DNA of 64,000 nucleotides from Mimachlamys varia (Eukaryota > Mollusca > Bivalvia > Pectinida > Pectinidae). Below the pieces are notes generated by a model. It did not search any database. It was not told where the DNA came from and saw only the letters and a program-made list of their open reading frames with translations. The stretch covers positions 46,317,058-46,381,057 of the forward strand of contig OX392532.1 in NCBI GenBank assembly GCA_947623455.1, written 5' to 3'. Shown in pieces: positions 1-64,000 of the stretch; the first letter of the stretch is position 1; the number at the start of each line of letters is the position of its first letter. A program made the translations under genes and the position numbers.

Positions 1-690
1 ATAGTGGCCTGGTGTGAGTAGTGTTGAGTAATCAGTTGAAAACACCAACCGATGATTGGTTGTAATCGGATGACCTCAATAACCAATTTTGCGATTATAA
101 TCGGTTACTCTAGATCTTTGAAAATAAAAATGTAGAGAAAATGGAATGCCTTTTACAAGGAAAGGTCACTTATTTTATATACTTGCCAACTTCCAATTTC
201 CATGGGGGAGATTATGCATGCTCAGAATTGAAAACATAAATAATATGTTTACATGTAAATTCAGAGGAAAAATAACACTTTTAAATGACATCTTTTTAGC
301 TCTTCTTTCAGATAAAATCATCAGATCTTTAAAAATGGAACAGTTAAACAAATTCCAAAGATGAAAATGCAACATTTTAGGCTCCAAAATCTTACTTACT
401 TACAAGTTTACTTACTTACTTACGAGTTTAACGCCAATACACACACTGATATACATCGGTGTTTCGACCGGCGTCATAGTCCAAAATCGGGAGTCTCCCT
501 CCTAAATAGGGACTTGCTATTGATTCCTATATGTAAAATTATCATATTGAAATCAATAAACAAACTTATGATTTTGAAACTTATTTTATTTTGTCTAAAA
601 AATGCACACATTACATTATTGTCTATGGTATTATGCATTTAATGTTTTTTGGAAAACTAAAATGGACCATATGATCATGACATATAATTC
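1..690. other. upstream non-coding DNA, no gene seen
   Basis: No coding signal was found. From 49 to 112 there are several overlapping near-palindromic ATCGG/CCGAT motifs (CCGATGATTGG, TAATCGG, CGATTATAATCGG). They resemble those at 1456-1548 and may be remains of one transposon family. Otherwise the stretch is AT-rich and featureless apart from the small duplication at 391-430. Confidence 0.5.
391..430. repeat. two direct 20-bp copies containing (CTTA)n
   Basis: Bases 391-410 and 411-430 are the same 20-mer, CTTACTTACTTAC followed by AAGTTTA or GAGTTTA, with one mismatch. It is a short CTTA-based microsatellite. Confidence 0.75.
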
Positions 691-1005
691 CAGGGCTTTT
701 TCTGGGTAAATTGGGAAAAGGCCCCTGAGTGAAATTGGGAAAAATTAATGACGAATCGACAAATAATACAATGTAATTTAATTAGATAAACACAATAAAA
801 TGACAATTTTTCTTTTCAAATAGCTTCTTTGTCAACTGATGCAGATGTTCAGTTTTGAAATGCACAAAAACTTTTTTTTTTTTTTTTTTAAGTAGATCTT
901 ACATCATATTGGGAAAAAAGTCCTTTAATTGGGAAAAATGAAGCCTAAATCTCATTGGGAATGGGGCCGAATTTTGGCCCCTGAGAGATCCCAGATAAAG
1001 CCCTG
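691..1005. mobile_element. 315-bp non-autonomous DNA transposon (MITE) with 16-bp TIRs
   Basis: The left end CAGGGCTTTTTCTGGG (691-706) and right end CCCAGATAAAGCCCTG (990-1005) are inverted repeats matching at 15 of 16 positions. Both are flanked by the direct repeat AATTC (686-690 and 1006-1010). Inside, TTGGGAAAA occurs repeatedly, with GGCCCCTGAG near both ends, and there is an 18-base T run at 872-889. No ORF is present. The CAGGG...CCCTG termini are hAT-like, but hAT elements make 8-bp target duplications and only 5 bp can be seen here, so the superfamily is tentative. Confidence 0.75.
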
Positions 1006-1455
1006 AATTCATACATGTTGCCTTAATATGTGTTTATTTTGTTAACAAAATTATACTTTCTAAGTTCTATATTGAGCAGAATAACAGTAAACTAATTTCA
1101 TCGTGGTAAACTGTAAATCTTCACAAATTTGAACAAAATCACAGACAACAATACAATTCAAAGGGAAATCTTATGAACATAATCAGTCTATTAACTAGAT
1201 CAATATTTATAACCAGGTGACTGTCCTGCCATGTAAGGTATACATGCTTTACCAGAAGTCTTTCATGCTTTGTTTTTATGAAACATAAACATGTCCACAT
1301 TTGATGGTGTCATTCTGCTTCTCTTTTTATTGACCAACTACACACCCAAACGTAACGCTCTGAATCGGTTAATTTGGTTGTAACATTGACAGAGTGACTT
1401 TCATTTTTGGGTGCATTTGGTTGGCAAATATCATTGGTGCCATGGACTAGGGTCC

Positions 1456-1548
1456 TACCGATTAATCGATTATAAAAAACATGGTCGATAATCGTAAGCA
1501 GTAGACAATAATCAACCGTTAATCGATCATTTCCGATCATCGACACAC
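1456..1548. repeat. cluster of CGATTAATCG-type palindromes
   Basis: The segment holds the perfect 10-bp palindrome CGATTAATCG (1459-1468) plus relatives (GTCGATAATCG, GTTAATCGATCA, CCGATCATCG). It interrupts or abuts the LINE fragment next to it and looks like the remnant of a small palindromic transposable element. No clear target-site duplication was found. Confidence 0.4.
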
Positions 1549-1559
1549 CATTGGGTGTG

Positions 1560-1793
1560 AGGTAAAGTGATGGTTGTAGTGCTACTAAACTGTGTGATTT
1601 TGTACATATTTGCCAGTCTATGCACAATTCTCCTGCCTTCTAAGGATTGCCATTTTAATTCACCTAGTAAGTGTGTTACTGTGCCTGGTGTTCTTTCGTG
1701 GTTGTTCAAGACAAAACATGCTGCTTGTTGCTGTATCATTTCTATATATTTACATTCAGTATGCTTGAAAGCATTGGCGACAATTGTATTCAT
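1560..1793 (-). pseudogene. degenerate non-LTR retrotransposon fragment (C-terminal end of reverse-transcriptase ORF)
   Basis: Read on the minus strand, 1748-1596 encodes IEMIQQQAACFVLN, then LLGELKWQSLEGRR and LANMYKI. This follows the pattern typical of the region after the reverse-transcriptase core in Jockey/CR1-like LINEs (IExVQRRAARFVxN...LxWxSLExRR...RLxxxYKI). No RT catalytic core (YADD-type box) or endonuclease is present, and the frame is lost soon after, so it is a dead 5'-truncated relic. It has no link to TBCCD1. Confidence 0.7.
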
Positions 1794-1799
1794 TTCTCA

Positions 1800-3008
1800 C
1801 AACAAGATTAGCCTCATCACATGCAAACCTGAAGTAATACATTGAAAAAGAGCTGTAGTTCCTGAACAATATAAATGATTATGATTTTTTAATGTTTAGG
1901 ACTCACACAACTAAATCAGACTATCACGAAGTGTTTCATATGTTTGTAGTCCCCACCGAAAATTTGTTTCAGCTAAGTACAGTGATTCTGAATAATCTAA
2001 ATAGGTAATTGTTGACATATTCTGCATTGAATGAAATCTATAGATATTTAACTTTACAAAAATGTATACTTTTGGTAGATATTGATATGTGATGGCGGAT
2101 TGATATGGGGTCAAAAGTCAGAGGGTGTTCCCGTCCCATTTCACTGGTTTGACATGTATTTCTTCTGTGTAATGGTAACATGCACAAATAAAGCTTTGAT
2201 TTGGTTTTGGGGCTACCCAAGGGGAAACTGTTTCAGTCCTTTGTTTTATAAAATGCATGTGTGATATTGAACTAAAGAGTGTGTTTATGATATTCCCTTT
2301 ATAATATTTCATGTTCCAGTAAAACGGTATGATTTAATTATATTGCTGGATAGAAAGACCCTTTCAAATACAATATATACCGTAACAGAAAAAGTTGTTT
2401 GATTACGTTTTAAAACGGGACATGCGACCGAGGTACATACGGCTTCAATTCGGACAAAAGGAATTTAAAAAAATGTCTTCAAGCGTAAAAAAAGTGATAT
2501 ATCTAATCTATAAATTAGTGAAGGTACAAATATCATTGGGTTGCCACCCCGGTATTGAATTTGATACAGAAATATATACATGACGGTGAAAGTGAAATTT
2601 AAAAAAAAAAACAAAAAAAATCAAACATATACAATATATATATATATGTATTTCCCATGCCTGCATGTTTTTTTTTGAAAGGTCAACATCCCTTTTCAAG
2701 ACGATAAAAAAGATGTAGAAAGACAGGGTAATTATCATAACATATTCATAACAGGTAGTTATAAGTATTTCAACAGTTCCAAATCTGATATACATGTAGT
2801 CATGTTTAGTGTGTGGTGCGTTATATTAGTTTGGGGACTTAAATATTCTCATTCCGTGATAAGTGTTAACATACATGTAATGAAGACTATGAAAGTTGGA
2901 TAGGTTTTAAATGAATATGAATGTACATTGTATATATATGGATAGTCTGAAAAAAATCCTCAAGACATTGAGTTGTAAAATAAATCGCAAACATTTCATG
3001 TCATTTTT
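1800..3008. other. AT-rich non-coding stretch
   Basis: No gene, RNA or element could be recognised. There are A runs at about 2601-2620 and a short TA dinucleotide stretch at about 2634-2648. Short open frames here lack any family resemblance. Confidence 0.5.
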
Positions 3009-3480
3009 AGCTCACCGGGCCTGAAGGGCCAAGTGAGCTTATGTGATGGTGCTGCGTCCGTCGTCCGTCCGTCCGTCGTTCAAAATACCAAAAGCCCTAC
3101 AAGCATGATATTTGGCTGAATGGTTTCTTGGATGAAGCCTGGCAAAGTTTGCAAAAAAGAAACGACCTTGACCTGTATTCAAGGTCACAAGGGTCAAATC
3201 TGTTAAAACCTTCAAACGACTTCTTCTGAAATACCAAAAGCCCTAGAAGCATGATATTTTGCTGACAGGTTCCTTGGATGAAGCATGACAAAGTTTGCGA
3301 CAAGAAATGACCTTGACCTATTTTCAAGGTCACAGGGGTCAAATCTGCTAAAACCTTCAAACGACTTCTTCTAAAATACCAAAAGCCCTGGAAGCATGAA
3401 ATTTGGCAGAAAGGTTCCTTGACAAAATTTGCAGAAAGAAATGACCTTGACTTATATTAAAGTCAAGAGAAGAGTTGCAC
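3009..3480. mobile_element. hairpin-headed dispersed repeat with about 145-bp monomers (copy 1)
   Basis: The element opens with a stem-loop: AGCTCAC (3009-3015) pairs with GTGAGCT (3033-3039), with an inner GGCC/GGCC pair. A CGTCCGTC-rich tract (3055-3079) follows, and then monomers marked by ATACCAAAAG at 3085, 3231 and 3376 (spacing 146 and 145). Each monomer carries a TGACCTTGA...TCAAGGTCA inverted repeat. The same architecture and monomer recur at 62529-64000. It codes for nothing visible. On the minus strand the hairpin is followed by AA, so the end reads CTAA, which would suit a Helitron-type 3' end. That class assignment is inference. Confidence 0.65.
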
Positions 3481-3504
3481 TGGTCTCCCTAAAGTACCTG
3501 TAAA

Positions 3505-3897
3505 CTGTAGAGGACATAACTTGACCGCCAAACATGTTTATAACTAGGGGACATAACTTGACCGCCAAACATGTTTTTAACTGTAGGGGACATAACTTGA
3601 CCCCTAAACATGTTTATAACCGTAGGGGACATAACTTAACCCCCAAACATGTTTATAACTATAGGGGACATAACTTGACCCCCAAACATGTTTATAACTG
3701 TAGGGGACATAACTTGACCGCCAAACATGTTTATAACTGTAGGGGACATAACTTGACCCCTAAACATGTTTATAACTGAAGGGGACATAACTTGACCGCC
3801 AAACATGTTTATAACTGTAGGGGACATAACTTGACTGCCAAACATGTTTATAACTGTAGGGGACATAACTCTGCACTAAAATATATTTGTAACTAAT
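3505..3897. repeat. 39-bp minisatellite, about 10 copies
   Basis: Units contain GGGGACATAACTTGAC and AAACATGTTTATAACTGTA and repeat every 39 bp, the last being degenerate. Because 39 is a multiple of three and the unit lacks stops in one frame on each strand, both strands show 13-residue periodic open frames (RGHNLTPKHVYNC on +). These are by-products of the repeat, not a protein. The array sits directly after the hairpin-headed element. Confidence 0.9.
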
Positions 3898-4215
3898 AGA
3901 GTTTGTTATTGATATTATGAAGATGACCTCCATGTTTATTTTGAGATTCGTATATAATTTATGAACTAATGAAAGAATTGCAAGTAGTTTTTCTTCGGAC
4001 CTGCCTGAGGCGAGTGGTTGATCCAAAGGTTTGTAAGCTTTATATTAGTCCTGAAACTGATTATAAAAGAGGAATGTTTTCTACCTTGCCATTTTCAATG
4101 CGACCCAGAAAGTATAATCAACAGAATTTGTGATTATTTCTGATTTTAGAGTACTTTCTTCAGAAGACATCTTGACATGCGTTGATTGACTTGTGTCCAC
4201 ATTTGTGTTCCCGTC
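3898..4215 (+). other. immediate upstream region / possible 5' leader of TBCCD1
   Basis: This is non-repetitive DNA up to the start codon. TTTCTGATTTTAG ending at 4149 resembles a 3' splice site, so a 5' untranslated exon may begin at 4150. No TATA box or CpG-rich promoter could be recognised with confidence. The complementary-strand open frame over 4081-4326 is a shadow of exon 1. Confidence 0.4.
4177..4185 (+). promoter_or_regulatory. two-codon upstream ORF (ATG CGT TGA) in front of TBCCD1
   Basis: An ATG at 4177, in the same frame as the main start, terminates after one further codon at the TGA 4183-4185, 30 bases before the TBCCD1 ATG. If the 5' leader includes this stretch (for example an exon beginning at the possible acceptor ending 4149), it would be a minimal upstream ORF able to lower translation of the main frame. 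This is inference; the transcript start is not visible. Confidence 0.3.
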
Positions 4216-4308
4216 ATGACAGAACATGCTGTGTGCCTGTGGGTGAAGGCAGAGCCTTTCAGCTATGGTGCATTTCCCATAGCACCTCATCCCAGACTCA
4301 CGTTTAGT
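4216..4308 (+). CDS. TBCCD1: TBCCD1 coding exon 1 (start codon, residues 1-31)
   Basis: The ATG at 4216 has G at -3, and an in-frame TGA at 4183 closes the frame upstream, so this is the first possible start for this reading frame after that stop. The exon encodes MTEHAVCLWVKAEPF followed by a Gly/Pro-rich stretch and ends in a complete codon (AGT). The donor AGT|GTAAGTAT at 4309 matches the 5' splice consensus closely. LWVKAEPF just after the start is the family's N-terminal signature. Reading on into the intron hits a TAG about 14 codons later. A candidate 3' splice site (TTTCTGATTTTAG, ending 4149) suggests that the exon may begin at 4150 with a non-coding exon further upstream. Confidence 0.88.
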
Positions 4309-4332
4309 GTAAGTATAGCATATCATATAGTC

Positions 4333-5347
4333 ATTGGCTACTACCCTTAGGATTGTCAGACAATGTGTTATATATCATTGGCTACTAACCTTACGATTGT
4401 CAGACTATGTGTTATATATCATTGGCTACTAACCTGAGGATTGTCAGACCATGTGTTATATATCATTGACTACTAACCTGAGGATTGTCAGACCATGTGT
4501 TATATATCATTGACTACTAACCTTAGGATTGTCAGGCTTTGTGTTATATATCATTGGCTACTAACTTAGGATTGTCAGGCTATGTGTTATATATCATTGG
4601 CTACTAACCTTAGGATTGTCAGGCAATGTGTTATATATCATTGGCTACTAACCTTAGGATTGTCAGGCAATGTGTTATATATCATTGGCTACTAACCTTA
4701 GGGTTGTCAGGCAATGTGTTATATATCATTGGCTACTAACCTTAGGATTGTCAGGCAATGTGTTATATATCATTGGCTTCTAACCTTGGGATTGTCAGAC
4801 AATGTGTTATATATCATTGGCTACTAACCTTAGGAGGGTCAGGCAATGTGTTATATATCATTGACTACTAACCTTAGGATTGTCAGACTATGTGTTATAT
4901 ATCATTGGCTATTAACCTTAGGATTGTCAGACTATGTGTTATATATCATTGACTACTAACCTTAGGATTGTCAGACTATGTGTTATATATCATTGGCTAC
5001 TTACCTTAGGATTGTCAGACTATGTGTTATATATCATTGGCTACTAACCTTAGGATTGTCAGACTATATGTTATATATCATTGACTACTAACCTTAGGAT
5101 TGTCAGACTATATGTTTTATATCATTGGCTATTAACCTTAGGATTGTCAGACTATGTGTTATATATCATTGACTACTAACCTTAGGATTGTCAGACTATG
5201 TGTTATATATCATTGACTACTAACCTTAGGATTGTCAGACTATGTGTTATATATCATTGGCTATTAACCTTAGGATTGTCAGACTATGTGTTATATATCA
5301 TTGGCTATTAACCTTAGGAGGGTCAGGCTATATGTTTTATATCATTG
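4333..5347 (+). repeat. 44-bp minisatellite filling TBCCD1 intron 1, about 23 copies
   Basis: Units run with a strict 44-bp period and contain TTGGCTACTAACCTTAGGAT then TTGTCAG and TGTGTTATATATC. Variation is limited to point changes (GACTAC for GGCTAC, ATTAAC for CTAAC, AGGGTC for TTGTC) and an occasional single-base deletion. The array starts 24 bases after the exon 1 donor and ends 353 bases before exon 2. Most units hold TACTAAC, an ideal branch-point heptamer, and CCTTAG on the sense strand. Confidence 0.93.
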
Positions 5348-5700
5348 CCCACTTTTATTATCTGAACATTGAGACATATTGGAAGTGTTATTATTATATT
5401 TTGATTTCAATTGAAAATTTATAAAAACATATCATACCTTTGCATTTTACTAAAGTATCTAGTTTCGACACATTGCATTATAGCAAATGGACATCTGTAT
5501 CAAGGTTTTCTTCATAGTCAAATGTGGAAAGAGGCCATTTTCCATCTTCCTCCTTGCTTGTTAAATATCTTTTTATAAAGTGAGATCAGATCATTGACTT
5601 CAGGAATGTCTTGCGGTTTAGAATTTACTGTTGGTCTTGAAATATCAAACATTTAATTGCTGAAATACAAGGTAAAAATTGAAACTGTTTTCTATTGCAG

Positions 5701-5762
5701 AATATCAAGAAAATCGTTATATATGCCAAAAATAAGGGACACTTGGGCTTTCCAAGGATAAA
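5701..5762 (+). CDS. TBCCD1: TBCCD1 coding exon 2
   Basis: This 62-base exon lies between a strong acceptor (GTTTTCTATTGCAG, ending 5700) and a strong donor (AAA|GTAAGTAT at 5763). It continues the exon 1 frame in phase 0 as NIKKIVIYAKNKG...GFPRI, and its last two bases AA are completed to AAT by the first T of exon 3. It matches the family region between the Gly/Pro-rich N-terminus and the WRHIAC block (compare YLRKISTYV and YPRL in the vertebrate protein, from memory). If the following intron were retained, the next codon would be AAG and then TAA, an immediate stop. Confidence 0.87.
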
Positions 5763-6249
5763 GTAAGTATGATTTGCTTAGCTAGCCATCAACATGGTTT
5801 GGAAGTCTTACCTTTGGACCTGACCAAACAAATGCCTCTGTTTTAAGTAATCCATCTGCTAAAAATTCAACAAAATGTTCAAAACAGGTTTTTGTGAAAA
5901 TTCTTTAAGAAATGCTTGTGTTATGATCACAAACAGATGAATATAATATTTAGTCTCCCTGCTGAAACAATATTTTGTCTTTCTCAGACCAGGGCTTACG
6001 TTATCGGTAGCCTAAGTCGCCAATGGCTCTTTTCCTGTTTCAGTTGGTTACTAGCTTGAACATTTATAGAAAGTCCAGAATCTGCAACAAAATCCTAGAA
6101 AACGTTATGTCAACTTTCTTGGTTTAAACAGCATTTTATTCACAATTATGTACAATACAAGATTCAATATATACAACGTTTGATTTATTGGGATTTGACA
6201 TTAAGAGTTCACTCTTATATTAAATCATCTTCTGTGACTGACACAAATG
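5763..6249 (+). other. start of TBCCD1 intron 2, no feature seen
   Basis: Unique-looking AT-rich intron sequence follows the exon 2 donor. No repeat, RNA or exon could be supported. Confidence 0.5.
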
Positions 6250-6411
6250 TTGCATATAATCAGTATGACTGCCATGGCTTTTGTCTTTGTTGTATATGAT
6301 CTGTATGACTGCCATGGCTTTTGTATTTGTTGTATATGATCTGTATGACTGCCATGGCTTTTGTCTTTGTTGTATACAATAAGTATGACTGCCATGGCTT
6401 TTGTCTTTGTT
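6250..6411. repeat. 40-bp minisatellite, 4 copies
   Basis: GTATGACTGCCATGGCTT recurs with GCCATGG at 6271, 6311, 6351 and 6391, exactly 40 bp apart, followed by TTGTCTTTGTTGTATA. It is a short array in intron 2. Confidence 0.85.
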
Positions 6412-6510
6412 TTAAAAGCAACTATTACAAGCTTTTAACTTCTTTGTACCAAATTGTACCATGAACAGATTTTAAGTTTACATAGTTAAAATCTTTTCAG
6501 ACACATTTTT

Positions 6511-7199
6511 AGGTCACTTGAGTTTTCCTCAAGTGACCTGTTTTTCGATAACTTTCCATCTGTCATCCGTCGTTTGTAAATTTTTTACATTCACGACTTT
6601 TTCTCAAGAACTTAGCAAATAGAATCTTTTCAAACTTTGCCAAAGTAATCCTCGGTTAATGAGGGCCAGAAAATGATCCAAAAGTTCAAAAATCTTCTTC
6701 TTCAGACTCAGGGTTACTACAGCCTATTTTACTACAATGGTGGAAAGATAATCAGAAGCTATATTTAATTTGTAAATTTCAGTACCCCCAGGCTATCCAC
6801 TTCCACTTGGGGAGGGGGTAAATTTTACTATAGATTATATAGAGAAATAACACTTTATTTTAAATTATTCTTACTTGTTCAAATATAATCCTTGGAGAAA
6901 GATGGTATCAAACTGTAAAAAGGGTGAGGCCCTAAAGGGAAAATTATCAAAAAATTAAAAAAATTCATCTCCAGACTCAGAGGTGCTACACTGCTACAGT
7001 CTTTTTCTTTGCATGGATGGAAAAGTCAGATGGGGTTTTGTTAAATTTGTAAATTTCAGTAACCCCGGCTAGCCGGTGAGACTCTGAATGTAAAGGTAAA
7101 GCCTCAATTCAGGATCAAATCTGAAAAAAATCAACACGTTCAATTTCATGATAAACTCTATAGAAAAAGGTACATGTAGCAAATCCTCCAGTGATATAG
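6511..7199. mobile_element. hairpin-headed dispersed repeat (copy 2), running into the satellite
   Basis: A perfect 12-bp stem AGGTCACTTGAG (6511-6522) / CTCAAGTGACCT (6528-6539) with a 5-base loop heads a segment containing a CATCCGTCG tract. It has two diverged internal copies: TTCTTCTTCAGACTCAGGGTTACTACAG near 6697 resembles CATCTCCAGACTCAGAGGTGCTACAC near 6966. The organisation is like the elements at 3009 and 62529. The right boundary is unclear; the 23-bp satellite begins at 7200. Confidence 0.5.
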
Positions 7200-7654
7200 G
7201 TAACAACTATGTTTCACAGTCAGTAACAACTATGTTTCACAGTCAGTAACAACTATGTTTCACAATCAGTAACAACTATGTTTCACAATCAGTAACAACT
7301 ATGTTTCACAATCAGTAACAACTATGTTTCACAATCAGTAACAACTATGTTTCACAATCAGTAACAACTATGTTTCACAATCAGTAACAACTATGTTTCA
7401 CAGTCAGTAACAACTATGTTTCACAATCAGTAACAACTATGTTTCACAGTCAGTAACAACTATGTTTCACAATCAGTAACAACTATGTTTCACAGTCAGT
7501 AACAACTGTGTTTCACAGTCAGTAACAACTGTGTTTCACAATCAATAACAACTGTGTTTCACAGTCAGTAACAACTGTGTTTCACAATCAATAACAACTG
7601 TGTTTCACAGTCAGTAACAACTATATTTCACAGTCAATAACAACTATGTTTCAC

Positions 7655-10600
7655 AGTCAATAACAACTATGTTTCACAGTCAGTAATAATACGTTTCACA
7701 GTCAGTAACAACTATGTTTCACAATCAGTAATAATACGTTTCACAGTCAATAACAACTATGTTTCACAGTCAGTAATAATACGTTTCACAGTCAGTAATA
7801 ATGCGTTTCACAGTCAGTAATAATACGTTTCACAGTCAGTAATAATGCGTTTCACAGTCAATAACAACTATGTTTCACAGTCAGTAATAATACTTTTCAC
7901 AGTCAGTAACAACTATGTTTCACAGTCAGTAATAATACGTTTCACAGTCAGTAACAACTATGTTTCACAGTCAGTAATAATACGTTTCACAGTCAGTAAT
8001 AATACGTTTCACAGTCAGTAACAACTATGTTTCACAGTCAGTAATAATACGTTTCACAGTCAGTAACAACTATGTTTCACAGTCAGTAATAATGCGTTTC
8101 ACAGTTAGTAATAACTATGTTTCACAGTCAGTAACAACTATGTTTCACAGTCAGTAACAACTATATTTCACAGGCAGTAACAACTATATTTCACAGTCAA
8201 TAACAACTATGTTTCACAGTCAGTAATAACTATATTTCACAGTCAGTAATAACTATGTTTCACAGTCAATAACAACTATGTTTCACAGTCAGTAACAACT
8301 ATATTTCACAGTCAATAACAACTATGTTTCACAGTAACAACTATGTTTCACAGTAACAATTATGTTTCACAGTAGCAATTATGTTTCACAGTCAGTAACA
8401 ATTAAGTTTCACAGTCAATAACAACTATGTTTCACAGTCAGTAACAACTATGTTTCACAGTCAGTAACAACTACGTTTCACAGTCAATTGCAACTATGTT
8501 TCACAGTCAATAACAACTATGTTTCACAGTCAATAACAACTATGTTTCACAGTCAATAACAACTATGTTTCACAGTCAATAACAACTATGTTTCACAGTC
8601 AGTAACAACTATGTTTCACAGTCAATAACAACTATGTTTCACAGTCAGTAACAACTATATTTCACAGTCAGTAACAACTATATTTCACAGTCAATAACAA
8701 CTATGTTTCACAGCCAGTAACAACTATGTTTCACAGTCAGTAACAACTATATTTCACAGTCAGTAACAACTATGTTTCACAGGCAGTAACAACTATGTTT
8801 CACAGTCAGTAACAACTATGTTTCACAGTCAATAACAACTATATTTCACAGTCAGTAACAACTATGTTTCACAGTCAATAACAACTATGTTTCACAGTCA
8901 GTAATAACTATGTTTCACAGTCAATAATAACTATGTTTCACAGTCAATAACAACTATGTTTCACAGTCAATAACAACTATATTTCACAGTCAATAACAAC
9001 TATGTTTCACAGTCAATAACAACTATGTTTCACAGTCAGTAACAACTATATTTCACAGTCAGTAACAACTATATATCACAGTCAATAACAACTATGTTTC
9101 ACAGGCAGTAACAACTATGTTTCACAGTCAATAACAACTATGTTTCACAGTCAATAACAACTATGTTTCACAGTAACAACTATGTTTCACAGTAACAACT
9201 ATGTTTCACAGTAACAACTATGTTTCACAGTCACTAACAACTATGATTCACAGTCAATAACAACTATGATTCACAGTCAATAACAACTATGTTTCACAGT
9301 CAGTACCAACTATGATTCACAGTCACTAACAACTATGATTCACAGTCAATAACAACTATGATTCACAGTCAATAACAACTATGTTTCACAGTCAATAACA
9401 ACTATGTTTCACAGTAACAACTATGTTTCACAGTAACAACTATGTTTCACAGTTACAACTATGTTTCACAGTCACTAACAACTATGATTCACAGTCAATA
9501 ACAACTATGATTCACAGTCAATAACAACTATGTTTCACAGTCAGTACCAACTATGATTCACAGTCACTAACAACTATGATTCACAGTCAATAACAACTAT
9601 GATTCACAGTCAATAACAACTATGTTTCACAGTCAGTACCAACTATGATTCACAGTCAATAACAACTATGATTCACAGTCAATAACAACTATGTTTCACA
9701 GTCAGTACCAACTATGATTCACAGTCAATGACAACTATGATTCACAGTCAATAACAACTATGTTTCACAGTCAGTACCAACTATGATTCACAGTCAATAA
9801 CAACTATGTTTCACAGTCAGTAACAACTATGATTCACAGTCAATAACAACTATATTTCACAGTCAATAACAACTATGTTTCACAGTCAGTAACAACTATG
9901 TTTCACAGTCAGTAACAACTATATTTCACAGTCAATAACAACTATGTTTCACAGTCAATAACAACTATGTTTCACTGTCAGTAACAACTATATTTCACAG
10001 TCAATAACAACTATATTTCACAGTCAATAACAACTATGTTTCACAGGCAGTAACAACTATGTTTCACAGTCAGTACCAACTATGATTCACTGTCAATAAC
10101 AACTATGATTCACAGTCAATAACAACTATGTTTCACAGCCAGTAACAACTATGATTCACAGTCAATAACAACTATGTTTCACAGTCAGTAACAACTATAT
10201 TTCACAGTCCGTAACAACTATATTTCACAGTCAATAACAACTATGTTTCACAGTCAATAACAACTATGTTTCACAGCCAGTAACAACTATATTTCAGAGG
10301 CAGTAACAACTATATTTCACAGTCAATAACAACTATGTTTCACAGTCAGTAACTACTATGTTTCACAGGCAGTAACAACTATGTTTCACAGTCAATAACA
10401 ACAATGTTTCACAGTCAATAACAACTATGTTTCACAGTAACAACTATGTTTCACAGTAACAACTATGTTTCACAGTCAGTACCAACTATGATTCACAGTC
10501 AATAACAACTATGATTCACAGTCAATAACAACTATGTTTCACAGTCAGTACCAACTATGATTCACAGTCAATAACAACTATGTTTCACAGTCAGTAACTA

Positions 10601-13600
10601 CTATATTTCACAGTCAATAACAACTATGTTTCACAGTAACAACTATGTTTCACAGTCAGTACCAACTATGATTCACAGTCAATAACAACTATGTTTCACA
10701 GTCAATAACAACTATGTTTCACAGTCAGTAACAACTATATTTCACAGTCAGTAACATCTATGTTTTACAGTCAGTAACAACTACATTTCACAGTCAATAG
10801 CAACTATGTTTCACAGTCAATAACAACTATGTTTCACAGTCAGTAACAACTATATTTCACAGTCAGTAACAACTATTTTTCACAGTCAGTAACAACTATG
10901 TTTCACAGTCAGTAACAACTATATTTCACAGTCAGTAACAACTATATATCACAGTCAATAACAACTATGTTTCACAGTCAATAACAACTATGTTTCACAG
11001 TCAGTAACAACTATATTTCACAGTCAGTAACAACTATGTTTCACAGTCAGTAACAACTATATTTCAGAGTCAGTAACAACTATGTTTCACAGTCAATAAC
11101 AACTATATTTCACAGTCAATAACAACTATGTTTCACAGTCATTAACAACTATATTTCAGAGTCAATAACAACTATGTTTCACAGTCAGTAACAACTATAT
11201 TTCAGAGTCAGTAACAACTATGTTTCACAGTCAATAACAACTATGTTTCACAGTCAGTAACAACTATGTTTCACAGTCAGTAACAACTATATTTCAGAGT
11301 CAATAACAACTATGTTTCACAGTCAGTAACAACTATATTTCACAGTCAATAACAACTATGTTTCACAGTCAGTAACAACTATGTTTCACAGTCAATAACA
11401 ACTATGTTTCACAGTCAGTAACAACTACGTTTCACAGTCAATTGCAACTATGTTTCACAGTCAGTAACAACTATATTTCAGAGTCAATAACAACTATGTT
11501 TCACAGTCAGTAACAACTATGTTTCACAGTCAATAACAACTATGTTTCACAGTCAGTAACAACTATGTTTCACAGTCAGTAACAACTATGTTTCACAGTC
11601 AGTAACAACTATGTTTCACAGTCAGTAACAACTATGTTTCACAGTCAATAACAACTATGTTTCACAGTCAATAACAACTATATTTCAGAGTCAATAACAA
11701 CTATGTTTCACAGTCAGTAACAACTATATTTCAGAGTCAATAACAACTATGTTTCACAGTCAGTAACAACTATGTTTCACAGTCAATAACAACTATGTTT
11801 CACAGTCAGTAACAACTATATTTCACAGTCAATAACAACTATGATTCACAGTCAATAACAACTATGTTTCACAGTCAGTAACAACTATGTTTCACAGTCA
11901 ATAACAACTATATTTCACAGTCAGTAACAACTATGTTTCACAGTCAATAATAACTATGTTTCACAGTCAGTAACAACTATATTTCAGAGTCAGTAACAAC
12001 TATGTTTCACAGTCAGTACCAATTATGATTCACAGTCAATAACAACTATGTTTCACAGTCAGTAACAACTATATTTCACAGTCAATAACAACTATATTTC
12101 ACAGTCAATAACAACTATGATTCACAGTCAATAACAACTATGTTTCACAGTCAGTAACAACTATGTTTCACAGTCAATAACAACTATATTTCACAGTCAG
12201 TAACAACTATGTTTCACAGTCAATAACAACTATGTTTCACAGTCAGTAACAACTATATTTCAGAGTCAGTAACAACTATGTTTCACAGTCAGTAACAACT
12301 ATATTTCACAGTCAATAATAACTATGTTTCACAGTCAGTAACAACTATATTTCAGAGTCAGTAACAACTATGTTTCACAGTCAGTACCAATTATGATTCA
12401 CAGTCAATAACAACTATGTTTCACAGTCAATAACAACTATATTTCACAGTCAATAACAACTATATTTCACAGTCAATAACAACTATGTTTCACAGTCCGT
12501 AACAACTATATTTCACAGTCAATAACAACTATGTTTCACAGTCCGTAACAACTATGTTTCACAGTCAGTACCAATTATGATTCACAGTCAATAACAACTA
12601 TGTTTCACAGTCAATAACAACTTTGTTTCACAGTCAATAACAACTATATTTCACAGTCAATAACAACTATGTTTCACAGTCAGTAACAACTATATTTCAC
12701 AGTCAGTAACAACTATATTTCACAGTCAATAACAACTATGTTTCGCAGTCAATAACAACTATGTTTCACTGTCAATAACAATTATATTTCACAGTCAGTA
12801 ACAACTATATTTCACAGTCAATAACAACTATGTTTCACAGCCAGTAACAACTATGTTTCACAGTCAGTAACAACTATATTTCACAGTCAGTAACAACTAT
12901 GTTTCACAGGCAGTAACAACTATGTTTCACAGTCAGTAACAACTATGTTTCACAGTCAATAACAACTATATTTCACAGTCAGTAACAACTATGTTTCACA
13001 GTCAATAACAACTATGTTTCACAGTCAGTAATAACTATGTTTCACAGTCAATAATAACTATGTTTCACAGTCAATAACAACTATGTTTCACAGTCAATAA
13101 CAACTATGTTTCACAGTCAATAACAACTATGTTTCACAGTCAATAACAACTATGTTTCACAGTCAGTAACAACTATGTTTCACAGTCAATAACAACTATG
13201 TTTCACAGTCAGTAGCAACTATATTTCACAGTCAGTAACAACTATATTTCACAGTCAATAACAACTATATTTCACAGTCAGTAACAACTATGTTTCACAG
13301 TCAATAACAACTATATTTCACAGTCAGTAACAACTATATTTCACAGTCAGTAACAACTACATTTCACAGTCAATAACAACTATATTTCACAGTCAGTAAC
13401 AACTATATTTCACAGTCAGTAACAACTATATTTCACAGTCAATAACAACTATGTTTCACAGTCAATAACAACTATGTTTCACAGTCAATAATAACTATGT
13501 TTCACAGTCAATAACAACTATGTTTCACAGTCAATAACAACTATGTTTCACAGTCAATAACAACTATGTTTCACAGTCAATAACAACTATGTTTCACAGT

Positions 13601-14870
13601 CAGTACCAACTATGATTCACAGTCAATGACAACTATGATTCACAGTCAATAACAACTATGTTTCACAGTCAGTACCAACTATGATTCACAGTCAATAACA
13701 ACTATGTTTCACAGTCAGTAACAACTATGATTCACAGTCAATAACAACTATATTTCACAGTCAATAACAACTATGTTTCACAGTCAGTAACAACTATGTT
13801 TCACAGTCAGTAACAACTATATTTCACAGTCAATAACAACTATGTTTCACAGTCAATAACAACTATGTTTCACTGTCAGTAACAACTATATTTCACAGTC
13901 AATAACAACTATATTTCACAGTCAATAACAACTATGTTTCACAGGCAGTAACAACTATGTTTCACAGTCAGTACCAACTATGATTCACTGTCAATAACAA
14001 CTATGATTCACAGTCAATAACAACTATGTTTCACAGCCAGTAACAACTATGATTCACAGTCAATAACAACTATGTTTCACAGTCAGTAACAACTATATTT
14101 CACAGTCCGTAACAACTATATTTCACAGTCAATAACAACTATGTTTCACAGTCAATAACAACTATGTTTCACAGCCAGTAACAACTATATTTCAGAGGCA
14201 GTAACAACTATATTTCACAGTCAATAACAACTATGTTTCACAGTCAGTAACTACTATGTTTCACAGGCAGTAACAACTATGTTTCACAGTCAATAACAAC
14301 TATGTTTCACAGTCAATAACAACTATGTTTCACAGTAACAACTATGTTTCACAGTAACAACTATGTTTCACAGTCAGTACCAACTATGATTCACAGTCAA
14401 TAACAACTATGATTCACAGTCAATAACAACTATGTTTCACAGTCAGTACCAACTATGATTCACAGTCAATAACAACTATGTTTCACAGTCAGTAACTACT
14501 ATATTTCACAGTCAATAACAACTATGTTTCACAGTAACAACTATGTTTCACAGTCAGTACCAACTATGATTCACAGTCAATAACAACTATGTTTCACAGT
14601 CAATAACAACTATGTTTCACAGTCAGTAACAACTATATTTCACAGTCAGTAACATCTATGTTTTACAGTCAGTAACAACTACATTTCACAGTCAATAGCA
14701 ACTATGTTTCACAGTCAATAACAACTATGTTTCACAGTCAGTAACAACTATATTTCACAGTCAGTAACAACTATATTTCACAGTCAGTAACAACTATGTT
14801 TCACAGTCAGTAACAACTATATTTCACAGTCAGTAACAACTATATATCACAGTCAATAACAACTATGTTT
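7655..14870 (+). repeat. higher-order satellite block A, repeated at 20971-28280
   Basis: Rare unit variants recur in the same order at a fixed offset: AGTAGCAATTATG at 8371 and 21687, and AATTGCAAC at 8486 and 21802 (both +13,316). After a 92-bp (4-unit) length difference, GTAACATCTATG at 10751 and 24159, AATTGCAAC at 11440 and 24848, and GTAACATCTATG at 14649 and 28057 all sit at +13,408. The block therefore duplicated as a unit of about 7.2 kb. Confidence 0.85.
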
Positions 14871-17800
14871 CACAGTCAATAACAACTATGTTTCACAGTC
14901 AGTAACAACTATATTTCACAGTCAGTAACAACTATGTTTCACAGTCAGTAACAACTATATTTCAGAGTCAGTAACAACTATGTTTCACAGTCAATAACAA
15001 CTATATTTCAGAGTCAATAACAACTATGTTTCACAGTCAGTAACAACTATATTTCAGAGTCAATAACAACTATGTTTCACAGTCAGTAACAACTATATTT
15101 CAGAGTCAGTAACAACTATGTTTCACAGTCAATAACAACTATGTTTCACAGTCAGTAACAACTATATTTCACAGTCAATAACAACTATGTTTCACAGTCA
15201 GTAACAACTATGTTTCACAGTCAATAACAACTATGTTTCACAGTCAGTAACAACTACGTTTCACAGTCAATTGCAACTATGTTTCACAGTCAGTAACAAC
15301 TATATTTCAGAGTCAATAACAACTATGTTTCACAGTCAGTAACAACTATGTTTCACAGTCAATAACAACTATGTTTCACAGTCAGTAACAACTATGTTTC
15401 ACAGTCAGTAACAACTATGTTTCACAGTCAGTAACAACTATGTTTCACAGTCAGTAACAACTATGTTTCACAGTCAATAACAACTATGTTTCACAGTCAA
15501 TAACAACTATATTTCAGAGTCAATAACAACTATGTTTCACAGTCAGTAACAACTATATTTCAGAGTCAATAACAACTATGTTTCACAGTCAATAACAACT
15601 ATATTTCACAGTCAATAACAACTATGTTTCACAGTCAGTAACAACTATATTTCACAGTCAATAACAACTATGATTCACAGTCAATAACAACTATGTTTCA
15701 CAGTCAGTAACAACTATATTTCACAGTCAGTAACAACTATATTTCACAGTCAGTAACAACTATGTTTCACAGTCAATAACAACTATGTTTCACAGTCAGT
15801 AACAACTATATTTCAGAGTCAGTAACAACTATGTTTCACAGTCAGTAACAACTATATTTCACAGTCAATAACAACTATATTTCACAGTCAATAATAACTA
15901 TGTTTCACAGTCAGTAACAACTATATTTCAGAGTCAGTAACAACTATGTTTCACAGTCAGTACCAATTATGATTCACAGTCAATAACAACTATGTTTCAC
16001 AGTCAGTAACAACTATATTTCACAGTCAATAACAACTATATTTCACAGTCAATAACAACTATGATTCACAGTCAATAACAACTATGTTTCACAGTCAGTA
16101 ACAACTATGTTTCACAGTCAATAACAACTATATTTCACAGTCAGTAACAACTATGTTTCACAGTCAATAACAACTATGTTTCACAGTCAGTAACAACTAT
16201 ATTTCAGAGTCAGTAACAACTATGTTTCACAGTCAGTAACAACTATATTTCACAGTCAATAATAACTATGTTTCACAGTCAGTAACAACTATATTTCAGA
16301 GTCAGTAACAACTATGTTTCACAGTCAGTACCAATTATGATTCACAGTCAATAACAACTATGTTTCACAGTCAATAACAACTATATTTCACAGTCAATAA
16401 CAACTATATTTCACAGTCAATAACAACTATGTTTCACAGTCCGTAACAACTATATTTCACAGTCAATAACAACTATGTTTCACAGTCCGTAACAACTAGT
16501 TTTCACAGTCAGTACCAATTATGATTCACAGTCAATAACAACTATGTTTCACAGTCAATAACAACTATGTTTCACAGTCAATAACAACTATATTTCACAG
16601 TCAATAACAACTATGTTTCACAGTCAGTAACAACTATATTTCACAGTCAGTAACAACTATATTTCACAGTCAATAACAACTATGTTTCACAGTCAATAAC
16701 AACTATGTTTCACAGTCAATAACAATTATATTTCACAGTCAGTAACAACTATATTTCACAGTCAATAACAACTATGTTTCACAGCCAGTAACAACTATGT
16801 TTCACAGTCAGTAACAACTATATTTCACAGTCAGTAACAACTATGTTTCACAGGCAGTAACAACTATGTTTCACAGTCAGTAACAACTATGTTTCACAGT
16901 CAATAACAACTATATTTCACAGTCAGTAACAACTATGTTTCACAGTCAATAACAACTATGTTTCACAGTCAGTAATAACTATGTTTCACAGTCAATAATA
17001 ACTATGTTTCACAGTCAATAACAACTATGTTTCACAGTCAATAACAACTATGTTTCACAGTCAATAACAACTATGTTTCACAGTCAATAACAACTATGTT
17101 TCACAGTCAGTAACAACTATGTTTCACAGTCAATAACAACTATGTTTCACAGTCAGTAACAACTATATTTCACAGTCAGTAACAACTATATTTCACAGTC
17201 AATAACAACTATATTTCACAGTCAGTAACAACTATGTTTCACAGTCAATAACAACTATATTTCACAGTCAGTAACAACTATATTTCACAGTCAGTAACAA
17301 CTATATTTCACAGTCAATAACAACTATGTTTCACAGTCAGTAACAACTATATTTCACAGTCAGTAACAACTATATTTCACAGTCAATAACAACTATGTTT
17401 CACAGTCAATAACAACTATGTTTCACAGTCAATAATAACTATGTTTCACAGTCAATAACAACTATGTTTCACAGTCAATAACAACTATGTTTCACAGTCA
17501 ATAACAACTATGTTTCACAGTCAATAACAACTATGTTTCACAGTCAGTAACAACTATGTTTCACAGTCAATGACAACTATGTTTCACAGTCAATAACAAC
17601 TATGTTTCACAGTAACAACTATGTTTCACAGTAACAACTATGTTTCACAGTAACAACTATGTTTCACAGTCACTAACAACTATGATTCACAGTCAATAAC
17701 AACTATGATTCACAGTCAATAACAACTATGTTTCACAGTCAGTACCAACTATGATTCACAGTCACTAACAACTATGATTCACAGTCAATAACAACTATGA

Positions 17801-20800
17801 TTCACAGTCAATAACAACTATGTTTCACAGTCAATAACAACTATGTTTCACAGTAACAACTATGTTTCACAGTAACAACTATGTTTCACAGTAACAACTA
17901 TGTTTCACAGTTACAACTATGTTTCACAGTCACTAACAACTATGATTCACAGTCAATAACAACTATGATTCACAGTCAATAACAACTATGTTTCACAGTC
18001 AGTACCAACTATGATTCACAGTCACTAACAACTATGATTCACAGTCAATAACAACTATGATTCACAGTCAATAACAACTATGTTTCACAGTCAGTACCAA
18101 CTATGATTCACAGTCAATAACAACTATGATTCACAGTCAATAACAACTATGTTTCACAGTCAGTACCAACTATGATTCACAGTCAATGACAACTATGATT
18201 CACAGTCAATAACAACTATGTTTCACAGTCATTACCAACTATGATTCACAGTCAATAACAACTATGTTTCACAGTCAGTAACAACTATGATTCACAGTCA
18301 ATAACAACTATATTTCACAGTCAATAACAACTATGTTTCACAGTCAGTAACAACTATGTTTCACAGTAACAACTATGTTTCACAGTCAGTAACAACTATA
18401 TTTCACAGTCAATAACAACTATGTTTCACAGTCAATAACAACTATGTTTCACAGGCAGTAACAACTATATTTCACAGTCAATAACAACTATGTTTCACAG
18501 TCAATAACAACTATGTTTCACAGTCAGTAACAACTATGATTCACTGTCAATAACAACTATATTTCACAGTCAATAACAACTATGTTTCACAGTCAATAAC
18601 AACTATGTTTCACAGGCAGTAACAACTATATTTCACAGTCAATAACAACTATGTTTCACAGTCAGTAACAACTATGTTTCACAGTCAATAACAACTATGT
18701 TTCACAGTCAATAACAACTATATTTCACAGTCAATAACAACTATGTTTCACAGTCAATAACAACTATGTTTCACAGGCAGTAACAACTATATTTCACAGT
18801 CAATAACAACTGTGTTTCACAGTCAATAACAACTATGTTTCACAGTCAATAACAACTATGTTTCACAGTCAATAACAACTATGTTTCACAGGCAGTAACA
18901 ACTATATTTCACAGTCAATAACAACTATGTTTCACAGGCAGTAACAACTATGTTTCACAGTCAATAACAACTATGTTTCACAGTCAATAACAACTATGTT
19001 TCACAGTAACAACTATGTTTCACAGTAACAACTATGTTTCACAGTCAGTACCAACTATGATTCACAGTCAATAACAACTATGATTCACAGTCAATAACAA
19101 CTATGTTTCACAGTCAGTACTAACTATGATTCACAGTCAATAACAACTATGTTTCACAGTCAGTACCAACTATGATTCACAGTCAATAACAACTATGTTT
19201 CACAGTCAATAACAACTATGTTTCACAGTCAGTAACAACTATATTTCACAGTCAGTAACATCTATGTATTACAGTCAGTAACAACTACATTTCACAGTCA
19301 ATAGCAACTATGTTTCACAGTCAATAACAACTATGTTTCACAGTCAATAACAACTATGTTTCACAGTCAGTAACAACTATGTTTCACAGTCAGTAACAAC
19401 TATGTTTCACAGTCAGTAACAACTATATTTCACAGTCAGTAACAACTATATATCACAGTCAATAACAACTATGTTTCACAGTCAATAACAACTATGTTTC
19501 ACAGTCAGTAACAACTATATTTCACAGTCAGTAACAACTATATTTCACAGTCAGTAATAACTATATTTCACAGTCAGTAACAACTATGTTTCACAGTCAG
19601 TAACAACTATGTTTCACAGTCAATAACAACTATGTTTCACAGTCAATAACAACTATGTTTCACAGTCAGTAACAACTATATTTCACAGTCAGTAACAACT
19701 ATGTTTCACAGTCAATAACAACTATGTTTCACAGTCAGTAACAACTATGTTTCACAGTCAGTAACAACTATGTTTCACAGTCAGTAACAACTATATTTCA
19801 GAGTCAGTAACAACTATGTTTCACAGTCAGTAACAACTATATTTCAGAGTCAGTAACAACTATGTTTCACAGTCAGTACCAATTATGATTCACAGTCAAT
19901 AACAACTATGTTTCACAGTCAATAACAACTATGTTTAACAATCAATAACAACTATGTTTCACAGGCAGTAACAACTATATATCACAGTCAGTAACAACTA
20001 TATATCACAGTCAGTAACAACTATATATCACAGTCAATAACAACTATGTTTCACAGTCAGTACCAATTATGATTCACAGTCAATAACAACTATGTTTCAC
20101 AGTCAATAACAACTATGTTTCACAGTCAATAACAACTATGTTTCACAGTCAATAACAACTATGTTTCACAGTCAATAACAACTATGTTTCACAGTCAGTA
20201 CCAATTATGTTTCACAGTCAATAACAACTATGTTTCACAGTCAATAACAACTATGTTTCACAGTCAATAACAACTATGATTCACAGTCAATAACAACTAT
20301 GTTTCACAGTCAGTACCAATTATGATTCACAGTCAATAACAACTATGTTTCACAGTCAGTAACAACTATGTTTCACAGTCAATAACAACTATGTTTCACA
20401 GTCAATAACAACTATGTTTCACAGTCAATAACAACTATGTTTCACAGGCAGTAACAACTATATTTCACAGTCAATAACAACTATGTTTCACAGTCAGTAA
20501 CAACTATGTTTCACAGGCAGTAACAACTATATTTCAGAGGCAGTAACAACTATATTTCACAGTCAATAACAACTATGTTTCACAGGCAGTAACAACTATG
20601 TTTCACAGTCAGTAACAACTATATTTCACAGTCAGTAACAACTATATTTCACAGTCAATAACAACTATGTTTCACAGGCAGTAACAACTATGTTTCACAG
20701 TCAATAACAACTATGATTCACAGTCAATAACAACTATATTTCACAGTCAATAACAACTATGTTTCACAGTCAGTAACAACTATGTTTCACAGTCAGTAAC

Positions 20801-20880
20801 AACTATGTTTCACAGTCAGTAACAACTATGTTTCAAAGGCAGTAACAACTATATTTCACAGTCAATAACAACTATGTTTC
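11792..20880 (+). repeat. higher-order satellite block B, repeated at 28270-37358
   Basis: Three markers share one offset of 16,478: GTAACATCTATG (14649/31127), AATTGCAAC (15269/31747) and the private variant AACTAGTTTTCAC (CTAGT at 16496/32974). The variant GTAACATCTATGTATTAC (19255/35733) agrees too. The copies match over about 9 kb and part near 37360, where copy 1 enters the AATAATACG cluster and copy 2 does not. Confidence 0.83.
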
Positions 20881-20970
20881 ACAGTCAGTAATAATACGTT
20901 TCACAGTCAGTAATAATGCGTTTCACAGTCAGTAATAATACGTTTCACAGTCAGTAATAATGCGTTTCAC

Positions 20971-23900
20971 AGTCAATAACAACTATGTTTCACAGTCAGT
21001 AATAATACGTTTCACAGTCAGTAACAACTATGTTTCACAATCAGTAATAATACGTTTCACAGTCAATAACAACTATGTTTCACAGTCAGTAATAATACGT
21101 TTCACAGTCAGTAATAATGCGTTTCACAGTCAGTAATAATACGTTTCACAGTCAGTAATAATGCGTTTCACAGTCAATAACAACTATGTTTCACAGTCAG
21201 TAATAATACTTTTCACAGTCAGTAACAACTATGTTTCACAGTCAGTAATAATACGTTTCACAGTCAGTAACAACTATGTTTCACAGTCAGTAATAATACG
21301 TTTCACAGTCAGTAATAATACGTTTCACAGTCAGTAACAACTATGTTTCACAGTCAGTAATAATACGTTTCACAGTCAGTAACAACTATGTTTCACAGTC
21401 AGTAATAATGCGTTTCACAGTTAGTAATAACTATGTTTCACAGTCAGTAACAACTATGTTTCACAGTCAGTAACAACTATATTTCACAGGCAGTAACAAC
21501 TATATTTCACAGTCAATAACAACTATGTTTCACAGTCAGTAATAACTATATTTCACAGTCAGTAATAACTATGTTTCACAGTCAATAACAACTATGTTTC
21601 ACAGTCAGTAACAACTATATTTCACAGTCAATAACAACTATGTTTCACAGTAACAACTATGTTTCACAGTAACAATTATGTTTCACAGTAGCAATTATGT
21701 TTCACAGTCAGTAACAATTAAGTTTCACAGTCAATAACAACTATGTTTCACAGTCAGTAACAACTATGTTTCACAGTCAGTAACAACTACGTTTCACAGT
21801 CAATTGCAACTATGTTTCACAGTCAATAACAACTATGTTTCACAGTCAATAACAACTATGTTTCACAGTCAATAACAACTATGTTTCACAGTCAATAACA
21901 ACTATGTTTCACAGTCAGTAACAACTATGTTTCACAGTCAATAACAACTATGTTTCACAGTCAGTAACAACTATATTTCACAGTCAGTAACAACTATATT
22001 TCACAGTCAATAACAACTATGTTTCACAGTCAATAACAACTATGTTTCACAGTCAATAACAACTATATTTCACAGTCAGTAACAACTATATTTCACAGTC
22101 AATAACAACTATGTTTCACAGCCAGTAACAACTATGTTTCACAGTCAGTAACAACTATATTTCACAGTCAGTAACAACTATGTTTCACAGGCAGTAACAA
22201 CTATGTTTCACAGTCAGTAACAACTATGTTTCACAGTCAATAACAACTATATTTCACAGTCAGTAACAACTATGTTTCACAGTCAATAACAACTATGTTT
22301 CACAGTCAGTAATAACTATGTTTCACAGTCAATAATAACTATGTTTCACAGTCAATAACAACTATGTTTCACAGTCAATAACAACTATATTTCACAGTCA
22401 ATAACAACTATGTTTCACAGTCAATAACAACTATGTTTCACAGTCAGTAACAACTATATTTCACAGTCAGTAACAACTATATATCACAGTCAATAACAAC
22501 TATGTTTCACAGGCAGTAACAACTATGTTTCACAGTCAATAACAACTATGTTTCACAGTCAATAACAACTATGTTTCACAGTAACAACTATGTTTCACAG
22601 TAACAACTATGTTTCACAGTAACAACTATGTTTCACAGTCACTAACAACTATGATTCACAGTCAATAACAACTATGATTCACAGTCAATAACAACTATGT
22701 TTCACAGTCAGTACCAACTATGATTCACAGTCACTAACAACTATGATTCACAGTCAATAACAACTATGATTCACAGTCAATAACAACTATGTTTCACAGT
22801 CAATAACAACTATGTTTCACAGTAACAACTATGTTTCACAGTAACAACTATGTTTCACAGTTACAACTATGTTTCACAGTCACTAACAACTATGATTCAC
22901 AGTCAATAACAACTATGATTCACAGTCAATAACAACTATGTTTCACAGTCAGTACCAACTATGATTCACAGTCACTAACAACTATGATTCACAGTCAATA
23001 ACAACTATGATTCACAGTCAATAACAACTATGTTTCACAGTCAGTACCAACTATGATTCACAGTCAATAACAACTATGATTCACAGTCAATAACAACTAT
23101 GTTTCACAGTCAGTACCAACTATGATTCACAGTCAATGACAACTATGATTCACAGTCAATAACAACTATGTTTCACAGTCAGTACCAACTATGATTCACA
23201 GTCAATAACAACTATGTTTCACAGTCAGTAACAACTATGATTCACAGTCAATAACAACTATATTTCACAGTCAATAACAACTATGTTTCACAGTCAGTAA
23301 CAACTATGTTTCACAGTCAGTAACAACTATATTTCACAGTCAATAACAACTATGTTTCACAGTCAATAACAACTATGTTTCACTGTCAGTAACAACTATA
23401 TTTCACAGTCAATAACAACTATATTTCACAGTCAATAACAACTATGTTTCACAGGCAGTAACAACTATGTTTCACAGTCAGTACCAACTATGATTCACTG
23501 TCAATAACAACTATGATTCACAGTCAATAACAACTATGTTTCACAGCCAGTAACAACTATGATTCACAGTCAATAACAACTATGTTTCACAGTCAGTAAC
23601 AACTATATTTCACAGTCCGTAACAACTATATTTCACAGTCAATAACAACTATGTTTCACAGTCAATAACAACTATGTTTCACAGCCAGTAACAACTATAT
23701 TTCAGAGGCAGTAACAACTATATTTCACAGTCAATAACAACTATGTTTCACAGTCAGTAACTACTATGTTTCACAGGCAGTAACAACTATGTTTCACAGT
23801 CAATAACAACAATGTTTCACAGTCAATAACAACTATGTTTCACAGTAACAACTATGTTTCACAGTAACAACTATGTTTCACAGTCAGTACCAACTATGAT

Positions 23901-26900
23901 TCACAGTCAATAACAACTATGATTCACAGTCAATAACAACTATGTTTCACAGTCAGTACCAACTATGATTCACAGTCAATAACAACTATGTTTCACAGTC
24001 AGTAACTACTATATTTCACAGTCAATAACAACTATGTTTCACAGTAACAACTATGTTTCACAGTCAGTACCAACTATGATTCACAGTCAATAACAACTAT
24101 GTTTCACAGTCAATAACAACTATGTTTCACAGTCAGTAACAACTATATTTCACAGTCAGTAACATCTATGTTTTACAGTCAGTAACAACTACATTTCACA
24201 GTCAATAGCAACTATGTTTCACAGTCAATAACAACTATGTTTCACAGTCAGTAACAACTATATTTCACAGTCAGTAACAACTATTTTTCACAGTCAGTAA
24301 CAACTATGTTTCACAGTCAGTAACAACTATATTTCACAGTCAGTAACAACTATATATCACAGTCAATAACAACTATGTTTCACAGTCAATAACAACTATG
24401 TTTCACAGTCAGTAACAACTATATTTCACAGTCAGTAACAACTATGTTTCACAGTCAGTAACAACTATATTTCAGAGTCAGTAACAACTATGTTTCACAG
24501 TCAATAACAACTATATTTCACAGTCAATAACAACTATGTTTCACAGTCATTAACAACTATATTTCAGAGTCAATAACAACTATGTTTCACAGTCAGTAAC
24601 AACTATATTTCAGAGTCAGTAACAACTATGTTTCACAGTCAATAACAACTATGTTTCACAGTCAGTAACAACTATGTTTCACAGTCAGTAACAACTATAT
24701 TTCAGAGTCAATAACAACTATGTTTCACAGTCAGTAACAACTATATTTCACAGTCAATAACAACTATGTTTCACAGTCAGTAACAACTATGTTTCACAGT
24801 CAATAACAACTATGTTTCACAGTCAGTAACAACTACGTTTCACAGTCAATTGCAACTATGTTTCACAGTCAGTAACAACTATATTTCAGAGTCAATAACA
24901 ACTATGTTTCACAGTCAGTAACAACTATGTTTCACAGTCAATAACAACTATGTTTCACAGTCAGTAACAACTATGTTTCACAGTCAGTAACAACTATGTT
25001 TCACAGTCAGTAACAACTATGTTTCACAGTCAGTAACAACTATGTTTCACAGTCAATAACAACTATGTTTCACAGTCAATAACAACTATATTTCAGAGTC
25101 AATAACAACTATGTTTCACAGTCAGTAACAACTATATTTCAGAGTCAATAACAACTATGTTTCACAGTCAGTAACAACTATGTTTCACAGTCAATAACAA
25201 CTATGTTTCACAGTCAGTAACAACTATATTTCACAGTCAATAACAACTATGATTCACAGTCAATAACAACTATGTTTCACAGTCAGTAACAACTATGTTT
25301 CACAGTCAATAACAACTATATTTCACAGTCAGTAACAACTATGTTTCACAGTCAATAATAACTATGTTTCACAGTCAGTAACAACTATATTTCAGAGTCA
25401 GTAACAACTATGTTTCACAGTCAGTACCAATTATGATTCACAGTCAATAACAACTATGTTTCACAGTCAGTAACAACTATATTTCACAGTCAATAACAAC
25501 TATATTTCACAGTCAATAACAACTATGATTCACAGTCAATAACAACTATGTTTCACAGTCAGTAACAACTATGTTTCACAGTCAATAACAACTATATTTC
25601 ACAGTCAGTAACAACTATGTTTCACAGTCAATAACAACTATGTTTCACAGTCAGTAACAACTATATTTCAGAGTCAGTAACAACTATGTTTCACAGTCAG
25701 TAACAACTATATTTCACAGTCAATAATAACTATGTTTCACAGTCAGTAACAACTATATTTCAGAGTCAGTAACAACTATGTTTCACAGTCAGTACCAATT
25801 ATGATTCACAGTCAATAACAACTATGTTTCACAGTCAATAACAACTATATTTCACAGTCAATAACAACTATATTTCACAGTCAATAACAACTATGTTTCA
25901 CAGTCCGTAACAACTATATTTCACAGTCAATAACAACTATGTTTCACAGTCCGTAACAACTATGTTTCACAGTCAGTACCAATTATGATTCACAGTCAAT
26001 AACAACTATGTTTCACAGTCAATAACAACTTTGTTTCACAGTCAATAACAACTATATTTCACAGTCAATAACAACTATGTTTCACAGTCAGTAACAACTA
26101 TATTTCACAGTCAGTAACAACTATATTTCACAGTCAATAACAACTATGTTTCGCAGTCAATAACAACTATGTTTCACTGTCAATAACAATTATATTTCAC
26201 AGTCAGTAACAACTATATTTCACAGTCAATAACAACTATGTTTCACAGCCAGTAACAACTATGTTTCACAGTCAGTAACAACTATATTTCACAGTCAGTA
26301 ACAACTATGTTTCACAGGCAGTAACAACTATGTTTCACAGTCAGTAACAACTATGTTTCACAGTCAATAACAACTATATTTCACAGTCAGTAACAACTAT
26401 GTTTCACAGTCAATAACAACTATGTTTCACAGTCAGTAATAACTATGTTTCACAGTCAATAATAACTATGTTTCACAGTCAATAACAACTATGTTTCACA
26501 GTCAATAACAACTATGTTTCACAGTCAATAACAACTATGTTTCACAGTCAATAACAACTATGTTTCACAGTCAGTAACAACTATGTTTCACAGTCAATAA
26601 CAACTATGTTTCACAGTCAGTAGCAACTATATTTCACAGTCAGTAACAACTATATTTCACAGTCAATAACAACTATATTTCACAGTCAGTAACAACTATG
26701 TTTCACAGTCAATAACAACTATATTTCACAGTCAGTAACAACTATATTTCACAGTCAGTAACAACTACATTTCACAGTCAATAACAACTATATTTCACAG
26801 TCAGTAACAACTATATTTCACAGTCAGTAACAACTATATTTCACAGTCAATAACAACTATGTTTCACAGTCAATAACAACTATGTTTCACAGTCAATAAT

Positions 26901-28280
26901 AACTATGTTTCACAGTCAATAACAACTATGTTTCACAGTCAATAACAACTATGTTTCACAGTCAATAACAACTATGTTTCACAGTCAATAACAACTATGT
27001 TTCACAGTCAGTACCAACTATGATTCACAGTCAATGACAACTATGATTCACAGTCAATAACAACTATGTTTCACAGTCAGTACCAACTATGATTCACAGT
27101 CAATAACAACTATGTTTCACAGTCAGTAACAACTATGATTCACAGTCAATAACAACTATATTTCACAGTCAATAACAACTATGTTTCACAGTCAGTAACA
27201 ACTATGTTTCACAGTCAGTAACAACTATATTTCACAGTCAATAACAACTATGTTTCACAGTCAATAACAACTATGTTTCACTGTCAGTAACAACTATATT
27301 TCACAGTCAATAACAACTATATTTCACAGTCAATAACAACTATGTTTCACAGGCAGTAACAACTATGTTTCACAGTCAGTACCAACTATGATTCACTGTC
27401 AATAACAACTATGATTCACAGTCAATAACAACTATGTTTCACAGCCAGTAACAACTATGATTCACAGTCAATAACAACTATGTTTCACAGTCAGTAACAA
27501 CTATATTTCACAGTCCGTAACAACTATATTTCACAGTCAATAACAACTATGTTTCACAGTCAATAACAACTATGTTTCACAGCCAGTAACAACTATATTT
27601 CAGAGGCAGTAACAACTATATTTCACAGTCAATAACAACTATGTTTCACAGTCAGTAACTACTATGTTTCACAGGCAGTAACAACTATGTTTCACAGTCA
27701 ATAACAACTATGTTTCACAGTCAATAACAACTATGTTTCACAGTAACAACTATGTTTCACAGTAACAACTATGTTTCACAGTCAGTACCAACTATGATTC
27801 ACAGTCAATAACAACTATGATTCACAGTCAATAACAACTATGTTTCACAGTCAGTACCAACTATGATTCACAGTCAATAACAACTATGTTTCACAGTCAG
27901 TAACTACTATATTTCACAGTCAATAACAACTATGTTTCACAGTAACAACTATGTTTCACAGTCAGTACCAACTATGATTCACAGTCAATAACAACTATGT
28001 TTCACAGTCAATAACAACTATGTTTCACAGTCAGTAACAACTATATTTCACAGTCAGTAACATCTATGTTTTACAGTCAGTAACAACTACATTTCACAGT
28101 CAATAGCAACTATGTTTCACAGTCAATAACAACTATGTTTCACAGTCAGTAACAACTATATTTCACAGTCAGTAACAACTATATTTCACAGTCAGTAACA
28201 ACTATGTTTCACAGTCAGTAACAACTATATTTCACAGTCAGTAACAACTATATATCACAGTCAATAACAACTATGTTTCA
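20971..28280 (+). repeat. higher-order satellite block A, second copy
   Basis: This is the partner of 7655-14870. It restarts with the cluster of AGTAATAATACG/ATGCG units (20890-21430), which otherwise occurs only near the left edge of the satellite (7681-8105), and it carries four extra 23-bp units near 22030-22120. Confidence 0.83.
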
Positions 28281-31200
28281 CAGTCAGTAACAACTATATT
28301 TCACAGTCAATAACAACTATGATTCACAGTCAATAACAACTATGTTTCACAGTCAGTAACAACTATGTTTCACAGTCAATAACAACTATATTTCACAGTC
28401 AGTAACAACTATGTTTCACAGTCAATAATAACTATGTTTCACAGTCAGTAACAACTATATTTCAGAGTCAGTAACAACTATGTTTCACAGTCAGTACCAA
28501 TTATGATTCACAGTCAATAACAACTATGTTTCACAGTCAGTAACAACTATATTTCACAGTCAATAACAACTATATTTCACAGTCAATAACAACTATGATT
28601 CACAGTCAATAACAACTATGTTTCACAGTCAGTAACAACTATGTTTCACAGTCAATAACAACTATATTTCACAGTCAGTAACAACTATGTTTCACAGTCA
28701 ATAACAACTATGTTTCACAGTCAGTAACAACTATATTTCAGAGTCAGTAACAACTATGTTTCACAGTCAGTAACAACTATATTTCACAGTCAATAATAAC
28801 TATGTTTCACAGTCAGTAACAACTATATTTCAGAGTCAGTAACAACTATGTTTCACAGTCAGTACCAATTATGATTCACAGTCAATAACAACTATGTTTC
28901 ACAGTCAATAACAACTATATTTCACAGTCAATAACAACTATATTTCACAGTCAATAACAACTATGTTTCACAGTCCGTAACAACTATATTTCACAGTCAA
29001 TAACAACTATGTTTCACAGTCCGTAACAACTATGTTTCACAGTCAGTACCAATTATGATTCACAGTCAATAACAACTATGTTTCACAGTCAATAACAACT
29101 TTGTTTCACAGTCAATAACAACTATATTTCACAGTCAATAACAACTATGTTTCACAGTCAGTAACAACTATATTTCACAGTCAGTAACAACTATATTTCA
29201 CAGTCAATAACAACTATGTTTCGCAGTCAATAACAACTATGTTTCACTGTCAATAACAATTATATTTCACAGTCAGTAACAACTATATTTCACAGTCAAT
29301 AACAACTATGTTTCACAGCCAGTAACAACTATGTTTCACAGTCAGTAACAACTATATTTCACAGTCAGTAACAACTATGTTTCACAGGCAGTAACAACTA
29401 TGTTTCACAGTCAGTAACAACTATGTTTCACAGTCAATAACAACTATATTTCACAGTCAGTAACAACTATGTTTCACAGTCAATAACAACTATGTTTCAC
29501 AGTCAGTAATAACTATGTTTCACAGTCAATAATAACTATGTTTCACAGTCAATAACAACTATGTTTCACAGTCAATAACAACTATGTTTCACAGTCAATA
29601 ACAACTATGTTTCACAGTCAATAACAACTATGTTTCACAGTCAGTAACAACTATGTTTCACAGTCAATAACAACTATGTTTCACAGTCAGTAGCAACTAT
29701 ATTTCACAGTCAGTAACAACTATATTTCACAGTCAATAACAACTATATTTCACAGTCAGTAACAACTATGTTTCACAGTCAATAACAACTATATTTCACA
29801 GTCAGTAACAACTATATTTCACAGTCAGTAACAACTACATTTCACAGTCAATAACAACTATATTTCACAGTCAGTAACAACTATATTTCACAGTCAGTAA
29901 CAACTATATTTCACAGTCAATAACAACTATGTTTCACAGTCAATAACAACTATGTTTCACAGTCAATAATAACTATGTTTCACAGTCAATAACAACTATG
30001 TTTCACAGTCAATAACAACTATGTTTCACAGTCAATAACAACTATGTTTCACAGTCAATAACAACTATGTTTCACAGTCAGTACCAACTATGATTCACAG
30101 TCAATGACAACTATGATTCACAGTCAATAACAACTATGTTTCACAGTCAGTACCAACTATGATTCACAGTCAATAACAACTATGTTTCACAGTCAGTAAC
30201 AACTATGATTCACAGTCAATAACAACTATATTTCACAGTCAATAACAACTATGTTTCACAGTCAGTAACAACTATGTTTCACAGTCAGTAACAACTATAT
30301 TTCACAGTCAATAACAACTATGTTTCACAGTCAATAACAACTATGTTTCACTGTCAGTAACAACTATATTTCACAGTCAATAACAACTATATTTCACAGT
30401 CAATAACAACTATGTTTCACAGGCAGTAACAACTATGTTTCACAGTCAGTACCAACTATGATTCACTGTCAATAACAACTATGATTCACAGTCAATAACA
30501 ACTATGTTTCACAGCCAGTAACAACTATGATTCACAGTCAATAACAACTATGTTTCACAGTCAGTAACAACTATATTTCACAGTCCGTAACAACTATATT
30601 TCACAGTCAATAACAACTATGTTTCACAGTCAATAACAACTATGTTTCACAGCCAGTAACAACTATATTTCAGAGGCAGTAACAACTATATTTCACAGTC
30701 AATAACAACTATGTTTCACAGTCAGTAACTACTATGTTTCACAGGCAGTAACAACTATGTTTCACAGTCAATAACAACTATGTTTCACAGTCAATAACAA
30801 CTATGTTTCACAGTAACAACTATGTTTCACAGTAACAACTATGTTTCACAGTCAGTACCAACTATGATTCACAGTCAATAACAACTATGATTCACAGTCA
30901 ATAACAACTATGTTTCACAGTCAGTACCAACTATGATTCACAGTCAATAACAACTATGTTTCACAGTCAGTAACTACTATATTTCACAGTCAATAACAAC
31001 TATGTTTCACAGTAACAACTATGTTTCACAGTCAGTACCAACTATGATTCACAGTCAATAACAACTATGTTTCACAGTCAATAACAACTATGTTTCACAG
31101 TCAGTAACAACTATATTTCACAGTCAGTAACATCTATGTTTTACAGTCAGTAACAACTACATTTCACAGTCAATAGCAACTATGTTTCACAGTCAATAAC

Positions 31201-31340
31201 AACTATGTTTCACAGTCAGTAACAACTATATTTCACAGTCAGTAACAACTATATTTCACAGTCAGTAACAACTATGTTTCACAGTCAGTAACAACTATAT
31301 TTCACAGTCAGTAACAACTATATATCACAGTCAATAACAA
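25201..31340 (+). repeat. 3,070-bp tandem duplication within the satellite (25201-28270 and 28271-31340)
   Basis: The two halves agree in variant order throughout what I compared, including ACTTTGTTTCAC (26029 and 29099), TTCGCAG, and GTAACATCTATG (28057 and 31127). The join near 28271 switches from the block A variant order back to the order at 25201, as an unequal crossover between misaligned copies would produce. An assembly error could look the same. Confidence 0.8.
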
Positions 31341-34300
31341 CTATGTTTCACAGTCAATAACAACTATGTTTCACAGTCAGTAACAACTATATTTCACAGT
31401 CAGTAACAACTATGTTTCACAGTCAGTAACAACTATATTTCAGAGTCAGTAACAACTATGTTTCACAGTCAATAACAACTATATTTCAGAGTCAATAACA
31501 ACTATGTTTCACAGTCAGTAACAACTATATTTCAGAGTCAATAACAACTATGTTTCACAGTCAGTAACAACTATATTTCAGAGTCAGTAACAACTATGTT
31601 TCACAGTCAATAACAACTATGTTTCACAGTCAGTAACAACTATATTTCACAGTCAATAACAACTATGTTTCACAGTCAGTAACAACTATGTTTCACAGTC
31701 AATAACAACTATGTTTCACAGTCAGTAACAACTACGTTTCACAGTCAATTGCAACTATGTTTCACAGTCAGTAACAACTATATTTCAGAGTCAATAACAA
31801 CTATGTTTCACAGTCAGTAACAACTATGTTTCACAGTCAATAACAACTATGTTTCACAGTCAGTAACAACTATGTTTCACAGTCAGTAACAACTATGTTT
31901 CACAGTCAGTAACAACTATGTTTCACAGTCAGTAACAACTATGTTTCACAGTCAATAACAACTATGTTTCACAGTCAATAACAACTATATTTCAGAGTCA
32001 ATAACAACTATGTTTCACAGTCAGTAACAACTATATTTCAGAGTCAATAACAACTATGTTTCACAGTCAATAACAACTATATTTCACAGTCAATAACAAC
32101 TATGTTTCACAGTCAGTAACAACTATATTTCACAGTCAATAACAACTATGATTCACAGTCAATAACAACTATGTTTCACAGTCAGTAACAACTATATTTC
32201 ACAGTCAGTAACAACTATATTTCACAGTCAGTAACAACTATGTTTCACAGTCAATAACAACTATGTTTCACAGTCAGTAACAACTATATTTCAGAGTCAG
32301 TAACAACTATGTTTCACAGTCAGTAACAACTATATTTCACAGTCAATAACAACTATATTTCACAGTCAATAATAACTATGTTTCACAGTCAGTAACAACT
32401 ATATTTCAGAGTCAGTAACAACTATGTTTCACAGTCAGTACCAATTATGATTCACAGTCAATAACAACTATGTTTCACAGTCAGTAACAACTATATTTCA
32501 CAGTCAATAACAACTATATTTCACAGTCAATAACAACTATGATTCACAGTCAATAACAACTATGTTTCACAGTCAGTAACAACTATGTTTCACAGTCAAT
32601 AACAACTATATTTCACAGTCAGTAACAACTATGTTTCACAGTCAATAACAACTATGTTTCACAGTCAGTAACAACTATATTTCAGAGTCAGTAACAACTA
32701 TGTTTCACAGTCAGTAACAACTATATTTCACAGTCAATAATAACTATGTTTCACAGTCAGTAACAACTATATTTCAGAGTCAGTAACAACTATGTTTCAC
32801 AGTCAGTACCAATTATGATTCACAGTCAATAACAACTATGTTTCACAGTCAATAACAACTATATTTCACAGTCAATAACAACTATATTTCACAGTCAATA
32901 ACAACTATGTTTCACAGTCCGTAACAACTATATTTCACAGTCAATAACAACTATGTTTCACAGTCCGTAACAACTAGTTTTCACAGTCAGTACCAATTAT
33001 GATTCACAGTCAATAACAACTATGTTTCACAGTCAATAACAACTATGTTTCACAGTCAATAACAACTATATTTCACAGTCAATAACAACTATGTTTCACA
33101 GTCAGTAACAACTATATTTCACAGTCAGTAACAACTATATTTCACAGTCAATAACAACTATGTTTCACAGTCAATAACAACTATGTTTCACAGTCAATAA
33201 CAATTATATTTCACAGTCAGTAACAACTATATTTCACAGTCAATAACAACTATGTTTCACAGCCAGTAACAACTATGTTTCACAGTCAGTAACAACTATA
33301 TTTCACAGTCAGTAACAACTATGTTTCACAGGCAGTAACAACTATGTTTCACAGTCAGTAACAACTATGTTTCACAGTCAATAACAACTATATTTCACAG
33401 TCAGTAACAACTATGTTTCACAGTCAATAACAACTATGTTTCACAGTCAGTAATAACTATGTTTCACAGTCAATAATAACTATGTTTCACAGTCAATAAC
33501 AACTATGTTTCACAGTCAATAACAACTATGTTTCACAGTCAATAACAACTATGTTTCACAGTCAATAACAACTATGTTTCACAGTCAGTAACAACTATGT
33601 TTCACAGTCAATAACAACTATGTTTCACAGTCAGTAACAACTATATTTCACAGTCAGTAACAACTATATTTCACAGTCAATAACAACTATATTTCACAGT
33701 CAGTAACAACTATGTTTCACAGTCAATAACAACTATATTTCACAGTCAGTAACAACTATATTTCACAGTCAGTAACAACTATATTTCACAGTCAATAACA
33801 ACTATGTTTCACAGTCAGTAACAACTATATTTCACAGTCAGTAACAACTATATTTCACAGTCAATAACAACTATGTTTCACAGTCAATAACAACTATGTT
33901 TCACAGTCAATAATAACTATGTTTCACAGTCAATAACAACTATGTTTCACAGTCAATAACAACTATGTTTCACAGTCAATAACAACTATGTTTCACAGTC
34001 AATAACAACTATGTTTCACAGTCAGTAACAACTATGTTTCACAGTCAATGACAACTATGTTTCACAGTCAATAACAACTATGTTTCACAGTAACAACTAT
34101 GTTTCACAGTAACAACTATGTTTCACAGTAACAACTATGTTTCACAGTCACTAACAACTATGATTCACAGTCAATAACAACTATGATTCACAGTCAATAA
34201 CAACTATGTTTCACAGTCAGTACCAACTATGATTCACAGTCACTAACAACTATGATTCACAGTCAATAACAACTATGATTCACAGTCAATAACAACTATG

Positions 34301-37300
34301 TTTCACAGTCAATAACAACTATGTTTCACAGTAACAACTATGTTTCACAGTAACAACTATGTTTCACAGTAACAACTATGTTTCACAGTTACAACTATGT
34401 TTCACAGTCACTAACAACTATGATTCACAGTCAATAACAACTATGATTCACAGTCAATAACAACTATGTTTCACAGTCAGTACCAACTATGATTCACAGT
34501 CACTAACAACTATGATTCACAGTCAATAACAACTATGATTCACAGTCAATAACAACTATGTTTCACAGTCAGTACCAACTATGATTCACAGTCAATAACA
34601 ACTATGATTCACAGTCAATAACAACTATGTTTCACAGTCAGTACCAACTATGATTCACAGTCAATGACAACTATGATTCACAGTCAATAACAACTATGTT
34701 TCACAGTCATTACCAACTATGATTCACAGTCAATAACAACTATGTTTCACAGTCAGTAACAACTATGATTCACAGTCAATAACAACTATATTTCACAGTC
34801 AATAACAACTATGTTTCACAGTCAGTAACAACTATGTTTCACAGTAACAACTATGTTTCACAGTCAGTAACAACTATATTTCACAGTCAATAACAACTAT
34901 GTTTCACAGTCAATAACAACTATGTTTCACAGGCAGTAACAACTATATTTCACAGTCAATAACAACTATGTTTCACAGTCAATAACAACTATGTTTCACA
35001 GTCAGTAACAACTATGATTCACTGTCAATAACAACTATATTTCACAGTCAATAACAACTATGTTTCACAGTCAATAACAACTATGTTTCACAGGCAGTAA
35101 CAACTATATTTCACAGTCAATAACAACTATGTTTCACAGTCAGTAACAACTATGTTTCACAGTCAATAACAACTATGTTTCACAGTCAATAACAACTATA
35201 TTTCACAGTCAATAACAACTATGTTTCACAGTCAATAACAACTATGTTTCACAGGCAGTAACAACTATATTTCACAGTCAATAACAACTGTGTTTCACAG
35301 TCAATAACAACTATGTTTCACAGTCAATAACAACTATGTTTCACAGTCAATAACAACTATGTTTCACAGGCAGTAACAACTATATTTCACAGTCAATAAC
35401 AACTATGTTTCACAGGCAGTAACAACTATGTTTCACAGTCAATAACAACTATGTTTCACAGTCAATAACAACTATGTTTCACAGTAACAACTATGTTTCA
35501 CAGTAACAACTATGTTTCACAGTCAGTACCAACTATGATTCACAGTCAATAACAACTATGATTCACAGTCAATAACAACTATGTTTCACAGTCAGTACCA
35601 ACTATGATTCACAGTCAATAACAACTATGTTTCACAGTCAGTACCAACTATGATTCACAGTCAATAACAACTATGTTTCACAGTCAATAACAACTATGTT
35701 TCACAGTCAGTAACAACTATATTTCACAGTCAGTAACATCTATGTATTACAGTCAGTAACAACTACATTTCACAGTCAATAGCAACTATGTTTCACAGTC
35801 AATAACAACTATGTTTCACAGTCAATAACAACTATGTTTCACAGTCAGTAACAACTATGTTTCACAGTCAGTAACAACTATGTTTCACAGTCAGTAACAA
35901 CTATATTTCACAGTCAGTAACAACTATATATCACAGTCAATAACAACTATGTTTCACAGTCAATAACAACTATGTTTCACAGTCAGTAACAACTATATTT
36001 CACAGTCAGTAACAACTATATTTCACAGTCAGTAATAACTATATTTCACAGTCAGTAACAACTATGTTTCACAGTCAGTAACAACTATGTTTCACAGTCA
36101 ATAACAACTATGTTTCACAGTCAATAACAACTATGTTTCACAGTCAGTAACAACTATATTTCACAGTCAGTAACAACTATGTTTCACAGTCAATAACAAC
36201 TATGTTTCACAGTCAGTAACAACTATGTTTCACAGTCAGTAACAACTATGTTTCACAGTCAGTAACAACTATATTTCAGAGTCAGTAACAACTATGTTTC
36301 ACAGTCAGTAACAACTATATTTCAGAGTCAGTAACAACTATGTTTCACAGTCAGTACCAATTATGATTCACAGTCAATAACAACTATGTTTCACAGTCAA
36401 TAACAACTATGTTTAACAATCAATAACAACTATGTTTCACAGGCAGTAACAACTATATATCACAGTCAGTAACAACTATATATCACAGTCAGTAACAACT
36501 ATATATCACAGTCAATAACAACTATGTTTCACAGTCAGTACCAATTATGATTCACAGTCAATAACAACTATGTTTCACAGTCAATAACAACTATGTTTCA
36601 CAGTCAATAACAACTATGTTTCACAGTCAATAACAACTATGTTTCACAGTCAATAACAACTATGTTTCACAGTCAGTACCAATTATGTTTCACAGTCAAT
36701 AACAACTATGTTTCACAGTCAATAACAACTATGTTTCACAGTCAATAACAACTATGATTCACAGTCAATAACAACTATGTTTCACAGTCAGTACCAATTA
36801 TGATTCACAGTCAATAACAACTATGTTTCACAGTCAGTAACAACTATGTTTCACAGTCAATAACAACTATGTTTCACAGTCAATAACAACTATGTTTCAC
36901 AGTCAATAACAACTATGTTTCACAGGCAGTAACAACTATATTTCACAGTCAATAACAACTATGTTTCACAGTCAGTAACAACTATGTTTCACAGGCAGTA
37001 ACAACTATATTTCAGAGGCAGTAACAACTATATTTCACAGTCAATAACAACTATGTTTCACAGGCAGTAACAACTATGTTTCACAGTCAGTAACAACTAT
37101 ATTTCACAGTCAGTAACAACTATATTTCACAGTCAATAACAACTATGTTTCACAGGCAGTAACAACTATGTTTCACAGTCAATAACAACTATGATTCACA
37201 GTCAATAACAACTATATTTCACAGTCAATAACAACTATGTTTCACAGTCAGTAACAACTATGTTTCACAGTCAGTAACAACTATGTTTCACAGTCAGTAA

Positions 37301-37358
37301 CAACTATGTTTCAAAGGCAGTAACAACTATATTTCACAGTCAATAACAACTATGTTTC
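28270..37358 (+). repeat. higher-order satellite block B, second copy
   Basis: This copy lies 16,478 bp from 11792-20880. It overlaps the second copy of a 3,070-bp tandem duplication at its left end and ends where the TACCGTATG-bearing segment (37361-38080) begins. Confidence 0.82.
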
Positions 37359-37360
37359 AC

Positions 37361-38090
37361 AGGCAGTAACAACTATGTTTCACAGTCAATAACAACTATG
37401 ATTCACAGTCAATAACAACTATATTTCACAGTCAATAACAACTATGTTTCACAGCCAGTAACAACTATGTTTCACAGTCAGTAACAACTATATTTCACAC
37501 TGAGTAACATCTATGTTTTACAGTCAGTAACAACTACGTTTCACAGTCAATAGCAACTATGTTTCACAGTAACAACTATGTTTCACAGTCAATAACAACT
37601 ATGTTTCACAGTCAATAACAACTACCGTATGTTTCACAGTCAATAACAACTATGTTTCACAGTCAATAACAACTATGTTTCACAGTCAATAACAACTACC
37701 GTATGTTTCACAGTCAGTAACAACTATGTTTCACAGTCAATAACAACTATATTTCACAGTCAATAACAACTATGTTTCACAGTCAATAACAACTATGTTT
37801 CACAGTCAATAACAACTATGTTTAACAATCAATAACAACTATGTTTCACAGGCAGTAACAACTGTTTCACAGCCAGTAACAACTATATTTCACAGTCAGT
37901 AACAACTATGTTTCACAGTCAATAACAACTATGATTCACAGTCACTAACAACTATGATTCACAGTCAATAACAACTATGTTTCACAGTCAGTACCAACTA
38001 TGATTCACAGTCAGTAACATCTATGTTTTACAGTCAATAACAACTACGTTTCACAGTCAATAACAACTATGTTTCACAGTCAGTAACAAC
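37361..38090 (+). repeat. TACCGTATG-marked satellite segment, repeated at about 52180-52910
   Basis: Two units with a 4-base enlargement (ACTACCGTATG) lie near 37623 and 37702, and the same pair recurs near 52442 and 52521. GTAACATCTATG at 37504/52323 and 38014/52833 gives the same offset, 14,819. The segment links the right-hand third of the satellite to the middle. Confidence 0.78.
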
Positions 38091-41000
38091 TATATTTCAC
38101 AGTCCGTAACAACTATATTTCACAGTCAATAACAACTATGTTTCACAGTCAATAACAACTATGTTTCACAGCCAGTAACAACTATATTTCAGAGGCAGTA
38201 ACAACTATATTTCACAGTCAATAACAACTATGTTTCACAGTCAGTAACTACTATGTTTCACAGGCAGTAACAACTATGTTTCACAGTCAATAACAACTAT
38301 GTTTCACAGTCAATAACAACTATGTTTCACAGTAACAACTATGTTTCACAGTAACAACTATGTTTCACAGTCAGTACCAACTATGATTCACAGTCAATAA
38401 CAACTATGATTCACAGTCAATAACAACTATGTTTCACAGTCAGTACCAACTATGATTCACAGTCAATAACAACTATGTTTCACAGTCAGTAACTACTATA
38501 TTTCACAGTCAATAACAACTATGTTTCACAGTAACAACTATGTTTCACAGTCAGTACCAACTATGATTCACAGTCAATAACAACTATGTTTCACAGTCAA
38601 TAACAACTATGTTTCACAGTCAGTAACAACTATATTTCACAGTCAGTAACATCTATGTTTTACAGTCAGTAACAACTACATTTCACAGTCAATAGCAACT
38701 ATGTTTCACAGTCAATAACAACTATGTTTCACAGTCAGTAACAACTATATTTCACAGTCAGTAACAACTATATTTCACAGTCAGTAACAACTATGTTTCA
38801 CAGTCAGTAACAACTATATTTCACAGTCAGTAACAACTATATATCACAGTCAATAACAACTATGTTTCACAGTCAATAACAACTATGTTTCACAGTCAGT
38901 AACAACTATATTTCACAGTCAGTAACAACTATGATTCACAGTCAGTAACAACTATATTTCAGAGTCAGTAACAACTATGTTTCACAGTCAATAACAACTA
39001 TATTTCACAGTCAATAACAACTATGTTTCACAGTCAGTAACAACTATATTTCAGAGTCAATAACAACTATGTTTCACAGTCAGTAACAACTATATTTCAG
39101 AGTCAGTAACAACTATGTTTCACAGTCAATAACAACTATGTTTCACAGTCAGTAACAACTATGTTTCACAGTCAGTAACAACTATATTTCAGAGTCAATA
39201 ACAACTATGTTTCACAGTCAGTAACAACTATATTTCACAGTCAATAACAACTATGTTTCACAGTCAGTAACAACTATGTTTCACAGTCAATAACAACTAT
39301 GTTTCACAGTCAGTAACAACTACGTTTCACAGTCAATTGCAACTATGTTTCACAGTCAGTAACAACTATATTTCAGAGTCAATATTAACTATGTTTCACA
39401 GTCAGTAACAACTATGTTTCACAGTCAATAACAACTATGTTTCACAGTCAGTAACAACTATGTTTCACAGTCAGTAACAACTATGTTTCACAGTCAGTAA
39501 CAACTATGTTTCACAGTCAGTAACAACTATGTTTCACAGTCAATAACAACTATGTTTCACAGTCAATAACAACTATATTTCAGAGTCAATAACAACTATG
39601 TTTCACAGTCAGTAACAACTATATTTCAGAGTCAATAACAACTATGTTTCACAGTCAGTAACAACTATGTTTCACAGTCAATAACAACTATGTTTCACAG
39701 TCAGTAACAACTATATTTCACAGTCAATAACAACTATGATTCACAGTCAATAACAACTATGTTTCACAGTCAGTAACAACTATGTTTCCCAGTCAATAAC
39801 AACTATATTTCACAGTCAGTAACAACTATGTTTCACAGTCAATAACAACTATGTTTCACAGTCAGTAACAACTATATTTCAGAGTCAGTAACAACTATGT
39901 TTCACAGTCAGTAACAACTATATTTCACAGTCAATAACAACTATATTTCACAGTCAATAATAACTATGTTTCACAGTCAGTAACAACTATATTTCAGAGT
40001 CAGTAACAACTATGTTTCACAGTCAGTACCAATTATGATTCACAGTCAATAACAACTATGTTTCACAGTCAGTAACAACTATATTTCACAGTCAATAACA
40101 ACTATATTTCACAGTCAATAACAACTATGATTCACAGTCAATAACAACTATGTTTCACAGTCAGTAACAACTATGTTTCACAGTCAATAACAACTATATT
40201 TCACAGTCAGTAACAACTATGTTTCACAGTCAATAACAACTATGTTTCACAGTCAGTAACAACTATATTTCAGAGTCAGTAACAACTATGTTTCACAGTC
40301 AGTAACAACTATATTTCACAGTCAATAATAACTATGTTTCACAGTCAGTAACAACTATATTTCAGAGTCAGTAACAACTATGTTTCACAGTCAGTACCAA
40401 TTATGATTCACAGTCAATAACAACTATGTTTCACAGTCAATAACAACTATATTTCACAGTCAATAACAACTATATTTCACAGTCAATAACAACTATGTTT
40501 CACAGTCCGTAACAACTATATTTCACAGTCAATAACAACTATGTTTCACAGTCCGTAACAACTATGTTTCACAGTCAGTACCAATTATGATTCACAGTCA
40601 ATAACAACTATGTTTCACAGTCAATAACAACTATGTTTCACAGTCAATAACAACTATATTTCACAGTCAATAACAACTATGTTTCACAGTCAGTAACAAC
40701 TATATTTCACAGTCAGTAACAACTATATTTCACAGTCAATAACAACTATGTTTCACAGTCAATAACAACTATGTTTCACAGTCAATAACAATTATATTTC
40801 ACAGTCAGTAACAACTATATTTCACAGTCAATAACAACTATGTTTCACAGCCAGTAACAACTATGTTTCACAGTCAGTAACAACTATATTTCACAGTCAG
40901 TAACAACTATGTTTCACAGGCAGTAACAACTATGTTTCACAGTCAGTAACAACTATGTTTCACAGTCAATAACAACTATATTTCACAGTCAGTAACAACT

Positions 41001-42679
41001 ATGTTTCACAGTCAATAACAACTATGTTTCACAGTCAGTAATAACTATGTTTCACAGTCAATAATAACTATGTTTCACAGTCAATAACAACTATGTTTCA
41101 CAGTCAATAACAACTATGTTTCACAGTCAATAACAACTATGTTTCACAGTCAATAACAACTATGTTTCACAGTCAGTAACAACTATGTTTCACAGTCAAT
41201 AACAACTATGTTTCACAGTCAGTAACAACTATATTTCACAGTCAGTAACAACTATATTTCACAGTCAATAACAACTATATTTCACAGTCAGTAACAACTA
41301 TGTTTCACAGTCAATAACAACTATATTTCACAGTCAGTAACAACTATATTTCACAGTCAGTAACAACTATATTTCACAGTCAATGACAACTATGTTTCAC
41401 AGTCAGTAACAACTATATTTCACAGTCAGTAACAACTATATTTCACAGTCAATAACAACTATGTTTCACAGTCAATAACAACTATGTTTCACAGTCAATA
41501 ATAACTATGTTTCACAGTCAATAACAACTATGTTTCACAGTCAATAACAACTATGTTTCACAGTCAATAACAACTATGTTTCACAGTCAATAACAACTAT
41601 GTTTCACAGTCAGTAACAGCTATGTTTCACAGTCAATGACAACTATGTTTCACAGTCAATAACAACTATGTTTCACAGTAACAACTATGTTTCACAGTAA
41701 CAACTATGTTTCACAGTCACTAACAACTATGATTCACAGTCAATAACAACTATGATTCACAGTCAATAACAACTATGTTTCACAGTCAGTACCAACTATG
41801 ATTCACAGTCACTAACAACTATGATTCACAGTCAATAACAACTATGATTCACAGTCAATAACAACTATGTTTCACAGTCAATAACAACTATGTTTCACAG
41901 TAACAACTATGTTTCACAGTAACAACTATGTTTCACAGTTACAACTATGTTTCACAGTCACTAACAACTATGATTCACAGTCAATAACAACTATGATTCA
42001 CAGTCAATAACAACTATGTTTCACAGTCAGTACCAACTATGATTCACAGTCACTAACAACTATGATTCACAGTCAATAACAACTATGATTCACAGTCAAT
42101 AACAACTATGTTTCACAGTCAGTACCAACTATGATTCACAGTCAATAACAACTATGATTCACAGTCAATAACAACTATGTTTCACAGTCAGTACCAACTA
42201 TGATTCACAGTCAATGACAACTATGATTCACAGTCAATAACAACTATGTTTCACAGTCATTACCAACTATGATTCACAGTCAATAACAACTATGTTTCAC
42301 AGTCAGTAACAACTATGATTCACAGTCAATAACAACTATATTTCACAGTCAATAACAACTATGTTTCACAGTCAGTAACAACTATGTTTCACAGTAACAA
42401 CTATGTTTCACAGTCAGTAACAACTATATTTCACAGTCAATAACAACTATGTTTCACAGTCAATAACAACTATGTTTCACAGGCAGTAACAACTATATTT
42501 CACAGTCAATAACAACTATGTTTCCCAGTCAATAACAACTATGTTTCACAGTCAGTAACAACTATGATTCACTGTCAATAACAACTATATTTCACAGTCA
42601 ATAACAACTATGTTTCACAGTCAATAACAACTATGTTTCACAGGCAGTAACAACTATATTTCACAGTCAATAACAACTA

Positions 42680-45600
42680 TGTTTCACAGTCAATAACAAC
42701 TATGTTTCACAGTCAATAACAACTATGTTTCACAGTCAATAACAACTATGTTTCACAGTCAATAACAACTATGTTTCACAGTCAATAACAACTATGTTTC
42801 ACAGTCAGTACCAATTATATTTCACAGTCAATAACAACTGTGTTTCACAGTCAATAACAATTATGTTTCACAGTCAATAACAACTATGATTCACAGTCAA
42901 TAACAACTATGTTTCACAGGCAGTAACAACTATATTTCACAGTCAATAACAACTATGTTTCACAGGCAGTAACAACTATGTTTCACAGTCAATAACAACT
43001 ATGTTTCACAGTCAATAACAACTATGTTTCACAGTAACAACTATGTTTCACAGTAACAACTATGTTTCACAGTCAGTACCAACTATGATTCACAGTCAAT
43101 AACAACTATGATTCACTGTCAATAACAACTATGTTTCACAGTCAGTACCAACTATGATTCACAGTCAATAACAACTATGTTTCACAGTCAGTACCAACTA
43201 TGATTCACAGTCAATAACAACTATGTTTCACAGTCAATAACAACTATGTTTCACAGCCAGTAACAACTATATTTCAGAGGCAGTAACAACTATATTTCAC
43301 AGTCAATAACAACTATGTTTCACAGTCAGTAACTACTATGTTTCACAGGCAGTAACAACTATGTTTCACAGTCAATAACAACTATGTTTCACAGTCAATA
43401 ACAACTATGTTTCACAGTAACAACTATGTTTCACAGTAACAACTATGTTTCACAGTCAGTACCAACCATGATTCACAGTCAATAACAACTATGATTCACA
43501 GTCAATAACAACTATGTTTCACAGTCAGTACCAACTATGATTCACAGTCAATAACAACTATGTTTCACAGTCAGTAACTACTATATTTCACAGTCAATAA
43601 CAACTATGTTTCACAGTAACAACTATGTTTCACAGTCAGTACCAACTATGATTCACAGTCAATAACAACTATGTTTCACAGTCAATAACAACTATGTTTC
43701 ACAGTCAGTAACAACTATATTTCACAGTCAGTAACATCTATGTTTTACAGTCAGTAACAACTACATTTCACAGTCAATAGCAACTATGTTTCACAGTCAA
43801 TAACAACTATGTTTCACAGTCAGTAACAACTATATTTCACAGTCAGTAACAACTATATTTCACAGTCAGTAACAACTATGTTTCACAGTCAGTAACAACT
43901 ATATTTCACAGTCAGTAACAACTATATATCACAGTCAATAACAACTATGTTTCACAGTCAATAACAACTATGTTTCACAGTCAGTAACAACTATATTTCA
44001 CAGTCAGTAACAACTATGTTTCACAGTCAGTAACAACTATATTTCAGAGTCAGTAACAACTATGTTTCACAGTCAATAACAACTATATTTCACAGTCAAT
44101 AACAACTATGTTTCACAGTCAGTAACAACTATATTTCAGAGTCAATAACAACTATGTTTCACAGTCAGTAACAACTATATTTCAGAGTCAGTAACAACTA
44201 TGTTTCACAGTCAATAACAACTATGTTTCACAGTCAGTAACAACTATGTTTCACAGTCAGTAACAACTATATTTCAGAGTCAATAACAACTATGTTTCAC
44301 AGTCAGTAACAACTATATTTCACAGTCAATAACAACTATGTTTCACAGTCAGTAACAACTATGTTTCACAGTCAATAACAACTATGTTTCACAGTCAGTA
44401 ACAACTACGTTTCACAGTCAATTGCAACTATGTTTCACAGTCAGTAACAACTATATTTCAGAGTCAATATTAACTATGTTTCACAGTCAGTAACAACTAT
44501 GTTTCACAGTCAATAACAACTATGTTTCACAGTCAGTAACAACTATGTTTCACAGTCAGTAACAACTATGTTTCACAGTCAGTAACAACTATGTTTCACA
44601 GTCAGTAACAACTATGTTTCACAGTCAATAACAACTATGTTTCACAGTCAATAACAACTATATTTCAGAGTCAATAACAACTATGTTTCACAGTCAGTAA
44701 CAACTATATTTCAGAGTCAATAACAACTATGTTTCACAGTCAATAACAACTATGTTTCACAGTCAATAACAACTATGTTTCACAGTCAATAACAACTATG
44801 TTTCACAGTCAATAACAACTATGTTTCACAGTCAATAACAACTATGTTTCACAGTCAATAACAACTATGTTTCACAGTCAGTACCAATTATATTTCACAG
44901 TCAATAACAACTATGTTTCACAGTCAATAACAACTATGTTTCACAGGCAGTAACAACTATATTTCACAGTCAATAACAACTATGTTTCACAGTCAATAAC
45001 AACTATGTTTCACAGTCAATAACAACTATGTTTCACAGTCAATAACAACTATGTTTCACAGTCAATAACAACTATGTTTCACAGTCAATAACAACTATGT
45101 TTCACAGTCAGTACCAATTATATTTCACAGTCAATAACAACTGTGTTTCACAGTCAATAACAACTATGTTTCACAGTCAATAACAACTATGATTCACAGT
45201 CAATAACAACTATGTTTCACAGGCAGTAACAACTATATTTCACAGTCAATAACAACTATGTTTCACAGGCAGTAACAACTATGTTTCACAGTCAATAACA
45301 ACTATGTTTCACAGTCAATAACAACTATGTTTCACAGTAACAACTATGTTTCACAGTAACAACTATGTTTCACAGTCAGTACCAACTATGATTCACAGTC
45401 AATAACAACTATGATTCACTGTCAATAACAACTATGTTTCACAGTCAGTACCAACTATGATTCACAGTCAATAACAACTATGTTTCACAGTCAGTACCAA
45501 CTATGATTCACAGTCAATAACAACTATGTTTCACAGTCAATAACAACTATGTTTCACAGCCAGTAACAACTATATTTCAGAGGCAGTAACAACTATATTT

Positions 45601-47285
45601 CACAGTCAATAACAACTATGTTTCACAGTCAGTAACTACTATGTTTCACAGGCAGTAACAACTATGTTTCACAGTCAATAACAACTATGTTTCACAGTCA
45701 ATAACAACTATGTTTCACAGTAACAACTATGTTTCACAGTAACAACTATGTTTCACAGTCAGTACCAACTATGATTCACAGTCAATAACAACTATGATTC
45801 ACAGTCAATAACAACTATGTTTCACAGTCAGTACCAACTATGATTCACAGTCAATAACAACTATGTTTCACAGTCAGTAACTACTATATTTCACAGTCAA
45901 TAACAACTATGTTTCACAGTAACAACTATGTTTCACAGTCAGTACCAACTATGATTCACAGTCAATAACAACTATGTTTCACAGTCAATAACAACTATGT
46001 TTCACAGTCAGTAACAACTATATTTCACAGTCAGTAACATCTATGTTTTACAGTCAGTAACAACTACATTTCACAGTCAATAGCAACTATGTTTCACAGT
46101 CAATAACAACTATGTTTCACAGTCAGTAACAACTATATTTCACAGTCAGTAACAACTATATTTCACAGTCAGTAACAACTATGTTTCACAGTCAGTAACA
46201 ACTATATTTCACAGTCAGTAACAACTATATATCACAGTCAATAACAACTATGTTTCACAGTCAATAACAACTATGTTTCACAGTCAGTAACAACTATATT
46301 TCACAGTCAGTAACAACTATGTTTCACAGTCAGTAACAACTATATTTCAGAGTCAGTAACAACTATGTTTCACAGTCAATAACAACTATATTTCACAGTC
46401 AATAACAACTATGTTTCACAGTCAGTAACAACTATATTTCAGAGTCAATAACAACTATGTTTCACAGTCAGTAACAACTATATTTCAGAGTCAGTAACAA
46501 CTATGTTTCACAGTCAATAACAACTATGTTTCACAGTCAGTAACAACTATGTTTCACAGTCAGTAACAACTATATTTCAGAGTCAATAACAACTATGTTT
46601 CACAGTCAGTAACAACTATATTTCACAGTCAATAACAACTATGTTTCACAGTCAGTAACAACTATGTTTCACAGTCAATAACAACTATGTTTCACAGTCA
46701 GTAACAACTACGTTTCACAGTCAATTGCAACTATGTTTCACAGTCAGTAACAACTATATTTCAGAGTCAATATTAACTATGTTTCACAGTCAGTAACAAC
46801 TATGTTTCACAGTCAATAACAACTATGTTTCACAGTCAGTAACAACTATGTTTCACAGTCAGTAACAACTATGTTTCACAGTCAGTAACAACTATGTTTC
46901 ACAGTCAGTAACAACTATGTTTCACAGTCAATAACAACTATGTTTCACAGTCAATAACAACTATATTTCACAGTCAATAACAACTATGTTTCACAGTCAG
47001 TAACAACTATATTTCAGAGTCAATAACAACTATGTTTCACAGTCAGTAACAACTATGTTTCACAGTCAATAACAACTATGTTTCACAGTCAGTAACAACT
47101 ATATTTCACAGTCAATAACAACTATGATTCACAGTCAATAACAACTATGTTTCACAGTCAGTAACAACTATGTTTCCCAGTCAATAACAACTATATTTCA
47201 CAGTCAGTAACAACTATGTTTCACAGTCAATAACAACTATGTTTCACAGTCAGTAACAACTATATTTCAGAGTCAGTAACAACTA
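42680..47285 (+). repeat. 2,303-bp tandem duplication within the satellite
   Basis: GTACCAATTATAT at 42808 and 45111, GTAACATCTATG at 43731 and 46034, and AATTGCAAC at 44420 and 46723 are all 2,303 bp apart. A further 10-unit (230-bp) duplication is nested inside (GTACCAATTAT at 44881 and 45111). Confidence 0.78.
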
Positions 47286-50200
47286 TGTTTCACAGTCAGT
47301 AACAACTATATTTCACAGTCAATAACAACTATATTTCACAGTCAATAATAACTATGTTTCACAGTCAGTAACAACTATATTTCAGAGTCAGTAACAACTA
47401 TGTTTCACAGTCAGTACCAATTATGATTCACAGTCAATAACAACTATGTTTCACAGTCAGTAACAACTATATTTCACAGTCAATAACAACTATATTTCAC
47501 AGTCAATAACAACTATGATTCACAGTCAATAACAACTATGTTTCACAGTCAGTAACAACTATGTTTCACAGTCAATAACAACTATATTTCACAGTCAGTA
47601 ACAACTATGTTTCACAGTCAATAACAACTATGTTTCACAGTCAGTAACAACTATATTTCAGAGTCAGTAACAACTATGTTTCACAGTCAGTAACAACTAT
47701 ATTTCACAGTCAATAATAACTATGTTTCACAGTCAGTAACAACTATATTTCAGAGTCAGTAACAACTATGTTTCACAGTCAGTACCAATTATGATTCACA
47801 GTCAATAACAACTATGTTTCACAGTCAATAACAACTATATTTCACAGTCAATAACAACTATATTTCACAGTCAATAACAACTATGTTTCACAGTCCGTAA
47901 CAACTATATTTCACAGTCAATAACAACTATGTTTCACAGTCCGTAACAACTATGTTTCACAGTCAGTACCAATTATGATTCACAGTCAATAACAACTATG
48001 TTTCACAGTCAATAACAACTATGTTTCACAGTCAATAACAACTATATTTCACAGTCAATAACAACTATGTTTCACAGTCAGTAACAACTATATTTCACAG
48101 TCAGTAACAACTATATTTCACTGTCAATAACAACTATGTTTCACAGTCAATAACAACTATGTTTCACAGTCAATAACAATTATATTTCACAGTCAGTAAC
48201 AACTATATTTCACAGTCAATAACAACTATGTTTCACAGCCAGTAACAACTATGTTTCACAGTCAGTAACAACTATATTTCACAGTCAGTAACAACTATGT
48301 TTCACAGGCAGTAACAACTATGTTTCACAGTCAGTAACAACTATGTTTCACAGTCAATAACAACTATATTTCACAGTCAGTAACAACTATGTTTCACAGT
48401 CAATAACAACTATGTTTCACAGTCAGTAATAACTATGTTTCACAGTCAATAATAACTATGTTTCACAGTCAATAACAACTATGTTTCACAGTCAATAACA
48501 ACTATGTTTCACAGTCAATAACAACTATGTTTCACAGTCAATAACAACTATGTTTCACAGTCAGTAACAACTATGTTTCACAGTCAATAACAACTATGTT
48601 TCACAGTCAGTAACAACTTTATTTCACAGTCAGTAACAACTATATTTCACAGTCAATAACAACTATATTTCACAGTCAGTAACAACTATGTTTCACAGTC
48701 AATAACAACTATATTTCACAGTCAGTAACAACTATATTTCACAGTCAGTAACAACTATATTTCACAGTCAATAACAACTATGTTTCACAGTCAGTAACAA
48801 CTATATTTCACAGTCAGTAACAACTATATTTCACAGTCAATAACAACTATGTTTCACAGTCAATAACAACTATGTTTCACAGTCAATAATAACTATGTTT
48901 CACAGTCAATAACAACTATGTTTCACAGTCAATAACAACTATGTTTCACAGTCAATAACAACTATGTTTCACAGTCAATAACAACTATGTTTCACAGTCA
49001 GTAACAGCTATGTTTCACAGTCAATGACAACTATGTTTCACAGTCAATAACAACTATGTTTCACAGTAACAACTATGTTTCACAGTAACAACTATGTTTC
49101 ACAGTAACAACTATGTTTCACAGTCACTAACAACTATGATTCACAGTCAATAACAACTATGATTCACAGTCAATAACAACTATGTTTCACAGTCAGTACC
49201 AACTATGATTCACAGTCACTAACAACTATGATTCACAGTCAATAACAACTATGATTCACAGTCAATAACAACTATGTTTCACAGTCAATAACAACTATGT
49301 TTCACAGTAACAACTATGTTTCACAGTAACAACTATGTTTCACAGTTACAACTATGTTTCACAGTCACTAACAACTATGATTCACAGTCAATAACAACTA
49401 TGATTCACAGTCAATAACAACTATGTTTCACAGTCAGTACCAACTATGATTCACAGTCACTAACAACTATGATTCACAGTCAATAACAACTATGATTCAC
49501 AGTCAATAACAACTATGTTTCACAGTCAGTACCAACTATGATTCACAGTCAATAACAACTATGATTCACAGTCAATAACAACTATGTTTCACAGTCAGTA
49601 CCAACTATGATTCACAGTCAATGACAACTATGATTCACAGTCAATAACAACTATGTTTCACAGTCATTACCAACTATGATTCACAGTCAATAACAACTAT
49701 GTTTCACAGTCAGTAACAACTATGATTCACAGTCAATAACAACTATATTTCACAGTCAATAACAACTATGTTTCACAGTCAGTAACAACTATGTTTCACA
49801 GTAACAACTATGTTTCACAGTCAGTAACAACTATATTTCACAGTCAATAACAACTATGTTTCACAGTCAATAACAACTATGTTTCACAGTCAGTAACAAC
49901 TATATTTCACAGTCAATAACAACTATGTTTCACAGTCAATAACAACCAAGTTTCACAGTCAGTAACAACTATGATTCACTGTCAATAACAACTATATTTC
50001 ACAGTCAATAACAACTATGTTTCACAGTCAATAACAACTATGTTTCACAGGCAGTAACAACTATATTTCACAGTCAATAACAACTATGTTTCACAGTCAA
50101 TAACAACTATGTTTCACAGTCAATAACAACTATGTTTCACAGTCAATAACAACTATGTTTCACAGTCAATAACAACTATGTTTCACAGTCAATAACAACT

Positions 50201-53200
50201 ATGTTTCACAGTCAGTACCAATTATATTTCACAGTCAATAACAACTGTGTTTCACAGTCAATAACAACTATGTTTCACAGTCAATAACAACTATGATTCA
50301 CAGTCAATAACAACTATGTTTCACAGGCAGTAACAACTATATTTCACAGTCAATAACAACTATGTTTCACAGGCAGTAACAACTATGTTTCACAGTCAAT
50401 AACAACTATGTTTCACAGTCAATAACAACTATGTTTCACAGTAACAACTATGTTTCACAGTAACAACTATGTTTCACAGTCAGTACCAACTATGATTCAC
50501 AGTCAATAACAACTATGATTCACTGTCAATAACAACTATGTTTCACAGTCAGTACCAACTATGATTCACAGTCAATAACAACTATGTTTCACAGTCAGTA
50601 CCAACTATGATTCACAGTCAATAACAACTATGTTTCACAGTCAATAACAACTATGTTTCACAGTCAGTAACAACTATATTTCACAGTCAGTAACATCTAT
50701 GTTTTACAGTCAGTAACAACTACATTTCACAGTCAATAGCAACTATGTTTCACAGTCAATAACAACTATGTTTCACAGTCAATAACAACTATATTTCACA
50801 GTCAGTAACAACTATATTTCACAGTCAGTAACAACTATGTTTCACAGTCAGTAACAACTATATTTCACAGTCAGTAACAACTATATATCACAGTCAATAA
50901 CAACTATGTTTCACAGTCAATAACAACTATGTTTCACAGTCAGTAACAACTATATTTCACAGTCAGTAACAACTATATTTCACAGTCAGTAATAACTATA
51001 TTTCACAGTCAGTAACAACTATGTTTCACAGTCAGTAACAACTATGTTTCACAGTCAATAACAACTATGTTTCACAGTCAATAACAACTATGTTTCACAG
51101 TCAGTAACAACTATATTTCACAGTCAGTAACAACTATGTTTCACAGTCAATAACAACTATGTTTCACAGTCAGTAACAACTATGTTTCACAGTCAGTAAC
51201 AACTATATTTCAGAGTCAGTAACAACTATGTTTCACAGTCAGTAACAACTATATTTCAGAGTCAGTAACAACTATGTTTCACAGTCAGTACCAATTATGA
51301 TTCACAGTCAATAACAACTATGTTTCACAGTCAATAACAACTATGTTTAACAATCAATAACAACTATGTTTCACAGGCAGTAACAACTATATATCACAGT
51401 CAGTAACAACTATATATCACAGTCAGTAACAACTATATATCACAGTCAATAACAACTATGTTTCACAGTCAGTACCAATTATGATTCACAGTCAATAACA
51501 ACTATGTTTCACAGTCAATAACAACTATGTTTCACAGTCAATAACAACTATGTTTCACAGTCAATAACAACTATGTTTCACAGTCAATAACAACTATGTT
51601 TCACAGTCAGTACCAATTATGTTTCACAGTCAATAACAACTATGTTTCACAGTCAATAACAACTATGTTTCACAGTCAATAACAACTATGATTCACAGTC
51701 AATAACAACTATGTTTCACAGTCAGTACCAATTATGATTCACAGTCAATAACAACTATGTTTCACAGTCAGTAACAACTATGTTTCACAGTCAATAACAA
51801 CTATGTTTCACAGTCAATAACAACTATGTTTCAGAGGCAGTAACAACTATATTTCACAGTCAATAACAACTATGTTTCACAGTCAGTAACAACTATGTTT
51901 CACAGTCAGTAACAACTATATTTCACAGTCAGTAACAACTATATTTCAGAGTCAGTAACAACTATGTTTCACAGGCAGTAACAACTATGTTTCACAGTCA
52001 ATAACAACTATGATTCACAGTCAATAACAACTATATTTCACAGTCAATAACAACTATGTTTCACAGTCAGTAACAACTATGTTTCACAGTCAGTAACAAC
52101 TATGTTTCACAGTCAGTAACAACTATGTTTCAAAGGCAGTAACAACTATATTTCAAAGTCAATAACAACTATGTTTCACAGGCAGTAACAACTATGTTTC
52201 ACAGTCAATAACAACTATGATTCACAGTCAATAACAACTATATTTCACAGTCAATAACAACTATGTTTCACAGCCAGTAACAACTATGTTTCACAGTCAG
52301 TAACAACTATATTTCACACTCAGTAACATCTATGTTTTACAGTCAGTAACAACTACGTTTCACAGTCAATAGCAACTATGTTTCACAGTAACAACTATGT
52401 TTCACAGTCAATAACAACTATGTTTCACAGTCAATAACAACTACCGTATGTTTCACAGTCAATAACAACTATGTTTCACAGTCAATAACAACTATGTTTC
52501 ACAGTCAATAACAACTACCGTATGTTTCACAGTCAGTAACAACTATGTTTCACAGTCAATAACAACTATATTTCACAGTCAATAACAACTATGTTTCACA
52601 GTCAATAACAACTATGTTTCACAGTCAATAACAACTATGTTTAACAATCAATAACAACTATGTTTCACAGGCAGTAACAACTGTTTCACAGCCAGTAACA
52701 ACTATATTTCACAGTCAGTAACAACTATGTTTCACAGTCAATAACAACTATGATTCACAGTCACTAACAACTATGATTCACAGTCAATAACAACTATGTT
52801 TCACAGTCAGTACCAACTATGATTCACAGTCAGTAACATCTATGTTTTACAGTCAATAACAACTACGTTTCACAGTCAATAACAACTATGTTTCACAGTC
52901 AGTAACAACTATATTTCACAGTCAATAACAACTATGTTTCACAGTCAATAACAACTATGTTTCACAGTCAGTAACAACTATGTTTCACAGTCAGTAACAA
53001 CTATGTTTCACAGTCAGTAACAACTATATTTCAGAGTCAGTAACAACTATGTTTCACAGTCAGTAACAACTATATTTCAGAGTCAGTAACAACTATATTT
53101 CACAGTCAGTACCAATTATGATTCACAGTCAATAACAACTATGTTTCACTGTCAATAACAACTATGTTTAACAATCAATAACAACTATGTTTCACAGGCA

Positions 53201-54333
53201 GTAACAACTATATATCACAGTCAGTAACAACTATATATCACAGTCAGTAACAACTATATATCACAGTCAATAACAACTATGTTTCACAGTCAGTACCAAT
53301 TATGATTCACAGTCAATAACAACTATGTTTCACAGTCAATAACAACTATGTTTCACAGTCAATAACAACTATGTTTCACAGTCAATAACAACTATGTTTC
53401 ACAGTCAATAACAACTATGTTTCACAGTCAGTACCAATTATGTTTCACAGTCAATAACAACTATGTTTCACAGTCAATAACAACTATGTTTCACAGTCAA
53501 TAACAACTATGATTCACAGTCAATAACAACTATGTTTCACAGTCAGTACCAATTATGATTCACAGTCAATAACAACTATGTTTCACAGTCAGTAACAACT
53601 ATGTTTCACAGTCAATAACAACTATGTTTCACAGTCAATAACAACTATGTTTCAAAGGCAGTAACAACTATATTTCACAGTCAATAACAACTATGATTCA
53701 CAGTCAATAACAACTATGTTTCACAGTCAGTACCAATTATGATTCACAGTCAATAACAACTATGTTTCACAGTCAGTAACAACTATATTTCACAGTCAAT
53801 AACAACTATGTTTCACAGTCAATAACAACTATGTTTCACAGTCAATAACAACTATGTTTCACAGTAACAACTATGTTTCACTAGCAGTAACAACTATGTT
53901 TCACAGTCAGTAACAACTATGTTTCACAGCCAGTAACAACTATATTTCAGGGGCAGTAACGACTATATTTCACAGTCAATAACAACTATGTTTCACAGTC
54001 AGTACCAACTATGATTCACAGTCAGTAACATCTATGTTTTACAGTCAATAACAACTATGTTTCACAGTCAATAACAACTATGTTTCACAGGCAGTAACAA
54101 CTATATTTCACAGTCAGTAACAACTATGTTTCACAGTCAATAACAACTATGTTTCACAGTCAGTAACAACTATGTTTCACAGTACCAACTATGATTCACA
54201 GCCAGTAACAACTATGTTTCACAGGCAGTAACAACTATATTTCACAGTCAGTAACAACTATGTTTCACAGTCAGTAACAACTATGTTTCACAGTCAGTAA
54301 CAACTATGTTTCACAGTAACAACTATGTTTCAG

Positions 54334-54396
54334 TTATTCGGTGTGGCGTCACATTGCCTGCAACAAACTGCATCTGACAGAAGACCTGGCCTGGAT
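54334..54396 (+). CDS. TBCCD1: TBCCD1 coding exon 3 (WRHIAC block)
   Basis: This 63-base exon starts immediately after the satellite. The acceptor TATGTTTCAG (ending 54333) is the tail of the last 23-bp satellite unit, with CACAG shortened to CAG. In the phase left by exon 2 it reads NYSVWRHIACNKLHLTEDLAW, the most conserved part of the N-terminal region. The exon ends in AT, and the donor GGAT|GTAAGTAAC at 54397 is also the first member of a 35-bp tandem repeat that copies this junction. Missing this donor would give ATG then TAA, an immediate stop. Confidence 0.9.
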
Positions 54397-55715
54397 GTAA
54401 GTAACACTTTACAGTTCCTAGACTGAGGGATGTAAGTAACACCTCACAGTTACTAGACTGAGGGATGTAAGTAAGGCCTCACAGTTCCTAGACTGAGGGA
54501 TGTCAGTAACACCTCACAGTTCCTATACTGAGGGATGTAAGTAACACCTCACAGTTCCTTGACTGAGGGATGTCAGTAACACCTCACAGTTTCTATACTG
54601 AGGGATGTAAGTAACACCTCACAGTTCCTAGACTGAGGGATGTAAGTAACACCTTACAGTTCCTAGACTGAGGGATGTAAGTAACACCTCACAGTTTCTA
54701 GGTTGAGGGATGTAAGTAACACCTCACAGTTCCTAGACTGAGGGATGTAAGTAACACCTCACAGTTCCTAGACTGAAGGATGTAAGTAACACCTTACAGT
54801 TCCTAGACTGAGGGATGTAAGTAACACCCCACAGTTCCTAGACTGATGGATGTAAGTAACACCTCACAGTTCCTTGGTTGAGGGATGTAAGTAACACCTC
54901 ACAGTTCCTAGGCTGAGGGATGTAAGTAACACCTCACAGTTCCTAGACGGAGGGATGTAAGTAACACCTCACAGTTCCTAGACTGAGGGATGTAAGTAAC
55001 ACCTCACAGTTCCTAGGCTGAGGGATGTAAGTAACACCTCACAGTTCCTAGACTGAGGGATGTAAGTAACACTTCACAGTTCCTAGACTGAGGGATGTAA
55101 GTAACACCTCACAGTTCCTAGACTGAGGGATGTAAGTAACACCTCACAGTTCCTAGACTGAGGGATGTAAGTAACACCCCACAGTTCCTAAGCTGAGGGA
55201 TGTAAGTAACACCTCACAGTTCCTAGACTGATGGATGTAGGTAACACTTCACAGTTCCTATACTGAGGGATGTAAGTAACACCTCACAGTTCCTAGACTG
55301 AGGGATGAAAGTAACACCTCACAGTTCCTATACTGAGGGATGAAAGTAACACCTCACAGTTCCTAGACTGAGGGATGTAAGTAACACCCCACAGTTCCTA
55401 GACTGAGGGATGTAAGTAACACCCCACAGTTCCTAGACTGAGGGATGTAAGTAACACCTCACAGTTCCTAGACTGAGGGATGTAAGTAACACCTCACAGT
55501 TTCTATACTGAGGGATGTAAGTAACACCTCACAGTTCCTAGACTGATGGATGTAGGTAACACTTCACAGTTCCTAAGCTGAGGGATGTAAGTAACACCTC
55601 ACAGTTCCTAGACTGAGGGATGTAAGTAACACCTCACAGTTCCTAGACTGAGGGATGTAAGTAACACCTCACAGTTCCTAGACTGAGGGATGTAAGTAAC
55701 ACCTCATAGTTCCTA
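54387..55715 (+). repeat. 35-bp tandem repeat copying the exon 3 donor, about 38 copies
   Basis: Units of 35 bp contain GGGATGTAAGTAACACCTCA, then CAGTTCCTAGACTGA. The first GTAAGTAAC (54397) is the donor of TBCCD1 exon 3, and the next is exactly 35 bp on (54432). Nearly every unit keeps GGAT|GTAAGTAAC, so intron 3 opens with dozens of strong donor look-alikes in sense orientation. Changes are point substitutions only (GTCAGT, GAAAGT and GTAGGT in a few units). Confidence 0.93.
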
Positions 55716-55817
55716 AACTGGCTCCAACCCCCCATAATTTGCCCATTTTTTCAGTTGAAAGCTATTGCAGCTTTAATTATCACGATTAGTGACACAGGGC
55801 CTTTGTACCTCTTGTTG
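55716..55817 (+). other. short unique spacer in TBCCD1 intron 3
   Basis: About 100 bases separate the 35-bp and 50-bp arrays. It contains TTTTTTCAG and CTATTGCAG, acceptor-like strings, but no open continuation of the TBCCD1 frame. Confidence 0.5.
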
Positions 55818-56426
55818 TAAATGTTTCTTGGGATGACAAGTAAATATGTAACACTGTATACCATGGTGTTTAGGTACTTGGGACAACAAGTAAATATGTA
55901 ACATTGTATACCATGGTGTTTAGGTACTTGGGACGACAGGTAAATATGTAACATTGTATACCATGGTGTTTAGGTACTTGGGACGACAGGTAAATATGTA
56001 ACATTGTATACCATGGTGTTTAGGTACTTGGGATGACAAGTAAATATGTAACATTGTATACCATGGTGTTTAGGTACTTGGGACGACAGGTAAATATGTA
56101 ACATTGTATACCATGGTGTTTAGGTACTTGGGACGACAGGTAAATATGTAACATTGTATACCATGGTGTTTAGGTACTTGGGATGACAAGTAAATATGTA
56201 ACATTGTATACCATGGTGTTTAGGTACTTGGGACGACAGGTAAATATGTAACATTGTATACCATGGTGTTTAGGTACTTGGGACGACAGGTAAATATGTA
56301 ACATTGTATACCATGGTGTTTAGGTACTTGGGACGACAGGTAAATATGTAACATTGTATACCATGGTGTTTAGGTACTTGGGACGTCAGGTAAATATGTA
56401 ACATTGTATGCCATGGTGTTTAGGTA
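55818..56426 (+). repeat. 50-bp tandem repeat copying the exon 4 acceptor, 12 copies
   Basis: Units of exactly 50 bp contain ATGTAACATTGTATACCATG, GTGTTTAG, GTACTTGGGAC and GACAGGTAAAT. TTTAG ends at 55873 and every 50 bp after that to 56423, the real acceptor of exon 4. The repeat crosses the splice junction by six bases (GTACTT). Each unit also holds CAG|GTAAAT, a donor look-alike 16 bases after the TTTAG. Confidence 0.93.
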
Positions 56427-56524
56427 CTTCTCCACATGCCACCTGTTTTGTGAAGACCTGTCTGCTATGGAGAGAATTGAAAGGGACCAGGAAATGGCTG
56501 CCTGTTCTAGTCAACCAGACCGAG
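56424..56524 (+). CDS. TBCCD1: TBCCD1 coding exon 4
   Basis: The acceptor GGTGTTTAG (ending 56423) lies in the last unit of a 50-bp tandem repeat, and the exon's first six bases GTACTT are still shared with the repeat. G completes the split codon from exon 3 to ATG, then the frame runs YFSTCHLFCEDLSAMERIER...QPDR and ends with one base (phase 1) before a donor GAG|GTAGGC at 56525. The junction LAW-MYF corresponds to LAWLYF in vertebrate TBCCD1. Similarity fades after that, as expected for a variable linker. The donor is less strong than the others. No convincing next exon was found downstream in the window. Confidence 0.83.
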
Positions 56525-56626
56525 GTAGGCCATTTCTGATATGAAATTATAAAAAACATGGAAAGTATTTTTTTGACTTGTTTGTAAAAGGAAAATTTGC
56601 TTTTAAAAAATTCAAAAATTTGGGTT
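56525..56626 (+). other. start of TBCCD1 intron 4
   Basis: AT-rich intron sequence follows the GTAGGC donor. Reading through gives a TGA within seven codons. No other feature was seen. Confidence 0.5.
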
Positions 56627-57030
56627 GATCCCCCAGTCCTGACCACTCTATGAAGTAGGTATGGTTGTCTGGAGATCCCCCAGCCCTGACCACTCTATGA
56701 AGTAGGTATGATTGTCTGTCGATCCCCCAGTCCTGACCACTCTATGAAGTAGGTATGGTTGTCTGGAGATCCCCCAGTCCTGACCACTCTATGAAGTAGG
56801 TATGGTTGTCTGTCGATCCCCCAGTCCTGACCACTCTATGAAGTAGGTATGGTTGTCTGTCGATCCCCCAGTCCTGACCACTCTCTGAAGTAGGTATGGT
56901 TGTCTGTCGATCCCCCAGTCCTGACCACTCTATGAAGTAGGTATGGTTGTCTGTCGATCCCCCAGCCCTGACCACTCTATGAAGTAGGTATGGTTGTCTG
57001 GAGATCCCCCAGTCCTGACCACTCTATTTG
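56627..57030. repeat. 47-bp minisatellite, about 8.6 copies
   Basis: GATCCCCCAGTCCTGACCAC recurs every 47 bp (56627, 56674 and on), followed by TCTATGAAGTAGGTATGGTT and GTCTGTC or GTCTGGA. Minus-strand open frames over it are periodic artefacts. Confidence 0.9.
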
Positions 57031-57274
57031 GTTTCCAACCTCCAGCTACACTGGAATCTTCAATATATCCTTGAAGTTGCACAACTTATTATATCCCAGA
57101 TTTAATTACTAAGGTAGGATTTGGTATATAGGAATAATTTTGTACGTTCCTCCCTGAGTGTCCGTGATAACCTTGTTTAAAACCCCTAGATTTAATTCAT
57201 ATTCACACCACAGCATCACACTATCAGGTTTTACATCTGATTAGATTTTGATAGTCATTGGCCAAGGATAGATT
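57031..57274. repeat. dispersed-repeat fragment flanking the 27-bp array
   Basis: It has no gene. From about 57195 it contains TTCATATTCACACCA, CATCACACTATCA, CTGATTAGATTTTG and GTCATTGGCCAAG, the same ordered motifs found at 59015-59330. The 27-bp array therefore appears to have grown inside one copy of this older repeat. CCAACCTCCAG ending 57045 was considered as an acceptor and rejected. Confidence 0.5.
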
Positions 57275-57998
57275 TCATTCATATTTACACCATACCATCA
57301 CACCATCATATTCACACCATACCATCACACCATCATATTCACACCAGAGCATCACACCATCATATTCACACCATACCATCACACCATCATATTCACACCA
57401 TACCATCACACCATCATATTCACACCATACCATCACACCATCATATTCACACCATACCATCACACTATCATATTCACACCATACCATCACACCATCATAT
57501 TCACACCATACCATCACACCATCATATTCACACCATACCATCACACCATCATATTCACACCATACCATCACACCATCATATTCACACCATACCATCGCAC
57601 CATCATATTCACACCATACCATCGCACCATCATATTCACACCATACCATCGCACCATCATATTCACACCATACCATCACACCATCATATTCACACCATAC
57701 CATCACACCATCATATTCACACCATACCATCGCACCATCATATTCACACCATACCATCGCACCATCATATTCACACCATACCATCGCACCATCATATTCA
57801 CACCATACCATCGCACCATCATATTCACACCATACCATCACACCATCATATTCACACCATACCATCACACCATCATATTCACACCATACCATCACACCAT
57901 CATATTCACACCATACCATCGCACCATCATATTCACACCATACCATCGCACCATCATATTCACACCATACCATCGCACCATCATATTCACACCATACC
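57275..57998. repeat. 27-bp minisatellite, left part (about 27 copies)
   Basis: The unit is CATATTCACACCATACCATC with CACACCAT, and variants have CGCACC for CACACC in runs of two to four units. As 27 is divisible by three, a nine-residue periodic open frame (YSHHTITPS) appears on + and another (VWCEYDGVM) on -. Neither has gene support. Confidence 0.93.
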
Positions 57999-58508
57999 GA
58001 ACATACTGTACGCATACCGAAAATTACAGATTTATTTAAAGATAACAACTTGGGAAACACAAACACAAGGTCTAGTACTTATGTGTGGGCATGTGTGTGC
58101 ATTGATGCATGCATGCGCATGTGCATTGCTGCAATTAATGGACATCTATGCATGTGTATGCATGTATGTGTGTTTGTGTGCATGCAGGTGTACATGTGTG
58201 TGTGCACGGTGTTTGTGCTAATGTATGTGTGTGTGAGGGTATGTATGTGTACATGTGTGATTTATGTGTATGTGCATGGATGTATGAACCCCTGTGTAAT
58301 GGTTCATAATATTAGTGCATGTCCATGTGTACTTACATGTGCACATGCATGTCTGTATGTGTATGTATGTGTGTGAATTATATGTTTATATATATTAATT
58401 TACCTGTGTGTGTATATCTACCTGTATCCTGGCTGTATGTGATACATTTATGTATTCGTTATATGTGTAAATGTTTATTGTTGATGAATAAAAAAAAAAA
58501 AAAAAAAA
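57999..58508 (+). mobile_element. 510-bp poly(A)-ended retroposed insertion splitting the 27-bp array
   Basis: A unique segment ends in AATAAA (58487-58492) and 19 A residues (58490-58508). TTCACACCATACC occurs directly before (57986-57998) and after (58509-58521), which fits a 13-bp target-site duplication. The host is repetitive, so this is not proof. The body holds a TG-rich microsatellite stretch (about 58082-58380, GTGTGTG/CATGTG). No reverse-transcriptase or tRNA-like promoter was recognised, so it is either a SINE-like copy or retroposed RNA of unknown origin. Confidence 0.65.
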
Positions 58509-59018
58509 TTCACACCATACCATAACACCATCATATTCACACCATACCATCACACCATCATATTCACACCATACCATCACACCATCATATTCACACCATA
58601 CCATCACACCATCATATTCACACCATACCATCGCACCATCATATTCACACCATACCATCGCACCATCATATTCACACCATACCATCACACCATCATATTC
58701 ACACCATACCATCACACCATCATATTCACACCATACCATCGCACCATCATATTCACACCATACCATCGCACCATCATATTCACACCATACCATCACACCA
58801 TCATATTCACACCATACCATCACACCATCATATTCACACCATACCATCACACCATCATATTCACACCATACCATCGCACCATCATATTCACACCATACCA
58901 TCGCACCATCATATTCACACCATACCATCACACCATCATATTCACACCATACCATCACACCATCATATTCACACCATACCATCACACCATCATATTCACA
59001 CCATACCATCACACTATC
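58509..59018. repeat. 27-bp minisatellite, right part (about 19 copies)
   Basis: It continues the array at 57275-57998 with the same unit and the same CGCACC/CACACC variant runs. It ends at CACACTATCAAG, where the flanking dispersed repeat resumes. Confidence 0.93.
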
Positions 59019-59604
59019 AAGCTCTACACCTGATTACATTTTGGTGATCATTAGTCAACGTTAAAAGGTCAAAGGTCACTTGTCTAATTTGGAAATAACC
59101 CTTGGACAGATTTGGTTCATATTCACACCATAGCATCACATGGTGAAGGTCTACACCTGATTGAATATTGGTGGTCATTGGTCAAGATAAAAGTCAAAGG
59201 TCACCATTGACCATTTGGAAATAAAAAGCTTGTGTACGAGTTATCTCACACAATCAGTTCTACACCTGATTAGATTTTGGTAGTTGTTAGTCAAAAGTAA
59301 AGGTCAGAAGTAACCCTTGTCCACTTTTGGAATGAAAAACTTGCACACGAGTTTTCATGAAACCTGGACAGATTTAGTAACTGTAAACATACTTCATTTG
59401 GCGCAATCAAATTTAAGTGCATTGTCATATTTTGGATGTTAGTGCACTTCTGAATTCACACATCCATGATAAGTACTACAACTATAAGCAGCATATAAAA
59501 TCTCTAATTAGCGCAATCATATTTTACAATACTTTCAACGCAAAAAACCCTGCTGAAATAATTTTACTGCGAAAAATAGGTATGTTTACAGTATGTTCAC
59601 ACCA
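59019..59604. repeat. dispersed-repeat block with TACACCTGATT modules and a GCGCAATCA module
   Basis: TACACCTGATT occurs three times (about 59026, 59152, 59262), each followed by a TTTTGGT/ATTGGTGGTCATT-like stretch and AAAGGTCA-type motifs, indicating a diverged tandem of roughly 110-130 bp. From about 59380, GGCGCAATCAAATTTAAGTG and TTAGCGCAATCATATTTTAC belong to another common-looking repeat. AGGTCAAAGGTCA at 59066-59078 is a perfect AGGTCA direct repeat with one-base spacing. Confidence 0.55.
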
Positions 59605-61050
59605 TAACATCTGTGGTCATCGGTCAGCGTTAAAGGTCATAACATCTGTGGTCATCGGTCAGCGTTAAAGGTCATATGTTCTGTGGTCATCGGTCAGCGT
59701 TAAAGGTCATAACATCTGTGGTCATCGGTCAGCGTTAAAGGTCATATGTTCTGTGTTCATCGGTCAGCGTTAAAGGTCATATGTTCGGTGGTCATCGGTC
59801 AGCGTTAAAGGTCATACGTTCTGTGGTCATCGGTCAGCGTTAAAGGTCATAACATCTGTGGTCATCAGTCAGCGTTAAAGGTCATATGTTCTGTGGTCAT
59901 TGGTCAGCGTTAAAGGTCATATGTCCTGTGGTCATCAGTCAGCGTTAAAGGTCATATGTTCTGTGGTCATCGGTCAGCGTTAAAGGTCATATGTTCTGTG
60001 TTCATCGGTCAGCGTTAAAGGTCATATGTTCGGTGGTCATCGGTCAGCGTTAAAGGTCATACGTTCGGTGGTCATTGGTCAGCGTTAGAGGTCATATGTT
60101 TGGTGGTCATCGGTCAGTGTTAAAGGTCATATGTTTGGTGGTCAACGGTCCGCATTAAAGGTCATATATTCTGTGGTCATCGGTCAGCGTTAAAGGTCAT
60201 ATGTTCTGTGGTCATTGGTCAGCGTTAAAGGTCATATGTCCTGTGGTCATCGGTCAGCGTTAAAGGTCATACGTTCGGTGGTCATCGGTTTTAGTTAAAG
60301 GTCAAATGTTTGGTGGTCATCGGTTAGCGTTAAAAATCATATGTTCTGTGGTCATCGTTCAGCGTTAAAGGTCATATGTTCTGTGGTCATCGGTCAGCGT
60401 TAAAGGTCATATGTTTGGTGGTCATTGGTCAGCGTTAAAGGTCTTATGTTCTGTGGTCATCGGTCAGCGTTAAAGGTCATATGGTGAAGGTCTACACCTG
60501 ATTGAATATTGGTGGTCATTGGTCAAGATAAAAGTCAAAGGTCACCATTGACCATTTGGAAATAAAAAGCTTGTGTACGAGTTATCTCACACAATCAGTT
60601 CTACACCTGATTAGATTTTGGTAGTTGTTGGTCAAAAGTAAAGGTCAGAAGTAACCCTTGTCCACTTTTGGAATGAAAAACTTGCACACGAGTTTTCATG
60701 AAACCTGGACAGATTTAGTAACTGTAAACATACTTCATTTGGCGCAATCAAATTTAAGTGCATTGTCATATTTTGGATGTTAGTGCACTTCTGAATTCAC
60801 ACATCCATGATAAGTACTACAACTATAAGCAGCATATAAAATCTCTAATTAGCGCAATCATATTTTACAATACTTTCAACGCAAAAAACCCTGCTGAAAT
60901 AATTTTACTGCGAAAAATAGGTATGTTTACAGTATGTTCACACCATAACATCTGTGGTCATCGGTCAGCGTTAAAGGTCATAACATCTGTGGTCATCGGT
61001 CAGCGTTAAAGGTCATATGTTCTGTGGTCATCGGTCAGCGTTAAAGGTCA
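59140..61050. repeat. 1,341-bp direct duplication (59140-59709 repeated at 60481-61050)
   Basis: ATGGTGAAGGTCTACACC at 59140 and 60481 starts two copies that run about 570 bp with one difference seen (GTTGTTAGTC versus GTTGTTGGTC). Each copy leads into the 35-bp GGTCA array, so the repeat unit is the dispersed block plus array. The identical 83-codon open frames at 59417 and 60758 are carried along by the duplication and have no coding signature. Confidence 0.85.
59605..60480. repeat. 35-bp GGTCA-rich minisatellite, left part (about 25 copies)
   Basis: The unit contains TGTGGTCATCGGTCAGCGTT, then AAAGGTCATATGTTC. Variant classes (AACATC, ATGTTC, ACGTTC, ATGTTT) alternate. Every unit holds AAAGGTCA plus two GGTCA pentamers. 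Confidence 0.9.
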
Positions 61051-61800
61051 TATGTTCGGTGGTCATCGGTCAGCGTTAAAGGTCATACGTTCGGTGGTCA
61101 TTGGTCAGCGTTAGAGGTCATATGTTTGGTGGTCATCGGTCAGCGTTAAAGGTCATATGTTCTGTGGTCATCATTCAGTATTAAAGGTCATATGTTTGGT
61201 GGTCAACGGTCCGCATTAAAGGTCATATATTCTGTGGTCATCGGTCAGCGTTAAAGGTCATACGTTCTGTGGTCATCGGTCAGCGTTAAAGGTCATATGT
61301 TCTGTGGTCATTGGTCAGCGTTAAAGGTCATATGTTCGGTGGTCATCGGTCAGCGTTAAAGGTCATACGTTCGGTGGTCATCGGTTTTAGTTAAAGGTCA
61401 AATGTTTGGTGGTCATCGGTTAGCGTTAAAGTTCATATGTTCTGTGGTCATCGTTCAGCGTAAAAGGTCATATGTTCTGTGGTCATTGATCAGCGTTAAA
61501 TGTCATACGTTCGGTGGTCATCGATCAGCGTTAAAGGTCATACCGTTCGGTGGTCATCGGTCAGCGTTAAAGGTCATATGTTTGGTGGTCAGCGTTAAAG
61601 GTCATACGTTCTGTGGTCATCGGTCAGCATTAAAGGTCATATGTTTGGTGGTCATCGGCCAGCGTTAAAGGTCATATGTTTGGTGGTCAGCGTTAAAGGT
61701 CATACGTTCTGTGGTCATCGGCCAGCGTTAAAGGTCATACGTTCGGTGGTCATTGGTCAGTGTTAAAGGTCATACGTTCGGTGGTCATCGGTTTTAGTTA
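60946..61800. repeat. 35-bp GGTCA-rich minisatellite, right part (about 24 copies)
   Basis: Same unit as 59605-60480, reached through the 1,341-bp duplication. Some units near 61590-61700 lack CATCGGTCAG. The last unit is cut at GGTTTTAGTTA, where the 20-bp array begins. Confidence 0.9.
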
Positions 61801-62528
61801 CAGATTGTCGTATTTATTTACAGATTGTTATATGTATGTACAGCTTGTAATATGTATGTACAGCTTGTTATATTTTTGTACAGCTTGTTATATGTATGTA
61901 CAGCTTGTTATATTTATGTACAGCTTGTTATATGTATGTACAGCTTGTTATATTTTTGTACAGCTTGTTATATGTATGTACAGCTTGTTATATTTATGTA
62001 CAGCTTGTTATATGTATGTACAGCTTGTTATATTTTTGTACAGCTTGTTATATGTATGTACAGATTCTTATATCTATGTACAGCTTCTTATATGTATGTA
62101 CAGATTGTTATATTTATGTACAGCTTGTTATATGTATGTACAGCTTGTTATATGTATGTACAGCTTGTTATGTTTATGTACAGCTTGTTATATTTATGTA
62201 CAGCTTGTTATATTTATGTACAGATTGTTATATCTATGTACAGATTGTTATATTTATGTACAGATAGTTATATGTATGTACAGTTTGTTATATTTATGTA
62301 CAGCTTGTTATATGTATGTACAGCTTGTTATATGTATGTACAGCTTGTTATATTTATGTACAGATTGTTATATGTATGTACAGCTTGTTATATTTTTGTA
62401 CAGCTTGTTATATGTATGTACAGCTTGTTATATTTATGTACAGCTTGTTATATCTATGTACAGCTTGTTATATCTATGTACAGATTGTTATATTTATGTA
62501 CAGATTGTCATATTTATGTACAGCTTGT
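61801..62528 (+). repeat. 20-bp minisatellite, about 36 copies
   Basis: The unit CAGCTTGTTATATGTATGTA repeats with exact 20-bp register, with changes at three or four positions (GATT, TTTA, TCTA, TTTTTG). It has no stop codon in any sense frame, so all three + frames stay open for 120-290 codons of a periodic YMYVQLVIC-type peptide. This is a compositional artefact. The array stops inside a unit exactly at the hairpin of the next element. Confidence 0.93.
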
Positions 62529-64000
62529 TAGGTCATCTGACCCGAAGGGTCAAGATGACCTATTGCCATCATGCTTCGTCCGTCGTCGTGCGCCGTCCGC
62601 CGTCCACCGTCCGTAAACTTTTCCTTTAACAATCTTCTTCTTAGTAACCAAAAGGCTCTAGGTGCTGATATTTGGCCAGTAGGCACCTGGGATTGAGTGC
62701 TACAAAGTTTCCTCATTTCAATGACCTTGACCTGTTTTTAAGGTCACAGGGGTCAAATATGTAAAAACCTTTAACAATCTTCTTCTCAGTAACCAAAAGG
62801 TCTAGGGTAATGATATTTGGCCAGTAGGCACCTGGGATAGAGTGCTACAAAGTTTCCTCATATCGATGACCTTGACTAACTTTCAAGGTCACAGGGGCCA
62901 AAAAGGTCAAAATCTTTGAACGACTTCTTCTGAATAACCAAAAGGCCCAGAGACCTAATATTGGGCCTGTGGCATGCTGGGATAAAGGGCTACCAAGTTT
63001 GTTCAAACAAATGACCTTGACCTTCATTCAAGGTCACAGGGGCCAAAAAGGTCAAAATCTTTGAACGACTTCTTTTGAATAACCAAAAGGCCCAGAGACC
63101 TGATATTGGGCCTGTGGCATGCTGGGATAAAGGGTTACCAAGTTTGTTCAAACAAATGACCTTGACCTTCATTCAAGGTCACAGGGGCCGAAAAGGTCAA
63201 AATCTTTGTAAACAACTTCTTCTGAATAACCAAAAGGCCCAGAGACCTGATATTGGTCCTGTGTTATGCTGAGATAAAGGGCTACCAAGTTTGTTCAAAG
63301 AAATGACCTTGACCTTCATTCAAGGTCACAGGGGACAAAACGGTCATAATTTTTAAACGACTTCTTCTGAATAACCAAAAGGCCCAGAGACCTAATATTG
63401 GGCCTGTGGCATGCTGGGATAAAGGGCTACCAAGTTTGTTCAAACAAATGACCTTGACCTTCATTCAAGGTCACAGGGGCCAAAAAGGTCAAAATCTTTG
63501 AACGACTTCTTCTGATTAACCAAAAGGCCCAGAGACCTAATATTGGGCCTGTGGCATGCTGGGATAAAGGGCTACCAAGTTTGTTCAAACAAATGACCCT
63601 GACATTCATTCAAGGTCACAGAGGCCAAAAAGGTCAAAATCTTTGAACGACTTCTTTTGAATAACCAAAAGGCCCAGAGACCTGATATTGGGCCTGTGGC
63701 ATGCTGGGATAAAGGGTTACCAAGTTTGTTTAAAGAAATGACCTTGACCTTCATTCAAGGTCACAGGGGCCGAAAAGGTCAAAATCTTTTTAAACAACTT
63801 CTTCTGAATAACCAAAAGGCCCAGAGACCTGATATTGGTCCTGTGTTATGCTGAGATAAAGGGCTACCAAGTTTGTTCAAAGAAATGACCTTGACCTTCA
63901 TTCAAGGTCACAGGGGATAAAACGGTCATAATTTTTAAACGACTTCTTCTGAATAACCAAAAGGCACAGAGACCTAATATTGGGCCTGTGGCATGCTGGG
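62529..64000. mobile_element. hairpin-headed repeat with a 145-bp monomer array (copy 3, continues past window)
   Basis: The stem TAGGTCATC (62529-62537) / GATGACCTA (62554-62562) encloses a GACCC/GGGTC inner stem. A CGTCCGTCGTCGTGCGCCGTCC tract and then about ten monomers of 145-146 bp follow to the window end. Each has TAACCAAAAGG, a TGACCTTGA...TCAAGGTCA inverted repeat and AACGACTTCTTCT. Four-monomer blocks recur at 582 bp (63075-63272 matches 63657-63854 closely). The short 60-65-codon frames repeated on both strands are artefacts. Confidence 0.75.

Follow-up and report, generated by a model that had tools for sequence, protein, structure and literature searches.

The window analysed here is a stretch of 64,000 nucleotides from the bivalve Mimachlamys varia (C6:46317058-46381057 of a 975-Mb assembly). 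Positions above 64000 are extended coordinates, in which the window numbering is continued into 60 kb of downstream DNA. The gene at this locus is TBCCD1, an ordinary bivalve gene, for which 17 exons with 542 amino acids and no stop have been joined so far. Four exons lie in the window, all on the + strand, as are the arrays described below. Exon 1 (4216-4308) opens with the start codon at 4216, and exon 2 (5701-5762) lies more than 60 nt from the nearest array on either side. Exon 3 (54334-54396, 63 nt) is bordered by arrays on both sides. Exon 4 (56424-56524) has its donor, GAG/GTAGGCC (the slash marks the junction), outside any array; a 47-bp array begins at 56627. The gene model has two weak spots. 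Exon 5 (67034-67142, extended) has a very weak GT donor with a poor score, and exon 6 (71488-71557, extended; L009) seems to need a GC donor, AATAAG/GCTAGT.

The protein of exons 1-4 alone matched no Pfam family, and the one match in a PDB search (E 0.69) was taken as chance. Sixteen joined TBCCD1 exons matched the Pfam TBCC family at 4.3e-32; a CAP_C match of the joined exons was weak and under the Pfam cut-off. The TBCC domain-containing protein 1 of Mytilus, Pinctada and Mya was among the 120 protein matches listed of 395. Exons 1-17 were 91.1% identical to the ortholog P0003, a 567-aa frame, over 542 residues with zero gaps. As the contigs that carry P0003 do not exceed 2.5 kb, its source would be spliced RNA or an intronless copy. 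The gap-free alignment places exon 3 at 54334-54396 and exon 4 at 56424-56524, and intron 3 spans 54397-56423. It also bears out the original prediction that the real splice sites of this intron are the outermost copies of two arrays, the first donor and the last acceptor.

The donor array of intron 3 (54393-55720) is made of a 35-bp unit, which comprises four exonic nucleotides (GGAT) and 31 intronic ones. TRF gave 37.9 copies with 93% matches and we counted 38 units, in agreement with the earlier claim of about 38 donor copies starting at the exon 3 junction. The true donor, after 54396, belongs to the first unit. The donor motif reads GATGTAAGTAA in 32 units, GTCAGT in two, GTAGGT in two and GAAAGT in two, and the GT is kept in 36 of the 38. 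U1 pairing was -7.0 in 32 of the 38 copies, the first included.

The acceptor array (55827-56429; TRF, 12.1 copies, 97% matches) is made of a 50-bp unit that holds GTGTTTAG/GTACTT, with six exonic and 44 intronic nucleotides. The 14-mer GTGTTTAGGTACTT occurs 12 times in 50-bp steps from 55866 to 56416 and is absent elsewhere on the + strand of the window. With these identical 14-mers and the TRF count, the 12 acceptor copies that had been claimed at 50-bp intervals up to exon 4 were recovered. The true acceptor, before 56424, is the last copy. The 50-bp units also bear a donor-like motif, CAG/GTAAAT in eight of the 12 and CAA/GTAAAT in the other four. Recursive splicing by way of the AG/GT in this unit was considered as a possibility. 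In both arrays the edge copies were somewhat more divergent than the average inner copy, with 2 and 4 differences against 1.2 in one array and 3 and 2 against 0.6 in the other.

The exonic bases of the two units, GGAT and GTACTT, encode parts of W72, M73, Y74 and F75. W72 and Y74 are invariant across nine aligned proteins, namely the window protein, four bivalves, three further records and a salamander. When the assembly was searched with the arrays, 17 of 17 matches to the 35-bp array and two of two to the 50-bp array fell at the TBCCD1 locus, the counts being lower bounds. A dispersed satellite family was rejected as the source of the arrays, as the 35- and 50-bp units matched nowhere else in this search, which skips very common words. 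When nine unit strings were compared pairwise, the similarity of the 35- and 50-bp units stayed short of P < 0.05. Just two pairs fell below this value, 23 with 35 bp (P = 0.032) and 27 with 50 bp (P = 0.04), both unadjusted and treated as chance.

Scoring of the splice sites in all units had been proposed as a check. U1 pairing was equal in 32 of the 38 donors, and the neighbouring inner sites matched the true ones in matrix score: 8.6 for the second donor and 8.6 for the true donor, and 0.6 for the next inner acceptor and 0.2 for the true acceptor. Since the inner sites score as the true sites do, the choice of sites in intron 3 would have to depend on position and not on weakness of the inner copies. 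Reading past the first donor to the second runs at once into ATG-TAA, as had been stated for the inner donors, and inner donors of intron 3 would thus give no in-frame isoforms of the IFI6 kind. The parallel statement for the acceptors, a stop after eight codons, holds for nine of the 11 inner acceptors, but two stop after three. Before 85102 (extended), use of the next inner acceptor would lengthen the message by 60 nt, in frame and free of stops; given this case, nonsense-mediated decay (NMD) would not be a general outcome of mis-splicing across the TBCCD1 arrays.

It had also been suggested that the arrays keep the splice motif nearly intact. This is true of the motif itself, with 32 of 38 perfect donors and 12 of 12 acceptors, but the remainder of the unit is not clearly less well kept. 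Permutation of unit columns gave P = 0.38 for the GTAAGT columns, P = 0.24 for the acceptor columns and P = 0.025 for a wider set of 13 donor columns, so that extra conservation of the splice motifs, as expected under selection, was not clearly found. The motifs are therefore more likely to be intact because the arrays are young than through selection.

Intron 3 is not the only part of the gene that is built in this way. Arrays make up 88% of the window, and many arrays of TBCCD1 lie away from junctions. Most of intron 2 is filled by a 23-bp array (7200-54332; 47 kb, about 2065 copies), which contains 1638 exact copies of the acceptor-like TTTCACAG. Its last copy is the acceptor of exon 3, GTTTCAG/TTATTC (54333/54334), which the original prediction had missed. 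A 44-bp array without a strong sense-strand donor starts 16 nt into intron 1. Among the 33 arrays of TBCCD1, a strong donor was present on the sense strand in 10 (six distinct units) and on the antisense strand in one.

We then counted junctions in 16 exons (exon 6 was excluded), which gave 16 donors and 15 acceptors. At five donors the array begins within the exon (-4, -13, -2, -27 and -45), and at four more it starts at +1, +4, +11 and +16. At exon 5 the start is about +27 from the revised donor. On the acceptor side, two arrays end within the exon (-6 and -27) and one at +1 (exon 3); the remaining ones end at +6, +14, +18 and beyond. With the +1 cases counted, donors and acceptors within TBCCD1 did not differ significantly (6/16 versus 3/15, P = 0.43). 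The units at several of these junctions carry longer pieces of exon, with 13 exonic nt at the donor after 77568, 27 at the acceptor before 85102, 27 at the donor after 93285 and 45 at the donor after 97617 (all extended coordinates).

Some further repeats were observed along the gene. The acceptor array whose 60-bp units hold 27 exonic nt each lies at 80653-85128 (extended; L010-L011, C6:46397710-46402185). The 31/38-bp donor-derived arrays after exon 13 (93259-93530, extended; L011) have a second copy at 89915-90323, some 3 kb further upstream and within an earlier intron, so that here a junction array has been duplicated locally. A segment of about 480 bp, as judged by eye, is repeated at about 59140-59620 and 60480-60960, inside the region of a 35-bp GGTCATCGGTCAGCGTTAAA array. 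Units of 145 bp with ACCTTGACCT..AAGGTCA were found at 62634-64000 (to 66253 extended), at 3082-3421 and at about 88916 (extended). These are alike by eye and probably form a dispersed tandem family.

Arrays across junctions were also found in other genes. We surveyed the best 30 of 74 myosin head matches and 60 hand-picked kinesin matches of 131, and a script with weight matrices assigned 78 donors and 83 acceptors to these 90 exons, the rest being under the score limit. Junction-spanning arrays were present at 11 of the 78 donors and two of the 83 acceptors (Fisher test, P = 0.008). A further 20 of the remaining 44 myosin matches, surveyed on the donor side only, gave one array in 15 accepted donors. 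After L097 was removed from the donor total as ambiguous, the survey stood at 11 of 93 donors (95% range 6-20%) versus two of 83 acceptors (P = 0.02). Examples have units of 73, 68 and 61 bp that carry 21-45 nt of exon. The kinesin matches left out of the sample include a duplicated cluster at 8 Mb of C10, where a kinesin gene is present in seemingly at least four copies with equal match scores and lengths (G000:C10:7.99-8.95 Mb), and two apparently intronless copies. The latter are near-complete motor matches on small contigs (G000:C33:9806-10723 and G000:C60:3089-4021), of which the one on C33 has two in-frame TAG codons; they are possibly contaminants, e.g. from a protist, or retrocopies.

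In a separate 20-mer test, which picked out a partly different set of junctions, nearby copies were found at 10 of 78 donors and two of 83 acceptors. Against 20% of control positions, the donor junctions were not more repetitive than the adjoining intron in this test; for acceptors, the value for nearby intron positions was 8%. The last 75 exon bases had 2.5-3.2 times the density of array starts found in the intron, with P = 0.03 when compared with +30 to +200 and P = 0.003 when compared with +30 to +450. Because nine of the 11 donor arrays are from kinesin matches (the other two are from myosin) and some of the exons belong to one gene, we regard this as moderate evidence that arrays begin at donors.

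Tandem splice-site strings were also counted over the whole assembly. Triples of AGGTAAGT with 28-58 bp spacing gave 16,397 matches (8199 + 8198), 9- to 20-fold above four strings of equal composition without GTAAG (TGAATGGA, 875; TGGAATGA, 1683; AAGTGGAT, 842; TAGGTGAA, 1737). The scrambled octamer AGTAAGGT gave 8010 triples but is a poor control, as it contains the donor core GTAAG. Single copies of AGGTAAGT numbered 74,235 against 44,596 for its reverse, and this 1.7-fold excess means that abundance does not explain the excess of triples over TGAATGGA. For the acceptor pattern TTTNCAGG, 12,501 matches were obtained versus 6850 for its reverse (1.8-fold). Among the matches listed, the donor triple fell at 12 distinct places over the opening 5.5 Mb of C1, TGAATGGA at about 10 over roughly 85 Mb, AAGTGGAT at three over 31 Mb and AGTAAGGT at about 11 over 9.9 Mb. 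With about 10 places over 5.9 Mb, the acceptor pattern was roughly as common as the donor one. As this pattern has only seven fixed bases and the places of its reverse were not listed, the places alone show no donor bias; it is the ratio to the reversed string that shows it in part. A rough figure of about two thousand donor arrays in the genome was extrapolated from the places among the matches listed.

The original prediction held that no intron bounded at both ends by amplified splice junctions had been described. Tandem repeats of boundaries have in fact been published. The minisatellite of human IFI6 consists of 26 copies of 12 bp and is known from the donor side only. It supplies multiple donors to the gene, also known as 6-16 or G1P3 (PMC4526556; Turri et al. 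1995 as cited there). The 'mirages' of amphioxus are tandem repeats of intron-exon boundaries, 5′ and 3′, reported in Adh3, the globins BflGb6 and BflGb9, troponin C and PGBD5, the last two in PMC3902484 (PMC3087553, PMC3902484). They have splice signals in many repeats, and their edge copies escape homogenisation (PMC3087553, PMC3902484). Human duplicated genes have internal tandem repeats at exon-intron boundaries, about four copies of 30 bp on average, where minisatellite expansion alters gene structure and is linked to new introns (PMC2812944). No intron that bears such arrays at both of its ends came up in our searches of openly licensed papers.

Intron 3 resembles the amphioxus cases in having tandem, minisatellite-like units (35 bp × 37.9 and 50 bp × 12.1) that cross the exon-intron boundary, with 4 and 6 exonic nt here and up to 45 elsewhere in the gene. 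Mirages are further marked by undisturbed splicing of the normal mRNA and by copy-number polymorphism or somatic instability; here the ortholog P0003 agrees with the outermost sites, and the copy numbers come from one assembly. The edge copies deviate in both, here somewhat more than the average inner copies. It differs from them in its bivalve host, in having up to 38 donor copies and in being affected at both ends. Several junctions of one gene are involved here, together with other genes, whereas the amphioxus reports, as far as available, name a handful of genes. The amphioxus mirages have been tested by RT-PCR; the Mimachlamys arrays were analysed as genomic sequence. As in IFI6, tandem units at the exon end offer donors (predicted ones here), 32 of 38 with a perfect GTAAGT. 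The inner donors of IFI6 are used and encode isoforms, whereas the first inner donor of intron 3 would give a stop. We have filed the intron 3 arrays as mirages of a further phylum, on a larger scale than in the amphioxus cases in these sources. Their scale, their presence at both ends of one intron and an apparent donor bias seem to be new.

We consider it highly probable that intron 3 is bounded by two independent mirage-type minisatellites, each duplicated from the boundary, then expanded, and tolerated as intronic sequence. A short segment across the exon-intron boundary would have been duplicated in tandem, separately at the donor (4 exonic and 31 intronic nt) and at the acceptor (6 exonic and 44 intronic nt), and the copies would have expanded by slippage or unequal exchange. 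The original junction would stay at the outer edge, the only place where a splice site is joined to a whole exon, and the inner copies would be intronic and removed with the intron. Tolerance would come from a positional choice of sites, by exon definition or because the donor transcribed first is served first. The process appears to be common in the genome, above all at donors. Because the units carry coding bases, 13-45 exonic nt at other junctions, we infer that the junction was copied into the intron and not the reverse. At exons 3 and 4 the units reach just 4 and 6 nt into the exon, and the case for seeding from the junction thus rests partly on the other junctions. When duplicated donors compete, the intron-proximal one is often preferred. 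Heavy mis-splicing would therefore be predicted, which counts against the model, as does the 20-mer test, where donor junctions were no richer in repeats than the adjoining intron.

As introns here consist mostly of tandem repeats, some arrays might land against exons by chance. The high array content of the window, the many arrays of TBCCD1 away from junctions and the 20-mer test, in which copies at donor windows were no commoner than at nearby intron windows, are all consistent with this. We nevertheless think it quite unlikely, since exon sequence lies inside the units at several junctions, array starts are denser in the last 75 exon bases, and triples of AGGTAAGT are far above strings without GTAAG. 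That an intron is being gained, through tandem duplication of an exonic AG/GT segment as proposed for the amphioxus mirages (PMC3087553), seems to us very improbable. The 35- and 50-bp units do each carry a donor-like and an acceptor-like motif (partly judged by eye), but one duplication predicts the same unit at both ends, and the two units differ.

The copies might also be functional decoys under selection, which would tune TBCCD1 output through NMD or hold extra U1 snRNP on a very long transcript (telescripting). Full U1 pairing in 32 of 38 copies, the early stops upon inner use at exons 3 and 4 and the genome-wide over-representation of tandem donor consensus would fit such a role. Nonetheless, it appears improbable: the motif columns are not clearly better kept in the permutations, inner acceptor use before 85102 would keep the frame and meet no stop, and arrays that lack a strong sense donor (44, 27 and 20 bp) are equally prominent in TBCCD1.

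The duplication model alone does not explain why donors are favoured. The bias might result from tolerance, as the true donor is transcribed first while in an acceptor array a wrong copy precedes the true one, or from instability at donors. That more arrays start at donors than in plain intron would not follow from tolerance alone. Tentatively, and with some doubt on our own part, we suggest that tandem duplication in this bivalve lineage is seeded preferentially at 5′ splice sites. About one donor in eight would then lie in its own array, with maybe some two thousand arrays in all; the cause would be transcription- or U1-linked DNA instability at donors, survivable through positional choice.

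Such introns are natural competition experiments on splice-site choice, with dozens of equal donors of which the outermost is apparently used. If RNA confirms this, it would follow that a choice between many equal sites can be made by position alone. The arrays also extend a little-known curiosity of amphioxus to a second phylum. Should the donor bias hold up when all junctions are counted, it would indicate that a mutational or selective process works on 5′ splice sites genome-wide, and it would be a warning for gene annotation and for studies of intron evolution in molluscs.
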